From: Streptomyces sp. NBC_00154
GTDB taxonomy: Bacteria; Actinomycetota; Actinomycetes; Streptomycetales; Streptomycetaceae
Length of the DNA: 64,000 bases
Direction: 5' to 3'
Assembly: GCF_026342835.1 (NCBI RefSeq)
Contig: NZ_JAPEMI010000001.1
Coordinates: 7,632,501-7,696,500 of the forward strand
Below, piece after piece: positions 1 to 64,000 of this stretch. Below the pieces are notes generated by a model. It made no database searches. It was not told where the DNA came from and saw only the letters and a list, made by a program, of their open reading frames with translations. Made by a program: the position numbers and the translations under genes. The stretch's first letter is position 1, and every line of letters begins with the position of its first letter.

Positions 1-550
1 TCGGACAAGTTGCCGGCGGCCCAGCTCGACCACGAGGTGGCCGAAGGTCTCAGGCGGAAGCAGGGTCGGCTTCGAGGGCGCGATAGAGGCGTCGGTCCAG
101 ATTCCCCCGCGGTCCTGCTCCACGTCGTTCTCCCGGGCTTCCGAGAGTGCCGAGCGCTGGGCCCGCGACTACCTGTCCAGAATCCGCTCCAAGAGCACCT
201 CCTCGCACGCCCGCCAGCACGTCAACGGCCTCGCCAAGGTCGCGGAGACCCTGCGCGCTCCTCGACGCCGAGCGCACCCGTCGGGTGGTCGGCTCGGTCC
301 ACGTCCCTTTCGGCACCTGCTCCGAGCCCTCGAACGTCGCCGCCGGTGGAGGCACCTGCCCGCTGCGCGGGCTGCGACCACTTCGCCACCGACGCCTCCT
401 ACCTCCCCGAACTCCGTGCTACCTCGACGGCCTGCTACGTACAGGGGGAGAAGCTGCGGTCGATGACCGAGGGTTACGACTGGGCCCGCGCCGAGGTCAC
501 CCCGTCCGAGGGGGATCGCCCGCGTCCGGCGCCTGGTCCGTCGTGTGAGT
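1..550 (+). pseudogene. Degenerate tyrosine-type integrase/recombinase remnant
   Basis: No single frame is intact, but pieces of an integrase-like protein can be read by switching frame. One segment near 145-235 reads SERWARDYLSRIRSKS followed by HARQHVNG. A second near 350-420 reads RCAGCDHFATDASYLPELR, a cysteine-containing segment I associate with C-terminal parts of actinobacterial site-specific integrases. A third near 460-515 reads MTEGYDWARAEVTPSE. Several indels separate the pieces and the window cuts the left end. It is probably a dead integration module. The family call rests on remembered motifs, not on an alignment. Confidence 0.45.
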
Positions 551-589
551 GGGTGGGTTGGTGTCGGTGGGTTGGGTGTCATCCGTGTG

Positions 590-960
590 GTGAGGGATAT
601 CAGCGCGCCGCTGCGCGGGCTTTGTCGCTTGTGTCGCCCTCCCGTGACCGGGTCTTGGCACGCCAGGTAGTGGTGCGTCGTCTGCTCGCTCTGGATGAGT
701 CCGGCAAGCTGGCGTCTGTGCATGTGCGGATCGCCGCCGATACGGCGGGGGCCTGTGTATGTACGGTGTGGCGCTGGCTGGCCGTGGCCCTTGCGTCGGG
801 GTGTGCTGAGACGACGTCGCTGCGGCGTGGTGGTTTCGCGTTCACCAACGAGTTATGGGCCCAACTGTCTGACCTGGGCGGAAACGTAGCGGCGCTCCAC
901 CGGCAGCTGCATGTTCTTACGTGGCGCCTGCTATGTCGGAAATCGAACTTGGTCGCGGTG
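590..960 (+). pseudogene. N-terminal remnant of a helix-turn-helix transposase
   Basis: A frame through this stretch reads ARQVVVRRLLALDESGKL, then a helix-turn-helix-like segment ending TVWRWLA, then LWAQLSDLGGNVAALHRQL. This resembles the DNA-binding N-terminus of long streptomycete transposases with an rve catalytic core. The catalytic part is absent and the frame runs without a stop into the start of the sigma factor gene. It is a truncated fragment. Confidence 0.4.
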
Positions 961-1063
961 GTGGTTTCCCTGTCTGGGGGAGGGCGTTGGCGTGAACTCG
1001 ATTCCCTGCTCGTGCGGACAGGGATTGACGGGGCCGTGAGAGTCGCCCGGAGATGTGAGACGA

Positions 1064-1687
1064 ATGGAGCCCGATGTGACAGCGCCTTCCCAGACGGGGG
1101 GTCGGCAGGGTCCGGCTGAGGATGCGGTCCTGGTGCTGGAGTCGCGAGGTGATCCGCAGCAGTTTGCCGAACTGTATGACCGGTATGCGCCGGACATCCA
1201 CCGGTACGTTGCCAGGCGTCTGGGGGACTGGCTGGCGGATGACGTGACGGCGGAGACCTTCCTGGTCGCGTTTCGTCGGCGGTATCGCTTCGACCCGGCC
1301 CGGGGGAGCGTTCGCCCGTGGCTGTACGGGATCGCCAGCAATCTGATCGCCGGGCACCGGCGATCAGAGGTGATGCAGTACCGGGTGCTGGCCAGGACAG
1401 CCGTAGACCCGGTGGTTGTGGACTACCACGACAGCACGGACAGCCGGGTCGCCGCCGCGGCAGTTAGCCGCCAGCTCGCCGCCGCGCTCGCTCATCTCTC
1501 CACAGGTGACCGGGATGTGCTGCTGCTGATCGCGTGGGAGTCCTTGTCCTACGACGAAGTGGCCCAGGCGCTGGGCATCCCTATCGGGACGGTCCGCTCC
1601 CGGTTGAACCGCGCGCGCAAGAAGGCACGGAAAGCACTCGGTGGCTTTGACCCCACCACGGCATGCGAGGAGTTCACCCGTGGATGA
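1064..1687 (+). CDS. ECF-type RNA polymerase sigma factor
   Basis: This 207-residue protein has both sigma regions of the extracytoplasmic-function class. Region 2 lies about residues 35-100 (DRYAPDIHRYVARRLGDWL, then TAETFLVAFRR and WLYGIASNLIAGHRR). Region 4 lies about 140-195 (LSTGDRDVLLLIAWESLSYD, then IPIGTVRSRLNRARKKARK). It should direct RNA polymerase to a small set of promoters. I start at ATG 1064 because a GGAG lies about 11 bases upstream; GTG 1055 would leave almost no spacing. The stop overlaps the next gene's GTG by 8 bases, so the two are translationally coupled. Confidence 0.92.
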   Translation: MEPDVTAPSQTGGRQGPAEDAVLVLESRGDPQQFAELYDRYAPDIHRYVARRLGDWLADDVTAETFLVAFRRRYRFDPARGSVRPWLYGIASNLIAGHRRSEVMQYRVLARTAVDPVVVDYHDSTDSRVAAAAVSRQLAAALAHLSTGDRDVLLLIAWESLSYDEVAQALGIPIGTVRSRLNRARKKARKALGGFDPTTACEEFTRG

Positions 1688-2768
1688 AATGACACTGCTG
1701 CGGCAGATGCGTGCCGAAATGCCCCGCCCGGACAGGGGCCGGCTGGTGACAGGCCGGGAACGGCTGCTGACAGCGATCAGTCAGGAAGCAGCCGAGCATC
1801 GCGCTCCTTCGATCCGGCAGCCTTCCGAAAGGAATGACATGACCTTCAACAAAGAGCGAGACGCCGACGCGTCACCGCTCACCGAAGGCGCCCGCCTCCG
1901 CTCCCGTACTGGTCGCCGACCGGTGCTGCGCATGGCTCTGGCAGCCGCCGCTGCCGTCGCCGTCGCTGCTACCGGGGTGAGCGTCCTCGACGACAGCGCC
2001 CCGGGCACCGTCGCATCGCCGGCCGTTGACTCGCCCCGCATGCAGCCGGTCAACGCAGCAACCGTGCTCAATGCCGCTGCCGTACGTGAGCGTGAACATG
2101 AGAAGGCCGTTGCCCCGCGCGGCGATCAGTTCATCTACACGAAAGAGACCGTGAAGGAGACAGAGCGCAAGTCCGGCACGACTAAGTCCTATGTGGACGA
2201 GAACTGGAAGTCGGTGAACGGCTCCCAGCGCTCGTGGGTCATGGAGATCGGCAAGGGCTGGTGGGCTCCGCCGGCAAAGCGCCACGAGAAAGTCTGGCCG
2301 CCGGCCGACTGGGGCTCCCTCGCAAAGCTGCCCACTGATCCGGAAAAGCTGATCCTTGCCGTGCGGACGCCGGACGGCCCGCCCAAGACACAGCCGAAGT
2401 CGGTTGCCGAAATCAAGAGGGAGGAATGGCCGGACATCCACTTCGCGCTGGCCGGTCTGCTCTACCGGACACCGGTAATGCCCGAGGGGCTGCGGCCTGC
2501 CGCCTTCGAGGCACTCGCCATGATCCCAGGCATTACTGCCACCCCCGGCGTGAAGGACGCCAAGGGGCGGGCTGGTATCGCGGTCTCCTACAAGGATGAC
2601 AGCCAGGAATGGACCTGGGGCACGGTATTCATCTTCGCCAAGGACACGCACGAGTTCCTCGGCTTCAAGAGCACCCGAACCTCCGACAGCGGCGGCGGGA
2701 AGACCTACGACCAGCTCTCCTCCCTCGACAGCTACGCCGTCGTGGACAAGGTCAAGCAGCGCCCGTAG
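1680..2768 (+). CDS. CU044_5270 family protein, membrane-anchored partner of the sigma factor
   Basis: The protein has 362 residues. It begins VDEMTLLRQMRAEMPRPDR, a typical CU044_5270-family N-terminus. A single hydrophobic segment follows near residues 75-100 (VLRMALAAAAAVAVAATGVS), and a long polar extracytoplasmic domain holds most of the rest. Genes of this family usually sit directly behind ECF sigma factors and are thought to be anti-sigma or sensor-like partners; the precise role is unproven. The GTG start lies inside the sigma gene, which supports a two-gene operon. The start is chosen for that overlap and family length. Confidence 0.85.
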   Translation: MDEMTLLRQMRAEMPRPDRGRLVTGRERLLTAISQEAAEHRAPSIRQPSERNDMTFNKERDADASPLTEGARLRSRTGRRPVLRMALAAAAAVAVAATGVSVLDDSAPGTVASPAVDSPRMQPVNAATVLNAAAVREREHEKAVAPRGDQFIYTKETVKETERKSGTTKSYVDENWKSVNGSQRSWVMEIGKGWWAPPAKRHEKVWPPADWGSLAKLPTDPEKLILAVRTPDGPPKTQPKSVAEIKREEWPDIHFALAGLLYRTPVMPEGLRPAAFEALAMIPGITATPGVKDAKGRAGIAVSYKDDSQEWTWGTVFIFAKDTHEFLGFKSTRTSDSGGGKTYDQLSSLDSYAVVDKVKQRP

Positions 2769-2773
2769 TCATA

Positions 2774-2816
2774 GCCGCTGGTCGAGGTGCCGGGAGGCGG
2801 CGCCTCGACCAGCGGC
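2774..2816 (+). terminator. Strong hairpin after the sigma/CU044 operon
   Basis: A perfect 14-bp stem pairs 2774-2787 with 2803-2816 and can extend inward by four more pairs including one G-U. It begins 6 bases after the stop codon. There is no clear T-run, which is common for actinobacterial terminators. It probably ends the upstream operon. Confidence 0.7.
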
Positions 2817-2863
2817 GCGAGTACCCACGGCAATTCCTGGCCCGGCCGGCCACATGTGTTTGT

Positions 2864-2894
2864 GCAGGGGGGGCCTGGAAGCAGGCCCCCCTGC
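2864..2894 (+). terminator. Second hairpin, GC-rich
   Basis: About 12 bp of G-rich against C-rich stem (2864-2876 with 2883-2894, one bulged G) closes a six-base loop. It lies between the sigma operon and the response-regulator remnant and could back up the first hairpin. Confidence 0.5.
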
Positions 2895-2915
2895 TGGACT
2901 GGAACTGGAGACCAG

Positions 2916-3180
2916 ATGCCCCGCGTTCTCGTGCTGGAGGATGATGAGAAGCCATCGGCGAAACCCTCTCCTACCTGCTACGCAGGGAGGGCTTCGAGAC
3001 CGGTGTCGCCATCACTGGTCCGAATGCACTGCAGCAGTTCCACAGCGACGGGGCCGACCTGATCCTCCTGGACTGGGTCCTGCCCGGCCTCTCCGGACTC
3101 GAGGTGTGCCGCGAACTGCGCCACATCTCAAACGTCCCGGTCATCATGGTCACCGACAAGGTCGAGTCCACGTACAAGAA
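2916..3180 (+). pseudogene. Broken response regulator (receiver domain)
   Basis: Starting at ATG 2916, the frame reads MPRVLVLEDDE, the acidic start of a two-component receiver domain. A frameshift near 2950 moves the rest to another frame: LSYLLRREGFETGVAITGP, then DLILLDWVLPGLSGLEVCR with the phospho-acceptor Asp, then VPVIMVTDK with the conserved Thr. The similarity stops at the first CRISPR-like repeat near 3186, so the DNA-binding domain is gone. No histidine kinase gene is nearby. The break appears to be a deletion joining this gene to the repeat array. Confidence 0.75.
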
Positions 3181-3185
3181 GGACG

Positions 3186-3335
3186 GCTGCTCCCCGCACC
3201 CGCAGGGGATGGTCCCGAGATCGGCACGGTGTTCGCGCCGGCACCCGCCTGCTCCCCGCACCCGCGAGGCCTGCGTCCATGGAGAAGACGGTCGCCGGCC
3301 GCAACTGCTCCCCGCACCCGCGGGGGTCCCCGGTC
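3186..3335. CRISPR. Short degenerate CRISPR array remnant (type I-E-like repeats)
   Basis: Three copies of CTGCTCCCCGCACCCGC start at 3187, 3249 and 3305, giving periods of 62 and 56 bases. That fits a 28-29 bp repeat with 33- and about 27-base spacers. The 3' halves differ (AGGGGATGGTCCC, GAGGCCTGCGTCC and GGGGGTCCCCGG), so the repeats are decaying. The partial palindrome CCCCGC-n-GCGGGG is typical of actinobacterial type I-E repeats. No cas gene is present in the window. The left edge replaces the end of the response regulator. Confidence 0.6.
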
Positions 3336-3432
3336 AGACGCACCGCGTGCCGGTGGACGCGTGGTCACGGAAGAGCTCGCGGAACGCCTCGGGTTCGCCT
3401 GCCCGTATTCGGGTGTGCAATGAGTAGTCCAC
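3334..3432 (-). pseudogene. N-terminal stub of another ECF sigma factor
   Basis: On the minus strand the frame reads VDYSLHTRIRAGEPEAF and then RELFRDHA, matching the first about 25 residues of streptomycete ECF sigma factors. It is then cut where the CRISPR remnant begins. Nothing of sigma region 4 remains, so this is a truncated gene fragment. Confidence 0.5.
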
Positions 3433-3476
3433 GTCAAGCTTTGTCCGGACGGCAGGGCAGGTTCCCGTGGCGTGCG

Positions 3477-3686
3477 TCACACGGTCAGGAAACATGGGGC
3501 TCCGCTGGGTAGTCCGTGACCGGGCGCAGCGCACCACGCTGCGGGGTCGACGACAAGAGCCGTGCCGGTGCTCTCGTCCCAGGTCTCGACAGCCACGGTG
3601 CGCCCGATCGCGGACTCCGTGCCGTTGAAGATGGCGAGCCAGCCCGTCAGGTTGAAGTAGCGCATGGGCAACATCGTCTCCCACAC
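3477..3686 (-). CDS. Small hypothetical protein, possibly a remnant
   Basis: A short minus-strand frame encodes up to 69 residues including MRYFNLTGWLAIFNGTESA and TVAVETWDESTGTALVVD. Codon use looks protein-like (third-position GC) for most of its length, but the C-terminus (PGHGLPSGAPCFLTV) looks like run-on sequence. It sits just upstream of the sigma stub and on the same strand. I do not recognise the family. Confidence 0.4.
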   Translation of the reverse strand: MWETMLPMRYFNLTGWLAIFNGTESAIGRTVAVETWDESTGTALVVDPAAWCAAPGHGLPSGAPCFLTV

Positions 3687-3729
3687 TCAACGTCGCCGTC
3701 TGGCCGGCCGCTTGTAGAAGGCACCTCGG

Positions 3730-4230
3730 CTACACCGGCTTTAGGAGATCGGCGGTCTCGGCGTACACCTCCGGTTCTCCCGGCCGGCGGACAACGACGT
3801 TGCCGAGCAGCGCCATCCAGCCTCCGGGAAAGAGCGCGTCGTGCGCTCGCTGCCAACCAATCGACGGGTCGACCCAGGGCCACGCCGACGCACCCACGAG
3901 GACATCGAAGCGTCCACCGCGGTCGTCCCACTCCTCAAACGTCGACGTCTCGACTTCGACCTTCCGGAAGGTGGCGATCCGTTGGCGAGCGAGTGCAGCC
4001 ATTTCCGCTCCTGGCTCGATGGCGGTCACTGAGCAGCCGAGCACTGCCAGCGAACGCGTCGCCTGACCGCTACCGCAGCCCACCTCAAGCACCGACGACC
4101 TTTCGTCCCTGCCGGTGACGGTGACGAGGTCCGCGAACAACTCGTCAGGATATCCCGGCCGAACCCGGTAGTTGAGCTCCGGCACCTCGTTGAATACCCG
4201 TCCGAGGTCACGTTGATTCGGGCTTGTCAT
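3730..4230 (-). CDS. Truncated class I SAM-dependent methyltransferase
   Basis: Starting at ATG 4230, the 166-residue product carries the Rossmann motif I VLEVGCGSGQATRSLA near residue 45, then VTAIEPGAEM (motif II acidic residue), and FDVLVGASAWPWVDP (motif IV). It should transfer a methyl group from S-adenosylmethionine to an unknown substrate. Family members of this type are usually about 250 residues. This one stops at ADLLKPV, just after the end of the catalytic core, so the C-terminal substrate-lid part is missing and activity is doubtful. Confidence 0.75.
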   Translation of the reverse strand: MTSPNQRDLGRVFNEVPELNYRVRPGYPDELFADLVTVTGRDERSSVLEVGCGSGQATRSLAVLGCSVTAIEPGAEMAALARQRIATFRKVEVETSTFEEWDDRGGRFDVLVGASAWPWVDPSIGWQRAHDALFPGGWMALLGNVVVRRPGEPEVYAETADLLKPV

Positions 4231-4962
4231 CGCACCATCCTGCCGAGACGTCGCCGACGTGCCGAACCCGGGAAAGGACCGGCGAAGCGCTGCACAATCC
4301 CGACCCCAACTCTGCACCTTTGTTCGGTAGTTGCGAGTCACATCACACCGTTCGGTGACGCCATTCACCTCGGCCGACGGCGCCAGGATCTGGGTGAAAT
4401 ACGGGATCGGGTAATCCTGCGACGGGACGGTGTGGCGCGCCACGTCAGCGTGCCGGTATGGGGGCCGTGGTTTTGGGATTCCTGTCCTGTCGGCCAGAGC
4501 ACTGCGTCAGCAAGGCATCCGACAGTGCGGAGAGCACGCACGTGGCTCAGACCAGGCCGGATGAGGTTACCGGCCAGGAGAGGGTGATGGTGCGGATCGC
4601 GTCGGTGAGCGGATCGAGGCCAGCCCGACAGGCGGCTCCTTCGGGACGGGACACACGTAATTCCTGACGGTCCACGTCGCGCTGACAGTGTCGCGGCGGC
4701 GTGCGGGCGACGCGTGTCGCTAATGAGACATGTCGCAGGTACGACACCCGGCACTAGTGACGCTTCAGGCACTGTTAGCCAATCCTTTCGGAGGGTTTTA
4801 CCTCTAGCCGTACGCATCGTGTTTTTTACAGCGCAGTAATCGCCCCCACAGCGGCCACATATGGCCTATCCACGCCGTCAGTTCCAACCGAGCAGCGCCG
4901 AACGCCCCCTACCCAAGCTGTTCGCCGGCCGCCATCCAGTGGCCGCCGCAGAAGGAGTCCGA
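4231..4962. other. Long intergenic region upstream of the protease pair
   Basis: About 730 bases without a convincing gene. Frames here lack coherent codon bias. It must hold the promoters for the methyltransferase (minus) and the metalloprotease (plus). A loose inverted repeat (GTGTCG at 4714 and CGACAC at 4742) is present, but I cannot assign a regulator. Confidence 0.4.
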
Positions 4963-7221
4963 GTGAGACGATCCCCTCGCAAGTCGGTTGCAGGCGCGCT
5001 GATAGCTGGCGCAACGGTGCTCGCTGTCACCGCGTCGTCCGGCACCGCGATGGCCGGTACGCCCCAGGCACACGCCAGTGCGGTCCGGGTCCAGCCCCGG
5101 GCAGGCGCACTGCCCGTCCAGCTCTCAGCCGCGGAGCAGGCGAGGCTCCTCGGAGCGGCTCTGGCGGACCGAGCGGCCACCGCCCGGTCGCTGCACCTGG
5201 GAGCACAGGAACAGCTGGTCCCCAAGTCGGTCCTCAAGGACGCCGATGGCTCCGTGCACACCCGCTACGAGCGCACCTTCGCGGGACTCCCGGTCCTCGG
5301 CGGCGACTTGATCGTGCACACGGCTGCCGACGGGACCTCGAAAGGGGCCGACAAGGCCACCAACGCGCGCATCAGCGTGCCGAGCATCACCGCGACCCGT
5401 TCCGCCGCTTCGGCGAAAACCCTCGCGATCGGCCGCGCCAAGGCCAAAGGGGCCACCAGCCCGACGGTAACCAGCTCCCGCAAGGTGGTCTGGGCGGCCT
5501 CCGGAGCCCCGGTCCTGGCCTGGGAGTCCGTGGTCGGCGGTCTACAGCACGACGGCACCCCGAGCCGGCTGCACGTCATCTCGGATGCGAAGACCGGCGT
5601 CAAGCTGTTCGAGTATCAGGGGATCGAGACCGGCGCCGGCAACAGTGAGTACAGCGGCAAGGTCACCTTGGGGACCACGCTGTCGGGCTCGACGTACAGC
5701 ATGACCGACAACACCCGTGGCGGACACAAGACGTACGACCTGAGCCACGGCGGCTCGGGTACCGGCACCCTGTTCACCAACTCCACCGACACCTGGGGGG
5801 ACGGCTCGCCGTCCAACGCCGAGACCGCCGGTGTGGACGCCGCTTATGGCGCGCAAGTCACCTGGGACTTCTACAAGAACGTGATGGGCCGCAGCGGCAT
5901 CCGCAACGACGGTGTCGCTGCCTACTCCCGCACCCACTTCGGCGTCGGCTATGAGAACGCCTTCTGGGACGACGGCTGCTTCTGCATGACGTACGGTGAC
6001 GGCGCCGGCGACAACCACCCGCTGACCTCAGTCGATGTCGCCGGCCACGAGATGAGTCACGGCGTCACCGCCGCCACGGCGGGTCTGGTGTACGGGGGTG
6101 AGTCCGGTGGTCTCAACGAGGCGACCTCGGACATTTTCGGCACGTCGGTCGAGTTCTACGCCGACAACGCCAGCGATGCCGGCGACTACCTCATCGGCGA
6201 GAAGATCGACCTCTACGGTGACGGCACCCCGCTGCGCTACCAGGACAAGCCCTCGCGGGACGGTATTTCGCCGGACAACTGGTCCCCCAGCCTCGGCAAT
6301 CTGGATGTGCACTACTCCTCCGGCCCGGCGAACCACTTCTTCTACCTGCTGTCCGAGGGCAGCGGCGCGAAGGTGATCAACGGCGTCAGCTACAACAGCC
6401 CCACCGCCGACGGTGTGGCGGTGCCCGGCATCGGCCGGGAGAACGCCGCCAAGCTCTGGTACAAGGCCCTGACCGAGCGCTTCACCTCCACCACCGACTA
6501 CTCGGGCGCCCGTACCCAGACCCTGCAGGCCGCCGCCGACCTGTGGGGCGCCGGCAGCGCCACCTACAAGACGGTCGCCGACACCTGGGCCGCCATCGGC
6601 GTCGTGGCCCGCGTCACGGTCACCAAGCCGGCGGACCAGAACACGGTCGTCAAGACCCCCGTGAGCGTGCAGGTCCAGGCGGGTAGCAACAATCCCGGAG
6701 CGCTGACGTACTCCGCCACCGGCCTACCGGCGGGTCTGTCGATCAACGCGACCACGGGCCTGATCTCCGGCACGCCGACGGGTGTCGGCCTCAGTACCGT
6801 GACGGTCAAGGCCACGGACTCCTTCAAGGTCGCCGGCTCGGCGACCTTCGGCTGGGGTGTCTCCACGGCCGGCGGCAACGTCTTCACGAACACCACCGAC
6901 GTGCAGGTCCCGGACGCCGGCGCGGCCGTGTACTCCCCGATCAAGGTCGCCGGCCGGGCGGGTAACGCGCCGAGCACCCTGGCGGTCGGCGTCAACATCG
7001 TGCACCCCTACCGCGGTGACCTGGTCGTCGACCTGGTCGCCCCGGACGGCAGCCTCTACCACCTGAAGAAGTCCAACGGCTTCGACTCGGCCGCCAACGT
7101 CGTCGCCACCTACACCGTCAATGCCTCCGGTGAGACCGCCAGCGGCACTTGGAAGCTGAAGGTTCAGGACGCGTACCACCTGGACAGCGGCCACATCAAC
7201 AGCTGGAAGCTCACTTTCTGA
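4963..7221 (+). CDS. Secreted M4 (thermolysin-like) metallopeptidase with P-domain
   Basis: The start is GTG 4963, preceded by GAAGGAG at 4951-4957; the upstream ATG 4861 lacks such a site. The 752-residue product opens with a signal peptide (VRRSPRKSVAGALIAG, then ASSGTAMAGTPQAHA). An FTP/PepSY-type propeptide follows to about residue 225, then the M4 catalytic domain. Zinc ligands and catalytic residues are H362-E363-x-x-H366 (GHEMSHG) and E386 in GGLNEATSD. Near residues 545-625 is a putative Ig-like domain (SATGLPAGLSINATTGLISG), and the C-terminus is a P/proprotein-convertase domain (FTNTTDVQVPD). It degrades extracellular protein. The S8 protease follows after 77 bases on the same strand. 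Confidence 0.95.
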   Translation: MRRSPRKSVAGALIAGATVLAVTASSGTAMAGTPQAHASAVRVQPRAGALPVQLSAAEQARLLGAALADRAATARSLHLGAQEQLVPKSVLKDADGSVHTRYERTFAGLPVLGGDLIVHTAADGTSKGADKATNARISVPSITATRSAASAKTLAIGRAKAKGATSPTVTSSRKVVWAASGAPVLAWESVVGGLQHDGTPSRLHVISDAKTGVKLFEYQGIETGAGNSEYSGKVTLGTTLSGSTYSMTDNTRGGHKTYDLSHGGSGTGTLFTNSTDTWGDGSPSNAETAGVDAAYGAQVTWDFYKNVMGRSGIRNDGVAAYSRTHFGVGYENAFWDDGCFCMTYGDGAGDNHPLTSVDVAGHEMSHGVTAATAGLVYGGESGGLNEATSDIFGTSVEFYADNASDAGDYLIGEKIDLYGDGTPLRYQDKPSRDGISPDNWSPSLGNLDVHYSSGPANHFFYLLSEGSGAKVINGVSYNSPTADGVAVPGIGRENAAKLWYKALTERFTSTTDYSGARTQTLQAAADLWGAGSATYKTVADTWAAIGVVARVTVTKPADQNTVVKTPVSVQVQAGSNNPGALTYSATGLPAGLSINATTGLISGTPTGVGLSTVTVKATDSFKVAGSATFGWGVSTAGGNVFTNTTDVQVPDAGAAVYSPIKVAGRAGNAPSTLAVGVNIVHPYRGDLVVDLVAPDGSLYHLKKSNGFDSAANVVATYTVNASGETASGTWKLKVQDAYHLDSGHINSWKLTF

Positions 7222-7298
7222 GCGGTGCCTCGTCCCCAGCCGGACAGTGCTGGGGATTCCAGCCCGACCATTCCAGCCATACGAGAGGTATCTGACCC

Positions 7299-10200
7299 AT
7301 GCTCAAATTCCGCCTGAAGGCGGCAATATCAGCGGGATTGATGCTGGTTGCCGGAGCCGTGCCAGCCGCGTTCGGGGCGCAGCCGGACCGCACCGGGACC
7401 GCCACCCCGCCCACCGCCGCGCCGGCGGCCCACTCCGCGACCGTACGGCTGGTGACTGGCGACCGGGTGACCGTGACGACGCTGCCCGGCGGCCGGCACA
7501 CCGCGTCGGTGCAGCCCGGCCCCGGACGCGAGCACGTCCCCTTCCGGACGCTGGAGGGGGACGACAAGGCACTGACCGTGATGCCGTTCGACGCCCAAGG
7601 GCTGGTGTCCGCAGGAACCCTCGACCGACGCCTGTTCGATGTGACGGCCCTGATCGCCGATGGCTACGACGAGGCGCACACCACCGCGCTGCCACTGATC
7701 GTCTCCTCGCAGCCGGTACCGTCACGGGCCGGAGCCAGAGTCACGGCGCAGGCGTCGAAGGCCGCCACGGCCACGGCCGACCGGCTCGTGGCGCTCAAGG
7801 CGGCCGCGACCCCCTCTCGCGACCTGGAGAGCATCCACGCGCGATCGCTGCGGATCGCCGACCACGACCTGGGCACGTTCTGGAAGACACTGAACCCGGG
7901 CGGATCCTCGGACGCCGCCCGCGCGGCGGTCACCCCGCGGATCTCACTGGACGGCAAGGTGAAGGCGCTGCTGGACCGCAGCACCGCGCAGATCAACGCC
8001 CCCACCGCGTGGAAGGCGGGCTACGAGGGCCAGGGCGTCAAGGTGGCCGTGCTGGACACCGGCGTTGACGTCACTCACCCCGACCTCGCCGGGCGCATCA
8101 CGCAGGCCAAGGACTTCTCCGGCAGTGGGAACACCGGTGATCACTTCGGCCACGGCACGCACGTCGCCTCGATCGTCGGCGGCAGCGGCGCGGCGTCCAG
8201 CGGGACCCGCCGCGGTGTCGCCCCCAAGGCCGACCTGCTGATCGGCAAGGTCCTGGACGACAACGGCTTCGGCGACGAGTCGGGCATCATCGCCGGCATG
8301 GAGTGGGCGACCGACGAGCACGCCAAGGTCGTCAACATGAGCCTCGGCGCGTCCATCGAGACCGACGGCACCGACCCGCTGAGCGAGGCCGTCAACACCC
8401 TGACCGCCTCCACCGGCACGCTCTTCGTCGTCGCGGCGGGCAACGACGGCCCGGGGACGTCCACCGTCGGCACGCCGGGCGCCGCCGACGCCGCGCTGAC
8501 CGTGGGGGCCGTCGACCGTGACGATTCCCTCGCCCCCTTCTCCAGCCGGGGCCCGCGCTTCGGCGACGGGGCGGTCAAGCCCGACGTGACGGCCCCCGGC
8601 GTCGGCATCGTCGCCGCCCGCGCGGCCGGCACCACCCTGGGCGACCCGGTCGACGCCAACTATGTCTCGCTGTCCGGGACCTCCATGGCCACCCCGCACG
8701 TCGCCGGCGCCGCCGCCCTGCTGGCCCAGCAGCACCCGGACTGGCAGGCGCAGCAGCTCAGGGACGCCCTGACCAGCACCGCCCACGTGGTGCCTGGCAC
8801 CAAGGTGACCGAGCAGGGTGGCGGTCGCATCGACCTCGCCACGGCCATCGGCGCGGTCACGGCCACCGGCTCCGTCACCCTGAACCCGCTGTACATCGGC
8901 GGCGCGGCCCGGCAGCAGCAGACCGCCACCATCCACTACACCAACACAGGCGATCAGCCGCTCACCCTCTCCCTGACGGCCGGCCTGGCCACCGACACCG
9001 GCAGAGCGCTCCCGCCCGGAGTGGTCAGCCTCGGCTCCAGCACCGTACAACTGGCCGCCGGGGCCACCGCCGACGTGCCGCTGCGCACCGACGCAACGCA
9101 CGCCGTCCGCGGCAACTTCTACGGATACGTCACCGCGAAATCCGCGGCCGGCGACGTGGTGGCGCACACCACGGTCTCCCTCGTGGTGCACGCCCCGCAG
9201 CACCGGCTGACCGTGGTCGTCCGGGACCGCAACGGCCAGGTCGTGCCGGGCGCGCTGCCGAACATCTGGAGCCCCGCCGGCTGGGCGCAGTACACCGACA
9301 GGGACGCGGCGGTCGCCGTCGTCGAAGAAGGCACGTACTACCTCAACTCAGGTTTCTACGAAACGACTTCGGACGGTGACCAGGTGGGCGACGTCGTTGT
9401 CCCCGAGGTCAAGGTCACCAAAGACACGACGGTGACGCTGAACGCCGCCGATGTCACGGAGGTGAAGATCCGCACACCGCGCCCCGCCGAGCAGCACGGC
9501 GTCATCAGCACCATGCTGTACCGCCAGATCGACGGTCACGGCCTGCTCCAGGGCGCCCTGTACTTCGACACCGTCAATCATCTCTACGTCAGCCCCACCG
9601 CTCCGGTCACCGACGGTGCCTTCGAGTACACCTCGCGCTGGCAGATGACGGCCCCGCAGCTGCGGGCGAAGATCTCCGGCAGCTCGGAGGGATTCACCCC
9701 GTACTACGAGCCGTTCTCCCCGGTCTTCGGGGACCAGGGCGCGCGGCTGACCGCCGTGGACGCCGGGTCGGTGACGGCGCCCGATCTCCGCAATGTGCGC
9801 GGCAAGCTGGCCGTGGCCCGATACTCCTGGCCCACGGGCGACTATGCCGGGTTCTCGCGGCTCGCGGCTGCGGCCGGGGCGAAAGCGGTGCTCTTCGCCT
9901 GGGAGCCGGCCGGAGGCGCCGCCTGGACCCGGTGGCAACCGGACGGTGACCGCCTGGAGCTGCCCTCGATGCGGACCAACTGGAAGAACGGGGGCGCCCT
10001 GCTGGATCGCATCAAGAAGGGCACCACGACGCTGGAGTTCTCCGGCACGGTGCACAGCCCGTATCTGTACGATGTGATGCCGGTCTCGAAGGGCTCCATC
10101 CCCCAGCAGATGGTCTACACCGTCTCGGATCGCAACACCGCGCAGGTCCGCGCCACCTACACCCGCACCGGCGCCTCGACCTGGGCAAGCGAGCAGCGGT

Positions 10201-11183
10201 TCGGATGGCGGCAGTACCAGGACACCGCGTGGAACCAGTACAGCCGCTACGTGCCGGTGGGTCAGGAACGCCTCGAGTACGTCAGCAGCGACGCGGACAC
10301 GCTGTGGAACCACACGGTGCACCACAACGTCGTCTGGAACGTCGACTTCGCCCTGCACGCCGGGTCGCAGGACTCCCCGCACACCTACCGGCCCGGTCAG
10401 CACGCCACGGAGCGATGGTTCGGAGCGGTGGTCCGCCCCTCGATCCCGCGCGGCTTCGCCCTGAAGTCGGTGCGCAACGGCGACACCCTGTCGGTGTACG
10501 TGCCGGAGTTCAACGACTCCGGCACCGGACACTGGTCGTTCTCCGAGTTGCCGGCCTTCGGCGGCGGCGTCGGCGGCGAAGGCGGCACCAGCACGGCCAC
10601 GGCGAACAACAGCGGGCTCGACACGGTGCCCGACACCGCCACAGCGGTGCTGTACCGCAATGGCAAGCAGATTACCGCGTCCAACAACGGCGCCTGGGGC
10701 AACTTGGAGGTGCCCCCGGGCAAGGCCACATACAAACTGGACCTGACGACGGCGCGCGAATCGGACGACTGGCACTTCGCCACCGACACGCACACGTCGT
10801 GGACGTTCCACTCGGACACCGCGGCCCGCGCGACCATGCTGCCCCTGCTCCAGCTCGACTATGTCGTACCGGTCGACGCCAAGAACGCGGTGGACCGGGC
10901 GCGCACCCACAAGGTCGGCTTCAACGTCCGCATGCAGGACGGGATGCCCGCCCCGCGAGGGGTGAAGCTGAAGGTCGAGGCGTCCTACGAGGACGGGAAG
11001 AACTGGACAACGGTGCACGTCGCGCGGCGCGGCAGCGACGGGCAGTTCATCGCCAAACTCCTGCGGCCGTCGTACATACACGGCGACGCGTACGTGACAC
11101 TGCGGGTGACCGCAACGGACGCGGCCGGCGACAGTATCCAGCAGACCGTGGTCCGCGCATTCCTGCAGCGCGGCCCCAAATGA
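7299..11183 (+). CDS. Secreted multidomain S8 (subtilisin-like) serine peptidase
   Basis: This is a 1294-residue exported protease. The signal peptide is MLKFRLKAAISAGLMLVAG followed by AVPAAFGA. The catalytic triad is visible as D253 (VAVLDTGVD), H285 (GHGTHVA) and S462 (SGTSMATPHVAG), with the oxyanion region AAGNDGPG between. Beyond about residue 530 there are several beta-rich C-terminal regions, including a stretch near residues 835-880 (LRNVRGKLAVARYSWP, AAAAGAKAVLFAWE) that looks like a PA-type insert. GAGAGG about 15 bases upstream is a weak ribosome site. It follows the M4 protease closely and probably shares its promoter and its role in protein scavenging. Confidence 0.94.
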   Translation: MLKFRLKAAISAGLMLVAGAVPAAFGAQPDRTGTATPPTAAPAAHSATVRLVTGDRVTVTTLPGGRHTASVQPGPGREHVPFRTLEGDDKALTVMPFDAQGLVSAGTLDRRLFDVTALIADGYDEAHTTALPLIVSSQPVPSRAGARVTAQASKAATATADRLVALKAAATPSRDLESIHARSLRIADHDLGTFWKTLNPGGSSDAARAAVTPRISLDGKVKALLDRSTAQINAPTAWKAGYEGQGVKVAVLDTGVDVTHPDLAGRITQAKDFSGSGNTGDHFGHGTHVASIVGGSGAASSGTRRGVAPKADLLIGKVLDDNGFGDESGIIAGMEWATDEHAKVVNMSLGASIETDGTDPLSEAVNTLTASTGTLFVVAAGNDGPGTSTVGTPGAADAALTVGAVDRDDSLAPFSSRGPRFGDGAVKPDVTAPGVGIVAARAAGTTLGDPVDANYVSLSGTSMATPHVAGAAALLAQQHPDWQAQQLRDALTSTAHVVPGTKVTEQGGGRIDLATAIGAVTATGSVTLNPLYIGGAARQQQTATIHYTNTGDQPLTLSLTAGLATDTGRALPPGVVSLGSSTVQLAAGATADVPLRTDATHAVRGNFYGYVTAKSAAGDVVAHTTVSLVVHAPQHRLTVVVRDRNGQVVPGALPNIWSPAGWAQYTDRDAAVAVVEEGTYYLNSGFYETTSDGDQVGDVVVPEVKVTKDTTVTLNAADVTEVKIRTPRPAEQHGVISTMLYRQIDGHGLLQGALYFDTVNHLYVSPTAPVTDGAFEYTSRWQMTAPQLRAKISGSSEGFTPYYEPFSPVFGDQGARLTAVDAGSVTAPDLRNVRGKLAVARYSWPTGDYAGFSRLAAAAGAKAVLFAWEPAGGAAWTRWQPDGDRLELPSMRTNWKNGGALLDRIKKGTTTLEFSGTVHSPYLYDVMPVSKGSIPQQMVYTVSDRNTAQVRATYTRTGASTWASEQRFGWRQYQDTAWNQYSRYVPVGQERLEYVSSDADTLWNHTVHHNVVWNVDFALHAGSQDSPHTYRPGQHATERWFGAVVRPSIPRGFALKSVRNGDTLSVYVPEFNDSGTGHWSFSELPAFGGGVGGEGGTSTATANNSGLDTVPDTATAVLYRNGKQITASNNGAWGNLEVPPGKATYKLDLTTARESDDWHFATDTHTSWTFHSDTAARATMLPLLQLDYVVPVDAKNAVDRARTHKVGFNVRMQDGMPAPRGVKLKVEASYEDGKNWTTVHVARRGSDGQFIAKLLRPSYIHGDAYVTLRVTATDAAGDSIQQTVVRAFLQRGPK

Positions 11184-11226
11184 GTCGCCGGCAACCACCG
11201 GTGACGCGAACCGTCCCGGCCTAAGC

Positions 11227-11265
11227 GCGGCGGGTGCCAGGGCCTTCGGACCCTGGCACCGCCGC
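11227..11265 (+). terminator. Hairpin terminator after the protease pair
   Basis: GGTGCCAGGG at 11233-11242 pairs perfectly with CCCTGGCACC at 11251-11260, and five more GC pairs extend the stem with one bulge. It begins 43 bases after the S8 stop codon. Confidence 0.75.
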
Positions 11266-11612
11266 GTCGTCTGGCGACGCCCAGGACGCTCGGCGAGATC
11301 ACCCCGGCAGGCATCGGCACGGGATCATCCGCCACCATCAGCAGCGCCAAGTCGACCGCGTTCGCCAGCGCCTGCACACTGGCCTCGTTTGGGGTAGGTG
11401 TTCGACCTCTTCGAGACCACCGCCGTGAAGTACGCGATCCTCGCCCGGCAACTCCTATTCGAACCAATCCGGCGGCGGGGAGCGCAGCGCTGGCCACAGG
11501 CTGCTCGGTGAGGCGTCCGGCGAGGGCGGTGCGGGCGGACTGCCCGGCGCCGATCGCGAGGATCAGCCATGCGTACGCCTCGCGCGAGCGGGCAGCGGAC
11601 CGCGCGGGCCTC
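11266..11612. other. Non-coding or decayed stretch
   Basis: A plus-strand piece near 11401-11470 reads FDLFETTAVKYAILARQLLF and may be a fragment of an older gene. The opposite strand near 11300-11400 reads VQALANAVDLALLMVADDP. Neither is long enough or bounded well enough to call a gene. Confidence 0.3.
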
Positions 11613-11948
11613 ATGAGCGCGGGCCGTCCGACTGCCCGGCAGGAGGCGTTCCTGCGGGCGATCCGGGATGTCATCGCGGACACCGGGGATGCCCCCACGG
11701 TCGGGGAGATCGGGCAGCGCGTCGGACTGTCCAACTCGGGATCGGTCGCCTACCAGCTCGGCCGCCTGGAGAAGCTCGGCCTGATCAGCCGCAACGGACG
11801 GCACTGGCGCTCCTGCCAGCTCGCCGGACGAGGAAGGCTGGCCCCGGGGGGTTGCCGGACCGCCAGACGGAACCTGGCCGGTCAGCCCGCCGCAGAGGGG
11901 GCGGAGGGCGGCGCGAACCGGCTCGGATCCTGCAGGTTCTCACGCTGA
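11613..11948 (+). CDS. Small LexA-like winged-helix DNA-binding protein
   Basis: From ATG 11613 the product reads MSAGRPTARQEAFLRAIRDV, then GDAPTVGEIGQRVGLSN and QLGRLEKLGLISRNGRHWRS. This is a LexA-type N-terminal winged helix over about 70 residues, without the LexA autoprotease domain. The last about 40 residues are low complexity (Gly, Arg, Ala) and may be run-on. It could be a small repressor or a decayed one. A second, shorter copy of the same DNA lies on the minus strand at 45412-45492, which suggests this module travels with mobile DNA. Confidence 0.55.
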   Translation: MSAGRPTARQEAFLRAIRDVIADTGDAPTVGEIGQRVGLSNSGSVAYQLGRLEKLGLISRNGRHWRSCQLAGRGRLAPGGCRTARRNLAGQPAAEGAEGGANRLGSCRFSR

Positions 11949-12131
11949 CGGCGTATGCGTGCCGGTGTCGGGGTGGCGCAGCAGGGAGGGGCGGGACCGG
12001 CAGATCGTCGGCCCGGAATGGCGGGGGAGAGGTAGCCGCGGTCGAGGGCGGCTTTGATCCACCTTCACGGTGGGCTCGGGCCGGTCGAACTCCTCTGCCA
12101 GGCGCCGAGTGAGGCCGGGGCCGCTTGCTGC

Positions 12132-12390
12132 CTAGCGGAGGTAGGCGTGGGCGGTCTGGGACAGTGCATTCGCGTTTTCCAGGGCTTCCAGGGAAGCCGG
12201 GCTGATCTCAAGGTCGGGCTGCCGCCGGCCGACCCAGGACCGTGACGCCTTCCTCCCTCCAGGACTGGTCGGCGAGTTCGGCCTGGGACCGGGCGATGAT
12301 GATCTGGCCCAGGGGGATACGGCGCAGTACGTCACTGGTGATAGGCACGGGTACGGGAGACGGGAGGTCTTCCTCGTCCTGCCCACACAA
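12132..12390 (-). pseudogene. Frameshifted small hypothetical protein
   Basis: Two minus-strand frames join into one coherent short protein. The first part reads MCGQDEEDLPSPVPVPITSD and IIIARSQAELADQSW. After a frameshift near 12230 it continues RRQPDLEISPASLEALENAN and ALSQTAHAYLR. The product would be about 85 residues. I do not recognise the family. It lies back to back with the NTF2-like gene at 12544. Confidence 0.35.
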
Positions 12391-12429
12391 CAGCTTTCCG
12401 CCGGTGCTTCGGCGTCATCAGGGTCTCTT

Positions 12430-12462
12430 TTGCCTCTTAATAAATAGGAGTATATGCTCTTA
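12430..12462 (+). promoter_or_regulatory. Promoter-operator A (MarR-type palindrome over the -10)
   Basis: TTGCCT at 12430-12435 and TATGCT at 12453-12458 are 17 bases apart. The -10 lies inside GAGTATATGCTC (12448-12459), flanked by TA on each side, followed by TTAAATG. The promoter faces the NTF2-like gene whose ATG lies 82 bases after the palindrome. The same arrangement recurs at four other places in this window. Confidence 0.7.
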
Positions 12463-12543
12463 AATGCCGGATGGGGCCGTTTCCCCGTCGGCGCCACTCA
12501 CCCACAACCCGGCCGACGGCCGGACTATCGACGGAGGGACAAC

Positions 12544-12954
12544 ATGTCGAACACGGAGAACGGCAACAGTGGGGGCCTGAGCTACTACCCGTGGTGGCTG
12601 GACAAGCTGGCCGACAATGTCACCGGGAACGGCTCGTTCATCGACAACGGTCCCATCCAGGGCCCCGAGGCCGTCCGCTCGGTCGTGACCGCCGCCCGCG
12701 AGCTTTACGAATTCCAGGACTTCACCTACACCGGCGACTACGGCGACAACGGCTTCATCGAGGAGTACACCACCCAGGTCCAGGGCGAGACCCTCCACGT
12801 CGTCGTCACCGTCGCCCGCAACGCCGCCGGCGAGTGCGAGCAGCTCGTCGTGAACCACCGGCCGCGCAACGCGATGCTGCTCTTCTCCCGCGAGATGCAC
12901 AAGAAGTTCGCCGGCACCCCCCTCGCCAAGCACTTCCTCGCCGACGAGTCCTGA
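12544..12954 (+). CDS. NTF2/SnoaL-like small protein (copy A)
   Basis: This 136-residue protein reads LSYYPWWLDKLADNVTGNGS, then DFTYTGDYGDNGFIEEY, HVVVTVARNAAGE and HRPRNAMLLFSREMHKKFAG. The fold pattern (an N-terminal helix, then a curved sheet of alternating strands) fits the nuclear transport factor 2/SnoaL superfamily. Members bind or isomerise small hydrophobic molecules, but the substrate is unknown. It is a clear paralogue of the gene at 24209-24625: both share SYYPWWLD, RNAMLLFSR and KFAGTP. Both are preceded by the same promoter-operator, so they are probably induced together. Confidence 0.75.
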   Translation: MSNTENGNSGGLSYYPWWLDKLADNVTGNGSFIDNGPIQGPEAVRSVVTAARELYEFQDFTYTGDYGDNGFIEEYTTQVQGETLHVVVTVARNAAGECEQLVVNHRPRNAMLLFSREMHKKFAGTPLAKHFLADES

Positions 12955-13171
12955 ACCGATGGCGTCACCGATCATCCCGGCCCTCGCCAGGGCCGGCCAA
13001 GGCATCGCGACGGTAGGCCTTCAGGCCTGACACAGGCCGGGCCGCCGCCGCGGTTGCGGTGGGGGACGCCTGCCGCATCGGCGTCCCACCCCACCAGCAC
13101 GCCTCCGACACCGCCCGCATCGCCGTGACCGGCGCATCCACGCGCCAGTTCAACCCCCATCCAGGACCTGC
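12955..13171. other. Intergenic stretch before cbtB; no riboswitch seen
   Basis: About 215 bases. A frame reads VGDACRIGVPPHQHASDTA and IAVTGASTRQFN, perhaps a gene scrap. I looked for a cobalamin riboswitch, which often precedes cobalt transporter genes, and did not see its conserved elements. Confidence 0.3.
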
Positions 13172-13345
13172 CTGGCGCAGCCTGTAGCCCAGTCGTCCGT
13201 CTCCACCCCCGTTGTCCCGGCCAAGCTGCCGCTGAAGGAGATAGCCCCATGGGTGATCGTCATCGGCATCCTCATGCTGGTACTGCTCTACTTCGTGGCG
13301 CCGAGCAGGGCGCCATTTCCGTCGTCAGCGGCGCGGGCGTCCATG
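13172..13345 (+). pseudogene. cbtB: Broken CbtB (cobalt transporter small subunit)
   Basis: The frame from 13172 reads (CTG)AQPVAQSSVSTPV, then LPLKEIAPWVIVIGILM and LVLLYFV, the N-terminus and single membrane helix of CbtB. The expected ATG is CTG. One base is missing near 13293, after which the +1 frame gives GAEQGAISVVSGAGVHE and then a TGA where CbtB proteins usually have Trp. The C-terminal His-rich metal motif is lost. CbtB normally works with CbtA in cobalt uptake linked to B12 synthesis. The gene looks recently dead. Confidence 0.6.
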
Positions 13346-13367
13346 AGTGACGAGGACGCCGTGCCCC

Positions 13368-13708
13368 ATGGAATCCGCACCCGTGAGGAATTCCCTCGTT
13401 CGAGGCATGCTCGCCGCCTGGCCGCAGGTGTGCTCGCCCTCGTCGTCGCCTCCTTTCTCGGCGAGCTGAGCGTCGACAGCTCCGTCGGCTCCGAAGAGGC
13501 TCATGCCGCGCCCCGCGAGCACGAGGTCGAGATCGTAAGTCGCCACCTGCAGCTGCCCGGAGACTTACCTGCCACGCTGCTGTGGCGCTTGCGACTCTCG
13601 GCCGTGGCCATCCACGCGACCATCTGGGGCGCGTTCGCACTCGTCTTCGGAGAGCTGACGCAACGGGCGCTCGAACCGCCGCTCCGCCCCCGAAAGCGCA
13701 CCCGGTGA
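13368..13708 (+). pseudogene. cbtA: Broken CbtA-like cobalt transporter
   Basis: ATG 13368 begins MESAPVRNSLVRGMLAA, the usual CbtA start. A frameshift near 13418 moves the rest to another frame: LAAGVLALVVASFLGELSVD, then EEAHAAPREHEVEIVSR. A further hydrophobic stretch, SAVAIHATIWGAFALVFGEL, ends the piece at 13708. Full CbtA proteins are about 250 residues with several membrane helices; this has about 115. It lies just downstream of the cbtB remnant, as expected for the pair. Confidence 0.5.
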
Positions 13709-14038
13709 CGGTTTCCAGCGCCGGCTGACGCATCACCGGTGGTAGCCCCCCGGAACCTGCCCGGGGGTCTGCCACCTCCGTGGCACGGGCCCGCCGATCC
13801 CTGGACGCGCCCCCTCTTCGGCACTGCCGGGAGCGCCGACAGCCAGGCGCACCGTGGATGCAGAGTCCGCAGACGAACACTGCATCCCCCGGCCTTGGAT
13901 GAGTGCGCGGGTGACAGCGGGCGCGGATTCACCGTGGGCACCGCCGACCAGGTCGTCCGAGACGTCCGCCGACCGTGCACCACGCTTGCGTGGGCGCGCT
14001 GGGCTCAGGCCCTGCGGAGGGCTCTGGGAATCGTGGCC
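13709..14038. other. No gene recognised
   Basis: About 330 bases between the cobalt-transport remnants and the MarR stop codon. Frames are open on both strands, but none shows coherent codon use or a family motif. Confidence 0.4.
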
Positions 14039-14491
14039 CTACTCGGCCCAGGGCTCGAAGCCGGTCTCGAGGACGGCTCCGAGGGACGCGCGCAGTCGAG
14101 CCGCGTCGGCATCCCCGAACGTCTCCTCGAACCGGGCCTGCACCGCCCGCCACAGGGGCAGCGCCTCCTGGACCCGGGACAGTCCTTCCGGCGTGAGCGT
14201 GACAATCCGCGCGCGGCGGTCGACCGCCGACGACTCGATGGTCACCAGACCCTCACGGGCAAGCGGCTTCAGGTTCGAGGCCATCGTCGTACGGTCCATG
14301 GCGATCACCTCGGCAAGGCCGGTGATCGTCGTCTCCCCGTACGCACTGAGCTTCTGCAGGATGCTGAACTGCGTCCCGCGCAGACCGACCGGCGCGAGGG
14401 CCTTGTCGTAGGCCGCTCCGAGATACCGCGCCGCCTTGCGCAGCGCCAGGTTGTTGCACAGGGCTGCGCCATCCATCGATACAGCGGCCAT
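14039..14491 (-). CDS. MarR-family transcriptional regulator
   Basis: The start is ATG 14491, with GGAGG six bases upstream on the minus strand. The 150-residue protein has the MarR winged helix: VGLRGTQFSILQKLSAYG, TITGLAEVIAMDRTTMASNL (recognition helix), and LVTIESSAVDRRARIVTLTP (wing). MarR dimers bind palindromes and are usually released by a phenolic, oxidant or other small ligand. Its own promoter contains the palindrome GAGCAAGTGCTC, a 10/12 match to the operator in front of five other genes here. It is therefore the best candidate for their repressor. Cys11 (LCNN) might sense oxidants; that is speculation. Confidence 0.9.
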   Translation of the reverse strand: MAAVSMDGAALCNNLALRKAARYLGAAYDKALAPVGLRGTQFSILQKLSAYGETTITGLAEVIAMDRTTMASNLKPLAREGLVTIESSAVDRRARIVTLTPEGLSRVQEALPLWRAVQARFEETFGDADAARLRASLGAVLETGFEPWAE

Positions 14492-14517
14492 CGTCGCCTC
14501 CAGAAAGTCTCCCACTC

Positions 14518-14547
14518 ATTATATGAGCAAGTGCTCATACAGGCGAA
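14518..14547 (-). promoter_or_regulatory. Autoregulatory promoter-operator of the MarR gene (site F)
   Basis: TATGAGCAAGTGCTCATA (14522-14539) is an 18-bp near-perfect palindrome. On the minus strand TATAAT (14523-14518) is the -10 and TTCGCC (14547-14542) the -35 with 18 bases between, so the palindrome fills the spacer and touches the -10. Binding here would block transcription of the MarR gene. Confidence 0.7.
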
Positions 14548-14969
14548 GGGGCTTCATCACACCCGGTGCGCGACACTCACTGCGCCTGACGCCAGAGCGC
14601 CGATGGCGACGGCTGGGCCAAAAGGCGAAGCCCGGCCCGGCGAGGAGCAGCCGTACGAAGGATTCTGGCGGTCCTGGGCGCATCCGGGCACCAGCGGCCT
14701 TTAATCAACCCCGCTACCAACTTCAGCGCCTTGTGGATGGGTTTCGTGCAGAGCGGTGGCCGGTCTCTCGACTGATGGCTGAAGCCCCATGAACGGCCGG
14801 GCGGCTCGCCCGGCGTCCCCGCGCTACTGTCCGAACGCGTGATAAGTGAGTCGAGATTATCGTGGGCGCCCCCGACAGCGCCCTCGCCTATGACCGCCAG
14901 ATCACACGCGTGGCACCCGCGGGGTGGGCAGCCAGGTCGTACCGGGCGCGGTGGCGTGCGGGGCGCCCC
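14548..14969. other. Intergenic, no gene recognised
   Basis: About 420 bases between the MarR promoter and the end of the minus-strand hydrolase operon. No frame has a recognisable domain. I saw no clear terminator hairpin. Confidence 0.35.
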
Positions 14970-15863
14970 TCAGGCGAGGTGCTCGCGGAACCACTCGACG
15001 GCGGCGCTGCTCGCCTTGTCGAACTGGGTGGTGTACGGGTCGAAGTGGCCGCCCGGGATCGTCCGCAGCCGCTTGGGCTCCAGCGCGCGCTCGTAGGCCG
15101 CGAGGGCCAGGTCGGTCACGGTGACGGTGTCGTTGAGCGCGACCACCATGAGCAGCGGTGTGGGCGAGACCCTGTTGACCCAGATTCCGGGCTCGTACAT
15201 GCGCGCGGCCCGGGTGGAGCGGACCGTGACCTCGTTCTCCCACACACCGTCGGGCTTGGGCTGGAGGTAGAAGTCGATGGCTTCCTGTGTCCGGTAGGAC
15301 GCGGGCACCGTCGGGTCGCTGCTGACGATGGCCAGGGTGCGGGGGGCCTTGCCACGCAACTGGGCGCGCTCGTCCTCGGAGAAGCTTTCCTCCAGGACCG
15401 CAACGGCCTCGGGGACGATACGGCGCCGGCCCTGTTCGAAGCCGCTGATGGTCGGCACCTGGGAGACCACGGCCCGCAGCCGGCGGTCGGTCGCGCCCAG
15501 GACGATCGCGTGGCCGCCGGCGTAGCTGGTGCCCCACAGGCCGATCCGCTCCGGATCGACCTCGGGGAGGCTCTCCAGGAAGGAGATGGCCCGCCGCCAG
15601 TCGGCGATCTGCCGCCATGGGTCGACGTCCTGGCGCGGCTGGCCGTCGCTCCCCCCGAAGCCGCGGTGGTCATGGACCAGGACGACGAAACCGTTCTCGG
15701 CGAAGGCCTGCGCGAACGGCTCGAGTCCGTGTTCCTTGACCCCGGCGTAGCCGTGGGCCATGGTGATCGCCGGATGCGGACCCGGGCCGTCCGGCAGGAA
15801 GAGCCATCCACGCAGCTGTACCGCGCCGTCGGCCTTGAACTGGACATCCTTGCGCTGAATCAT
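14970..15863 (-). CDS. Alpha/beta hydrolase (DLH/S15-like)
   Basis: This 297-residue hydrolase starts at ATG 15863 (MIQRKDVQFKADGAVQLRG). It has the strand-turn PAITMAHGYAGVKEHG for the oxyanion hole, HDHRGFGGSDG, the nucleophile elbow GTSYAGG, an acidic residue in ALNDTVT, and the catalytic His in GGHFDPY. It probably cleaves an ester, lactone or C-C bond in a small molecule in the cytoplasm, since no signal peptide is present. It lies 28 bases downstream of the fused hydrolase gene and is the last gene of a five-gene minus-strand run controlled from the HxlR intergenic region. Confidence 0.88.
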   Translation of the reverse strand: MIQRKDVQFKADGAVQLRGWLFLPDGPGPHPAITMAHGYAGVKEHGLEPFAQAFAENGFVVLVHDHRGFGGSDGQPRQDVDPWRQIADWRRAISFLESLPEVDPERIGLWGTSYAGGHAIVLGATDRRLRAVVSQVPTISGFEQGRRRIVPEAVAVLEESFSEDERAQLRGKAPRTLAIVSSDPTVPASYRTQEAIDFYLQPKPDGVWENEVTVRSTRAARMYEPGIWVNRVSPTPLLMVVALNDTVTVTDLALAAYERALEPKRLRTIPGGHFDPYTTQFDKASSAAVEWFREHLA

Positions 15864-15891
15864 GGAACAACCTTCTGAATAGGCAGGGCCT

Positions 15892-17100
15892 TCAGCCCTG
15901 GTGGAAGTAGTCGGCGTCGATCTCGCCGGCCAGCCGGGTACGCAGTTCCGCGGAGAAGCGGAGCACGCTGCCCAGCGGCCGGTGGTGGATGGCGGCTCGG
16001 AAGATCTGGCCGTCCGCATTCTTGGTCAGGATGGTGACGCCCTCGATCGGCAGGCCGCCGAACGCGGTGGCCTCCCACTCCAGGTAGGTTCGCGGGCCGT
16101 CGACGGTCTCCCGGGTGAAGCGGAGCGACTCGTAGATCACGCTCGCCGCGCCCATCACCTTCTTCACCTGGTCGCGGCCTTCCACCGGGCGGGTTACGAC
16201 GCTCGCTTCCAGGACCACGTCCTTGGTGAACGCCTCACCGAACGCGGTGGCGGACTTCTGCGCGAAGGCGTTCGTCCACCCCTGCGGGCGGGAGGTGTTC
16301 GCGGCGGGGGCGCTGTCGGTGCCGTGGGCCTCGGCGAGGAGGCGGTCGAGGTGGGTGGCGACGTGGGCCGCCTGCTCGATGTGGGCCCAGTGGCCGGCTT
16401 CGGCCACCGATACCGCTGTCATGGCGGTGAAGCGGGGCGCGATCGCGTCGTTGACCATGTCCTCGGTGACGAACCCGTCGCCCTCACCGCGGAGGATGAG
16501 CACCGGGCCGGCATAGCTGCTCGGCCCTTCGCCGTGAGGGTGGCCGGTGTTCCAACAGTCGGCGAGGGCGCGGACGACCTCCGGACGCAGATGCCGCCCG
16601 GTCGCCACCAGCCGGTCGAGCTCGGCCTCCGGGAACGCGGCGGACAGCTGTTCGCGTACGCCCCGCTGCCCGTCCGCGTCGCCGCCCAGCGAGCGGAACT
16701 GTTCGATCATCTCGTCGGGCAGGTGTACGCCCGCGAGGGGGACCGGGGTCACCAGCATGAGTCCGCGGGCCCGGTCGGGTCGCTGCACCGCGACCAGTTC
16801 GGCCACGGCGGCGCCCATGCTGTGACCGACGATCACAAAAGGCTTGCCGAGGGCGTCGACCACCCCGCCCGCCTCGTCGGCGAACCGGTCGTAGTCGTAG
16901 GGCCCGTCCACCGCGTCGCGGTCGCCGCAGCCGGCCAGGTCGAGTGTGACGCACTCGATGCCGGGTGTGGTGAGCTGGGGGATCAGGCGGTCCCAGGCGT
17001 ACTGGTCGTCGAGGAAGCCGTGGACGAACACCACGGCCAGGTCTCCGTCGCCGGTGCGCCGATACCGTACGTCGGTGTCGGCGACGCGTTCCGTCTTCAT
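15892..17100 (-). CDS. Alpha/beta hydrolase fused to a SnoaL/NTF2-like domain
   Basis: The 402-residue product has two domains. Residues 1 to about 265 are a hydrolase of the epoxide-hydrolase/lipase type: VVFVHGFLDDQYAW, nucleophile elbow VGHSMGAA, then AGHWAHIEQ with the catalytic His. Residues about 285-402 (FAQKSATAFGEAFTKDVVLE, EWEATAFGGLPIEGVTILT) form a SnoaL-like polyketide cyclase/NTF2 domain. These activities are normally on separate proteins, so the fusion may channel a product from hydrolysis to isomerisation or cyclisation. The start is ATG 17100 (MKTERVADTDVRYRRTGDG). It precedes the second hydrolase by 28 bases. Confidence 0.85.
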   Translation of the reverse strand: MKTERVADTDVRYRRTGDGDLAVVFVHGFLDDQYAWDRLIPQLTTPGIECVTLDLAGCGDRDAVDGPYDYDRFADEAGGVVDALGKPFVIVGHSMGAAVAELVAVQRPDRARGLMLVTPVPLAGVHLPDEMIEQFRSLGGDADGQRGVREQLSAAFPEAELDRLVATGRHLRPEVVRALADCWNTGHPHGEGPSSYAGPVLILRGEGDGFVTEDMVNDAIAPRFTAMTAVSVAEAGHWAHIEQAAHVATHLDRLLAEAHGTDSAPAANTSRPQGWTNAFAQKSATAFGEAFTKDVVLEASVVTRPVEGRDQVKKVMGAASVIYESLRFTRETVDGPRTYLEWEATAFGGLPIEGVTILTKNADGQIFRAAIHHRPLGSVLRFSAELRTRLAGEIDADYFHQG

Positions 17101-17315
17101 GTATGTCCTCACTGTCCGGGAGCGGACGTCGCCCCGGAAGGGGACCGGTCCTGGCTTTCGATGGGGAAGTCGGTCGGACGGCAGCACCGGTGGTTGCGAC
17201 GCTCCGGCGACGACGGCCGTGCACCCGCGTCGGGACCGCGCCCGGCCTGCCCCGGTCTCCGGGCTGCTCCGGTCTCCGTCGGACAGGCCCTGGCCGACGG
17301 CCGGGGCCGCGGGGT

Positions 17316-17717
17316 TCACCAGCGCGGAGTCCCTTCGGCCAGCTGCAGTTCGCCCCTTCCGAACGAGAAGCTCTCGTTCGGGACCGGGATCAGGGCGATG
17401 AAGATGTCGTCGGGCGAGACACCGAGCGTCTCGACGACCAGCCTGTTGATGGCCGCGGTCACTGCCCGCTTGTCCTCCAGGGGCCGGTGGGTCCCGAGGA
17501 GAACCGTGATGATCATGGCGTCTGAGCTGCGCTGCATGCCCATAAACGTCGGGTCTAGGAACAGTTCGTCCTCGCCGTGTTCGCTGATCATGATGAAGCG
17601 GTCGCCCTCGGGGATGCCGAGCCCCTGCACCAGCGACTGGTTGAGCGCGTCGGCGAGCGCACGCTTCTGCTGCGACGAGAAGCGGTTGGCGGGGATGTGG
17701 GCGTTGAAGACCGGCAT
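17316..17717 (-). CDS. Tautomerase-family protein (4-oxalocrotonate tautomerase-like)
   Basis: The protein has 133 residues and begins MPVFNAHIPAN, placing Pro2 at the new N-terminus after Met removal; Pro2 is the catalytic base of the superfamily. Further features are RFIMISEHGEDELFLDP, IITVLLGTHRPLEDKRA and ETLGVSPDDIFIALIPVP, which match the longer cis-CaaD/MSAD-like members with two beta-alpha-beta units. It should interconvert enol and keto forms or dehalogenate small acids. GAAGGAG precedes the start. It belongs to the minus-strand run 19260-14970. Confidence 0.85.
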   Translation of the reverse strand: MPVFNAHIPANRFSSQQKRALADALNQSLVQGLGIPEGDRFIMISEHGEDELFLDPTFMGMQRSSDAMIITVLLGTHRPLEDKRAVTAAINRLVVETLGVSPDDIFIALIPVPNESFSFGRGELQLAEGTPRW

Positions 17718-17870
17718 GGGGGCTCCTTCGGGGAGTGCGGTGTCGGGTTGCCCGATCGTTCGGAGGGCCTGATCCAGGCCCCGTGGGTACGGTGCTGCCG
17801 CCCTGGGTATCCGCGGCGCACGGCGCGAGCCTGCGCGGCGCGGATGCGGTCGGGGTGGGCGTCGGTGCCG

Positions 17871-18581
17871 TCAGGCCTTGGTGGCTCCGGAGGGGGACCA
17901 CTCGGCGCTGTCCACCGGCGACCATCCGTCCGGGCGCTCGTCGAGGCGGTGGCTGCGCTTGCCCAGACGCTCGCTCAGTACGTCCGCCGGCAAGGGCGTG
18001 ACGAACGCGTTGTCGGCCAGGGTGTACTCGGCGGCGAGGCGGCCGACCGCTGGAATTGCCGCGGTGTCGATCCGTCCGTTCTGGGCGTAGACGTCGTCCC
18101 GGATGTGGAAGCGCACGACCTTGCCCCAGACGACGTGGTCGTTGACGTCGCCGACCTGGATGATCCGGTCGAGCGTGCATTCCATAGCGATCGGGGCGTC
18201 TTTCACACGAGGCACCTTGACCACTTCACAGGCCTCTTTGGTCAGGCCGACCTCATCGAACTCGTCCTGGGAGCTGTCGAACTCGATCGCACTGCGATGC
18301 ATCTCGTGGGCCTGCGGAAGCGTGACCAGGTTGGTGACGAACTCACCGCTGTCCCGAATGTTGACGAGCGTGTCCTTCAGCGTCCCGTCCGACCGCGGCT
18401 GCAGGGTCAGGGACACTATCGGGGGGATCCGGCTCACTACGGTGAAGAACGAGATCGGCGCCAGATTGGCGACACCGGATGACGACAAGGTGCTCACCCA
18501 GCCGATCGCGCGCGGTGTGACCGCCCCGATGAGGAGCTTGTACGCGGACGTCGCGTCCAGTTCGTCGCTGTTGATGATCAC
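17871..18581 (-). CDS. Flavin reductase-like domain protein (FMN-binding)
   Basis: I choose GTG 18581 because AGAGAGG lies eight bases upstream; a GTG at 18605 is possible. The 236-residue product reads AVTPRAIGWVSTLSSSG, NLAPISFFTVVSRIPPIVSL and DSGEFVTNLVTLPQAHEMH. These are hallmarks of the FMN-binding split-barrel flavin reductase-like family (DIM6/NTAB-like). Such proteins bind FMN and either supply reduced flavin to a monooxygenase or reduce an organic substrate. Its place between the NTF2-like gene and the tautomerase suggests one step of a shared pathway. No monooxygenase gene is visible nearby. Confidence 0.85.
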   Translation of the reverse strand: MIINSDELDATSAYKLLIGAVTPRAIGWVSTLSSSGVANLAPISFFTVVSRIPPIVSLTLQPRSDGTLKDTLVNIRDSGEFVTNLVTLPQAHEMHRSAIEFDSSQDEFDEVGLTKEACEVVKVPRVKDAPIAMECTLDRIIQVGDVNDHVVWGKVVRFHIRDDVYAQNGRIDTAAIPAVGRLAAEYTLADNAFVTPLPADVLSERLGKRSHRLDERPDGWSPVDSAEWSPSGATKA

Positions 18582-18605
18582 GTTGATAGCCTCTCTGGCG
18601 TGCAC

Positions 18606-18834
18606 GGCTGCATCCCGCCGGTGAAGGTGCGGCTGGTGCGGGCTGGGGACGGGGCAGCGGGGCCATGGGTCAGCCCGGTGTGTGGCACGAGACCGCTGGC
18701 GCCCCGCAACGGCTCGGCGCCGGTGAGCCGTACGCGTTCTCGGGGCCGCCCAGGGTTTGCTCCGCGATCAGCGTCACGGTATGGATGGGGTTTCCTTGGG
18801 GGGGGAGGTGCGCCGCGCCGTCGCGGTCGCGGGA
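18606..18834. other. Spacer within the minus-strand gene run
   Basis: About 230 bases with no gene. It contains a G-run at 18800-18807. The gap is unusually long for an operon, so an internal promoter is possible. Confidence 0.3.
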
Positions 18835-19260
18835 TCAGTTGGCTGCGGAGGGAAAGAACTCAAGGCCCTCGAGCACGTCGCGCCCCTTGGCGGTGTCGGC
18901 GTACAGCCGCGCCTCCGTGATCAGTCCGTCGGTCACGGCGAACAGCAGGAGGTGCTCGTTCTCCATCGTGCGGCCGTTCTTCGCCTTCGCTCGGGCCCGG
19001 ACGGGGACCACCACGTGCGACCCGGCGTCGAGCACCGTGTGCAGGTCGTAGTTGAAGGTCTCGTAGTAGTGGTCGAAGAGGTCCTTGTAGAAGGCCACGA
19101 AACCCTCCCGCCCGTGGAACGTCCCGCCGTAGGGCAGTGAGGTGGGGAAGTGGAAGACCACGTCCGGCGACATCAGAGCCACCAGGTCGGACGAGTCGTT
19201 CTTCTCGAATCCGGTGTAGGCGCGGTGGCAGGCATCAACAATCGCCTGGTTGCTCGACAT
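18835..19260 (-). CDS. NTF2/SnoaL-like ketosteroid isomerase-type protein
   Basis: Starting at ATG 19260 with GGAGGAAG upstream, the 141-residue protein reads IVDACHRAYTGFEKNDSSDL, SPDVVFHFPTSLPYGGTFHG and GREGFVAFYKDLFDHYYETF. This is the classic SnoaL-like layout: a helix-rich N-terminus, an active-site pocket lined by Phe/His/Tyr, and C-terminal strands (VPVRARAKAKNGRTMENE). It probably binds or isomerises a small organic molecule. It is the first gene of the run divergent from HxlR and so the most directly exposed to that regulator. Confidence 0.85.
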   Translation of the reverse strand: MSSNQAIVDACHRAYTGFEKNDSSDLVALMSPDVVFHFPTSLPYGGTFHGREGFVAFYKDLFDHYYETFNYDLHTVLDAGSHVVVPVRARAKAKNGRTMENEHLLLFAVTDGLITEARLYADTAKGRDVLEGLEFFPSAAN

Positions 19261-19482
19261 GCTTCCTCCATGCTCGTGGCTGAGTGCGGTGCTGGGTGAA
19301 CATGCGTCCACCCACCTCGGTTTCCGTCCGGTCGTACGCGGAGGGACCGGAGGCAAGGGGGCGGGCCGATCGGCTCGTGAGACGCGCGGCGGGCCGGAAG
19401 TCTGACGGGGCTCGGGTGGTCACCGAGCGGCTTCGCGGGCCGAGGGTGCGGTAGTGCCTGCCGGCGGCCCGATGTCAGCTAA

Positions 19483-19531
19483 GTTCCCATTTGGAACTCA
19501 GGAAGTCAAGGGCTGGGTTCCAAATGGCGAC
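19483..19531. promoter_or_regulatory. Paired inverted operator sites between HxlR and the enzyme operon
   Basis: GTTCCCATTTGGAAC at 19483-19497 is itself a near-palindrome with GTTCC/GGAAC arms. GTTCCAAATGGCGAC at 19517-19531 is an inverted copy with 13 of 15 positions matching. The centres are 34 bases apart, about three helical turns. They lie 21-69 bases before the HxlR start, in the divergent promoter region. HxlR proteins typically bind such sites and control themselves and the neighbouring genes. Confidence 0.65.
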
Positions 19532-19551
19532 CCTGGGGATATCCTGACGAT

Positions 19552-20019
19552 ATGGAGTGGCGTGAACTTGATCTGGGCAATTGCAGCGTCGCCGCGGCCC
19601 TGGGACTGATCGGCGAGCGGTGGACCCTGCTCATCCTGCGCGAGGTCTTCGCCGGGCTGCACCGCTTCGACGAGATCGCGGAGCACCTCGGGGTCTCCCG
19701 TCGCGTCCTGACCGAACGCCTGGGGCAACTCGTCGACGCCGGCCTGCTGGAGCGCCGGAGCTACCACGAGGCCGGACAACGCGCGCGCCAGGAGTACCAC
19801 CTCACGTCGCCCGCCCACGACCTGCAGTGGATTCTGGCCGCCCTCCTGCAGTACGGAGACACCCATCTCGGCGGCCCGGAGGGCCCGCCGACACTGCTGA
19901 ACCATGCCGGCTGCGGCGGCCAGGTGCACGTCGAGTTGCGCTGCTCCTGCGGGCAGGAGGTCTCCGGCTCCGACGTGGTGCCGATTACCGGCCCCGGCGC
20001 CGTCAGCACGTCCCCCTGA
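19552..20019 (+). CDS. HxlR-family transcriptional regulator
   Basis: The 155-residue protein begins MEWRELDLGNCSVAAALGLI and has the diagnostic HxlR winged helix: GERWTLLILREVFAGLHRFD, HLGVSRRVLTERLGQLVD and AGLLERRSY, then YHLTSPAHDL. HxlR proteins often sense electrophiles such as aldehydes or quinones and switch on detoxification genes. The family Cys involved in quinone sensing in YodB is near the N-terminus; Cys11 (GNCSV) here is in a comparable place. A short C-terminal extension carries HAGCGG, then ELRCSCGQE, a possible metal-binding Cys cluster. It is divergent from the enzyme run at 19260. Confidence 0.92.
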   Translation: MEWRELDLGNCSVAAALGLIGERWTLLILREVFAGLHRFDEIAEHLGVSRRVLTERLGQLVDAGLLERRSYHEAGQRARQEYHLTSPAHDLQWILAALLQYGDTHLGGPEGPPTLLNHAGCGGQVHVELRCSCGQEVSGSDVVPITGPGAVSTSP

Positions 20020-20417
20020 CGGCAACCCGCTCCTCGATCACTCCCGCATCCCGGCCGCACAGGGCGACAGGCAGCCTCGGCGTTCCCGCCGGGGTCCGGG
20101 CCCGTTGGCCCGCATCGGCCCGGTCGCGCTGCGGCCGGTCGGATCCGGACAGTGTGCGATGACACGAAAGAGGGTCGTCGCACCGAACATCCGTGAGCAT
20201 GGCAGGCATCGCAAGATGATGTCCCTTTCGGCCAGAGCACTGATACATCGAGCGCCTTTCAGGGGAAACCGATCCTCGGAAACAGCAACTCCCCTTCAGT
20301 GCACGCAACTTCGATGAACGACGAGGGAGATCGCCCCAGCTGCCCAGACATTCTCCGAAAGAAGTAAAGTGGTTGTGCACATGTCGTTCGTGTGCCGCAA
20401 GGAAGGCGATTCCGAGG
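20020..20417. other. Intergenic between HxlR and CGNR genes
   Basis: About 400 bases. I see no supported gene. A locally AT-richer segment (20265-20375) precedes the CGNR start and probably holds its promoter, but I cannot place convincing boxes. Confidence 0.35.
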
Positions 20418-21023
20418 ATGCCCTGGACTGCGACCGGCCGATACAACCTGGAGCCGGCCCCGGGCGGGCTGGCATTTGTCCAGGACCTGCTCAACACGAT
20501 CTCCGCGGGCAAGCCGCGCGTCCCCGATCTCCTGGAGGACGTCGAGGACGCGCGGACGTGGCTCGCCCAAGCCTTCGCGAACTGGAGCGCCGAGACCGGC
20601 CAGCCCACACCCGTGGTCGAGATCACGGCAGAGGACCTGCAGGAATTGCGCGACTTCCGACACGACCTGCACCGGCACCTGCAGCCAGCGGGAACGGACA
20701 CCTCGCCGAAGCCGCACCCGGTGGGCACGCCGACGGCCGCGCAGAGCGCCCTCCGGCTCGACGCGGACGGGCACATCCGCGCCGAGGCGCGGGGCAAGGG
20801 ATGGCGCCAGGTGGCATCCCTCGCCATGATCGAGGCGTATCAGGCCCAGTGCACCGACTCCCTGCGCCGCCTCAAGAGCTGCCGGAACACCCGCTGCACC
20901 GTCACCTTCTTCGACCGCTCCCGGAACAACAGCGGCGTCTGGCACGACGTCCGCGTCTGCGGCAACGCGGCGAACCTGCGCAACCACCGCGCCCGTAAGC
21001 GGGCGACCGCCGACACCGCCTGA
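20418..21023 (+). CDS. CGNR zinc-finger/ABATE-domain regulator
   Basis: From ATG 20418 the 201-residue product reads YNLEPAPGGLAFVQDLLNTI, an ABATE N-terminal stress-sensing-like domain (about residues 8-140). The C-terminal finger is RRLKSCRNTRCTVTFFDRS followed by WHDVRVCGNAANLRNHRA. Four cysteines are present, but the namesake CGNR is CGNA here. Members are presumed transcription factors that respond to toxic compounds. AAGGAAGG lies about 11 bases upstream. It sits between the HxlR circuit and the MBL hydrolase and may control the latter. Confidence 0.8.
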   Translation: MPWTATGRYNLEPAPGGLAFVQDLLNTISAGKPRVPDLLEDVEDARTWLAQAFANWSAETGQPTPVVEITAEDLQELRDFRHDLHRHLQPAGTDTSPKPHPVGTPTAAQSALRLDADGHIRAEARGKGWRQVASLAMIEAYQAQCTDSLRRLKSCRNTRCTVTFFDRSRNNSGVWHDVRVCGNAANLRNHRARKRATADTA

Positions 21024-21557
21024 CCAACCGCCCCGGAGCCGGCCCGCCCCGGTCCGTCGCCAACCTCGGACAACACCCGTGGGGGAGACACGGATGCCCG
21101 CCGCCATCGGCGGGCTCCGCCGCGCCGCACACGCCACAGCGCGCCCTTGGCACGGCATTCATTCGTACGGCGCCGCGCCGATCCGCCCAGGGCCGGGACG
21201 CAGTCGCGAACGGGCGGGCGTTCCGCATGCCTGCTCCGGATCCGGCCGCACAGCGATGGCCCCGCACGGGGCGGCGGCACCGCTCGGCCGGGCCGGCGTT
21301 CGGGTTGGAACCCGGCGCCCAGGCGCATGAACGGGAGCATGCGCCCGTCGGAGGTGTCGCGGCGTCCCCGGAGATCCACCGCCGCGGAAGAACGCCCCCA
21401 TCCATGCCTGCACACAGCACGCAGGAGGCGTCCGGTCGTATCCGCGGACGCCGGAGAGTCGGCGGCGGACGGCCGCCGCATCCGGACTCCGTCCGGGGCC
21501 CCGGTTCGCCCGAGGCCGTTCGCCCGAGGGGCGAGGGTGACTCCTCCGCAACGGGAG
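21024..21557. other. Non-coding stretch, no gene recognised
   Basis: About 530 very GC-rich bases with many overlapping open frames but no family motif and no consistent third-position bias. I see nothing functional apart from the promoter at its right end. Confidence 0.4.
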
Positions 21558-21586
21558 TTGACATAACCAAACGTGTTACGCTTATT
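21558..21586 (+). promoter_or_regulatory. Likely promoter of the MBL hydrolase gene
   Basis: TTGACA at 21558-21563 is a consensus -35. A -10 could be CTTATT at 21581-21586 (17-base spacer) or TACGCT at 21577-21582 (13-base spacer). The segment is strikingly AT-rich for this genome and lies 220 bases before the gene start. It lacks the GAGCATATGCTC operator found at the other promoters. Confidence 0.45.
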
Positions 21587-21809
21587 TCTTGAGGGTTATA
21601 CGAAAAGGTCCTGCCACCCCACGCTCGGGCGAGCGTCGGCGGAACACCTTCGACGAGCAGGCCATGCCGGTCCACCACGGTGCCGGGCGTACCGCAGCCG
21701 CCGGATCAGACCATCTCAACTGCCCACCCAGACATGTGCCCGGCTCGCGACCCGGCCACGGAGCAGACGGTCGCGTGAGCCACATTCCGCCCCTGAAGGA
21801 GGCACCATC

Positions 21810-22667
21810 ATGACCGCATCCGCATCCACTTCCCTGGCGTACGAGGTTCTCGTCCAGGAGGGGACGCCCCGGGCCGGCGGCGAGCGGCTGCCCAACGGTG
21901 AAGGGCTCGTCTCCTCGCCCCTAACGTCGACGCTGATCTTTGGGGACGAGGACGCCGTGCTGGTCGACCCGCCTCTCACCATCGAGCAGACACAGCGGGT
22001 GGGCGACTGGATCGAGCGCTCCGGCAAGCGCCTGGCCTACATCTACGCCACCCACGGGCATGGCGACCACTGGTTCGGCACCGCCGATCTCGTGAAGCGG
22101 TTCCCCGGCGTCACCGTCTACGCGACCCCCGGAACCATCGAGGTCATGCACAAGCAGGCCACCGAGGGGCGCGAGGAACTGTGGGACAAACGCTTCCCCG
22201 GTCTGATCCCCGACACCCCGGTCCTGGCCCAGCCCGTCCCCGCCGAGGGCTTCCTGCTGGAGGGCAACCTCATCGAGGCAGTCGAGGTCGGTCACACCGA
22301 CACCGACAAGACCACGGTCCTGCATGTGCCGTCGATCGGCCTCGTGGTGGCCGGCGACGTCGTCTACAACGGCGTGCACCAGTACATCCTCGAAGGCGGC
22401 GGCGGCGGCCTGCAGGAATGGCTCCTGGCCCTCGACCGCGTCGCCGCGCTCCAGCCGCGCTCCGTCGTGGCCGGTCACAAGAACAAGGACCTGCCCGACG
22501 ACCCGGCCACCATCGAGGAGACCCGTCAGTACCTGCTCGACGCCATCCGGCTGCTCGGCCAGAACCCCACCGCCCGCGCGTACTTCGACCAGATGACGAC
22601 CCTCTACCCGGATCGACTCAACCCGGGCCCGGTGTGGTACGGAGCGGTCGGCCTGCTCGGAGCCTGA
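21810..22667 (+). CDS. MBL-fold metallo-hydrolase
   Basis: This 285-residue protein starts at ATG 21810 behind GAAGGAGG. The metallo-beta-lactamase fold is shown by YIYATHGHGDHWFGTADL (the HxHxDH metal motif), VGHTDTDKTTVLHVP, LVVAGDVVYNGVHQY (bridging Asp) and VVAGHKNKD (the last His). There is no signal peptide. Such enzymes hydrolyse lactones, thioesters or phosphodiesters; the substrate is unknown. It belongs to the same detoxification-like neighbourhood. A truncated TnpB gene begins about 75 bases after its stop. Confidence 0.9.
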   Translation: MTASASTSLAYEVLVQEGTPRAGGERLPNGEGLVSSPLTSTLIFGDEDAVLVDPPLTIEQTQRVGDWIERSGKRLAYIYATHGHGDHWFGTADLVKRFPGVTVYATPGTIEVMHKQATEGREELWDKRFPGLIPDTPVLAQPVPAEGFLLEGNLIEAVEVGHTDTDKTTVLHVPSIGLVVAGDVVYNGVHQYILEGGGGGLQEWLLALDRVAALQPRSVVAGHKNKDLPDDPATIEETRQYLLDAIRLLGQNPTARAYFDQMTTLYPDRLNPGPVWYGAVGLLGA

Positions 22668-22704
22668 CGGAACGAGGGGAACACGAGCCCGACACGGGCC
22701 GCGC

Positions 22705-23690
22705 GGCGCCTCCCACCTGCGGGCCCTCGCCGACGCCGGGAACATGCGGATCCTGTCCGCGACCGCACGTCTTAACCGGGGGCGCTGGTTCGTGTCGTTG
22801 CAGGTCGAGGAGAAGCACGAGCTGGTCAAGGTTGCCCGTCCGGACACGGCGGTCGGTATTGACCTCGGCATCAAGACCCTGGCAGTCCTTGCGGACAGCG
22901 ACGGTGTCCTTGGCGCAGAACCCAACCCACGCCACCTCGACCGCGCGCAGAAACAGCTGCGTCGCGCCAGCCGTGTCGTCTCGCGTCGGCATGGCCCCGA
23001 CCGGCGCACCGGGCAGCAGGCCTCCCGCCGCTGGGAGAAGGCCAGTCAGGCGCGGAATAAGATCCATCACCGGGTCGCGAACCTCCGCGAGGACACCCTC
23101 CACCAGATGACGACCCGCCTCGCCTGCGAGTACGGCACGATCGTCATCGAAGACCTGTGCGTCGCCGGAATGGGCCGCAACCGGCGCCTGTCCCGCCGCG
23201 TCGCGGACGCCGCGTTCGGCGAGATCCGACGCCAGCTCACCTACAAGACCCGCCGGCGTGGCACGCGACTCATCGTCGCCGACCGCTGGTACCCCTCCTC
23301 GAAGACCTGCTCCCGCTGCGGTGCGGTGAAAACCAAACTGCCCCTCAGCATGCGCATCTTCGAGTGCGACAACTGCGGCCTCGTCCTTAACCGGGACGCC
23401 AACGCCGGACACAACCTGGTCGCCCTCGCGGCCCGCACCACAGGTACCGGAGTGGCCGGAGACCTGGACAACGCCGTCGAGGCGGAGTCGAAGCCCCGTG
23501 GAGCCGACCGGAAGACCCGCGTCACCCGCCCGCGCCGCAAGGCCGGGACGGGGCGGGCAGGTGGCGCGATCCCCAGCCCCGGGCCGGGAAGGAAACGGGA
23601 GACCGCCAACAGGACACCGGCGCGCAACTCGCGCTCTGATGACCCGTTACAGACCATTCCGGTGGAAACCTCGGGATTGCTGAGATCGCT
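22705..23690 (+). pseudogene. tnpB: 5'-truncated TnpB (IS200/IS605-type OrfB)
   Basis: Counting from ATG 22744, the fragment keeps the RuvC-like nuclease core: D40 in VGIDLGIKTLAVLADSD, E136 in GTIVIEDLCVAGMG, zinc-ribbon cysteines 189, 192, 208 and 211 (CSRCG...CDNCG), and D218 in NRDANAGHNL. The N-terminal about 130 residues, including the recognition part, are missing, so the protein should be inactive. The frame stays open past the real end because no stop occurs until beyond the NmrA remnant. The element cut the NmrA gene on its right side. Its 3' end would have encoded the guide (omega/re) RNA in an intact copy. Confidence 0.8.
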
Positions 23691-23699
23691 TGATGATCA

Positions 23700-24165
23700 A
23701 AGCAACGGCCGTCCAGGAATGACGTGGGCCGGACGTGGACCACCGGCAGGCCCGACCAGTCGAACACCTGCTCCGCGAGCCAGTGCAGTCGCTGCTGGTG
23801 CGACTCCGCGGTGCTGGTGGCGGTCATCTGCGACACCGTCATCTGGGAGAGGTCGACCAGGGCGTCCAGTTCCCCGTGCTCGCGCGCGACGGAGGCCACC
23901 ACCGTGGCCGCCAGCAGGTGGTCCGGCGACACACGCATCGCGAAGTACATCCGCGTCACGCCCCGCAGCGCGGCCGCCACGGTCTCGGGCCGATTCAGGT
24001 CGCCGATGACGACCTCCGCGCCGAGCCTCTGCGCAGCTCGGCGGCTCGCTCGTCCTCGGTGCGGACCATGAACCGCACCGGCACGTCCTGTGCACGCAGC
24101 TGTTCGAAGACCGTGCGGCCCACGCCACTGGCGCCGGGGATGAGAACGAGATTGCCGGCAGCCAT
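23700..24165 (-). pseudogene. Broken NmrA/NAD(P)H-binding protein
   Basis: From ATG 24165 the frame reads MAAGNLVLIPGASGVGRTVF, a GxxGxxG dinucleotide-binding start, then VPVRFMVRTEDERAAELR. A one-base loss near 24015 shifts the frame; the other frame continues EVVIGDLNRPETVAAALRGV, MYFAMRVSPDHLLAAT and GLPVVHVRPTSFLDG. At that point the TnpB element begins and the C-terminus is lost. It would have been a NmrA-like oxidoreductase of the same metabolic neighbourhood, with the NTF2-like gene just upstream on the same strand. Confidence 0.75.
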
Positions 24166-24208
24166 CAGTTGTCGTCCTTGGTGAGTGATCGGATATCCGA
24201 GTTGTGGC

Positions 24209-24625
24209 TCAGGATTCGTCCTCGGCGAGGAAGTGGTCGGCGACGGGGGTGCCGGCGAACTTCTCGTGCATGAGGCGGGAGAAGAGCAGCATCGCGTTGC
24301 GCGGGCGGTGCAGTACCGCGAGGTCCTGGGCCTGCCCGGCGGCGTTGCGGGTGACCGTGACGACGACCTTCAGGGGCTCGCCGTGAATCGAGGAGTCGTA
24401 GATCTCGAGGAAGCCGTCGTCGCCGAAGTCGCCGGTGTAGCTGAAGTCCTGGTGCCCGTACAGTTCGCGGGCCTTGACCACGATGGAGCGGACCGTCTCG
24501 GCGCCGCGCGCAGTGCCGTTCATCGCCGCGCCTTCCAGGGTGGCGTCGTCGGCCAGGTTGTCCAGCCACCATGGGTAGTAGCTGAGGCCCTGACGGTCGA
24601 CATCGCCGTTGCCTGCGTTCTGCAT
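24209..24625 (-). CDS. NTF2/SnoaL-like small protein (copy B)
   Basis: The 138-residue protein is a paralogue of the one at 12544. It reads QGLSYYPWWLDNLADDATLE, FSYTGDFGDDGFLEIYDSS, KVVVTVTRNAAGQ, RPRNAMLLFSRLMHEKFAG and TPVADHFLAEDES. The fold is presumed NTF2/SnoaL-like. Promoter-operator B lies 81 bases upstream, almost exactly the spacing seen in copy A. The NmrA pseudogene follows 43 bases downstream and was probably co-transcribed before it was broken. Confidence 0.75.
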   Translation of the reverse strand: MQNAGNGDVDRQGLSYYPWWLDNLADDATLEGAAMNGTARGAETVRSIVVKARELYGHQDFSYTGDFGDDGFLEIYDSSIHGEPLKVVVTVTRNAAGQAQDLAVLHRPRNAMLLFSRLMHEKFAGTPVADHFLAEDES

Positions 24626-24706
24626 GTCGTGTCTCCTTCGAAGATCCCGGCCAAAGGCCGGATGGTGGGGGGTGGTCCGCCGGGGCGGGGCAGCCCCGGC
24701 GACACA

Positions 24707-24740
24707 TAGGAGTATATCCTCGTATTTTACTTACGGGCAA
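24707..24740 (-). promoter_or_regulatory. Promoter-operator B (faces NTF2-like copy B)
   Basis: On the minus strand TTGCCC (24740-24735) and TATACT (24716-24711) are 18 bases apart. The -10 lies in the imperfect palindrome GAGTATATCCTC (24710-24721), flanked by TA on both sides. It is the most diverged operator copy apart from the MarR one. Confidence 0.65.
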
Positions 24741-24784
24741 GCGGGACGCCCGGCCGCAGGTCCGCCGGGTCACGCCGCCAGTCC

Positions 24785-24817
24785 TTGCCTCGGAGCCATT
24801 GCGAGCATATGCTCCTA
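24785..24817 (+). promoter_or_regulatory. Promoter-operator C (faces the nitrilase)
   Basis: TTGCCT (24785-24790) and TATGCT (24808-24813) are separated by 17 bases. The -10 lies in a perfect 12-bp palindrome GAGCATATGCTC (24803-24814), followed by CTAAATG. The nitrilase ATG is 190 bases further on, leaving a long leader. Sites B and C lie back to back, so one regulator could control both directions. Confidence 0.72.
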
Positions 24818-25006
24818 AATGTTTCGGGGAAGCCGCTGCCTGCACGTCTGAGCCGGCGGCCCGGCGCGGCGGAATCTTCCGAGCGCACTGCCCAGTGGGG
24901 TCAATCGCCTCGACGGCGCCTGCTCTCCCGCCCCCGTCGCACCGACATTCCAGAGGGTGCAAGGCCACATGGCTGCGCCCCGTGCATTGTTCAAAGGAGC
25001 CACACC

Positions 25007-25996
25007 ATGACCGTTGTGAGAGCTGCTGCAGTCCAGATAAGTCCCGTGCTCTACAGCCGCGCGGGCACCGTCGAGAAGGTCGTGAAGAAGATCCGGGACC
25101 TGGGCGCACAGGGCGTCCAGTTCGCCGTCTTCCCCGAGACCGTCGTCCCCTACTACCCCTACTTCTCCTTCGTGCAGCCGCCCTACGCCATGGCCAAGGA
25201 GCACCTGCGCCTCCTCGAAGAGGCGGTGACGGTGCCGTCCGCCGAGACCGACGCGATCGGCGCGGCAGCCCGCGAGGCGGGCGTGGTCGTCTCGATCGGC
25301 GTCAACGAACGTGACGGCGGCACCATCTACAACACCCAGCTGCTCTTCGACGCGGACGGCACGCTGATCCAGCGCCGGCGCAAGCTCACGCCGACCTACC
25401 ACGAGCGGATGATCTGGGGCCAGGGCGATGCTTCGGGACTGCGCGCGGTGGACAGCGCCGTCGGCCGTATCGGCCAACTCGCCTGCTGGGAGCACTACCT
25501 GCCGCTGGCTCGCTATGCCCTGATGGCCGATGGCGAGCAGATCCACGCCGCGATGTACCCCGGCTCCTTCGGCGGCGAGCTGTTCGCCGAGCAGATCGAG
25601 GTGAACATCCGTCAGCACGCGCTGGAGTCGGCCTGCTTCGTGGTCAACGCCACCGCCTGGCTCGATGCCGGCCAGCAGGCGAAACTCGCCGAGGACACCG
25701 GCGCCCCAGCCGCTGCGATGTCCGGCGGCTTCTTCACCGCCATTGTCGACCCCGAGGGCCGCATCATCGGCGAACCGCTCACGTCCGGCGAGGGCGAGGT
25801 CATCGCCGACCTGGACTTCGAGCTGATCGACCGACGCAAGCGCCTGGCGGACACGCGCGGCCACTACAGCCGCCCGGAACTGCTCAGCCTCGTGGTCGAC
25901 CGCACGCCGGCACCCCACCTCCGCGAGCGCGACGCCCACGCCGGAACCCACTCCTTCACGGCACCCGGTGAAGACCGCACCACCGACACCCAGTGA
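25007..25996 (+). CDS. Nitrilase (carbon-nitrogen hydrolase superfamily)
   Basis: The 329-residue protein starts at ATG 25007 behind AAAGGAG. The catalytic triad is visible: E44 ([13 protein letters not shown]), K126 ([12 protein letters not shown]) and C160 ([15 protein letters not shown]). The CWEHYxPLxR motif is typical of true nitrilases rather than amidases, so it likely converts R-CN to the acid and ammonia. The preferred nitrile is not predictable. Cys is preceded by the usual Gly-x-Leu and the length fits the family. It has its own copy of the MarR-type promoter-operator. Confidence 0.93.
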
Positions 25997-26073
25997 GGCG
26001 TTGCACACCTGACTGACCCGAAGACGGCAACGGCGCCGTCCGTAGGGTTCGCGGCCCCGGGGCGTCCCCATGA

Positions 26074-26103
26074 GGGGGCCTGGTCACAGGAGACCGGGCC
26101 CCC
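26074..26103 (+). terminator. Hairpin after the nitrilase gene
   Basis: A 12-bp stem pairs 26074-26085 with 26092-26103 (one G-U pair) around a six-base loop. It lies about 75 bases after the nitrilase stop. Confidence 0.65.
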
Positions 26104-26259
26104 GGCGCCAGGCCGGTGGACCTGCCGCAGAACGTGCAGCACCCCCCCGCACGGACGACGACCACGTCTGAGGGCTGCCACGTCCCGCCCGGCAGCGGCT
26201 GTGTCGCGCATCATGACGGGCTGCGAATCTATACTCGCCGTTGAGGGAGTCGTCCCACG

Positions 26260-28509
26260 GTGACCAGCAGCGGAGTCGAAGAGCACCGCCGTCGAGACCG
26301 GTCCGCTCACAGTCAGGGCGCGGATCTTGCGGAGGCACTGCACACTGCTGTCCGCAAGACGATGCAGTGGGTTGACGCGGCGGCGGCCGCGGTCTATCTC
26401 CTGACCGAGGACGGCACCGAGCTCCGGGCGGCGATGATCGTAGGCGGTGCGCCGTCCCTGTTCACCCTTCCGGCACGGATGCCCCTCAAGTCGGCGTGCG
26501 CGACAGCGCGTGCTCTGGCTTCGGGGACAACAGCGCTCCTGGCCGATCCCGACCCCGCACCGACGCAGCAGCAGTACGCCCGGCCCTACCCGTACGCCAC
26601 GCTTGCGGCCCCGGTCCTTGCCGTCGGCCGGCGTTTCGGTGCCCTGACTGTCCTGCGGCCGGAGACCTGCGGCGACTACCGAGGGGCAGACCATACGGTC
26701 GTGCAGGACATCGCGGCCGAACTCGCCGAGGTCCTCGCAGCGCTCGCAGAGAGTGGCGTCACGATCGCCCCCGGGCCCACGCCGGCCCTGGTGCCGGCGA
26801 GGTTCGATGCGGATACAAACGCCGACACCCCGGGCTGGGGAGTGTCCGGCGTTCCCGGCTCCTCGGGCGTCAGCCTGATGTATCCACTGCGGCGGCTCTC
26901 CGACCTGCTGAACCAGGCCACCACCACGGGCGACATCGTCACAACGGCCCAGGAGTGCATCATGTCGCCGTTGCATGCCGACGCCCTGGTCCTGGCATCG
27001 GCCGGCGAGAACCGCCTGTGGGTCCTGGGGCACAGCGGTAGGTCGTCAGGAATGGTCCGAAACGTCCACGGCACCCCCCTCACCGCCCCCACGCCCGCGG
27101 CACAGGCTGCCCAGGGACGCCCGCTGTTCATCTCCGCAGGCCACCCGTCGGCTGCCCACCCCGACTGGTACGAGGACTCGCCACGAGCCGAGGCCTTCCT
27201 GCCTCTCATCGCCAGCAGCCAGACCACCGACCTGGCTTTCATGGGACACAAGAACGTCGTCGGCGTCTGCTGCCTGTCGTTCCCGGGCCCGCGCGACTTC
27301 CCGCCGGGGGAGAGAGCCACCCTGAGCATGATGGCGGCCCTGCTGGGCGCGGCGGTGCAGCGCGTAGGACTGAGCGAGAAGCAGCACCAGACAGCCGAAT
27401 GCCTTCAACGGCGGCTCCTGCCCTCAACACTGCCCGAGCTGCCCCGACTGACCACGGCGGCGCGGTACCGGCCCGCCACTGTCACGGCGAAAGTGGGCGG
27501 CGACTGGTACGACGTGATCAGACTGACGGACGAGCGGATGGTGCTGGTCGTCGGCGACGTGGAAGGACACGCCGTGGAGAGCGCCGCCGTCATGGGCCAG
27601 GTACGCACCGCGGTGGCCGCCTACGCGATCGAAGGACACCGGCCCGCCACGGTGATCGACCGGACCGCGCGGCTGCTCACCGCGCTACGCACGGAATTGC
27701 TCGTGACCTGCTGCGTCCTCGCGCTGGACACGGCCGACGGCACCACGGAGGTGGCTCTGGCCGGACATCCGGAGCCGCTGGTGCTCCGGCCCGACGCCAG
27801 CACCGGCACGCTCGGCGCACCCGCCAACGTCCCGCTCGGCGTCCCAGCGCCCGACGCCTACCGAGGGCGTGAGCACATCCTCCCGCCCGGGACGGTCCTG
27901 ATGCTGTACTCGAACGGCTTGATCGGCGGAAACGCCACCGACCCGGGATCCAGCGCCCAGGCACTCCTCGACTCCGGCAACCGCGCGGCCGGCACCGATC
28001 TCGAGCACCTGGCCGACCACCTCGTCGCCGAGGTCTCCAGCCCGCAGCAACGCCGCGACGACGCGGTGCTGCTCCTGGCCCGCTACGAGGACGCCGCCGG
28101 CGCGGGCGCGCCGCGAACGGCCAGCCTATGTATTCAGCGCCAGGACGTCCAAGGGGTCAAAGCGGTACGGAACTTCGTCAGCGACCGGTTGTGTGCCTGG
28201 GGGCTTACGGAGGTGTCGGACTCCCTGCAACTCATCGCCTCCGAGATCGTGACCAACGCGCTCATCCATGCGGGCAGCGACGTCGATGTCCGGCTGAGAG
28301 CGTTCGCGGATCATGTCCGGCTGGAAGTACGGGACTCCAACAGCAACCCGCCCGTTCCCTCGCCACTGGCGCTCGACGAGGAGGAGAACGCGGAAGCCGA
28401 ACACGGCCGCGGCCTCCTCATCGTGGAAGCCCTCGCCGGTGGGTGGCACAGCTTCCCCAATGGCCGGGGCAAGACGGTGTCACTGGACATGCCCATCCCG
28501 GCTGTCTGA
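26260..28509 (+). CDS. GAF-SpoIIE phosphatase-HATPase switch protein
   Basis: A 749-residue signalling protein starts at GTG 26260. Two GAF-like domains (about residues 20-165 and 205-370; LHTAVRKTMQWVDAAAAAVY) precede a PP2C/SpoIIE phosphatase domain (about 375-620) with metal-binding Asp in GGDWYDVIRL and GDVEGHAVESAAVMG, and RRDDAVLLLARY. The C-terminal about 125 residues are an RsbW-type anti-sigma kinase: N box IASEIVTNALIHAGS, then EVRDSNSNPP and HGRGLLIVEALAGGW. One protein may thus both phosphorylate and dephosphorylate an anti-anti-sigma factor in response to a GAF signal. No such partner gene is adjacent. It follows the nitrilase terminator. Confidence 0.93.
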   Translation: MTSSGVEEHRRRDRSAHSQGADLAEALHTAVRKTMQWVDAAAAAVYLLTEDGTELRAAMIVGGAPSLFTLPARMPLKSACATARALASGTTALLADPDPAPTQQQYARPYPYATLAAPVLAVGRRFGALTVLRPETCGDYRGADHTVVQDIAAELAEVLAALAESGVTIAPGPTPALVPARFDADTNADTPGWGVSGVPGSSGVSLMYPLRRLSDLLNQATTTGDIVTTAQECIMSPLHADALVLASAGENRLWVLGHSGRSSGMVRNVHGTPLTAPTPAAQAAQGRPLFISAGHPSAAHPDWYEDSPRAEAFLPLIASSQTTDLAFMGHKNVVGVCCLSFPGPRDFPPGERATLSMMAALLGAAVQRVGLSEKQHQTAECLQRRLLPSTLPELPRLTTAARYRPATVTAKVGGDWYDVIRLTDERMVLVVGDVEGHAVESAAVMGQVRTAVAAYAIEGHRPATVIDRTARLLTALRTELLVTCCVLALDTADGTTEVALAGHPEPLVLRPDASTGTLGAPANVPLGVPAPDAYRGREHILPPGTVLMLYSNGLIGGNATDPGSSAQALLDSGNRAAGTDLEHLADHLVAEVSSPQQRRDDAVLLLARYEDAAGAGAPRTASLCIQRQDVQGVKAVRNFVSDRLCAWGLTEVSDSLQLIASEIVTNALIHAGSDVDVRLRAFADHVRLEVRDSNSNPPVPSPLALDEEENAEAEHGRGLLIVEALAGGWHSFPNGRGKTVSLDMPIPAV

Positions 28510-29002
28510 GCCGCGATCATGCTCTCGCTCCGCCCGTGAAACCGCCCGACACGACACACGGCTCCTCGCTTTTGGTGCGTGGCGGAAGGTATGTCAGAGG
28601 GGCAGGGGAGCTGCCAGCAGTGCGTGGGCGGCAGCGGCGTCCCCGGTGATCCAGTCCGCGCTCGCGGCCCGGCGCGTCTAGAGGGTGATCAGAAGGTCTG
28701 CGGCGCGGGCCTCGACTTCGGCCGCTGCGAACCCCGATCCGACCGGCCGGGGCCGCGGGACACGGCCGGGCTGGACCAGCTAGCTGTGTCCGGTGTCGGT
28801 CGTGCGCAAGACCATCGGTGCATGCAGCGCCCGCTGCTCACTGCGGCTCCAGACGATGGCCACCACTGGTCGACGCCATCAGATTGAGGCTGGATCGCGA
28901 CGCCCGAGTCGTGCGGCTCGTGATCCATGCCCCGAACACGCCTGTGGTGTGCGCTCCCGCGGGAGTGGCGCCACAGGCATGTTCGCAACGTCAGGAGTGG
29001 TG
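28510..29002. other. Intergenic, no gene recognised
   Basis: About 490 bases between the SpoIIE protein and the convergent secreted protein. No coherent frame or strong hairpin was seen. Confidence 0.35.
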
Positions 29003-29704
29003 CTACTTCGTGGTGCCCCAGAGCTGGCCGGCGGGGACGTGGGACGGGTTGCCCATCAGCCTGTCGACCCGGATCTGGTTGGGAACCAGATGGCCGCCGT
29101 GCCCGTGACCGCCGTGCTGGAACGACGCGTGGTGCGTGAAGGTCATCGCATAGGGGTGGGCGAAGTTCCTGGTTGAGCCGCTGACCAGCGGGAAGTGGCC
29201 CTGGGAGGCCGTCGCAGGCGAGTCTGCGGTGTCGATGATCCAGACGGTCTTGGCCGACACACCGCACTTCTGCAGCGTGAGACCCTCGTCCTGGTACGCG
29301 GTGTGGGCGAGACCCGCGCACAGACCGGTGCTCTGGCCATGCGGCGCATACTCGACCTCCACCGCATGCAGGCTCCCGTAGTGCTTGTTCACCTCGGCGG
29401 ACACGAGGCCGTCCTTGTAGAAGTCCGACACCGCGCCCGCGCGGTGGCCGATGATGTCCCCGGCCGCACGGTACGTGCTGACGGGGTGCATCGCGGTGGG
29501 CTGTCCCACCCTCGCCAATCCTCGGTAGACGGTCTCAACCAGGTTGGGCTGCTCGGACGTCCCGAACTTGGCGCTGTAGATCTTGATGCAGCTCGCGCCG
29601 CACTCGGGCGTGGCCGCACTCGCGGACAGAGTCCCCACCGCACTGAGACCACCCGCAAGGGTCACCACTGCCGCAGCAGCCAGCACCTTGTTCTTGACAG
29701 ACAT
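29003..29704 (-). CDS. Secreted protein of unknown function with a His/Gly-rich segment
   Basis: From ATG 29704 (AAGGA upstream) the 233-residue product has a clear signal peptide: MSVKNKVLAAAAVVTLAGG, then SAVGTLSASAATPE. The mature part has four cysteines (CGASC, LCAGLAH, LQKCGVS) likely in disulfides. A C-terminal segment HHASFQHGGHGHGGH could bind metal. I do not recognise the family; the conserved-looking core is IIGHRAGAVSDFYKDGLVS and TVWIIDTADSPATASQGHF. Promoter-operator D, 177 bases upstream, faces this gene, linking an exported product to the same regulon as the nitrilase and tautomerase. Confidence 0.75.
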   Translation of the reverse strand: MSVKNKVLAAAAVVTLAGGLSAVGTLSASAATPECGASCIKIYSAKFGTSEQPNLVETVYRGLARVGQPTAMHPVSTYRAAGDIIGHRAGAVSDFYKDGLVSAEVNKHYGSLHAVEVEYAPHGQSTGLCAGLAHTAYQDEGLTLQKCGVSAKTVWIIDTADSPATASQGHFPLVSGSTRNFAHPYAMTFTHHASFQHGGHGHGGHLVPNQIRVDRLMGNPSHVPAGQLWGTTK

Positions 29705-29880
29705 AGATGATTCCTTCACTCGAGTCACAGCCGCACCGTGCGCACTGCTCGGACGGACGGGCCCACACCGGTCACCCGCGCTCGAGTAACCCGCTGCCGC
29801 AGCCGCCTCCGCTTCCGGCCCTGTCGCCTCCCGGCGACCGGCCGACTAAATAGGCGAAATGCCAAAAAACGCACCTCATC

Positions 29881-29917
29881 CACTTAAGAGCATATGCTCC
29901 TAAGTGTGGGACGGCAA
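29881..29917 (-). promoter_or_regulatory. Promoter-operator D, the most complete palindrome (faces the secreted protein)
   Basis: 29881-29906 is a 26-bp palindrome with a single mismatched pair: arms CACTTA and TAAGTG around the core GAGCATATGCTC (29888-29899). On the minus strand TTGCCG (29917-29912) and TATGCT (29894-29889) are 17 bases apart. No comparable -35 is seen on the plus strand, so transcription should run toward 29704. This copy defines the full operator consensus. Confidence 0.75.
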
Positions 29918-30141
29918 CCCCCTGTCGCCAGCCACCGCCCGGCATGCCGGCGGCGGCCGCCGCGGCGATCGCGGCCCCGGCGGCCGTGCTGCAGGGGGAG
30001 CGGGCGACAGTCAACGCCTCACGCGGGGCCGGACTTTGCGCGCGACGGCCCGCCGACCATCCGGCGCGCCACGAGTGCAGGCTCGTCTGGTGGCGGAAGG
30101 GGGGCGCCTGAACGGCCCCTCCGCGCGGGAAGGCTCCACGC

Positions 30142-30175
30142 TTGCCATCCGCACACGTATGAGCATATGCTCGTA
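30142..30175 (+). promoter_or_regulatory. Promoter-operator E (faces the second tautomerase)
   Basis: TTGCCA (30142-30147) and TATGCT (30166-30171) are 18 bases apart. The -10 lies in the perfect palindrome GAGCATATGCTC (30161-30172), followed by GTAAATG. The tautomerase ATG lies 119 bases after the site. Confidence 0.72.
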
Positions 30176-30293
30176 AATGTCAACGGGATCCACCGGGCCA
30201 GCACGTCGCCGTGCGCCCAGGGGCCCTGGCACGCGAGTGGCGCCGAACCGCCACTCCGTGCGAGCCGCAGAAACAGAGCAAGGAGGTCGGGCC

Positions 30294-30788
30294 ATGCCCA
30301 TGCTCGATGTGTACATACCCGAAGGTGCGCTGGAGGCCGACGCCGAAGCCGCGCTGCTGAACCGCATCACCGAGATCCTCATCGGCTACGAGGGATTCGA
30401 CCCCGCCGATCCCGGGACCCAGGCCATTTCGTGGGCTTTCCTGCACCGTCCGGCCGCCCTCTACGTGGGAGGAAAACCCGCCGACGTGCCCCGCTACCGG
30501 GTGATCGCCTCGGTCCCGGAAGGACAGCTCGACCGGCAGGCCCGGGAGGCCGTGGTCGCCGAGGTCACCGAAGCGATCCTCGACGCCGAGAACGGAATGT
30601 GGCCGCGCGACCCCCGGCGCGTGTGGGTGTTCCCCGCCGAGATCCCCGAGGGCTACTGGGGCGGCGCCGGCCGCATCGTGCCATTGGCCGACATTCTCAC
30701 CCTCACCGGCATCGATATCACGCAGGCCCGCGAGCTTGCCGCCCAGCGCATCACCGCGAGCCGGACCGAGCGCATCACTCCCTCGTGA
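30294..30788 (+). CDS. Tautomerase-family protein
   Basis: This 164-residue protein begins MPMLDVYIPEGALEADAEAA, with catalytic Pro2. It continues LLNRITEILIGYEGFDPADP, ISWAFLHRPAALYVGGKPAD, VIASVPEGQLDRQAREAVVA and RRVWVFPAEIPEGYWGGAGR. It is longer than 4-oxalocrotonate tautomerase and looks like the two-unit tautomerase group. The reaction is probably a keto-enol shift or addition to an unsaturated acid. AAGGAGG precedes the start. It is distinct from the tautomerase at 17316, and its promoter carries operator E. Confidence 0.85.
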   Translation: MPMLDVYIPEGALEADAEAALLNRITEILIGYEGFDPADPGTQAISWAFLHRPAALYVGGKPADVPRYRVIASVPEGQLDRQAREAVVAEVTEAILDAENGMWPRDPRRVWVFPAEIPEGYWGGAGRIVPLADILTLTGIDITQARELAAQRITASRTERITPS

Positions 30789-30849
30789 CCGGCGCAATGA
30801 CAGCCCCGGCCCCGCGGCGCGACGGGGTAGGGCTCCGGCGATCCGACGG

Positions 30850-31002
30850 CGGCCGGAGCTCGTAGATCAGAACCTGGCAGCGGTCCGCAAGCTACCTCTG
30901 CACCAGGGCCTGTTCAATGAGGCCTACCGCACCCGCAACGTCTACGACCCCACGCCTCGCGGCCTCGACCTCTACGAGTACGGTCACGGTCCCGGCTTCT
31001 GA
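30850..31002 (+). pseudogene. C-terminal scrap of an unidentified protein
   Basis: A plus-strand frame reads QNLAAVRKLPLHQGLFNEAY then RTRNVYDPTPRGLDLYEYGH and stops. The composition looks like real protein, but there is no start, no ribosome site and no recognised domain. It is probably the tail of a lost gene. Confidence 0.3.
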
Positions 31003-31394
31003 CTCATCGGGCGTGCGTAGACGATCAGCGCGGCGTTCTGCGCTGCTACACAGCCCACTCCACTCCCAACCCGAAGGCGCGCAGGCGTGGCCGGGAGACC
31101 GCACGCAGAGCCCAGTCGGCAGCCCGGTGACGGTCGCGCCGGGCGGGCTCCTCCTGGAGGCGACCCACGACACCGAGACCGCCACCACCGCCCTGCGCAT
31201 TCACGCCGTGCCCAGCTGCCCCGTCCCACCCGCACGTCCCCATCGTCGCGAGCGATCAGGACGTGCTCAAGAAGGTAGGGCCGCCTGAACACCCCACAAG
31301 GACGGCCGCCGGGCGCGGTCACAGCTTCCGTGGCAGGAACCGAATCAATGGCGATGTCGTCGAAGGGGCAATTGAGCTGCTGAAAGGCCTAGCC
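31003..31394. other. Intergenic, no gene recognised
   Basis: About 390 bases. One frame contains VTVAPGGLLLEATHDTETAT, but it has no bounded start or stop with coherent flanks. Confidence 0.3.
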
Positions 31395-31856
31395 GTGACG
31401 AAATCCAGCATGTACCTGCTCGCCGCATCCGCTGCGCTTGCCCTCGCCGTGGTCGGCTGCGACGCAGGGTCCATACCGGCCACCGCCGGAGGCGGTGTCC
31501 AGGCCAAGGCAGCCCGATGGTCCGAACCGAATCGGTATTCTTTCCGGCTTCTTTCCGAATCCGGAGAGCGGGGCGGCCTTGGGGAGTACCGGATCACCGT
31601 GGGAAACGGGAAGGTCGTCAAAGCGATCGGCCTCGACGAGCCGGCCCGGCGCACGGTCGAGGAGAATCTGCAGGATGTCCCGACGCTTGGCGGTCTCCTC
31701 ACTGATGTCCAGAAGGCCCGTGCAGGCCAGGCTGAAGTCGCGGAGGCGGTATTTGCCGCAGATGGACACCCCACTGAGATTCACATCGACTGGCTGGAGA
31801 ATGCCATCGATGACGAGGCCGACTACCTCATCACCGAATACCGCGAACTCCCCTGA
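31395..31856 (+). CDS. Lipoprotein, DUF6174-like
   Basis: From GTG 31395 the 153-residue product begins VTKSSMYLLAASAALALAV, then VGCDAGS, a lipobox with the lipidated Cys near residue 22. The mature part reads WSEPNRYSFRLLSESGERG, YRITVGNGKVVKAIGLDEPA and EIHIDWLENAIDDEADYLIT. This matches a family of small actinobacterial lipoproteins annotated as DUF6174, with no known function. It should be anchored on the outer face of the membrane. It has no close co-directional partner. Confidence 0.75.
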   Translation: MTKSSMYLLAASAALALAVVGCDAGSIPATAGGGVQAKAARWSEPNRYSFRLLSESGERGGLGEYRITVGNGKVVKAIGLDEPARRTVEENLQDVPTLGGLLTDVQKARAGQAEVAEAVFAADGHPTEIHIDWLENAIDDEADYLITEYRELP

Positions 31857-32063
31857 TCGGCGCGGCAGGCGGGGGCAGCCCCGGCCATGAGCGCGAGACC
31901 CAACAGCGGGCCCAGAACCCGCACAGGTCTGCGTCTGCGCGGGCCTCACAGGCTGGTGCCGGGCCCGAAAATCTTGTACGGATGTCAGTGGCGGCGGTCA
32001 CACTTGATCCATGACGCTTCGGCACCGCTGCTGCTGGTCCCCTCCGGATCAGCGATCAACCCC

Positions 32064-33050
32064 ATGGTGTTGGACCGGCCGATGCTCCTGCCCGTCCTCG
32101 ACACCAACGCGCTGCTGGTCGAAGCCTGCTCTCTGGTCAAGCACGCTGGCCGACAGGACCGGGTCACCGCGCTGGCCGCTACCGGCCGCGCCACCCCGTA
32201 CGTCGCCGCGCACGTTCCCGGCGAGGTCGACGAACACCTGGCCAAGATGGCCGCCCACTTCGAGGTGCCGGAACGGCAGGCGCGCCGCGTGCTCGACCAG
32301 CAGGTCCTGCCCGCCCTTCGAGTGGTCGACCTGGAGATCCGCGACCACCTGTCCCCGCAGACCCGGCACATCCTGCGCATCGACCGGGAGATGCCGCTGA
32401 AGTACCGGGGTGACCCGGACGACGCGCCCACGATGGCGCTCGCGGAGTTCCTGGGGCCATGCGTCATCGTCACCCAGGACAGCGTCTTCTCCCGCTTCGG
32501 GTTCGCCGTCATCGAATGGATCCCCGTCGCCCAGAGCCTGTTGCGTTTGGCAGGCCTAGAGGCCACAGCCGCGAACGCGCTGGTCTTCATCGACCTGGCA
32601 CTCCGGCTGTTCGGCGCGGGCGCTCACCGCCTGGTCGTCCTCGCCGCGCGCAATCCGCTGCCTACGACGGCCGCCGTGGCCGGGCTGCTGTGGTGGTGCT
32701 ACCGCCGGGGGTACTTGGCCCGCGACAACTGGCGGCGGCGCCTGTCGCGGGTGGGGGAGGCGACAGTGCCACTGCTGGAGCTGGGCAGCGCCGCGATGAC
32801 CGAGCACCAGAGGCTCAGCGACTCGCTCCTGGTGGTGGAGCCCCCGGCCTACCCCACCAGCGAGCAGCTGGCCGCCCGGCACCTCGCGCGCTGCGGCCGG
32901 CCCCTGACCCCCAGCGAGCTGTGCGACGCGCTCGCCCGCCGCGGCCACACGGTCTCCGCCGAGCGGCTGAAGCGGGACATGCTCGCCCACCGCGCGTTCG
33001 TCCGCGCCCCCGGCGACCTGTTCACCATCGGCCGCCCGGCGCAGGGATAA
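32064..33050 (+). CDS. PIN-domain protein with a C-terminal helical/winged extension
   Basis: The start is uncertain: ATG 32064 (MVLDRPMLLPVLDTNALLVE) puts the first PIN Asp near residue 12, as usual, though the frame is open from 31887. PIN nuclease acids are D in VLDTNALL, DPDD near residue 115, and VTQD. Beyond about residue 150 comes a hydrophobic segment (LPTTAAVAGLLWWCYRRGYL) and a C-terminal part SEQLAARHLARCGRPLTPSE, HTVSAERLKRDMLAHRAFV that looks like a winged helix. PIN domains cleave RNA and are often toxins, but no antitoxin gene is adjacent and the length (328) exceeds VapC. Its role could be defence or tRNA cleavage. Confidence 0.7.
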   Translation: MVLDRPMLLPVLDTNALLVEACSLVKHAGRQDRVTALAATGRATPYVAAHVPGEVDEHLAKMAAHFEVPERQARRVLDQQVLPALRVVDLEIRDHLSPQTRHILRIDREMPLKYRGDPDDAPTMALAEFLGPCVIVTQDSVFSRFGFAVIEWIPVAQSLLRLAGLEATAANALVFIDLALRLFGAGAHRLVVLAARNPLPTTAAVAGLLWWCYRRGYLARDNWRRRLSRVGEATVPLLELGSAAMTEHQRLSDSLLVVEPPAYPTSEQLAARHLARCGRPLTPSELCDALARRGHTVSAERLKRDMLAHRAFVRAPGDLFTIGRPAQG

Positions 33051-33130
33051 CGCGATGGCACCCGCAGGTACGGCCTGCTGCCCGTGGGGTCAGGCAGCCA
33101 GGACGTCCCGCAACTCCCGTACGGGCGCTT

Positions 33131-33571
33131 GTGGTGGTGCTGCTGACGTGCTGCGGATGCTGGGGTGCGTACCGGATAGACACAGTCCGGCAGATGGCAC
33201 AGGTGATCACGCCAGAGGATGCGGACAGCCGGTCGTACGTGCGCAGGGCGATGAAGCGGTTGGCGGAGCTGGGTCTGGCGGAGACGAGCGGCCGGGACGG
33301 CAAGCACCCTATTTGGAACCTGACCGTGCAGGGGCAGAAGGCTCTGGCCGAAGCGCTGGGCCGCACTGCTGTTCATGCCCAGGCTCCGCCGCGCGAGCGA
33401 GCCGAGCATCTCTGCCGTGAATGCCTCAAGCGAGGACGGACCTCGCACATCTCCTCAGGGGTCACACCTGATACAAGCTCACACGGTATCCGGCAGACGG
33501 CAGTTGGGGTACCTAACGAAGCTCTACTAGTAACTCGTAATTTAGGAATTATTATTGACACGCGCCGGTAA
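33131..33571 (+). CDS. Winged-helix protein resembling replication-relaxation proteins, probably partial
   Basis: The frame from GTG 33131 gives 146 residues: YRIDTVRQMAQVITPEDADS, SYVRRAMKRLAELGLAETSG and HPIWNLTVQGQKALAEALG. This is a winged helix like the N-terminus of replication-relaxation/plasmid transfer regulators. The remainder is Arg-rich and ends in an AT-rich tail (LVTRNLGIIIDTRR) that does not look native. It may be the surviving end of a longer gene. Confidence in the family is modest. Confidence 0.45.
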   Translation: MVVLLTCCGCWGAYRIDTVRQMAQVITPEDADSRSYVRRAMKRLAELGLAETSGRDGKHPIWNLTVQGQKALAEALGRTAVHAQAPPRERAEHLCRECLKRGRTSHISSGVTPDTSSHGIRQTAVGVPNEALLVTRNLGIIIDTRR

Positions 33572-33711
33572 CCGCTGCAAGATCCTGGAAACCGACCGCA
33601 GGCGCGCGGGGATTGACTGGTCCGAAGGCCGACCGCCGCACCCTCCACGAGGGAGCGGTACCTCAGACTCACGACCAGGACGGGTTGGCACGCCTGATCG
33701 AAGGATCCGAT

Positions 33712-35793
33712 GTGAAACGACATCTCACCGTCCTCCTCGCCCTCCTGACCGGCTTGCTGGTCGTGGCAGCACCCGCCCACGCCGGGCCAGCGGCCGGCAC
33801 TGTCGCCGTCACGGCGCCAGCACCTCAGCAGGTGCTGAGCCCGACGCCGTACATGGGCTGGAACACCTACTACGCGCTGGGTGGCGATCCGACCGAGGCC
33901 GAGGTCAAGTCAATAGCCGACTTCCTGGTCAGCAGCGGTCTGCGCGACGCCGGCTACCAGTACGTCTGGATCGACGGCAATTGGGCGGCGCCGACCCCAC
34001 GCAGCTCGGCCGGCGACTTGGTGGCCAACCCCGACCAATTTCCGAACGGGCTGAAGCCGCTGGTCGACTACATCCACGCCAAGGGCCTGAAGGCCGGCAT
34101 CTACACCGACGCCGGCCCGTACATCCCGGGCAAGTGCGGACTCGGCAGCCACGGCTACTATCAGCGCGACGCGGACCAGTTCGCCGCCTGGGAGTTCGAC
34201 GCGGTCAAGGTGGACTACCTCTGCGGGATCGCCGCGAACCTCGACCCGAAGACCGTCTACACCGAGTTCGCGCAGGCGTTGCGGAACAACGCCAGCGGGC
34301 GCCCCATGATCTTCAACCTCTGCAACCCGGTGACCTCCCCGGACTGGGGCAACTACCCGGAGGAGCAGCAGTCGACGTACTCCTGGACCTACGCGCCGGC
34401 GATCGCGCAGTCCTGGCGGACGTACACGGATGTGGGTTTCGTCGGCGAGATCAAGTTCAAGGACGTGCTGCGGAACTACGATGCGAACGCGCGGCACCCC
34501 GAGGCCGCCGGGCCGGGGCACTTCAACGACCCGGACTACCTGGGACCTGAGCTGGGGATGACCGACGAGGAGTTCCGTACCCAGATGACGCTCTGGTCGG
34601 TGGCGGCCGCGCCGCTGCTGATCGGCAGCGACGTCCGTAAGCTCAGCCAGACCTCGCTCGGCATTCTCGCGGACCCCGATGTACTCGCGATCAACCAGGA
34701 CACCGCCGGCATCCAGGCCGTCCGCGTCGGCCCCGCCGGTACGACGGAGACCTGGGTGAAGCGGCTGGCCAACGGTGACCGTGCCGTGATGCTGCTGAAC
34801 CGGGGCGACAGCCCAACGACCCTGACCACGAAGGCGTCGTCGGTCGGGCTGTCCGGGGATCGGTTCACCCTGAAGAACGCCTGGACCAACCAGGTCACCG
34901 AGAGCGCCGGCACCATCAGTGCCGCCGTCCCGGCCCACGGCGCGGCCCTGTTCCGGGTCGTCCCGGCCACGGGCAAGCCCGGTATTCCGCACGTCGTCGC
35001 CGGCCTGCCGCAGGTGACGCAGGTCGGTGGCGACGCGGTGCCGGCCGGGGCCGCCCCGCTGGTCGCCGGCGGCGACCAGGCCCGGGTCGAGGTCACCGTC
35101 CGTAACGACGGTGCGCAGCCGGTCTTCGCGCCGCAGGTTGAGCTGACGGTGCCCGCCGGCTGGACGGCCCGTCCGCTCGGCAAAGCGCCGAAGCTGCTGC
35201 GCTCCAACCATTCCGCGACCTTCGCCTTCACGGTGACCCTGCCGGCCACCGCCGCGCCGGGCAGCACCGTGCTGACCGGCAAGACGTCGTACAAGGTGAT
35301 CGGCAAGGGGCGCCTGCGGCAGGAGACGGCCACGGCGGTAGTCGTCGCACCGGCAGCGCCGGACGGCGACGTCGTACTGTCGCACCACAAGTGGATCAGC
35401 GCTACCAGCGGGTGGATGAGCCCGACGGTCGACCTGAGCGTCGGTGGCTCGTCGCCGATCAGCATGCTCGGCCAGGTCCACCCGACCGGTATCGGGGTCG
35501 CCTCACCCTCCGCGGTCCGCTACTACCTCGGCGACAAGTGCAGCCGGCTGACCACGACCGTCGGCATCGACGATGCGGTGCGCAACGTCGGCCCGGACGG
35601 CGGCACGTCGACCTTCCAGGTGATCGGTGACGGCCGGGTGCTGTTCGACAGCGGTGTGCTGACCCGCGACGACACCCGCCAGGCCGACATTGACCTGACC
35701 GGCGTCCGCGTGCTCGACCTGGTGGTCGGCGACGGCGGCGACGGCGGCTACAACGACCGCGCCAACTGGGCCGGTCTGAACGCCACCTGCTGA
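33712..35793 (+). CDS. Secreted GH27 glycosidase (alpha-galactosidase-like) with NPCBM domain
   Basis: GTG 33712 follows AAGGA by six bases and begins a signal peptide (VKRHLTVLLALLTGLLVVA, APAHA). The 693-residue product has a GH27 barrel (about residues 45-340): YMGWNTYYALGGDP, nucleophile Asp in FDAVKVDYLCG, and acid/base Asp in GPGHFNDPDYLG. A beta domain follows, then an alpha-galactosidase NEW3-like domain (VEVTVRNDGAQPVFAPQVEL), and a C-terminal NPCBM carbohydrate-binding module (LSHHKWISATSGWM). It should release alpha-galactosyl or beta-L-arabinopyranosyl units from plant polysaccharide outside the cell. A terminator pair follows. Confidence 0.93.
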   Translation: MKRHLTVLLALLTGLLVVAAPAHAGPAAGTVAVTAPAPQQVLSPTPYMGWNTYYALGGDPTEAEVKSIADFLVSSGLRDAGYQYVWIDGNWAAPTPRSSAGDLVANPDQFPNGLKPLVDYIHAKGLKAGIYTDAGPYIPGKCGLGSHGYYQRDADQFAAWEFDAVKVDYLCGIAANLDPKTVYTEFAQALRNNASGRPMIFNLCNPVTSPDWGNYPEEQQSTYSWTYAPAIAQSWRTYTDVGFVGEIKFKDVLRNYDANARHPEAAGPGHFNDPDYLGPELGMTDEEFRTQMTLWSVAAAPLLIGSDVRKLSQTSLGILADPDVLAINQDTAGIQAVRVGPAGTTETWVKRLANGDRAVMLLNRGDSPTTLTTKASSVGLSGDRFTLKNAWTNQVTESAGTISAAVPAHGAALFRVVPATGKPGIPHVVAGLPQVTQVGGDAVPAGAAPLVAGGDQARVEVTVRNDGAQPVFAPQVELTVPAGWTARPLGKAPKLLRSNHSATFAFTVTLPATAAPGSTVLTGKTSYKVIGKGRLRQETATAVVVAPAAPDGDVVLSHHKWISATSGWMSPTVDLSVGGSSPISMLGQVHPTGIGVASPSAVRYYLGDKCSRLTTTVGIDDAVRNVGPDGGTSTFQVIGDGRVLFDSGVLTRDDTRQADIDLTGVRVLDLVVGDGGDGGYNDRANWAGLNATC

Positions 35794-35799
35794 TTCGGC

Positions 35800-35839
35800 T
35801 CGGCCGCACCCAGGTGACACCTCACCTCGGTGCGGCCGA
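35800..35839 (+). terminator. Hairpin after the GH27 gene
   Basis: TCGGCCGCACC (35800-35810) pairs perfectly with GGTGCGGCCGA (35829-35839), seven bases after the stop codon. Confidence 0.75.
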
Positions 35840-35857
35840 TTCGCCAAGACTTTGAGA

Positions 35858-35885
35858 CGCCGTGGCGCGGTTACGCGCCACGGCG
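35858..35885. terminator. Second hairpin with a 12-bp perfect stem
   Basis: CGCCGTGGCGCG (35858-35869) pairs with CGCGCCACGGCG (35874-35885) around GTTA and is followed by TTGTGACGTT. It could act in both directions between GH27 and the minus-strand fragment. Confidence 0.7.
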
Positions 35886-35924
35886 TTGTGACGTTGGGCC
35901 GGCCCGCATGGGGAGCGGACGGCG

Positions 35925-36077
35925 TCAGGCGCGCCGCAGCACAACGAGTTCGGGGCCCTCGATGACTATGAGGTCGCATTCCCTGAGCCTGATGCGGACC
36001 TGGGAGTAGAGCGTCGGTGAAGCCACATGCAGCATCGGGAAGATCACGAATTCAAGTGGCGTCCCTGTCCGCCTCAT
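35925..36077 (-). pseudogene. TraB/PrgY-like fragment
   Basis: A 50-residue minus-strand frame from ATG 36077 reads PLEFVIFPMLHVASPTLYSQ and VRIRLRECDLIVIEGPELVV. This resembles the start of TraB/PrgY-type proteins, which have a His and a downstream Glu-Gly motif. It stops early at 35925, so it is a short stub of a longer gene. Confidence 0.4.
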
Positions 36078-36489
36078 GGTGATCAGCAGATCGGACGGCA
36101 TGCCCGGTCACCTCGATGATCTGCATGATTCCGGGCCGCGATCGGTTCGTCATTGCCGAGCAGCGCGGATGGGCCCTGCACTTCAAGGTGCTGGCGATCT
36201 TCATGAGTCTTCTAGCTACTTGCCCCTGAAGAAGTCGGGGTTTGCGTTGGGTTGACCTTTGGTGAGAGCTGGTGCTGGCTGCTGGTGAGTCGGGACAGTA
36301 GATGCGGGTCATCGGCGGCCGGGGGTGGTAGCGGTGTTGCGGGTCACTCCGCGGCGGGGCGAAGCGTTCCTGCCTTTGCTCCCGGCGGGGCGCTGCGCCG
36401 TCCGTCGTTGCCGAGGTCACCGGCGGTGACAACGGCGAGCTGGTTGTCCCGTGACAAACGATCTTGACTGTTTACCCAATGATCTTGAC
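36078..36489. other. No gene recognised
   Basis: About 410 bases of mixed composition between the TraB-like stub and an IS5-type remnant. Two scraps of sequence mention GATCTTGAC in tandem (36460-36492), perhaps old IS ends, but I could not bound an element. Confidence 0.3.
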
Positions 36490-36640
36490 CGGACGTTAAG
36501 GCCGTTTTCTTCGGATCATCTTGCTGGTCAGATGTAGATGGAGGCGGTCTTGTCGTAGCGGGTGGCGCACGCCGCGCATCTGCTTGGGCTTGTTGATGCA
36601 TCGTTCGACCGTATTGCGCTGTTGTGCGGGCGCTTCGTCC
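36490..36640 (-). pseudogene. C-terminal remnant of an IS5-family transposase
   Basis: Two overlapping minus-strand frames give RNTVERCINKPKQMRG and ATRYDKTASIYI, the end of IS5-type DDE transposases (the E of the triad is in VER). A frameshift separates them and the catalytic Asp residues are absent. It is an IS scar. Confidence 0.55.
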
Positions 36641-36775
36641 GCCTTCGCAAGCACGGCGCCCTCGCCCGGAGGCACCCGGTCCGACTCGAGCTTTGCGTAC
36701 GGCGATCGGGAGCATGCCCTGGTCGATGCGAGCCGGTCGGAGTGTTGTGGCACCATCCCCGTTGTGGTTGATCGC

Positions 36776-37702
36776 ATGGATGACGTGGACTGGTCCGGAC
36801 TGTTCCATGCCGTGGGGCCCGCCTGCGATACGCCGCGGCATCTCGCAGCGCTCCTCGGCGACGATGCAAAGGCTTTCGTCGACGGGTACTCGCATCTGTG
36901 GTCGACGCTTCGCCGCGAGGGCAAGGCCTGGCCTGCGACGGCGCCTACCGCGCTGCTTGTCGTCGAGCTCCTGGACAATCCGTTGCTGGGGCCTGACGAT
37001 CCCTCACTGCCGGACGCGATGCTCGCCTACCTGTACGCGGTCGGCGTCGCCGCCGACCTCGGCGACCGGGCTGTGGAGATCCGTGCTCGGGTCGAGGACC
37101 GCGCACCGGAGCTGCGGGCCTGGACTGACGACTACCTGTCGGCCGATGCCGATGGCCGGGCCCGGATGTGGCAGGACGGCACGGGGCTGGGTGAACTCGT
37201 CCTCGATCAGGCGGCGCTCGCCTGCTTCGACCTGGTTCCAGCGTTCCTGCGGCGAACACTGCCACACCTCGCGTCGGAACGTGCCAGGTGCAGGACGTGT
37301 GCCGCCGCAGCCGTCGGGTCACTGGCCCGGCATCCCTCGGCCTCGGCGCAACGTCCGGCGCTGCTTGAGCAGTTGACATCGATGGCCCGGGCCGCCGATT
37401 CCTCGTACGACCTGGCGACGATTTTGATCGCCATTGGCCACCTCGGCGGCGACACGCGCTCCTGGCTAACCGATCCGCATGCGGGCGTTCGGGGCTGCGC
37501 GGCCCTGGCGCCCGACCTTGCCGGCGACGACACGGCGGACCGGGTGCTGCTGGGACTGGCACAATCGCCGAGCGCGTTCGGCGAGTCCTTCGGCGACATG
37601 GCTCCACCGCTGCAGTTCCAGTTCAAGCCGTATCAGGACCTGCTCACGTCCGCACTGCTCTGGCGGCGATGGACGGCTACCGGCATCGCGACCCGCAGAT
37701 AG
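36776..37702 (+). CDS. HEAT-repeat-like protein
   Basis: From ATG 36776 (MDDVDWSGLFHAVGPACDTP) the 308-residue product is almost wholly helical. Repeated paired helices include AAAAVGSLARHPSASAQRPA, YDLATILIAIGHLGGDTRSW and VRGCAALAPDLAGDDTAD, the HEAT pattern. Such proteins are scaffolds; no enzyme motif is present. The end (LLWRRWTATGIATRR) may be replaced sequence, because a TnpB element lies just downstream. The function is unknown. Confidence 0.7.
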   Translation: MDDVDWSGLFHAVGPACDTPRHLAALLGDDAKAFVDGYSHLWSTLRREGKAWPATAPTALLVVELLDNPLLGPDDPSLPDAMLAYLYAVGVAADLGDRAVEIRARVEDRAPELRAWTDDYLSADADGRARMWQDGTGLGELVLDQAALACFDLVPAFLRRTLPHLASERARCRTCAAAAVGSLARHPSASAQRPALLEQLTSMARAADSSYDLATILIAIGHLGGDTRSWLTDPHAGVRGCAALAPDLAGDDTADRVLLGLAQSPSAFGESFGDMAPPLQFQFKPYQDLLTSALLWRRWTATGIATRR

Positions 37703-37864
37703 CGATCGTGCTGACTGCGGTGAAGGCGACGGTCAAGGGCGGCATCGGCTAGCTCCGCGAGCGGCCGCGCGGCGGCGGCTGGCGTCCCGGCGAGCCGTGG
37801 CCGGCCCTGAACCGGCCGACGTGGCGCCCGGACATCCGGGTGGTCCCGTGCTGGGTTGCGTGAC

Positions 37865-39240
37865 TCCTGGAATTCGCCCTGAAGGGACGGGGCTTCTCGC
37901 TATGCCGTGTGGGCGTTGCGACGGACCAGCCCGGCCCGTAGAACATTGAGTGCTCCCACTGTGTCGGCGTGCGCCGTGTGTCCGCACGACTGGCAGAGGA
38001 AGGTCTCCTGTGTGGGCCGGTTCTCCTTGGAGACGTGCCCGCATTCGGGGCAGGTCCGGGAGGTGTTGCGGGGGTCCACGGCGATCACTTCCCGTCCGGC
38101 GCTTTCAGCCTTGGCGTACAGGATCGTCAGGAACACCCCCCATCCGGCGTCGGCAATGCTGCGGTTGAGTCCAGCCTTCGCCGCTGCCCCATTGGGCAGG
38201 AATGCGCCCGTCTGCTCGGGGTCGGGCTTGGGTGCGGGGGCCTTGCTCATGTTGCGGATCTCGAGGTCTTCGTGCGCGATGACATCGTGCGCCCGGACCA
38301 GGTCGAGCGCGGTCTTGTGCGCGTGGTCGAGCCGCTGGCGACGGACCTTGCCGTGCAACCGGGCGACCTGGTCCACTGCGCGCTGGTGGTTCCTGGTGCG
38401 GTCCTTGGCCTTGCGGCGCGGGAACCTGGACAGGGCCTGCTGTGCGGCTTCGAGTTTCGCAGCAGCGCGGTGGCCGTGGCGCGGGTTGGAGACGAACTCG
38501 CCGCCCGAGTCGGCAAGGAAGTTGGCTATGCCCAGGTCGATACCGACCACGCTGCCGGTCGTCGGGAGCGGTTCGGCCTGCTCCTGTTCGGCGGTCAGCA
38601 CGACGAACCACTTGCGGCCCTCACGCTTGACCGAGACGGTCTTGACCCTGCCGACCACCGCACGGTGCTGGTTAACCCTGACATGCCCGACCCCTTGCAG
38701 CCGCACGCGGGTGACAGGGTCGTGCGGGGTGGAGTCCCACCGGCAGCCGTCCCCGTCCTTCGGGAACTCCACCGTGTCGAACCAGCTCACCGAACGAAAG
38801 CGCGGACAGCCGGGCGTCTGACCGGACTTGATCCGGCGGAAGAACGCGGCGAACGCTTTGTCCAGCCGGCGCAGCGTCGCCTGCTGCGAGGAGAACGACC
38901 AGCGCCCCTGACGCTCAGGATCGAACGCCCTAATGTCCTTCAACTGCCCGGACTGCATCCCGTACCGGACGGTGGTCCTCGATACATGCCGGTAGGCATC
39001 CCGTCGTTCCTGTAACGCCTCGTTGTAGAGCGAGCAGTGATCCCGCAGCATCTCGCCAAGCGCGATCTGCTGGCCCGTGGTGGGCCGCATCAGGAACTTG
39101 TACGCACGAATCATCCAGCCCACCCCCCCTTTTGGGTCAGTCCGGTCAACATAGCTGGCGCCACTGACAACGCAGAGAACTCCGGCGCTCCGCGCCTCCG
39201 GGCCAGGGATCGCATTCCCGCCCGGCCTGAAGGCCGGGAT
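37865..39240 (-). mobile_element. IS200/IS605-type element carrying only tnpB
   Basis: The TnpB gene is bracketed by short palindromes of the kind found at IS605 ends: CCGGCCTGAAGGCCGG near 39221-39236 on the upstream side, and GCCCTGAAGGGACGGGGC near 37869-37886 on the downstream side. No TnpA (Y1 transposase) gene is present, so it depends on one in trans. The exact ends are approximate. In this family the guide RNA is made from the tnpB 3' end into the downstream palindrome, here around 37865-38050. Confidence 0.65.
37900..39114 (-). CDS. tnpB: Intact TnpB RNA-guided nuclease (IS605 OrfB)
   Basis: The start is ATG 39114 (MIRAYKFLMRPTTGQQ) behind a G-rich ribosome site. The 404-residue protein is full length. 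The N-terminal wedge/recognition part spans about residues 1-180. The RuvC nuclease acids are D193 (VGIDLGIANFLADSGG), E282 (IAHEDLEIRNMS) and D384 (HADTVGALNVLR). The zinc ribbon has cysteines 355, 358, 374 and 377 (CPECG...CQSCG). TnpB uses an RNA from its own 3' end to cut DNA next to a short TAM and so preserve the element. All catalytic residues are present, so it could be active, unlike the fragment at 22.7 kb. Confidence 0.93.
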   Translation of the reverse strand: MIRAYKFLMRPTTGQQIALGEMLRDHCSLYNEALQERRDAYRHVSRTTVRYGMQSGQLKDIRAFDPERQGRWSFSSQQATLRRLDKAFAAFFRRIKSGQTPGCPRFRSVSWFDTVEFPKDGDGCRWDSTPHDPVTRVRLQGVGHVRVNQHRAVVGRVKTVSVKREGRKWFVVLTAEQEQAEPLPTTGSVVGIDLGIANFLADSGGEFVSNPRHGHRAAAKLEAAQQALSRFPRRKAKDRTRNHQRAVDQVARLHGKVRRQRLDHAHKTALDLVRAHDVIAHEDLEIRNMSKAPAPKPDPEQTGAFLPNGAAAKAGLNRSIADAGWGVFLTILYAKAESAGREVIAVDPRNTSRTCPECGHVSKENRPTQETFLCQSCGHTAHADTVGALNVLRAGLVRRNAHTA

Positions 39241-39274
39241 TCCCCGCGAAGATCAGGGATGGTGACGTTCAAGC

Positions 39275-40136
39275 GGCGCTGTCACGTTGGCTGGCTGAGT
39301 GGGATGATCTTCGGGTTGATCACGCTGGAGAGGGTTGTCCGTGGGGGACGTGTCGCCGTCGTACAAGGGCCATCGGTACCCGGTCGAGGTGATCTCCCAC
39401 TGTGTGTGGCTGTACTTCCGGTTTCCGCTGTCCTTCCGTGAGGTGGAGGAGCTGATGCTCGAGCGCGGTGTCGTCGTCTCGCATGAAACGGTCCGCCGCT
39501 GGTGTGCCAAGTTCGGGCAGGGCTACGCCAGCGCGCTGCGCCGCCGGCAGCACCGGCCCGGCGACAAGTGGCATCTGGACGAGGTCTCCATCAAGGTCAA
39601 CGGCGAGCGGAAGTACCTGTGGCGGGCCGTGGATCAGGATGGCAATGTCCTGGACATCCTCGTGCAGAACCGCCGGGACACCGCCGCGGCCCGGCAGTTC
39701 TTCCGCAGACTGCTGAAGACGACCCGCACAGTGCCCCGGGTGGTCGTCACCGACAAGCTGCGCTCCTACGGCGCGGCTCACCGTGAGGTCATGCCCTCGG
39801 TGGAGCACCGCTCGCACAAGGGTCTGAACAACCGGGCGGAGAACAGTCACCAGTCAACCAGGCAGCGTGAACGGGCGATGAAGGGCTTCCGCTCCGTAGG
39901 TGGGGCCCAACGGTTCCTGTCCGCGTTCAGCGGGATCTCGCCCCACTTCCGACCCCGCCGCCACCTGATGACCGCACACCACTACCGAGCCGAAATCCGC
40001 CACCGCTTCGCCATCTGGGACCAGATCACCGGCGCTGTCGGCCGGCCCACCACGGCCTGAACACAGGCCCGGACCGGGGCCCACCATGCCCCGACGCCCC
40101 GTCAGGCACGTACACACCCAACAATGTGACAGCGCC
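39275..40136 (+). mobile_element. IS6-family insertion sequence
   Basis: Terminal inverted repeats are visible: GGCGCTGTCACGTTGG at 39275 and its near-complement ending GTGACAGCGCC at 40136. The 862-bp length fits IS6. I see no matching 8-bp target duplication outside the ends (GTTCAAGC against CGCCGCAT), so this copy may have arrived through cointegrate formation and recombination. Confidence 0.85.
39341..40060 (+). CDS. IS6-family DDE transposase
   Basis: GTG 39341 follows GGAGAGG. The 239-residue transposase has all three catalytic acids: Asp in KWHLDEVSIKVNG, Asp in RVVVTDKLRSYG and Glu in NNRAENSHQSTRQRER. The helix-turn-helix N-terminus is FREVEELMLERGVVVSHETV. It appears intact. It fills the IS with about 66 bases on the left and 76 on the right. 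Confidence 0.93.
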   Translation: MGDVSPSYKGHRYPVEVISHCVWLYFRFPLSFREVEELMLERGVVVSHETVRRWCAKFGQGYASALRRRQHRPGDKWHLDEVSIKVNGERKYLWRAVDQDGNVLDILVQNRRDTAAARQFFRRLLKTTRTVPRVVVTDKLRSYGAAHREVMPSVEHRSHKGLNNRAENSHQSTRQRERAMKGFRSVGGAQRFLSAFSGISPHFRPRRHLMTAHHYRAEIRHRFAIWDQITGAVGRPTTA

Positions 40137-40228
40137 CGCCGCATCGATGCCCCCGGGCAGCCGATGGGGCGCTGCCCAACGGAGTGGCCTGCCGACCCCA
40201 GCCGGACTCAGTCTCGAACCTCTGTGCG

Positions 40229-41875
40229 CTAACCCTCCTGCACCACGGGGCGCGCGTGCTCGACGATGTCGTCAATGAGGACGACCTGGTGTCCGACGGC
40301 GGCGAGCAGCGAGGCGGCGATCGCGGCCCGGAAGCCGCTGCGGCAGTGCACCCAGTGCTCGGCCTCCGGCAGGGACACGATGGCATTGGGCAGTTCGGGC
40401 AGCGGGATGTGGCGGGCCCCGGGCAGGTGGCCGGAGCGCCACTCGCGGTCACTGCGGACGTCCAGGACCTCCACCTGTCGCCCGGGCCGGACAGTGGCGA
40501 GGGTGGCGAAGTCGGATCGCGGGTAGGAGGCCAGCTCTTGTGGGCCGACCCATTCGAGCGGGTTTCCGACGGCGGCAGCCGCAAGATGGTCGAAGCCGAT
40601 CCGCAGCAGCTCGATGCGGGCTGCCTGCAACTCGTTGTGGTCGGCGGCCAGCAGGGTGACGGGGGCGTCGAAGGGCACCAGCCAGCCGAGGTAGGTGGCA
40701 AGGGAACCGGAGGCGTCGAAGTTGACCGTGCCCGGCAGATGGACCGGCGCGTAGTCGGCTCGCGGACGCACGTCGACCACCCACTCGCCCGCTGTGATCC
40801 GGTCGGCCAGTTCGGCCGGATCCGCAAGCCTTGGCCCGGGGAGCGAGGCGCGGGGCGGCGGCCCGGCAGCGTTGATCGGCGCCATCCGGCGGTAGTACGC
40901 GGGGCAGGGCTCCAGACCCGTCAGTGTCCCGGTCACGAAGGCGTCTTCGGTTTGGCTGAAGACAGGGTTCACGGCCCGCTCGCGGCCGATGGTGGAGCGT
41001 TGGACCGCGCCGACGGTCGTCGCGGCGCAGAAGCTGCCGAAGCCGTGGGTCGGCAGGATGATGGTGTCGTCGGGTAGTACCTCGGCCAGGTGGCGCACTG
41101 ATCGGTACTGCTGGTGGGCGAGCGGCTCGGCCAGGTCTGCACCCATGAGGTCGGTACGGCCCGTGGTGCCGTACAACAGGGAGCCGCCGGTGCATACCAG
41201 CCGAGGCGCCCCGTCGGCGGGCGCGAAGGCGTAGGCGAGATGGTGGTCGGTGTGCCCGGGTGTGGCGATCACCTGGATCCGCAGCTTCCCGGCCGTCAGT
41301 TGGTTGCCGTCGCCGATCCGGACGGCGTCGAAGCCAAGGCGCGGCCCGGCTGGCACCGCGTACGCCGCCTGGCAGCGGCGGGCGAGCTCCAGACCGCCTG
41401 TCACATAGTCGTTGTGCAGGTGGGTCTCCACGACCGTGTCGAGCCGCAGGCCGCGGTCCTCGAGCACACTGGTGACGCGCTCCAGGTCACGTTGCGGGTC
41501 CACGGCGACCGCGACCGACCCGTCCGTGATCAGGTAGCTGCGGTTCCCGAGGCTGAGCGTGGAGATCTGGATGATCTCCACGCTATCGGGCAGCCGCTCG
41601 GAGAGCCGCAGCTCGGCCTGGGTGGCCCGGCCCGGCTCCGCCTCGTCCGGCATCTCCGTGACACCACGCGGCGAGAGCGCCTGCAAAACCCAGTGCCCCG
41701 GGGGCACGTAGAAGCGGAATTCCCCAATCGCGGAGGTGACTACCTCACCGACGAACTCCCCTGCCGGATCGAGCAGCCGGACCCAGACGCCCGCGGCCGG
41801 CCCGTCGGCGACCTGGACGCGGCCGGTCACGACGGTTCGGGTGGTGGGTTTGGGATCCACGGGTGTCGCGGTCAT
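40229..41875 (-). CDS. DUF1416-MBL persulfide dioxygenase-like-double rhodanese fusion
   Basis: This 548-residue protein fuses four modules. Residues about 10-85 match DUF1416 (TVVTGRVQVADGPAAGVWVR, GEVVTSAIGEFRFYVPPGHW), normally the separate small protein SseC beside SseA. Residues about 100-335 are an ETHE1-like MBL domain (VVETHLHNDYVTGG, IATPGHTDHHLAY, PTHGFGSF). Then come an inactive rhodanese domain (about 355-440) and an active one with Cys511 (HWVHCRSGFRAA). It should handle persulfides or thiosulfate, oxidising and transferring sulfane sulfur. It lies 43 bases after sseA on the same strand. Confidence 0.9.
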   Translation of the reverse strand: MTATPVDPKPTTRTVVTGRVQVADGPAAGVWVRLLDPAGEFVGEVVTSAIGEFRFYVPPGHWVLQALSPRGVTEMPDEAEPGRATQAELRLSERLPDSVEIIQISTLSLGNRSYLITDGSVAVAVDPQRDLERVTSVLEDRGLRLDTVVETHLHNDYVTGGLELARRCQAAYAVPAGPRLGFDAVRIGDGNQLTAGKLRIQVIATPGHTDHHLAYAFAPADGAPRLVCTGGSLLYGTTGRTDLMGADLAEPLAHQQYRSVRHLAEVLPDDTIILPTHGFGSFCAATTVGAVQRSTIGRERAVNPVFSQTEDAFVTGTLTGLEPCPAYYRRMAPINAAGPPPRASLPGPRLADPAELADRITAGEWVVDVRPRADYAPVHLPGTVNFDASGSLATYLGWLVPFDAPVTLLAADHNELQAARIELLRIGFDHLAAAAVGNPLEWVGPQELASYPRSDFATLATVRPGRQVEVLDVRSDREWRSGHLPGARHIPLPELPNAIVSLPEAEHWVHCRSGFRAAIAASLLAAVGHQVVLIDDIVEHARPVVQEG

Positions 41876-41918
41876 CTCTGATCCATCTCGCGCAGCCCCG
41901 CCTATGCTTCCGGCGGGG

Positions 41919-42752
41919 TCACTTCTCGATCGGAACGCCGACCATCGAGCCGTACTCGGTCCACGAGCCGTCGTAGTTCTTCACGTTGGGGTGGTCGAGC
42001 AGTTCGTGGAAGACGAACCAGGTGTGGGCGCTGCGCTCGCCGATCCGGCAGTAGGCGATGGTGTCGCGGTCGAAGTCGACGCCTGCGTCGAGGTAGAGCG
42101 CCCGGAGTTCCTCGTCTGTCTTGAAGGTGCCGTCGTCGTTGGCCGCCTTGGACCAGGGGACGTTTCTGGCACCGGGGATGTGACCACCGCGCTGCGCCTG
42201 CTCCTGCGGCAAATGGGCGGGGGCCAGCAGCTCACCTGAGAACTCCTGGGGGGAGCGGACGTCGATCAGGTTCTGGTTCTGCTGCCCGATCGAGGCCAGC
42301 ACCTCGTCACGGAAAGCCCGGATCGAGTAGTCCGGCTCCTTGGCGGTGTAGCCGGTCCTCGGTCGCTGCGGCACCTCGTCGGTGAGCGGCCGCGACTGCA
42401 GTTCCCAGATTTTGCGACCGCCGTCGAGCAGGCGCACGCGCTCGTGCCCGTAGACCTTGAAGTACCAGTAGGCATAAGCGGCGAACCAGTTGTTGTTGCC
42501 GCTGTACAGGACAACGGTGTGGTCGGGCGTGACGCCGCGCTCTGACATCAGCTCCTCAAAGCGCTTCTGGTCCACGAAATCGCGGCGGACCGGATCCTGC
42601 AGATCGTTCTTCCAGTCCAGCTTCACCGTGCCCGGGATGTGACCGGTGTCGTAGGCGCTCACATCCTCGTCGACCTCGGCGATCACCATGCTCGCGTCGT
42701 CCACGTGCTGCTGCACCCAGTCGGCGTCGACCAGGGATTGGTCACGGCTCAT
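41919..42752 (-). CDS. sseA: Thiosulfate/3-mercaptopyruvate sulfurtransferase (SseA-like)
   Basis: The 277-residue protein starts at ATG 42752 (MSRDQSLVDADWVQQHVDDA), with AAGG seven bases upstream. It has two rhodanese domains: an N-terminal inactive one (GHIPGTVKLDWKNDLQDP) and a C-terminal one with the active loop C235-R-I-G-E-R-S (TIAYCRIGERSAHTW), followed by NYDGSWTEYGSMVGVPI. CRxGxR loops are typical of thiosulfate sulfurtransferases. It moves sulfane sulfur to cyanide or thiols in the cytoplasm. It heads the operon with the fusion protein and is preceded by the palindrome GGGGTATACCCC. Confidence 0.92.
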   Translation of the reverse strand: MSRDQSLVDADWVQQHVDDASMVIAEVDEDVSAYDTGHIPGTVKLDWKNDLQDPVRRDFVDQKRFEELMSERGVTPDHTVVLYSGNNNWFAAYAYWYFKVYGHERVRLLDGGRKIWELQSRPLTDEVPQRPRTGYTAKEPDYSIRAFRDEVLASIGQQNQNLIDVRSPQEFSGELLAPAHLPQEQAQRGGHIPGARNVPWSKAANDDGTFKTDEELRALYLDAGVDFDRDTIAYCRIGERSAHTWFVFHELLDHPNVKNYDGSWTEYGSMVGVPIEK

Positions 42753-42769
42753 GGGCATGCCTTTCACTC

Positions 42770-42781
42770 GGGGTATACCCC
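42770..42781. promoter_or_regulatory. Perfect palindrome GGGGTATACCCC before sseA
   Basis: A 12-bp perfect palindrome lies 18 bases before the sseA start codon. CsoR/CstR-type copper and persulfide sensors recognise sites rich in ATACCC/GGGTAT half-sites, so it may be an operator for a persulfide-sensing repressor. No csoR/cstR gene is in the window. The half-sites are inverted relative to the usual order, so the assignment is tentative. Confidence 0.45.
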
Positions 42782-43061
42782 TCTTCCAGCACAACCCCTG
42801 CCTCGGAAGGTGTCAACATCAGGATCCGCCTGGCAACTACAGGACCCCGCTCCAAAGCTGGAGCGCGCCGGTCGCAGGGCCGCTGGAAGACGTCGCTGGT
42901 GCTGACGACGGCTGGAGGCTCGCTCCAAGCCCCTCAGCGCCGCTTTGGCATCTGGCGTGCGCCGTAGCGGGCGGCCCCGGATCCCGCGGGCGGTGGCCTC
43001 TACCGGCCGGTCACATCGAGCTCGGCGTATATGCCGGCGGCGTAGTGGCTGGATTCGTTGC

Positions 43062-43332
43062 TCACCAGTTCGTAGCGGCCGGGCCGCGGCGGCGAGGGTG
43101 AAGACGCCGGAGCCGGTGTCCTGCCAGCTGGCGGGGAAGACGATCACGGGTGCGTAGGTGAAGAACTGCTCTCCGTGAGCGGCTCGCAGGATCGCGTTCC
43201 AGGCCACGGGCCCGAGGGCCGCGGCGAGCGCACCGGTCGCGGCGACGGCGCGGCTGCCCGGGTGGCGGCGATGAGGACGGCGGCGAGGACGGCCGACAGC
43301 GCGGCGCCGTAAACGACCTGGACATCCCACAT
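43062..43332 (-). pseudogene. Frameshifted small membrane protein
   Basis: On the minus strand MWDVQVVYGAALSAVLAAVL begins at 43332. The sense then passes to another frame: VAATGALAAALGPVAWNAIL, FTYAPVIVFPASWQDTGSGV and FTLAAAARP. The pattern of hydrophobic helices and the WQDTGSGVFTL segment suggest a small multi-pass actinobacterial membrane protein. At least one frameshift breaks it, and it overlaps the OLD-like fragment on the other strand. Confidence 0.45.
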
Positions 43333-43518
43333 GCCACCCTGCTGGACCTCGACTACGGCAGGGCCGGAGCGGGACCGGCTTGGCTACGCGACGCCTGCAG
43401 CCGACTAAGAGCGTCCGCCAGTAGGCGTGAGTTGTGGCTAAGCGGCTTCGGTGAAGTTCGCCGACGAGTGCTGGTCACAGGTTGAGCCCGTCAGCAGCGC
43501 ATGACAGGCTCGTGCCCC

Positions 43519-44121
43519 ATGATTGATGACTTTGCGAAGGACTACCTGCACAGCGACCTGCGAGAGATTCGCAAGGCGATGCTCTGGAAGCTCGACGGGC
43601 TCTGTGAGTACGACATCCGTCGCCCGCTGACCTCGACAGGTACCAACCTTCTTGGCCTGGTCAAGCACCTATCGCTTTGGGAGGCTAGGTACTTCGGCGA
43701 GGTCTTCGGCCGACCGTTCCCCGAACTTCTGCCCCGGTGGGACGACACCGCCGAGCGCGGCGCCGACCTGTGGGCGACCGAGCACGAGACGCGCGAGGAA
43801 ATCACCGACCGCTACCGTCGCGTATGGGAACACTCAGATGCGACGATCACCACCCTCACCATCGACTCCCCCGGCCACGTGCCCTGGTGGCCACGCCCCA
43901 ACGTGAAGCTGTTCAACATCCTGGTCCACGTGCTCACCGAGACCAGCCGGCACGCCGGACACGCCGACATCCTGCGCGAACAACTCGACGGCTCGACTGG
44001 GACAACAGCCGAATACGCGACTGATCAGCGCGACGCAGCCTTGTGGGATGCCCACGGAGCGACGATCGAGCGAGCTGCCAAAGCTGCCGCCGAGAAGGAC
44101 CAGCACTTGACTTCGCCGTAG
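43519..44121 (+). CDS. DinB-family protein (DUF664), passenger of the IS
   Basis: The 200-residue protein from ATG 43519 reads MIDDFAKDYLHSDLREIRKA, LTSTGTNLLGLVKHLSLWEA and HVLTETSRHAGHADILREQL. This is the four-helix DinB/DUF664 fold with three His likely to bind metal (KHLSLWE, ETSRHAGHAD). Actinobacterial members are often mycothiol-dependent transferases or detoxification enzymes. ATG 43501 in the same frame is an alternative start. The stop lies four bases from the convergent transposase stop. The gene is intact inside an IS, suggesting it gives the element or host some benefit. Confidence 0.88.
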   Translation: MIDDFAKDYLHSDLREIRKAMLWKLDGLCEYDIRRPLTSTGTNLLGLVKHLSLWEARYFGEVFGRPFPELLPRWDDTAERGADLWATEHETREEITDRYRRVWEHSDATITTLTIDSPGHVPWWPRPNVKLFNILVHVLTETSRHAGHADILREQLDGSTGTTAEYATDQRDAALWDAHGATIERAAKAAAEKDQHLTSP

Positions 44122-44125
44122 CCGC

Positions 44126-44977
44126 CTAGCGGATGCGCGGGCTGGCGGGCCGGGAGTCCCAGCGGTGGGTGTACCAGGCCCTGCGGATGAGGCTGCGGAC
44201 GGTGATGATGGCGGTAGCCAGCTGAAGGAAGAACTCGGTGCAGGCGCGGCGGCGTTCGGTGTTGCGGCGGAGTCTGCCGAAGTTGTTCATCCACGAGTTT
44301 GTGCGCTCTACGACCCAGCGGCCGTCGGTCTGGATCGGGGTTTTCGTGCCTCGCTTCGAGATCCGGGGTGTGATGTCACGCTCGGCCAGGTTGCAGTAGA
44401 CGGGCTGGTAGTCGTAGCCGGCGTCCAGGCTCAAGGCCGGGTGCTGCGGGACATGTCCGAGCTGCTCGGTCAGCTCGGCGAAGGCGTCGAGGGTTTGGGG
44501 CAGCAGCGTGTGGTCACGGATGTTCGCTCCGGCGGGCACCGTGACCACGGGTATGCCGTAGCTGTCGGTGAGCTGGGATCTCTTGAGGCCCTGCTTGCCC
44601 CGGTCCACCGGGGACCGGCCGACGCATTCGCCGCCCGCGGGTGCCTTGGTGATACAGCCGTCCGCGGCCAGGTCCTCAAGCTCAAGGCCCACCATCTGGT
44701 CGTAGGCCCGCAGCACCGCGAGGACCAGGTGGCCGGCGACACCGGCAGTAATCCACTCGTCCCGTCGGCGCCGGATCGTCGTGGCCGAACACGCCCCGTC
44801 TGCGACCCGCTCATAGCCCATCCCCGACACCAATGCCAGAACGAGCCGGTCGAAGACCACCGCGTCCTCGATCCGCGGATTGTGGCAGCCCAGCGGGTGC
44901 GTGACCGGCCGGGCGGGCAGCAGACGGAGGAACTCCTCACGGATCGGAGTGATGATGGACGCAGGCACAACTGACAC
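44126..44977 (-). CDS. IS5-family transposase (single frame)
   Basis: The 283-residue transposase has the IS5/IS1031 layout. The N-terminal part is VVFDRLVLALVSGMGYERVA. The DDE residues lie in LAADGCITKAPAGGECVGRS, LSLDAGYDYQPVYCNLAERD and RWVVERTNSWMNNFGRLRRN (Glu in VER). The frame appears intact, so the unit may still be mobile. The gene starts 104 bases inside the right inverted repeat. A related but distinct transposase lies at 56247-57098. Confidence 0.92.
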   Translation of the reverse strand: MSVVPASIITPIREEFLRLLPARPVTHPLGCHNPRIEDAVVFDRLVLALVSGMGYERVADGACSATTIRRRRDEWITAGVAGHLVLAVLRAYDQMVGLELEDLAADGCITKAPAGGECVGRSPVDRGKQGLKRSQLTDSYGIPVVTVPAGANIRDHTLLPQTLDAFAELTEQLGHVPQHPALSLDAGYDYQPVYCNLAERDITPRISKRGTKTPIQTDGRWVVERTNSWMNNFGRLRRNTERRRACTEFFLQLATAIITVRSLIRRAWYTHRWDSRPASPRIR

Positions 44978-45411
44978 GAACTCTCCCGATGGTCACAGAG
45001 CGTAGAAAACTCCATGATCATCAAATTCGTGCCCACCGTGCCGCCAACTTCACCACATCCATGACCTACTGGCGGACGCTCTAAAGGAAAGCGGGCTAGA
45101 GCCGTTGGAAGGGCTCAAAGGCTACGACGAGGCCAGCGACATCCGCGACGATCTCGAGTCCAAGGAGATTCGCACGATCCTGCAGCACCTGCGCACGTTC
45201 GGGATCTTCTACGCCGCGCGGCTTGACCTCGACTACGCCATGCTGCAGAAGTTCCAGGCCGCCTACAAGCATCCTGAACCGGGCGACTGCGGCCCACACT
45301 CCAGCGACCCCACCAACACGGTCATGGAAGAGGGGGGAACCGGGCTGGCCTACTGGAGCAACGAGGAACGCCTTGAACTGCTGCGTTGGTACCGCTACCT
45401 GTTCGCTATCG

Positions 45412-45492
45412 GTGAGTCGGCAGGAGCGCGAGTGCCGTCCGTTGCGACTGGTCAAGCCGAGCTTCTCCAAGCGGCCGAGTTTCACGGCTCCC
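45412..45492 (-). repeat. Partial second copy of the LexA-like winged-helix sequence
   Basis: On the minus strand this reads VKLGRLEKLGLTSRNGRHSR followed by SCRL. It corresponds to QLGRLEKLGLISRNGRHWRS in the gene at 11613-11948, and most bases match over about 65 positions. It has replaced the end of the OLD-like fragment. It may be a recombination scar. Confidence 0.6.
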
Positions 45493-45559
45493 GGGGCAGC
45501 AGGTGGCGGAGGTCTGGGCATCAGTTGGTACCACTGGTACCATGCCGGAACCCAGGGCC

Positions 45560-45835
45560 ATGAACCTACGCTTCCCCGATCCCGAGCAGCGGGCCGCCAT
45601 CGCGGCCGCCGCAAAGCAGGAAGGGGTCAGCATGCAGGAGTACATCCTGTCCGCCGCCTACGCCCGCGCCACCGCCATCGAGGACAGGTTCCTGGACAGT
45701 TTCAAGGAATCGATGGCTCGCAGCGGCGCCGCGTTCGCCGCCGAGCCCAGCAGCATCGACGCCACCGCGGAGCAGCGTGCCGCTGAGCAGCAGGCGCGCG
45801 AGTTCGAGCAGCAGGGGCAGGGCCACGCCGCGTGA
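45560..45835 (+). CDS. Putative antitoxin (ribbon-helix-helix-like)
   Basis: The 91-residue protein from ATG 45560 reads MNLRFPDPEQRAAIAAAAKQ and EGVSMQEYILSAAYARATA, a ribbon-helix-helix-like DNA-binding N-terminus. A Glu/Gln/Ala-rich tail (AEQRAAEQQAREFEQQGQ) probably grips the partner. ATG 45542 is an alternative start. Its stop overlaps the start of the Fic/Doc-like gene by four bases (GTGA), the usual antitoxin-then-toxin order. Confidence 0.7.
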   Translation: MNLRFPDPEQRAAIAAAAKQEGVSMQEYILSAAYARATAIEDRFLDSFKESMARSGAAFAAEPSSIDATAEQRAAEQQAREFEQQGQGHAA

Positions 45836-46218
45836 CCCAGCCGGAACCGATCCACCCGCTCGACGTCACCTACCTGCTGCACGCCGCCGAGATCCTCGAC
45901 GGCGACCCCCAGGTCGACGACTACGGCCCCCTCTACGCAGCGGTCGCGCGCGTCAACGCCCAAGCCATGGACCGTGACATCTACGGCTCCCTGCACCTCA
46001 AAGCAGCAGCCCTCCTCCAGACCCTGGCAAAGCTGCCCTGCCTCGAGCATTCCAACGAAGCCTTCGCCTGGCACTCCGCCGAGGCCTACCTCGCCCTCAA
46101 CGGACACCGGCTCGACTACCCGCCCAAAGCAGCCCTCGCACTCGTTCGGGACGCCGCCTCAGGGACGCTCGGTGTCGCCCGGATTGCCCGCCAGCTGCAC
46201 GGCTGGACTGTCACCTGA
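45832..46218 (+). CDS. Fic/Doc-like toxin with a degenerate active-site motif
   Basis: The 128-residue protein from GTG 45832 reads LDVTYLLHAAEILDGDPQVD, VARVNAQAMDRDIYGSLHLK and AYLALNGHRLDYPPKAALAL. The topology and the LNGHRL ending match Doc-type toxins. The place of the HPFxDGNKR motif holds LEHSNEAFAWHSAEAY, without the nucleotide-handling Gly-Asn-Lys-Arg. Classic AMPylation or kinase chemistry is therefore unlikely; the protein may act differently or have lost activity. Related actinobacterial proteins are annotated as Fic-family toxins. It forms a tight pair with the upstream antitoxin. Confidence 0.65.
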   Translation: MTQPEPIHPLDVTYLLHAAEILDGDPQVDDYGPLYAAVARVNAQAMDRDIYGSLHLKAAALLQTLAKLPCLEHSNEAFAWHSAEAYLALNGHRLDYPPKAALALVRDAASGTLGVARIARQLHGWTVT

Positions 46219-46378
46219 CTCCTCGGGTAGAAGTCTGGGCAGCGGGGCACGGCCCGCCTGGTCGACGTGCGAAGGGCTCCCGGGCGGGCTCCACCTTCCA
46301 CACTGACCGGCTCCCACTGTTGCCGCGTGCGGCGCGGCCGTTGGCTGACCCGAATGGAACGGCGGCCGCCGCTATAAG

Positions 46379-46737
46379 ACCCACCGGCAAATGGATCACT
46401 TGAGGCGTCGGGTGGTGGGGCGGCCGTCCCAGCGGTAGCGGCTCGTCGAGCGTCGAATGAGCATGCGGAGCGTGACGAGTGCGGCGGCGAGGTAGAGGTA
46501 GAAGTCCACGACATCGCCGCTCCTCTCGGTGCAGCGCCGCAGCTTGCCGTAGTCGTTCATCCACGAGTGCGTGCGCTCCACCACCCAGCGCTTGCCGGCC
46601 TGGATCGGGGCGGGCACGCCCTTGCGGGCGATCTCGGCCGAGAATCCCAACTCGCCGATCAACACACGTGACTTGGTGCTGTCGTACCCGCGGTCGAGGT
46701 TAACGTTGACGGCCTCCGGCATCGCACCGGCCAACTG
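46379..46737 (-). pseudogene. 3' half of an IS5-family element
   Basis: An intact IS end, GACCCACCGGCAAATGG (46379-46395) preceded by TAA, is followed by the C-terminal transposase (minus strand): NVNLDRGYDSTKSRVLIGEL, RKGVPAPIQAGKRWVVERTH and SWMNDYGKLRRC. It is close to the intact copy at 56133-57116, sharing the IS end and the final residues RYRWDGRPTTRRLK. The 5' half was replaced by IS3 DNA at about 46737. Confidence 0.75.
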
Positions 46738-47075
46738 GGTCAAGCAGGACACGATCGACCGCGGACGGGAGGCGCCGGGCGAGCTGACGACGGCCGAACG
46801 CGAAGAGCTGCGTCGGCTGCGGCGCCAGAACCGTGAGCAGGCCGAGACGATCGAGGTACTGCGAAAAGCGGCGGTCTTCTTCGCGAAGGAGAGCGATCGA
46901 TGAGCGAGGTGTACGCGTTCATCGAGGCGGAGAAGACCACCCACGGAGTCGCTCTGTTGTGCCGGCTGCTGAAGGTGGCCCGGTCCTCTTTCTGCGCCTG
47001 GATGGCCGGCGAGCAGGCCCGCGCCGCCCGCCGGGCCGCCGACGACGCCCTGGCCCACGAGATAGCCGGCCGCGT
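46738..47075 (+). pseudogene. IS3-family orfA/orfB fragment
   Basis: The plus strand reads WVKQDTIDRGREAPGELTTA and RRQNREQAETIEVLRKAAVF, then FAKESDR-stop (end of OrfA). The overlapping OrfB start reads MSEVYAFIEAEKTTHGVALL and CRLLKVARSSFCAWMAGEQ. The catalytic rve domain is missing. The fragment sits between IS5 and IS110 pieces. Confidence 0.7.
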
Positions 47076-47175
47076 CGTCGGTGATGTGCCGCTTGGCCAG
47101 GAGCCGGCCGGTGTCGTCGACCAAGGCGACGTCGTGCGTCCTCTCGGCCCAGTCGATGCCGCAGTAGATCAAGTT
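47076..47175 (-). pseudogene. N-terminal stub of an IS110-family transposase
   Basis: From ATG 47172 the minus strand reads MIYCGIDWAERTHDVALVDD, then TGRLLAKRHITDD, the DEDD-type N-terminus of IS110 transposases with the first Asp. It is cut after about 33 residues by the IS3 fragment. Confidence 0.75.
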
Positions 47176-47689
47176 TTTCCCTCCGCAGGGTGCGGGTGTT
47201 TGCGCTGGTCACGAGCGCATGCGGGCCACGCAGCGACCTAATCCCAGGACTCGGCGCGAAGGCCGGTCCGCCACCTCAGTAGCCGTTCGTGGCACCAGCT
47301 CACCCCACGGGCCTCGGTCTATCTCGGGAGCTCGGACAGCTCGCGACATCGAAGAAGTCACCGCGGCGCGGGCTCGCACCACCAACACCAACGAGTGATC
47401 AAGCGCACGGTGTTGACGATGGTGGCGGTCACGAAGACACCGAACGCCGCCGCTCTGTAAAGAGGCATCGGAGCCAGGCCCTTGGAAGGCATATGTTCGA
47501 CGTTCGCGTGGCCGCCACCGAGCGAGCCGCGGTGGCGGCCACGAAGGCACCGGACGTCACCGCTCTATGCGGAGGCATCGACGCCGTGTTCGCCGAAGGC
47601 GTCCGTCCGGTGCCCACGAGACCGCCACGCTGACTCGAACGATCCCTTAGGGCCATCCGGCCTTGGAGATCGCCGCTAACTACGGATTA
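47176..47689. repeat. Gene-free stretch with a diverged internal direct repeat
   Basis: Segments near 47421-47475 and 47531-47585 are similar: both run GGTGGCGG-CACGAAG-CACCG-ACG-C and end AGGCATCG, 110 bases apart. They may be copies of one short unit or decayed coding repeats (VAVTKTPNAAAL against VAATKAPDVTAL). I recognise no gene here. Confidence 0.35.
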
Positions 47690-48240
47690 GGTTCGCCGGG
47701 TTGCCGGTTGGGACGGGTGGCCCGGTGCGCTCTCGAGCTTGGCGTCGAAGTCAGGGTCGGTGGACTCCTTCCAGGTCTTGGTGCGCTGGAAGGTGATGCC
47801 ATGCCGCTTGAGTAGCATCCGCAGGGCCTCGCGGCCGATGCGGATCACGCGTCCGTGGACTTTGCGCAGGTAGGCGGTGAGCTTGCGGATCGACCAGCGG
47901 GTGAACGGCTGGCCGAGCTTGACCGGGCGGGTGGTGGCCGTCTGGATGACGAAAGCTTCGTCGTCATCGCTGAGTAGGCGGGGATGGCCTCCCGCCCACC
48001 GAGGGTCCAGGCAGGCCAGGCCGATCTCGTTCGAAGCGGTGGATAACATCGCGGACGGTGTCCTCGTCGGCGGCCACGAGACGGGCGATGACCGGGACGG
48101 TGTTGCCGCCCGCAGAGGCCAGCAGGATCATCGCCCGCCGGTAGCGCACGCTGTTCGTGCTGCCCCGCCGGACGATCTGCTGCAGCTTCTGCCCCTCGTA
48201 GTCGGCGATCCTGCGGACTTGAACCCGTGGTGTCACCACG
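47690..48240 (-). pseudogene. Broken IS630-family transposase (N-terminal half)
   Basis: The minus strand reads VQVRRIADYEGQKLQQIVRR, SVRYRRAMILLASAGGNTVP and RLVAADEDTVRDVIHRF. After a frameshift near 48040 it continues EIGLACLDPRWAGGHPRLLS, GQPFTRWSIRKLTAYLRKVH and FQRTKTWKESTDPDFDAKLE. The catalytic domain is missing. The end near 47700 is abrupt. Confidence 0.75.
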
Positions 48241-48379
48241 TCTCCTGACGCTGGATCGGGTCGATCGATCCCACCCGATCGCATCGGCAGCCAGACAGGA
48301 CACCCGTGAACCGGTGAACCTTCCCGGTCGCAGCACAATCGTGTTGACCGCCCCCGGCAGGCAGTGCTTGAGTCGGCGC

Positions 48380-49120
48380 GTGGACAGCATTTCTGCCAAC
48401 CGGCGGTTCTGGAATCAGATCAGCAGCGCCTACCAGCACGAGCATGACCCGCAGATCGGCGCAACGCCCCGGCTGTGGGGCACGTACGCCATCCCCGACG
48501 CGCACCTGCACGCCCTGGGCGACGTCACCGGCAAGCGCGTCCTCGAACTCGGCTGCGGCGCCGGCCAGTGGTCCAGGGCGCTCGCCGCTGAGGGCGCCAC
48601 CGTGGTCGGGCTCGACCTGTCCGAAGCCCAGCTCGCCGCGGCAGCTCGCGCGATGGGATCGGCCCGCTACCCGCTGGTGCAAGGCGCCGCCGAACACCTC
48701 CCGTTCGCCGCCGACAGCTTCGACCTGGTGTTCTGTGACTACGGCGGGCTTAGCTGGGCGCCCCCGCACCTGGCCGTCCCGCAGGCCGCACGCATCCTGC
48801 GCCGCGGTGGGCGCCTGGTGTTCAACGTCGCCAGCCCATGGTTCGAAGCCTGCTACGACGAAGCCGCCAGCCGCGTAACCACGACGCTGCACCAGGACTA
48901 CTTCGGGCTGGACACCATCGCCGAAGACCAGGGCGCGGTCAGCTATCAGCTCACCTACGGCGACTGGATCAAGGTCCTGCGTGGCGCAGGTCTCGTCATC
49001 GACGACCTCATCGAGCCGCGGCCCGAACCCGGAACAGCCAACGGCTACAACCAAACCGACCCGCCTGACTGGGCATACCGCTGGCCGGCAGAAATGCTCT
49101 GGGTAACCCACAAACCGTAA
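48380..49120 (+). CDS. Class I SAM-dependent methyltransferase
   Basis: From GTG 48380 the 246-residue product begins VDSISANRRFWNQISSAYQH. It has motif I VLELGCGAGQWSRALAAEGA, the acidic end of strand 2 in VVGLDLSEAQLAAA, and motif IV FDLVFCDYGGLSW, then RILRRGGRLVFNVASPW. It is a full-length UbiE/Methyltransf_11-type enzyme with an unknown small-molecule substrate. Start choice is by family alignment; longer frames run upstream into the IS630 remnant. It stands alone between IS remnants. Confidence 0.88.
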   Translation: MDSISANRRFWNQISSAYQHEHDPQIGATPRLWGTYAIPDAHLHALGDVTGKRVLELGCGAGQWSRALAAEGATVVGLDLSEAQLAAAARAMGSARYPLVQGAAEHLPFAADSFDLVFCDYGGLSWAPPHLAVPQAARILRRGGRLVFNVASPWFEACYDEAASRVTTTLHQDYFGLDTIAEDQGAVSYQLTYGDWIKVLRGAGLVIDDLIEPRPEPGTANGYNQTDPPDWAYRWPAEMLWVTHKP

Positions 49121-49184
49121 GCACCGCCGCACCGAGACGTGAAGGTATCCCCTTCCCGGTTGGCTCTAGAAGGTCCTGTCCTAC

Positions 49185-49390
49185 GTGCCATCCGCCGACC
49201 AGCGCTGGTGCCGCTCATACACGGTCTTCCACGGACCGAAACGCGCAGGCAGATCCCGCCAGGGCACACCCGTGCGCTGCCGGTACAGGATCCCGTTGAT
49301 GATCCTGCGATGACTGGCCCAACGGCCGCCCCACAGCCCTGACTTCGGCAGGTGCGGCTTCAGCCGGACCCACTCCTCATTGGGTGCGGA
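49185..49390 (-). pseudogene. N-terminal fragment of an IS5-family (DUF4096) transposase
   Basis: The minus strand reads NEEWVRLKPHLPKSGLWGGR, WASHRRIINGILYRQRTGVP and FGPWKTVYERHQRWSADGT, the conserved start of DUF4096-type IS5 transposases. The catalytic part is absent. Confidence 0.75.
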
Positions 49391-49430
49391 TCCTTTGAAG
49401 GGAAGGGGGGCGTGCTGAGCTGGGCCGTGG

Positions 49431-49964
49431 CTATGAAGCGTCGGCGTAGGCGAGATGGGTGCCGCAGTGGGTGCAGCGGAAGAGCATGGCGCTTGCCCCC
49501 TGGCCGAGGTGGGTCAGGAAGTTCTCGAGCTGGGACGCGTCGTGCCAGCCATCCATCCGAAGGTCGAGTCGAAGCTGGTCGAGTGCCTCGGGGTGGGCTG
49601 CCAGTTCGGTGTATCCGACCTCGCCGATGAAGGCGGCCGCGTCGTTGCAGTGGACAAGCCAGTGCGGATCCTGCCAGGTGCGGAAGCCAGGGGTGCGGCG
49701 GGTGACCTGCACCAGGGTCTCCTCGCTGACGCCGTCGAGCCCGTATGCGTCGGTGAATTCACCTTCGAATCGTTCAGCGGCCCTGCCATCGGCGATGCAC
49801 CAGGGGCAGAATCTCCCGCTGACGTCCTGGGCCGTGTAGAAGGTAGCGGTGTAGATCCACCCCGTACTGCGGTTGCAGCAGGCGCAGGTCTCGGCACTCT
49901 CGCGGACGGACCCGCTTGCGACGGGGTCGGGGTGGTAGCGGAAGTGGGGCAGGTTGGTACTCAC
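49431..49964 (-). CDS. CbrC family protein (UPF0167)
   Basis: The 177-residue protein starts at ATG 49964 (MSTNLPHFRYHPDPVASGSV). Cysteine pairs C-A-C-C (ETCACCNRSTGWIY) and CPWC (GRFCPWCIADGRAA) point to a zinc-binding N-terminal part. The PHWLVHCNDAAAFIGEVGY core and a final Cys pair (FRCTHCGTHLAY) match the CbrC/UPF0167 family. E. coli CbrC is linked to colicin E2 tolerance and its biochemical role is unknown. It is a single gene, apparently intact, in IS-rich DNA. Confidence 0.88.
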   Translation of the reverse strand: MSTNLPHFRYHPDPVASGSVRESAETCACCNRSTGWIYTATFYTAQDVSGRFCPWCIADGRAAERFEGEFTDAYGLDGVSEETLVQVTRRTPGFRTWQDPHWLVHCNDAAAFIGEVGYTELAAHPEALDQLRLDLRMDGWHDASQLENFLTHLGQGASAMLFRCTHCGTHLAYADAS

Positions 49965-50076
49965 TGGTGAGCCTGCCGTTGCATGGAGAGGTCCGCCTCG
50001 ACGCCGGTGGCCTGTGTGTCGGCGGGCATGCCTGTGAACCTCATGGGTCGCAGTCTGTCCGCAAGCAGGCCCGTGA

Positions 50077-51612
50077 TCAAGCGGTGAGGTTGAAGTCCTG
50101 CTGGTCGGGGGTGGGGTAGAGGCGCTCGTGCTCGCGGGCGGTGTGGAAGTGCCAGTAGGAGTCGAGGTCGCCGTTGGCGACGACCGTGCGGAGCCGCAGT
50201 ACGGCTTCGGCTCCGTGAAGGCCCCAGCGGGCGCCGGTGATGTCGAGGCGATCAGCGATCAGGTGACGGCAGGTGCCTTCGACCGCGCCGGTGGCGATCG
50301 GCCACCCGCTGTCGAGCGCGGTGTCGTAGCGGAGCTGGTCGAGGTGGCCGGTCAGGTAGCGGTGGCAGGCGTCGACGGTCTCGCGGCGGGTGGCCGGCAG
50401 GTGTTCCCGGTCGGCTTGGGCGGTCATCTGGTCGGCGGTGCGGGAGGCGTGGCTGGCGAGGATCGCGGTCAGGTGGTCGGCCGCCCAGGCTTCGGCCTCG
50501 GTGGTGCCGGGCTTGTGGAAGGTGTGGGCGGCAGCCCAGACGTACTCGGCGACGTGCACGAAGTCCAGCAGCACGTGCAGAGTGACGCCGCGTCGGCCGG
50601 CCTCGGCGGTGATCAGGTCGAGCTGGTGACGGGCGCCGTCGACGAGGACGATCCACGGCCGCAGATGCTTCGGGTCGCGGGCCTGGGCCTGGTCGAATGC
50701 GTCGGCGATGACCTGCTTGGGCGGGCGGACCAGGGAGGCGGTGCACCATTTATTCTCGGCTCTCGGACCCGGGCGAGCGGGGCGTTCGCCGCTTCGGCCG
50801 CCGGGCGGGTGGATCACGTCGTGGGGGCGCCTGGGGGCCGGGCGGGTGTCGAAGACACAGGCCACGGTCGCCATCCGCTTCCGGTTCGGCTTCTCGCCCG
50901 GCGCAAGCCGGCCGCGATGGCCACCGACTGCAGCCTTCGCGGCGGCCCGGCGGGTGGCCTCCCGCAGGGCCTCGGGCCGCATGACCACGCCCTTGCCGTC
51001 CACCTGGACCACCAGCGGCATCCGCCGGCTGCACGGAACGGGGATCCGGGCCTGGTAGAAGTCGCCGACGTCGACCGCGGCTGCGACCGCCAGCTCTTCG
51101 AGCCGCCTTTTGCCCAGCACCTTCCCGCAGCGACGTTCGACCGCCTGCTGAGCCTGGTCGAACGAGCCGCGCACGGCTTCGGTGACCGCGAGCCTGCGCA
51201 GGCCCATCGAGTGGCGGCCCGCCGGCAGCGACAGCGCGGCGTCGGCGGGGTGCACGTTGCCGACGCCTGGGCCCCGGTGGGCGACCCGGGCAACGCGGAC
51301 CAGCCCGAACATGCTGGCCAGCCAACGCGTGTGTCCCGTCTCCCGCCAGGGCCGGGCTCGTCCCTCCGGCCCCACCACGAGAGGCCTGCTACCGGCGCGG
51401 ACCTGTTCCTCTTCGCGCATCGCACGGAGGTCCAGATGGTCCTGCAGCAGCTGCCGTAACAGCTCCCGCCCGGCCGCGTCGAGGTGTTCTTCCAGCTCGG
51501 CGTGGGTCCACGCGCTCGCATCTGTGCCCGACAGGGTGCACATCAGCGTCTCGAAGGCACTGACCGAGCGGGCAAAGGGGTCAGCGGTGGCATGAGTGTC
51601 GTACGGTTTCAT
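50077..51612 (-). CDS. ISKra4-family transposase
   Basis: The 511-residue protein from ATG 51612 (MKPYDTHATADPFARSVSAF) has the ISKra4 pattern: an N-terminal helical region (ELLRQLLQDHLDLRAMREEE), the strand PLVVQVDGKGVVMRPEALRE with the first catalytic Asp, IVLVDGARHQLDLITAEAGR with the second, and GAVEGTCRHLIADRLDITGA with the Glu. It seems intact. The ends of the IS are not clear to me. A coiled-coil/winged-helix gene lies just upstream on the same strand and may belong to the element. Confidence 0.88.
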   Translation of the reverse strand: MKPYDTHATADPFARSVSAFETLMCTLSGTDASAWTHAELEEHLDAAGRELLRQLLQDHLDLRAMREEEQVRAGSRPLVVGPEGRARPWRETGHTRWLASMFGLVRVARVAHRGPGVGNVHPADAALSLPAGRHSMGLRRLAVTEAVRGSFDQAQQAVERRCGKVLGKRRLEELAVAAAVDVGDFYQARIPVPCSRRMPLVVQVDGKGVVMRPEALREATRRAAAKAAVGGHRGRLAPGEKPNRKRMATVACVFDTRPAPRRPHDVIHPPGGRSGERPARPGPRAENKWCTASLVRPPKQVIADAFDQAQARDPKHLRPWIVLVDGARHQLDLITAEAGRRGVTLHVLLDFVHVAEYVWAAAHTFHKPGTTEAEAWAADHLTAILASHASRTADQMTAQADREHLPATRRETVDACHRYLTGHLDQLRYDTALDSGWPIATGAVEGTCRHLIADRLDITGARWGLHGAEAVLRLRTVVANGDLDSYWHFHTAREHERLYPTPDQQDFNLTA

Positions 51613-51616
51613 CCCC

Positions 51617-51678
51617 AGGGCTCTTCCCGTCCTGCATCCGATAAGGGTCGCACCTTCGAATGTAGGCGGAAGAGCCCT
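51617..51678. promoter_or_regulatory. 11-bp inverted repeat upstream of the ISKra4 transposase
   Basis: AGGGCTCTTCC (51617-51627) and GGAAGAGCCCT (51668-51678) are perfect complements 40 bases apart, between the upstream gene's stop and the transposase start. They could form an attenuating hairpin or mark an IS terminus or operator. Confidence 0.4.
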
Positions 51679-51682
51679 GCTG

Positions 51683-52225
51683 TCAGGGGGAGTTGGATGC
51701 AGCAGCCGCCCGGCGGCGGGCCGGGGTGAACATACCGGGGGCATCCTCGTCCAGCCAGCCCCGCTCCACCAGCCGCTTCAGCTTCGACCGAGTGCCCTCG
51801 ATCTTCCCCGTCTCGGCCGGCAGCCCGATCCTCGGCACGATCTGCTTGGCACGGACCGGCCCCGGTGCATCCGCCACCACCTCCACGATGTCGCGGTACA
51901 CCGACGGCAGAACATCCGACATCATCCCGGGCTGCCAGTTCGGCACGGTCAGCACCCCGATGACCTGTCGCTCGGCCCCCGCATACGCCGACGCCACCGG
52001 CTCACCCGCAGGCGACTGCCCGGCATCGACCGCCACCACGGGCACCTCCGGATTCATCTCCGCCAGCACTTCGGCGACCGTCTCCCGCGCGATCCGCAGA
52101 CGCTCCAACCCCTCCCGGGCCAGCTCCAGCCTCCCAGATAGCTCAGCGACCTCGGCCTCCAGCTCTCCCACCCGAACCCGGGCGGCTGCCTCACGGGCTT
52201 CCAACTCCTCGAACAGCGAGCCCAT
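51683..52225 (-). CDS. Coiled-coil plus winged-helix protein, possible IS accessory
   Basis: The 180-residue product from ATG 52225 starts with a long coiled coil (MGSLFEELEAREAAARVRVG, ELEAEVAELSGRLELAREGL), residues about 1-65. After a linker comes a winged-helix-like part (SVYRDIVEVVADAPGPVRAK, GTRSKLKRLVERGWLDEDAP). This looks like a DNA-binding dimer. It lies 71 bases upstream of the ISKra4 transposase on the same strand and may help or regulate transposition. I recall similar proteins near transposases in other streptomycetes but cannot name a family. Confidence 0.65.
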   Translation of the reverse strand: MGSLFEELEAREAAARVRVGELEAEVAELSGRLELAREGLERLRIARETVAEVLAEMNPEVPVVAVDAGQSPAGEPVASAYAGAERQVIGVLTVPNWQPGMMSDVLPSVYRDIVEVVADAPGPVRAKQIVPRIGLPAETGKIEGTRSKLKRLVERGWLDEDAPGMFTPARRRAAAASNSP

Positions 52226-52410
52226 TCGCTACCCCTCCTCCACCACCACGGTAGAGACGAGAAGCCCCGAACACAGCCCCGATCAGCGTTCTCCCAGCTC
52301 AGCACTTCACTTCAAAGGAACTGCACCCCTCCTCATTCGTGAGATCTTCCCGTCCCATGACCGTGCCAACGACACGACCCCCACACAGACAAGATCCGCC
52401 GGACAGGCCC
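52226..52410. other. Short gap between IS modules
   Basis: About 185 bases with no gene. It holds the promoter region of the minus-strand coiled-coil gene and ends at the IS630 inverted repeat. Confidence 0.3.
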
Positions 52411-53531
52411 TAGTGTCCTGCGCCAGAGATCCGTCGGCAGAAGCGGGCGAGGGAGTCGAGGATCTCTTCGGCGGTCTTGGTCCAGATGAACGGCTTGGGG
52501 TCTTCGTTCCAGTCCTTGACCCATGCCCGGATATCGGCTTCCAGGGCCTGGATGTTCTTGTGTGCGCCACGACGGATCATCTGGTGGGCCAGGTAGCCGA
52601 ACCACCGCTCGACCTGGTTGATCCACGAGGAGCCGGTCGGGGTGAAGTGCAGCTCGAACCGCGGGTGTTTGGCCAGCCAGGCTCTGATCGCTGGAGTCTT
52701 ATGGGTGCCGTAATTGTCCACGATCAGGTGGACCTGCAAGTGAGCGGGCACCTCCTTGTCGATCCGGATCAGGAACTTCTTGAACTCCACGGCCCGGTGC
52801 CGGCGGTGCAGGGCAGTGATGACTTCACCCGTGGCGACATCGAACGCGGCAAACAGTGTGGTCAGGCCGTTGCGCACATAGTCGTGGGTACGCCGCTCGG
52901 GCATACCCGGCATCATCGGCAGCACCGGCTGAGACCGGTCCAGAGCCTGGATCTGCGACTTCTCGTCCACCGACAGCACCACCGCACCTTCGGGCGGGTT
53001 GAAGTACAGGCCCACGACGTCGTAGACCTTCTCCACGAACAACGGGTCCGTCGACAGCTTGAAGGTGTCCGCCAGATGCGGCTTGAGCTGGAACTGCCGC
53101 CAGATCCGGCCCACGGTCGACTTCGACAGACCACTGTGCTGAGCCATCGACGTCCGCGACCAGTGGGTGGCGTTCTTCGGCAGCTGTTCCAGCGTGGTGA
53201 CCACCACCGCCTCCACCTGATCGACGCTGATGGTGGGCGGCCGGCCCGGCCGGGGCTCGTCGACCAGCCCGTCCAGCCGCTCGGCGAGGAAGCGTCGCCG
53301 CCACTTGCGGACCGTGTCCGCAGCCACCCGCAGATCCCGGGCGACCGCGATGATCGCCGGCACCTCCGGTCCCGCACACGCCAGCACAATCCGAGCCCGC
53401 AAGACCAGCGCCTGGGCCGACGTCGCCCGACGCGTCCACCGCTCCAACACCGCCCGCTCGTCATCAGACAGCAGCAACGGTTGAAGCTTTGGGCCCCGAC
53501 GAGGAACTGACGCACCAACAGCAGAAGTCAC
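52410..53531 (-). CDS. IS630-family transposase
   Basis: From GTG 53531 the 373-residue transposase has an N-terminal helix-turn-helix part (RRATSAQALVLRARIVLACA, VAADTVRKWRRRFLAERLDG) and a DDE domain: VVLSVDEKSQIQALDRSQPV, HLIVDNYGTHKTPAIRAWL and GSSWINQVERWFGYLAHQMI. The frame is intact and its stop codon reaches the left inverted repeat. It should cut and paste at TA targets. Confidence 0.93.
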   Translation of the reverse strand: MTSAVGASVPRRGPKLQPLLLSDDERAVLERWTRRATSAQALVLRARIVLACAGPEVPAIIAVARDLRVAADTVRKWRRRFLAERLDGLVDEPRPGRPPTISVDQVEAVVVTTLEQLPKNATHWSRTSMAQHSGLSKSTVGRIWRQFQLKPHLADTFKLSTDPLFVEKVYDVVGLYFNPPEGAVVLSVDEKSQIQALDRSQPVLPMMPGMPERRTHDYVRNGLTTLFAAFDVATGEVITALHRRHRAVEFKKFLIRIDKEVPAHLQVHLIVDNYGTHKTPAIRAWLAKHPRFELHFTPTGSSWINQVERWFGYLAHQMIRRGAHKNIQALEADIRAWVKDWNEDPKPFIWTKTAEEILDSLARFCRRISGAGH

Positions 53532-53568
53532 GCAACTACTAACGATCAACTACTGGCGCAGGACACTA
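52411..53568 (-). mobile_element. Complete IS630-family insertion sequence
   Basis: The perfect 16-bp inverted repeats TAGTGTCCTGCGCCAG (52411-52426) and its complement (53553-53568) each end in the TA dinucleotide that IS630 elements duplicate. The 1158-bp unit encloses one transposase gene. Confidence 0.9.
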
Positions 53569-54545
53569 GTAGACCGCCGCGGCTAATTTTTGGGATAGAG
53601 GTGGCGCAGTTTGATGCGTGCGTCGTGGGTGGTGAACTGCCAGTCGACCTGACGTTGGTCGGTGTTGGTGGCGTTCTGCCAGGCCGAGAGTTCGGTGTTG
53701 AGGTTGTCGAGGTTGCTGATCCGGCGGTCGAGGCATTGCCGGGTCAGCGCGGAGAGTTCGATCTCGGCGATGTTGAGCCATGACCCGTGCTTGGGCGTGT
53801 GGTGGATCTCGAGGCGTTGGGCCAGGGCGAATGCCTCTTCTGGTTCGAATGCCTCGTAGAGCGAGGCGATGCCGTGGGTGTTGAGGTTGTCCATCACCAG
53901 CACCACGGATTCGACGTCGGGGTAATCCACGCTCAGCAGCTGCTTGACCTGGCCGGCCCAGTCGATCCGGGTCCGCTGGGACAGCGCCTGGACTCGACGC
54001 CATCCGCGCAGGGGTTCGACCCACACGAAGATCGAGCACGTGCCGCAGCGGATGTACTCGCTGTCCTGGCAGGCGTCGTGACCAGGGCGGGCCGGGAGCG
54101 GGTCGCGGGCATCGGCGAGGAGCTGGTAGGGCTTCTCGTCCATGCACACCACGGGACGTGCCGGATCGTAGGGCCGGGCATAGATGGCCAGCACGTCTTC
54201 CATCCGGGCCGCGAACTCCGCGTTCGCTCGTGGTGGGATGGTCCAGCACTTTCTCAGATGAGGACGCAGTTGCGTTTTTTTAAGACCCGCCCGATGGTGG
54301 AGTGGTCCAGATCGGGGATGTCCTCGACCAGCGCGACGTGCTTCTCCAGCAGCCGCAGCGACCACCGGGTATAGCCCTGGGGTGGCTGTGAGCACGCCAT
54401 CGCGATCAGCCGGGCTTCGACCTCGCCGGTCACCGGCGAGGGCACCGGCGGGAGGTCACGCCTCTTCCGCGCGATCGTGGCGTGAACATCGCCACTGAAC
54501 CGCCCCGGTTCGAATAGAGACTCGATTCCATGTAAGGATTGAGTC

Positions 54546-54872
54546 ATGGCACGCCCCTCCTCCTATCCCCTTGAGCTGCGCAAACGAGCGGTCCGCATGG
54601 TCGCCGAGGTCCGCGGTGATTACCCGAACGAGTCGGCCGCGCTGAAGACGGTCGCCCAGAAACTCGGCATCGGCTCGGCCGAGACCCTGCGGAACTGGGT
54701 CAAGCAGGACGAGATCGACTCCGGTCGGCGGCCCGGCACGACGTCGGAGGAGTCCGCGGCGATGAAGGCCCTGAAGAAGGAGAACGCCGAACTCCGCCGC
54801 GCGAACGACATCTTGAAAGCCGCGGCAAGTTTCTTCGCGGCCGAGCTCGACCGGCCACACACACGCTCGTAG
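54546..54872 (+). CDS. IS3-family OrfA
   Basis: The 108-residue protein begins MARPSSYPLELRKRAVRMVA, with a helix-turn-helix (AVAQKLGIGSAETLRNWVKQ region) and a C-terminal leucine-zipper-like part (AAMKALKKENAELRRANDIL). It binds the IS ends. Its 3' end overlaps OrfB in the -1 frame, so a fused OrfAB transposase is made by programmed frameshifting near 54842-54872. Confidence 0.92.
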   Translation: MARPSSYPLELRKRAVRMVAEVRGDYPNESAALKTVAQKLGIGSAETLRNWVKQDEIDSGRRPGTTSEESAAMKALKKENAELRRANDILKAAASFFAAELDRPHTRS

Positions 54873-55798
54873 CGTTCATCGACGAGCACCGGGCCCGCTT
54901 CGGCGGTGTCGAGCCGATCTGCCGCGTGCTCACCGAGCACGATTGCAAGATCGCCCCTTCCACCTACTACGCCCACCACAAGCGGCTGGCCGAGCCGTCC
55001 GCGAGGACCGTGCGCGACGCCGGGCTGAAAGAGAAGATCAAGGAGATCTACGCGTCCAACTACCGCGTCTACGGGGCGAGGAAGATCTGGCGCGAGCTGA
55101 ACCGCCAGGACATCCCGGTGGCCCGCTGCGCGGTCGAGCGGCTGATGCGCGAGCTGAACATCGCCGGCGCGGTGCGCGGCAAGAGGGTCATCACCACGAT
55201 CCCGGACGAGAAGGCCGAGCGGGCACCGGACCGCGTCGAGCGCGACTTCGTCGCCGAGGCGCCCAACCGCACCTGGGTCGCGGACTTCACCCACGTGGCG
55301 ACCTGGGCGGGCGTCGTCTACGTCGCCTTCGTCGTGGATACCTTTTCACGTCGCATCGTGGGCTGGTCCGCCTCCACATCGAAGGAGACCCAGCTCGTCC
55401 TGGACGCGCTGGAGATGGCACTGTGGCAACGCGACCGCGACCAACACCCGTATACGCACGGCGAGTTGATCCATCACTCCGATGCCGGGTCGCAATACAC
55501 GAGTTTCCGTCTCGCCGAGCACCTGGATGCCGCCGGTCTCGCGGCGAGCATCGGTTCCGTCGGGGACGCACTGGACAACGCCCTGATGGAATCGACCATC
55601 GGTCTCTACAAAACCGAGTTGATCAAGCCGCAACGGCCCTGGAAGACGCTCTCCCAGGTCGAGCTGGCCACCGCCGAATGGGTCGACTGGTACTGCCACC
55701 GGCGCCTCCACGGTGAAATAGGCCACGTCCCGCCCGTCGAGTACGAGAACAACTACTACCTCGCGACCACGAAACCCCAGGTCACAACCGCTATCTGA
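54842..55798 (+). CDS. IS3-family OrfB (rve catalytic domain)
   Basis: The frame opens upstream of OrfA's stop (THTLVAFIDEHRARFGGVEP) and the first ATG-type start is about 54926. Catalytic acids lie in TWVADFTHVATWAGV, LIHHSDAGSQYTSFRLAEHL and DNALMESTIGLYKTEL (D, D, E). It includes an HTH_21-like part (STYYAHHKRLAEPSARTVRD). It seems intact, so the element may still be active. Start coordinates are only the region where the frame overlaps OrfA. Confidence 0.9.
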   Translation, partial: RARPATHTLVAFIDEHRARFGGVEPICRVLTEHDCKIAPSTYYAHHKRLAEPSARTVRDAGLKEKIKEIYASNYRVYGARKIWRELNRQDIPVARCAVERLMRELNIAGAVRGKRVITTIPDEKAERAPDRVERDFVAEAPNRTWVADFTHVATWAGVVYVAFVVDTFSRRIVGWSASTSKETQLVLDALEMALWQRDRDQHPYTHGELIHHSDAGSQYTSFRLAEHLDAAGLAASIGSVGDALDNALMESTIGLYKTELIKPQRPWKTLSQVELATAEWVDWYCHRRLHGEIGHVPPVEYENNYYLATTKPQVTTAI

Positions 55799-56132
55799 GC
55801 TCTCTACCGAACCCGGGGCGGTTCACCACCGGTCTCGGCGAAGCGCTTGGCAACCAGCCGTAACGTCTCACCGGAGACGCCGAGCCGGGCCGCGATCACC
55901 TCCTTGGAATCCACGTCACCCACCGAGATATCCAATGCAAGCAGCACCCGCGCACGCATGATCATCGAGGCCCCACGAACACCCGTCGTGGTCACCCTGA
56001 CCAACTCCTCACGATCCTGCGCGGTCAACCTGACCGGTCGCTTCTTCTGCGAACCCATGACGACAGTCCTGTCTGGCAAAAGGGAAGGAACCCATCAGAC
56101 GCCAGCCTCCCAACCAGACATGCCATAACTAA

Positions 56133-57116
56133 GACCGACCGGCAAATGGCTACGTCGCTCGTTGGCTGACGGTCCCGGAAACGAGACAGGCACGGGCCCT
56201 GCGTGATCATGGAGTTCTCGACGCTCAGTGATCACGCGGAGGACCCGTGCCTGCGGTGCCATTTTGCCTGCTCGACCCCCTGTGGGACCAGTTCGCTGCT
56301 CTCCTGCCGGTGCGGGAGGCGTTCTCGGCGAGCCATCCGCTCGGGTGTCACCGCCGCCGGGTGTCGGACCGTGTCGTGTTCGAGCACGTCGTGCTGGCTC
56401 TGGTCCACGGTTCGGGGTACGAGCGGATTGCGAGTCCCGGGTGCTCCGACCGCACCATCCGACGACGCGTCAAACAGTGGGCTGAGCTGGGGATAGCACA
56501 ACGAGTACATGCCTTGGCGCTGGAAGCGTACGACCGCATGGTCGGCCTGGGTCTGGCCGAGATGTCGGTCGACGGCTGCATCACCAAGGCGCCGTCCGGC
56601 GGCGAGAAAGCGGGCCGCTCACCGGTGGACCGGGGCAAGCAGGGGCTCAAGCGCTCGGTCGCCTCCGATGCCTGCGGCGTTCCGCTCGGCATCGTCTCCG
56701 ACGGAGCCAACCGACACGATTCGCCCCTGCTCGGCCCGACTTTGGCGGCCGCCCGCACCCAAGTCGGGGCGATGCCCGAGTGCGTCAACGTCAACCTGGA
56801 CCGCGGCTACGACAGCGCCAAGTCCCGTGCCCTGCTGGCCGAGTTGGGCCTCACGGCTGAGATCGCCCGCAAGGGCATCCCGGCGCCGATCCAGGCCGGC
56901 AAACGCTGGGTGGTGGAGCGCACGCATTCCTGGATGAACGCCTACGGCAAGCTGCGGCGCTGCACCGAGAAAAACGGCATGGTCGTGGACTTCTATCTCC
57001 ACCTCGCCGCCGTACTCGTCACGCTCCGCATGCTCATTCGACGCTCGACGAGCCGCTACCGCTGGGACGGCCGCCCCACCACCCGACGCCTCAAGTGATC
57101 CATTTGCCGGTCGGTC
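56133..57116 (+). mobile_element. Complete IS5-family (IS1031-like) insertion sequence
   Basis: The perfect 17-bp inverted repeats GACCGACCGGCAAATGG (56133-56149) and its complement (57100-57116) are flanked by TAA on both sides (56130-56132 and 57117-57119). The 984-bp unit holds one transposase gene and has no passenger. That makes it a useful size comparison for the DinB-carrying element at 43409. Confidence 0.92.
56247..57098 (+). CDS. IS5-family transposase
   Basis: The 283-residue protein from the start at 56247 reads VVFEHVVLALVHGSGYERIA, with DDE residues in EMSVDGCITKAPSGGEKAGR, VNVNLDRGYDSAKSRALLAE and RWVVERTHSWMNAYGKLRRC. The frame is complete. It is the parent type of the fragment at 46379-46737 and a cousin of the transposase at 44126. 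Confidence 0.93.
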   Translation: MPAVPFCLLDPLWDQFAALLPVREAFSASHPLGCHRRRVSDRVVFEHVVLALVHGSGYERIASPGCSDRTIRRRVKQWAELGIAQRVHALALEAYDRMVGLGLAEMSVDGCITKAPSGGEKAGRSPVDRGKQGLKRSVASDACGVPLGIVSDGANRHDSPLLGPTLAAARTQVGAMPECVNVNLDRGYDSAKSRALLAELGLTAEIARKGIPAPIQAGKRWVVERTHSWMNAYGKLRRCTEKNGMVVDFYLHLAAVLVTLRMLIRRSTSRYRWDGRPTTRRLK

Positions 57117-57133
57117 TAAGCAGCGACACGCTA

Positions 57134-57505
57134 CTAGCTGGCCTCGGCTTCGGCTCGGGCTCGGGTGCTGGCGAGTCGGTAGGAATCGGTGCCGGTCTCG
57201 ATGATGGTGCTGTTGAACGTGAGGCGGTCGACGATGGCTGCGCAGAGGCGGGGGTCGGTGAAGGTCTTGGTCCAGCCGCCGAAGGACTCGTTGGAGGCTT
57301 CTCCTCGCGTTCGGTCAGGACCTGGAAGAGAAGTTCGGCGCCGTGGCGGTCGAGTTCCATGTAGCCGAGTTCGTCGATGCAGAGGAGGTCGACGCGGCCG
57401 TAGCGGGCGATGCTCTTGTTCAGCTGCTTCTCGTTGGCCGCTTCGACCAGCTCGTTCACCAGCTTCGTGGCGAGCGTGTAGCGGACGCGGTAGCCCTTCA
57501 TCGCG
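57134..57505 (-). pseudogene. IstB-like ATPase fragment (IS21 helper)
   Basis: The minus strand reads YRVRYTLATKLVNELVEAAN, GRVDLLCIDELGYMELDRHG (Walker B DELG) and AELLFQVLTEREEK. After a frameshift near 57300 it continues ASNESFGGWTKTFTDPRLCA and VDRLTFNSTIIETGTDSYRL, then stops at 57134. The N-terminal Walker A part is lost. No IstA is adjacent. Confidence 0.75.
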
Positions 57506-57664
57506 CGCGAGGTCGAGGGCATCGGGCACGGCCAGGCGATCGATCGGGTGCACGACATCGGCGCTGCGCTCGCCGAGATTCTCACAAACGCTGATCGTGC
57601 CGGTCGGACGACGCTCGCGACCGCGACCGACCTCGCGGCCACCCGGCTGGGGACGGCACTGTGA

Positions 57665-57902
57665 ACCTGCGGGCGATCTGCCCTGGATCGTTGATCGCCG
57701 CGGGCAAGGGGTGTAGCGGTCGGGCGTTCGCGATGCCCTGGTACGGCCGGTGCTCGTCCCGTAGGGCGTACAGGAGATGGCGCTGGTTCCGGATCAGTGT
57801 GCGGTCCAGTAGTTCCCGTCGGTACGTTCGCACCCACCTCTCCACGGTTGGGTTCACTCTCGGCATCCGGACCCCGCTGAGCACGGTCTCGATCCACCAC
57901 AT
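57665..57902 (-). pseudogene. C-terminal fragment of an rve-type transposase
   Basis: The minus strand reads MPRVNPTVERWVRTYRRELL, DRTLIRNQRHLLYALRDEHR and IANARPLHPLPAAINDPGQI. The VERWxRT segment with the catalytic Glu and the HRPxxG region are typical of IS481/integrase-core transposases. Only about 75 residues remain. Confidence 0.65.
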
Positions 57903-58018
57903 GCAGAGAAGGGTGTTCCGCTAGGGACGCTTGGATCACCTGAGCGCAGGTGCAGGTGCCTTGACCGAGCGCGTCAGACGCGAGTCTTTCGACCACCTGT
58001 GGGGGACCGCCGGCGACT

Positions 58019-58171
58019 GAGCCGTGGAGTGAGGCGCAGACGACGACCTACGAGACGGCATGGCGGGCGTGGCGTGATCTTGAGCGCGATCTGCAGGACG
58101 CGATCACGCAGTCTGCGAAGAATGAGGGCCTTGATCGCAACGACGTCGAGCAGGCTGTGCGCAATGCCTAA
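58019..58171 (+). pseudogene. C-terminal piece of a small unidentified protein
   Basis: The plus frame reads EPWSEAQTTTYETAWRAWRD, LERDLQDAITQSAKNEGLDR and NDVEQAVRNA, then TAA. Codon use is coherent, but no start codon is visible upstream, so the 5' end was probably lost to the neighbouring IS debris. It is convergent with the SpoIIE gene, three bases apart. The family is unknown. Confidence 0.4.
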
Positions 58172-58174
58172 GTT

Positions 58175-59476
58175 TCAGTGCTGCAGGGCGGCGGGGTGGT
58201 CGGCGGGGTTCCCGCGCCATTCGATCAGGAAGACGGTTGCGTCGTCACTGGTGGACCCGCCGCGTTCCTGTTTCAGGGCCTGGGAGAGCCGGAGTGCCTC
58301 GGCCCGCATTCCTCCTTCCCGGTGTTCGAGTCGGTTGACGCAACCGATGAGCTTTTCCTCACCGAAGGGTTGTCCGTTTGCGTCCCGCTCTTCGATCACC
58401 CCGTCGGTGTAGCACAGCACCTTGTCGCCACGCTGGAGCTGGAGCTCGTTGAGGGAGGGGCATGTACCGCCGAGGCCGACCGGCAAAGTGATCGGACCTT
58501 CCAGCTGGCGCACCACCTGCTTCTCCCGGATCAGTAGCGGTACGGGGTGGCCCGCGTTGACCCATTGGAACAGGCCGGTGGTGATGTCCAGTTCCATCAT
58601 CTGCGCGGTGCCGAAGTGGTCGGCCCCGAACTGTTCGGCGATGGCCTGGTCCATATACCGGTACTTCTCGGCCAGGCCGATGCCGGCGCGTCTGGCATGC
58701 CGGTAGGCGCCGATGGCGAGGGTCGCCATGGTGGCGGAGTCCAGACCGTGGCCCATCGCGTCGATCACGGCCGCGTGCAGGATGTTGTCGTTGAGGGCGT
58801 AGTCGAAGCTGTCGCCGGCGATGTCATACGAAGGATCGACGGCCCCGCCCACCGCGACCTGCGGCACGGACAACGTCAGCGGCGGCAACAGGGACCACTG
58901 CATTTCCGCGGCCACACTCATCGGTTCACGGCGGCGGGCCTGGAAGAACCGGTCGGTGTAGGCATGCTTGGTGACCAGAATGTCCGCGACCAGACTGGCG
59001 AGCCGGCGCAGCAGCCGCCGGTCGTCGTCATCGACGGCGTCCAGGGTCAGGGCCAGCACTCCCACCTCGTCGCTGCCGTCCAGCAACGGCAGATACATCC
59101 GCACGCCGTCCGCCTGCCCGACCTCGACGGGGGTGGCCCGCAGGAACGCCGTACCGGCCGGAGAATCAGCGATCTCCTCGGGCTTGCCGACAAGGAGTCT
59201 CTGGCCCGGCAGGGGCACCAGCAGTTCGCGCCCGTAGTCCTGCAGGAGGATCGAGACCTCGCGGCCACCGATGCTGGCCACCTCTTCCGCGATCATCGGA
59301 GCGATCAACTGCGGCGGCATCTCATGCGCACGGTCCAACAGCAGACCGAGGAGCCGCTCACCGAACCCCTCCGACCGGTCCACCACCTTCCTGCCGGGCC
59401 GCCGCTCACGTTCCTCCACAGCCGCAGCCGCCCCTTCTGGCCTGACCGGCCGCAATCGTTCACCTTCGTGAGACAT
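58175..59476 (-). CDS. SpoIIE/PP2C-family phosphatase with N-terminal sensor region
   Basis: The 433-residue protein starts at ATG 59476 (MSHEGERLRPVRPEGAAAA). A GAF-like region (about residues 60-185, REVSILLQDYGRELLVPLPG) precedes the phosphatase domain: MQWSLLPPLTLSVPQVAVGG, metal Asp in DIAGDSFDYALNDN, DAMGHGLDSATMATLA, LQWVNAGHP-type NAGHP, DKVLCYTDGVIEERDANGQP and TSDDATVFLIEW. It should dephosphorylate an anti-anti-sigma factor (STAS) protein. Unlike the protein at 26260 it lacks an ATPase domain. No STAS or RsbW gene is adjacent. Confidence 0.93.
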   Translation of the reverse strand: MSHEGERLRPVRPEGAAAAVEERERRPGRKVVDRSEGFGERLLGLLLDRAHEMPPQLIAPMIAEEVASIGGREVSILLQDYGRELLVPLPGQRLLVGKPEEIADSPAGTAFLRATPVEVGQADGVRMYLPLLDGSDEVGVLALTLDAVDDDDRRLLRRLASLVADILVTKHAYTDRFFQARRREPMSVAAEMQWSLLPPLTLSVPQVAVGGAVDPSYDIAGDSFDYALNDNILHAAVIDAMGHGLDSATMATLAIGAYRHARRAGIGLAEKYRYMDQAIAEQFGADHFGTAQMMELDITTGLFQWVNAGHPVPLLIREKQVVRQLEGPITLPVGLGGTCPSLNELQLQRGDKVLCYTDGVIEERDANGQPFGEEKLIGCVNRLEHREGGMRAEALRLSQALKQERGGSTSDDATVFLIEWRGNPADHPAALQH

Positions 59477-60083
59477 CGACCATCGCCCCAGAAATTCGCT
59501 CCCCTGATCATCGCCGCCGACAGCTGACTCACAGGCTGTGAGGGCTTCCGTGGCCGGTGAATCACTCCACCAGTGCAAACGGGATCGGTATCGGGCTGAG
59601 GCTGAGTCAGTGAGGTTGCCGCAAGGGCGGCACCCCGGTGCAGGCAAGGCGATCTGGCCTGCCTCCTGACCGCACCCGACCGAATGCCTTTCGAACGTTC
59701 GCACATGGACACGACACGTCGGGGTACGCGGAGCCTGCACAGGCTGGGTCGATTCAGCCTGTGTTCCCCGGTGCTCGCATCGGGAAGGCCCCGTGACCTG
59801 TCGGCGGGTCACGGGGCGGATGGCCGTCGCCGGGTCTCCTGGCGACGGCCACACCTCCCAATCAGCGCTGATACTTCCGGTACTTCCGTCGGTCCTCGGA
59901 TCGGTCCCACGGAGACGGTTCTACCGACGAACTGAGGGGTGTTGTAGGTGGGTTACCCGGACGTGCCCAGCAGATCGCGTCGTGTGGTCACCAGAGCCGG
60001 GAACGTGTCCGGCCACGCCGGGCCATGCCCTGGGACCGGTCCAGTCGAGCTGTTCCTGCAGGGCGTGCTGGCCCGGGAGGTTG
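59477..60083. other. Intergenic region with a terminator hairpin
   Basis: About 600 bases upstream of the SpoIIE gene and downstream of the WxL-like pair. No supported gene. CCCCGTGACC (59788-59797) pairs with GGTCACGGGG (59806-59815), probably the terminator for the minus-strand surface-protein operon. Confidence 0.5.
59788..59815 (-). terminator. Hairpin in the gap left of the WxL-like operon
   Basis: A perfect 10-bp GC-rich stem with an eight-base loop lies about 270 bases beyond the stop of the minus-strand operon. Confidence 0.5.
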
Positions 60084-61112
60084 TTACGCGGCAGCTGTTC
60101 GTCTGTCGTGGCGGCGGCGGATGCGGTTGGTGATGATCAGGAGGGCGGTGCCCAGCAGGAGGATCCCCGCGATCAGCCCCTTGAGTGCGCCACCGCCGGA
60201 CGTTTCGGCGTCCACCGCGGCTGCTGGGGCGATGCCGTGGGTGTGCGGGAATTTGATCTTCGCGTGGAACTTCTTGACGAGCAGTCCGCTTCTGAGTTCA
60301 AGGGTGGCGCGCCAGGGGCCGTCGGCGACGTCGTCGGTTACGGGAATGATCACGGGCTCGGACTGGTGGGGTGCCAGGCTGGTGCCCAGTTGTACCTGGT
60401 AGGGGCCTGCGCTCAGGCTTCCGGACACCGAGGCGAGTTTCAGGGTGCCGGACAGGTCCAAGGCGCGGCCGCCGGTGTTGATGATCTGGGCGCGCACGAT
60501 CGCGTGGCCGTCCGGGCCGCGTTGAGCTGTCATGGTGTGCGCGGTGAAGTTCGGGGCTGGGGGGTTGTGGCCGCCGACTGAGAGATACATCCGGATGCCG
60601 GTGCGGCTCACCAGGGCGATACCACCACCTCGATCGCCCCTGACTTGAGCCCAGATCACGGCATAGCGCTCGCCGGGCGCCGCGTCCCTGGGCACCTTGA
60701 TTGTCACGGTGTCGCGGAGGGTGTCGTGGGCGGGAACATCGAGCGTCCTGCGTCGCAGCTTTGTCCAGGACGAGAGTTCGTTCCGCTTCCTGCCGGCTGC
60801 TCCTACGAACGCGCCGTGGGTGATGGTGGCGGCGGCCGGATACACCTCGACGTGCAGGGTGGAGTCAGTGGTGTTCAGTACTTCGATGCGGCGGTGCACG
60901 GTCGTGCCCGGCGTCAGGTTGTCGATGATGTAGTGCCGTGCTCGTGGATCGTCGGCCAGGTCGGCCGGGATGTCGACGAGGCGTACGCCGACGCTTCCCT
61001 GGCCGAAGTCCGACGAACGTGCCGGCGCGGCCGCTGTGTTGGTCGCAGGTGAGGCGGCGCCGGTGGCCGCGATGAGTGCCGCGGCCACCAGAGCCAGGAC
61101 GAAGCTGCGCAA
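60084..61112 (-). CDS. WxL-protein peptidoglycan-domain (DUF916-like) membrane protein
   Basis: The likely start is TTG 61112 with GGGGGGA upstream; there is no good ATG or GTG. The 342-residue product opens with a signal peptide (LRSFVLALVAAALIAATGAA). DUF916-like beta domains follow: GVRLVDIPADLADDPRARHY, LTPGTTVHRRIEVLNTTDST and GERYAVIWAQVRGDRGGGIA. Near the C-terminus comes a membrane helix (LKGLIAGILLLGTALLIITN) and a basic tail (RIRRRHDRR). It should sit on the cell surface anchored by its tail and hold the small secreted protein encoded just upstream. Confidence 0.85.
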   Translation of the reverse strand: MRSFVLALVAAALIAATGAASPATNTAAAPARSSDFGQGSVGVRLVDIPADLADDPRARHYIIDNLTPGTTVHRRIEVLNTTDSTLHVEVYPAAATITHGAFVGAAGRKRNELSSWTKLRRRTLDVPAHDTLRDTVTIKVPRDAAPGERYAVIWAQVRGDRGGGIALVSRTGIRMYLSVGGHNPPAPNFTAHTMTAQRGPDGHAIVRAQIINTGGRALDLSGTLKLASVSGSLSAGPYQVQLGTSLAPHQSEPVIIPVTDDVADGPWRATLELRSGLLVKKFHAKIKFPHTHGIAPAAAVDAETSGGGALKGLIAGILLLGTALLIITNRIRRRHDRRTAAA

Positions 61113-61146
61113 GGTGGAGATCCCCCCAGTGTTTTCGGTGTGTGGG

Positions 61147-61680
61147 TCAGGCCACGGAGTGGGTGATCGTCGAGCTGTAGGTGCCGGCCAGTGCGTCCGC
61201 GGGGATGGTGACGGAGATGGTCGGGTTCCACACGGCGGTGTTGATCCCGGACACGCTGGTGGCGGTCTGGACAGGGCCTGGCGGGTACAGGGGGTCCAGG
61301 TTGCTGGCGTTGACGATGGCGTTGCCGGTGACCGTGGCGGACGGCGTGCTGTAGCTGCTGGAGCCGGGGGCGGAGACCGAGATGCTCTGCGGTCCCGTGA
61401 AGTCGGTTCCGTTCGCGGTGACGACCCAGCCGGTCGTACCACCCCGGTTGTCTGCCACGGTGACGTTCCCCAGCTGTGCGCTGACCGTCTGGGGGGTGCT
61501 GCTGGCGGCAACGGTGCCCAGGCTCACCGGCCCCGTCGGCACAGTGATGTCGATGGTGCCGGTGGTGATCGAGAGCGTCACCGGCGTGGTTCCGCTCTGA
61601 TCGGCCGAAGCCGGTAGGGGAACGGACAGAGCCGCCACCAGGCCGACTACGAGCGAAGCGGCCGCGATACTTCTGCGCAT
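61147..61680 (-). CDS. Small secreted WxL-like surface protein
   Basis: From ATG 61680 (GAGG six bases upstream) the 177-residue product has a signal peptide (MRRSIAAASLVVGLVAALSV, PLPASA). The mature part is Ser/Thr/Gly-rich beta sequence: LSITTGTIDITVPTGPVSLG, GGTTGWVVTANGTDFTG and IPADALAGTYSSTITHSVA. The GWxV segment and the final GTYSSTITHS are like WxL-domain surface proteins. It is the first gene of a two-gene operon with the DUF916-like anchor protein, matching the WxL/DUF916 pairing known from Firmicutes. Function is probably wall or surface attachment. Confidence 0.75.
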   Translation of the reverse strand: MRRSIAAASLVVGLVAALSVPLPASADQSGTTPVTLSITTGTIDITVPTGPVSLGTVAASSTPQTVSAQLGNVTVADNRGGTTGWVVTANGTDFTGPQSISVSAPGSSSYSTPSATVTGNAIVNASNLDPLYPPGPVQTATSVSGINTAVWNPTISVTIPADALAGTYSSTITHSVA

Positions 61681-62031
61681 CTTGATCCTCAAATCGGGGG
61701 TCAGGTGCAGGTGTAAGTCACCTCCCGCCTGCTATCGGCAAAAGATCGCAATCAAGATCGCTTTCTTGCCTGTTTTCATCAGATCGGCCGCCATTTCCTC
61801 TTCTGAATGGTTTTTCCCTATAGTTCCATCAGCTGGGCAGGAGCCCGGTCAGTGAGCGGACTATCGCTAATCAGACTGAAGTAACCAGACCTGAAGTGCT
61901 GGTTGGGTGCCTTCTGTGCAGCCGTACTGGCTCAGGGCCGCACCATGTGGCCGGACGTGCGGCTCGGCCAGGAAGCCTTGGGCCCTCACGACAAACTGCT
62001 TGAGGCATCGGTCAGCTCAAACAATCCACCT
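61681..62031. promoter_or_regulatory. AT-rich promoter region of the WxL-like operon
   Basis: About 350 bases; 61730-61870 is notably AT-rich for this genome, with repeats of AAGATCGC. It must contain the minus-strand promoter, but I cannot pick convincing boxes. Confidence 0.4.
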
Positions 62032-62300
62032 TCAGACTGAAGCCCACTCCAGCCCGAGTGCGGCGAGCTGCGCGAGCTGGTCATCGGTGAGCCGGTCCCG
62101 CCGACTTTTTTGGTTACTCAGAAACACGCCCGACCGCACTGTCGTGCCGTCGGGGAGTTCTTCGACGTGGCCCCTTCCGACCACGTGCTTCCCCTCCCGC
62201 GCGATGTACTGCTGGCGGGCCACGACGCCCCGTGTGAGGCATCGGAGCCTTTCGCTGCAGCCTTCGCACTGACTGCCGCTGCGGCTTTCTGGGGCCGCAC
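62032..62300 (-). pseudogene. Helicase-associated-domain fragment
   Basis: The minus strand reads GHVEELPDGTTVRSGVFLSN, then QKSRRDRLTDDQLAQLAALG and LEWASV-stop. This is the end of the repeated helicase-associated (HA) domain found at the C-terminus of large streptomycete helicases. A short upstream piece (QYIAREGKHVVG) belongs to the same domain. The helicase itself is absent. Confidence 0.6.
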
Positions 62301-62394
62301 AGCCAGTTTTCACGCCCACCTCGTCCGGGCAATCGACGTGATCGTGTTCTCCGGGGCCGTCAGCAGAGCGCGAGCGTGCCGCACCTGTTGCTCC

Positions 62395-62520
62395 GCCATG
62401 GCGGGCGGCCGGCCGGCCGATACGCTTCCCGCGGGCCCGCGCTGCGGCCAGGCTCTCGTGGGTGCCCTGCACGATCAGTTCCCGGATGAACTCCGCGCAT
62501 GCGGCGAACACGTGGAACAC
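62395..62520 (-). pseudogene. Serine recombinase (resolvase) fragment
   Basis: The minus strand reads MFHVFAACAEFIRELIVQGT, then HESLAAARARGKRIGRPAA. This is the end of the resolvase catalytic domain and the GKRIGRP linker of serine recombinases. The catalytic Ser region and the C-terminal helix-turn-helix are missing. Confidence 0.7.
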
Positions 62521-62690
62521 CAGGCGGTCGCCCGGAGTCGTCGTCGGAGCACGCTACCGGCCCGCCGGGGGCGGCCCGGCCCGGCCGAGGTCTGGACGAC
62601 GCTGCGGCGGAGTAGCGGATGCGCTGCTACGTCCCTCCCATGAGGTCGGGACGGGGTGCCGTCACAGAGGGGCGGGCATATTGTCCGTAT

Positions 62691-63113
62691 ATGGGTGACG
62701 TGAGGTGTGACTGGTGCGGTGCGCGGCTGCCGGAGGCTGCGGGCCGCGAGCGCCGGTACTGCGGGCCGGCGCACCGGCAGGCGGCCTGGCGGGCCCGGCG
62801 CCGTTGGCGGGAGGCAGCGCCCGCGCGGAAAGGGGTGGCCGCGGTCGGTGAGGTCCTGCTGCTGCAGGTCTCACGCGTCGTGCGGCTGCCCGTAGTGCCG
62901 CCACCACCGGGTTCGCCTGTGGGATGGAACTGCGCTGCCGTGGCCCAGGTGTCTGATCTGGCTGGACAGCTGGTCCGCGCGGCGGTGCTGGCGGATCGGC
63001 AGGCCGGGGCAAGCTGGGCGCAGATCGGTGCGGGGCTGGGGATCAGCGCCGAGGCGGCCCGAAGCCGCTTCGGGCGCAGCCGCAGTGCCGCGCCTGTCGG
63101 CCGGGGCGGGTGA
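62691..63113 (+). CDS. Zinc-ribbon plus helix-turn-helix hypothetical protein
   Basis: The 140-residue protein starts at ATG 62691 (MGDVRCDWCGARLPEAAGRE). The N-terminus has a CxxC...C metal-binding pattern (CDWCG, YCGPAHRQAAWRAR). The C-terminal part AVLADRQAGASWAQIGAGLG and ISAEAARSRFGRSR is a helix-turn-helix. It is probably a small DNA-binding protein. Its stop overlaps the GTG of the next gene (GTGA), so the two are co-translated and likely work together. Confidence 0.75.
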   Translation: MGDVRCDWCGARLPEAAGRERRYCGPAHRQAAWRARRRWREAAPARKGVAAVGEVLLLQVSRVVRLPVVPPPPGSPVGWNCAAVAQVSDLAGQLVRAAVLADRQAGASWAQIGAGLGISAEAARSRFGRSRSAAPVGRGG

Positions 63114-64000
63114 CGGCCGTGCCGGGTCCCGCGGTCCCCGCAGATGCCAATGGCTCCGGAGAGGGGCTGCTGGATGCGGTCCTGGCCGACGTCATGCGGG
63201 ATACCGGCGCATCGGTGGGGCTGGTGTTTCTGCTGCCGCCGGGGGAGCGGGTGCTGCGGCTGGTGTTGGCTTCCGGGATGTCCCGGGAGATCGCCGCTCC
63301 CTGGGCCCGTGTTCCCGTTGATGCGGCGATCCCGGTGGCGGACGCCGTGCGCCAGCGGCGCCTGGTCTGGCTGGGTAGCCAGGAGGAGATCGCCCGCCGC
63401 TACCCCCGGATCAGCATCGTCCTGCCGTATGACTTCAGGGTCGCCGCAGCCCCGGTCACCGACGGCACCACCGTGTGGGGCGGCATCGTGTTGCTGTGGC
63501 CCGTCTCGCACCCGGCGCAGCTCAGTGCGGCCGAGCAGGAGACGATCACCGCCTGCTGCCGGCGCGCGGCCCCGCTCCTGCAACAGGCCGCCGCCAGCGG
63601 CCGTCCGCTGGGGCCCGCCGACGAGCCCCGTCTGCTGCCTGCGCTGCACTCCCCCGAGGCCGACTCGGCCCAGGCCATGGCCGCCCTGGACTGTACTGAG
63701 CGGCTGCCGGTGGGCTGCTGCGCGCTCGACCTGGACGGCCGGCTCATCTACATCAACCCCGCCGGCGCCGAACTGGTCGGTGCCGATGCCGCCTCCCTGC
63801 TGGGCAAGCGCCCATGGGAGGTACTTGGGTGGCTGTACGACCCGGTGTTCGAAGATCGATACCGGGAGGCGGTGGTCTGCCAGCAGACCACCTCCTTCAC
63901 CGCCAGCCGTCCACCCGACATCCGGCTGTCCTTCCGGCTCTATCCGCACGACAGCGGCATCAGCGTCCACATCACCCTCACCGGCGGGGACCCGACTGCC
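63110..64000 (+). CDS. GAF-PAS signalling protein, cut by the window edge
   Basis: The frame from GTG 63110 is open for 297 codons to the end of the window. Residues about 10-160 are GAF-like (LLDAVLADVMRDTGASVGLV, AAPVTDGTTVWGGIVLLWPV). Residues about 190-297 start a PAS domain (PVGCCALDLDGRLIYINPAG, AELVGADAASLLGKRPWEVL). In streptomycetes this arrangement usually leads into a SpoIIE phosphatase, but that part is not visible. Translation is coupled to the zinc-ribbon protein. Confidence 0.8.
   Translation, partial: MTAVPGPAVPADANGSGEGLLDAVLADVMRDTGASVGLVFLLPPGERVLRLVLASGMSREIAAPWARVPVDAAIPVADAVRQRRLVWLGSQEEIARRYPRISIVLPYDFRVAAAPVTDGTTVWGGIVLLWPVSHPAQLSAAEQETITACCRRAAPLLQQAAASGRPLGPADEPRLLPALHSPEADSAQAMAALDCTERLPVGCCALDLDGRLIYINPAGAELVGADAASLLGKRPWEVLGWLYDPVFEDRYREAVVCQQTTSFTASRPPDIRLSFRLYPHDSGISVHITLTGGDPTA

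Follow-up and report, generated by a model that had tools for sequence, protein, structure and literature searches.

Organization of the locus

Within the window, i.e. the whole 64,000-nucleotide stretch of Streptomyces sp. NBC_00154 DNA analysed here, positions 43409-45081 make up a 1673-bp unit in which a transposase gene and a DinB gene lie between one pair of outer IS ends. A preliminary description of this DNA had reported perfect 17-bp inverted repeats and TAA duplications around both genes, and had described the transposase and an intact DinB gene as convergent, with stop codons four bases apart. Both observations hold: GAGCGTCCGCCAGTAGG at 43409-43425 is the perfect complement of 45065-45081 (17/17 bp), TAA is present at 43406-43408 and 45082-45084, and the open reading frames occupy 43501-44121 on the plus strand and 44126-44977 on the minus strand. 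Absent from that description is a further pair of inverted repeats, at 43438-43458 and 44109-44129, situated at both DinB/IS junctions. The following features were assigned, with the basis of assignment in brackets where it applies:

43406..43408, no strand: TAA target duplication, left, of the IS5-family element (sequence; the empty site L095 reads TCA there)
43409..43440, no strand: downstream end of the IS5-family element, comprising the 17-bp terminal repeat and 15 bp with a copy of the stop codon (CTA, 43438-43440)
43439..43440, no strand: left copy of the TA duplicated on insertion of the DinB cassette, within CTAG at the transposase stop codon
43441..44126, plus: DinB cassette, an IS630-type non-autonomous element of 686 bp without a transposase of its own (ends versus family consensus)
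43441..43458, plus: left terminal inverted repeat of the cassette, AGCGGCTTCGGTGAAGTT (pattern and consensus)
43501..44121, plus: DinB gene (mycothiol S-transferase family, PF04978), 206 aa (ORF, Pfam)
44088..44126, minus: right terminal repeat of the cassette, encoding the last DinB residues and the stop codon (recurrence in other loci)
44126..44977, minus: IS5-family transposase, 283 aa, frame intact (ORF, Pfam, NCBIfam)
44127..44128, no strand: right copy of the TA duplicated on cassette insertion, also supplying the first two bases of the minus-strand transposase stop codon
45065..45081, minus: IS5-family element, terminal repeat on the transposase-start side (inverted-repeat comparison)
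45082..45084, no strand: TAA target duplication, right, of the IS5-family element (sequence; empty-site comparison)

The outer element and its insertion site

Terminal inverted repeats together with a 3-bp TNA target duplication characterize the IS1031-like group. The transposase of the unit matches DDE_Tnp_1 in Pfam (score 39.9, cut-off 23) and IS5_3 in NCBIfam (NF033580; 122 bits, cut-off 110), such that 43409-45081 combines an IS5-type DDE transposase, terminal inverted repeats and TAA on either side; the outer element is an ordinary IS5-family IS.

As the preliminary description had proposed looking for, an empty site was identified in a relative. Plasmid NZ_CP108854.1 (L095) lacks the unit and is 97.3% identical to positions 40327-43409 and 97.2% identical to positions 45081-45404, its target reading TCA where the window has TAA. 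Because this plasmid possesses both flanks without the unit, the outer element represents a clean TNA insertion. The flanks joined with a single TAA give an open frame, and the earlier proposal that deletion of the unit with one TAA rejoins the flanking gene is independently backed by the empty site. Among 100 other genomes searched, two encode a counterpart of the joined flank protein in one long frame (663 aa, 63% identity), and 12 PLSDB records match it in one piece each, the best being NZ_CP108854.1 (93% over residues 1-118) and the remainder reaching at most 61% identity, with annotation mostly as AAA family ATPase. Since relatives possess a 663-aa frame, the unit seems to sit in the remnant of an AAA-ATPase gene. 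The interrupted gene (window about 43310-45563) is apparently a 3' part, and the empty-site plasmid is 97% identical across the region.

One-gene relatives of the outer element

Perfect outer repeats and an empty site cannot separate a nested cassette from a passenger built into the IS; looking for inner repeats and comparing with one-gene relatives can do so. We compiled 43 loci with related transposases, 35 from one scan of 84,980 species genomes and eight from genus searches and regions. None of the 43 has a match to DinB, even at an E-value of 1. Among the loci that include the transposase C-terminus, we counted an IS end as matching if it lay no farther than 120 bp past the stop codon and had no more than 3 mismatches in 16 positions; by this measure 31 of 40 loci carry a matching end (24 of 31 once identical copies are merged), and nine do not, eight of them showing at least five mismatches and the misses including L036, an 85% relative. 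Stop and end are 27-31 bp apart in L037, L050, L058, L070, L093 and L094, which are the closest relatives that have an end. The distance from stop to outer end in the window unit is 29 bp, the same as in L037 and L058, and positions 43405-43440 are 92% identical to the end of the same IS in L037. As the left end is thus the downstream end of the IS, including the CTA at 43438-43440, DinB sits exactly between two copies of the CTA stop codon. Excision of 43441-44128 in silico yields a 985-bp IS that aligns with the whole L037 element at 82% identity (987 columns, 10 gap positions), and the insertion site of the cassette is uninterrupted in L037, L058, L070 and L094. The window element therefore resembles one-gene IS5-family ISs of Streptomyces and Kitasatospora (L037, L039, L042 and others) in its terminal repeat and TNA-type flanks, but differs from them by DinB, which none of the 43 loci examined carries.

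The preliminary description had named an inner IS end between DinB and the transposase as what would speak against a built-in passenger. No such end is present, because the cassette separates the stop codon of the transposase from the IS's true downstream end, 43409-43440. One-gene relatives end soon after the transposase stop, hence DinB is clearly extra, as would also be expected had the IS lost its own downstream end and one-ended transposition reached a fortuitous end farther away, taking the adjacent DinB gene with it. We consider this explanation scarcely credible, given that the IS retains its own downstream end as the outer left end, with its stop-codon copy and 29-bp spacing, and that DinB is bounded by another element's repeats with TA duplications.

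A partial second copy of the same IS end was also observed in Kitasatospora mediocidica (L037, 624-757), oppositely oriented and roughly 2.1 kb away from the full copy.

Ends and insertion site of the DinB cassette

Read inwards, the cassette borders consist of CTA followed by AGCGGCTTCGGTGAAGTT on the left and CTA followed by GGCGGCTACGGCGAAGTCAAGTGCTGGTCC on the right, with TA as the duplicated bases. Other genomes of the genus contain a small non-autonomous family with these terminal repeats, TA followed by AGCGGCTNCGGYGAAGT. Against a 21-mer pattern, drawn up after the ends were seen, the inner repeats show 2 and 1 mismatches; with up to three mismatches allowed, the pattern matches twice in the window versus 0.01 matches expected, and none of 100 shuffled sequences had two. 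A consensus of 16 ends from outside the window, among which the L158 right end is shifted by a base and those of L126 and L129 are identical, matches at exactly 43438 and 44129 with 2 of 21 mismatches each, compared to six at the next-best site of the 64-kb window; it is not fully independent, because the family seeds came from the window's right end and L088. Throughout the strain's own 10.4-Mb genome, three sites match a 19-mer at 0 or 1 mismatch, two being the cassette ends and the third (C3:1028743) having no partner end nearby. Only this level is informative, since at up to three mismatches the genome gives 124 matches versus 86 for a control.

The left repeat matches over about 21 bp and the right one over 33 bp. 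The latter was first noticed when positions 44088-44124 matched other genomes on their own, occurring twice, inverted, in L088; approximately this segment recurs in L088, L089, L090 and L091, and beside DinB in L087. Two other readings of the repeat were rejected. Positions 44110-44125 (GGCTACGGCGAAGTC) were considered as a decayed inner IS5 end, i.e. a worn copy of CCTACTGGCGGACGCTC, which is ruled out by the copies in L088-L091 and by the family consensus, both of which identify the segment as the end of another element. A recombinase attachment site was also considered, L088 having a recombinase gene (PF07508) beside the repeat; Pfam assigned none of 10 larger ORFs near the paired ends of L161, L128 and L157 to a recombinase.

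With DinB as the only passenger between inverted repeats, no transposase inside and a TA duplication, the inner element corresponds to what is described as a mobile insertion cassette. Alternatively, DinB might have arrived by recombination, the inner repeats being remnants of unrelated MITE insertions beside it. L087, in which DinB is accompanied by the right end only, demonstrates that a solo MITE end beside DinB does occur. Both window ends, however, are inverted and lie exactly at the two junctions, with a TA duplication inside CTAG, and recombination is accordingly a very improbable source of the gene.

The cassette family in other genomes

Paired ends were identified outside the window in L088 (679 bp), L106 (590 bp), L157 (103 and 104 bp), L128 (104 bp) and L158 (about 1.83 kb), these lengths including the outer CTA. 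TA is the outer dinucleotide at 11 of 12 such ends, one end in L157 having TG. The family is rare: only 9 of 392 genomes, the strain's own included, match a 31-base pattern at up to three mismatches, and a 124-base MITE query (E-value 0.001) found matches, several of them partial, in 12 of 392, the strain's own not among them.

Kinship to IS630 is indicated by L158 (G169:C33:73000-77500), where positions 1187-3013 comprise an element with cassette-like ends and ORFs for HTH_32/HTH_33 and DDE_3, which we take to be domains of IS630-family transposases. It is the only family member with transposase domains; its right repeat is shifted by one base, the transposase is split over two overlapping frames, and a DUF6461 gene also lies inside the element. 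Tenzen and Ohtsubo (1991), to judge by title, reportedly found a preference for TA in CTAG. IS630-family elements are described in PMC2170065 as inserting at TA and duplicating it.

Searches for a cognate transposase with cassette ends in the strain's own genome were negative; the only IS630-like match there is 38% identical over 101 residues, has a second piece that contains a stop, and lacks matching ends nearby. PLSDB searches that used just the repeat or the 104-bp MITE turned up no more than one partial Streptomyces match, one of these searches giving only short matches in Phytobacter and Rhizobium. A scan of IMG/VR for the exact family pattern found nothing.

Several family members show arrangements of their own. 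The L158 element (1187-3013) is possibly a transporter IS of the IS630 family. Three members occur within 24 kb of one contig (L157/L161; G219:C179, about 87.3, 88.9 and 111.3 kb). Two of them are MITEs (103-104 bp) that lie in inverted order on either side of a DUF4241 gene, and the third is a 590-bp element with a small ORF. The 679-bp element of L088 (1191-1869), which has cassette-type ends and adjoins the recombinase gene, contains a weaker extra end at 1765; this suggests a 105-bp MITE as its right border, and so a two-MITE composite around a gene.

The DinB gene

By family profile, the DinB product is a putative mycothiol S-transferase-like protein, matching PF04978 (MST) over residues 16-164 with an E-value of 1.5e-39 and 136 bits (cut-off 27). 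Comparison with an annotated relative in L071 indicates that an alternative start at 43519 (200 aa) is possible. A search by sequence at an E-value of 0.001 found no solved structure.

DinB is common in the genus: DNA of the unit was matched in 144 of 150 genomes, and nearly all of the matches listed, about 15 in the transposase excepted, lie in the DinB part (66-88% identity). Another DinB copy, 74% identical, is present in the strain's own genome (C2:558872). Examination of 27 DinB loci revealed no close transposase match and a distant one (25-41% identical) in five (L020, L022, L024, L032 and L087). In L087, DinB and the right repeat (87% identical) occur in the absence of this IS; the left repeat is absent from the locus, and the outer dinucleotide there is not TA. 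With this locus holding a right end only, no second complete DinB cassette was found. Ratios of dN/dS for the window gene are 0.24 versus L087 (40 synonymous and 37 non-synonymous differences), 0.37 versus L007 and 0.35 versus L071, and DinB has therefore been under purifying selection.

Order of insertion and possible mobility of the composite

We conclude that 43409-45081 is very probably two nested mobile elements, an IS630-type mobile insertion cassette with DinB inside an IS5-family IS. A one-gene IS5-family element of about 985 bp entered a TNA site in the apparent AAA-ATPase gene remnant, duplicating TAA, as the empty site shows. The 686-bp non-autonomous IS630-type cassette, with DinB replacing a transposase, entered CTAG at the transposase stop codon and duplicated TA, as shown by the anatomy of the unit, by IS relatives that lack the cassette, and by ends at other loci that are related to those of the cassette. 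An IS630-family transposase presumably moved the cassette in trans, and the cassette would have arrived after formation of the IS, at this locus or an earlier one.

This differs from the view that DinB is a passenger built into the IS, which does not agree with the finding that another element, of IS630 type and inserted at the transposase stop codon, provides the ends on both sides of DinB. Joint entry of the two genes, also claimed previously, is not supported by the empty site, because insertion of the IS first and the cassette second leaves the same sequence.

A composite formed elsewhere may nonetheless have moved here as one 1673-bp unit, as a true transporter IS; this would be compatible with the nested origin and concerns the order of events only. 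The perfect outer ends, the intact target duplication and transposase frame, and an empty site showing nothing of the unit present before in a relative are all consistent with such a move. The same picture is expected, however, had the cassette landed in a resident IS, and no other copy of the composite has come to light. The strain's own 10.4-Mb genome holds one pair of perfect outer ends, and 35 transposase loci from the scan of species genomes lack DinB. Of 392 genomes of the genus, none of the other 391 shows the DinB/transposase junction, and the left junction was found in the strain's own genome only among 295 searched, in what was a sample of the genus with two candidates scored per genome, where copies may be missed; no PLSDB record covers 80% of the unit. 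We regard arrival as a single unit as rather unlikely.

Because the outer ends and the transposase frame are intact, the composite may be movable in cis: judging from sequence, the IS5 transposase may be able to move the whole 1673 bp, DinB included. The whole unit is perhaps a transporter IS in the making.

Stop codons at cassette borders

After insertion, the transposase stop codon reads TAG, its T and A contributed by the target and its G by the end of the cassette; the stop is restored, and the transposase and DinB frames therefore both stay intact. The four-base distance between the two stop codons arises because the right repeat of the cassette supplies the end of DinB and its stop.

In three of seven paired elements (window 43438-44129; L157, 2888-2991; L128, 1500-1603), a border TA lies in the stop codon of an ORF of at least 250 aa. 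This applies to 4 of 14 borders, versus 1.2% of all TA dinucleotides in the same sequences (27/2200), and the numbers are small owing to the near relationship of the L157 and L128 elements (89-91%). The four ORFs concerned encode the IS5 transposase, a protein with DAO/DAO_C domains, a DUF4241 protein and one without a Pfam match. A tentative and somewhat doubtful generalization would be that IS630-derived cassettes of Streptomyces capture ordinary genes (DinB in the window, small ORFs in L088 and L106) and favour the TA of stop codons, where this TA and the first base of the element would recreate a stop codon. The gene that is hit would thus be spared, and a cassette landing in the stop codon of another IS's transposase would convert a one-gene IS into a working transporter IS with both genes unharmed. 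If true, this would provide a general, damage-free route to transporter ISs, and the passenger would gain two independent routes of mobility.

Comparison with known systems

The whole is a nested insertion of already known kinds. Mobile insertion cassettes (MICs) such as MIC231 of Bacillus cereus and mic-qnrD likewise possess inverted repeats around a passenger gene, no transposase and a target duplication. MIC231A1 is described in PMC3913671 as mobilisable in trans by the IS231A transposase, and MICs are named also in PMC3129680. Unlike these, the DinB cassette has IS630-type ends with a TA target and an actinomycete host, and mobilisation in trans is presumed in its case. With IS630-family MITEs and IS630/Tc1-mariner elements (IS630, ISY100) the cassette shares the TA duplication and the CTAG context; HTH and DDE_3 domains are found in its longer relative L158, whereas the DinB cassette itself is without a transposase, and this only relative to carry one has two frames and the DUF6461 gene. 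To a transporter IS, a term used in PMC3129680, the unit is outwardly alike, being an IS with an unrelated gene between one IS's ends, but its passenger came as a separate element and the unit is known from one copy.

Among the titles listed in our literature search, none concerned DinB in an IS, or an IS630-type cassette in Streptomyces, a weak negative given thin coverage of subscription journals. With ends defined for an IS630-type cassette family in Streptomyces, gene capture and landing at stop codons become traceable in genomes. If the composite moves, it would represent a simple step from a one-gene IS to a transporter IS.

Other elements in the window

A second one-gene IS5-family element was identified at 56133-57116, with a length of 984 bp and TAA on both sides. 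The preliminary description had regarded it as a related single-gene IS; the element is real, with the size given there, but its terminal repeats differ from those of the element at 43409, and it is therefore not a sister copy. The window also contains, at 46396-47172 on the minus strand, a chimeric ORF with an IS110-type N-terminus (DEDD_Tnp_IS110, below cut-off) and an IS5-type C-terminus, which probably reflects the insertion of one IS in another.
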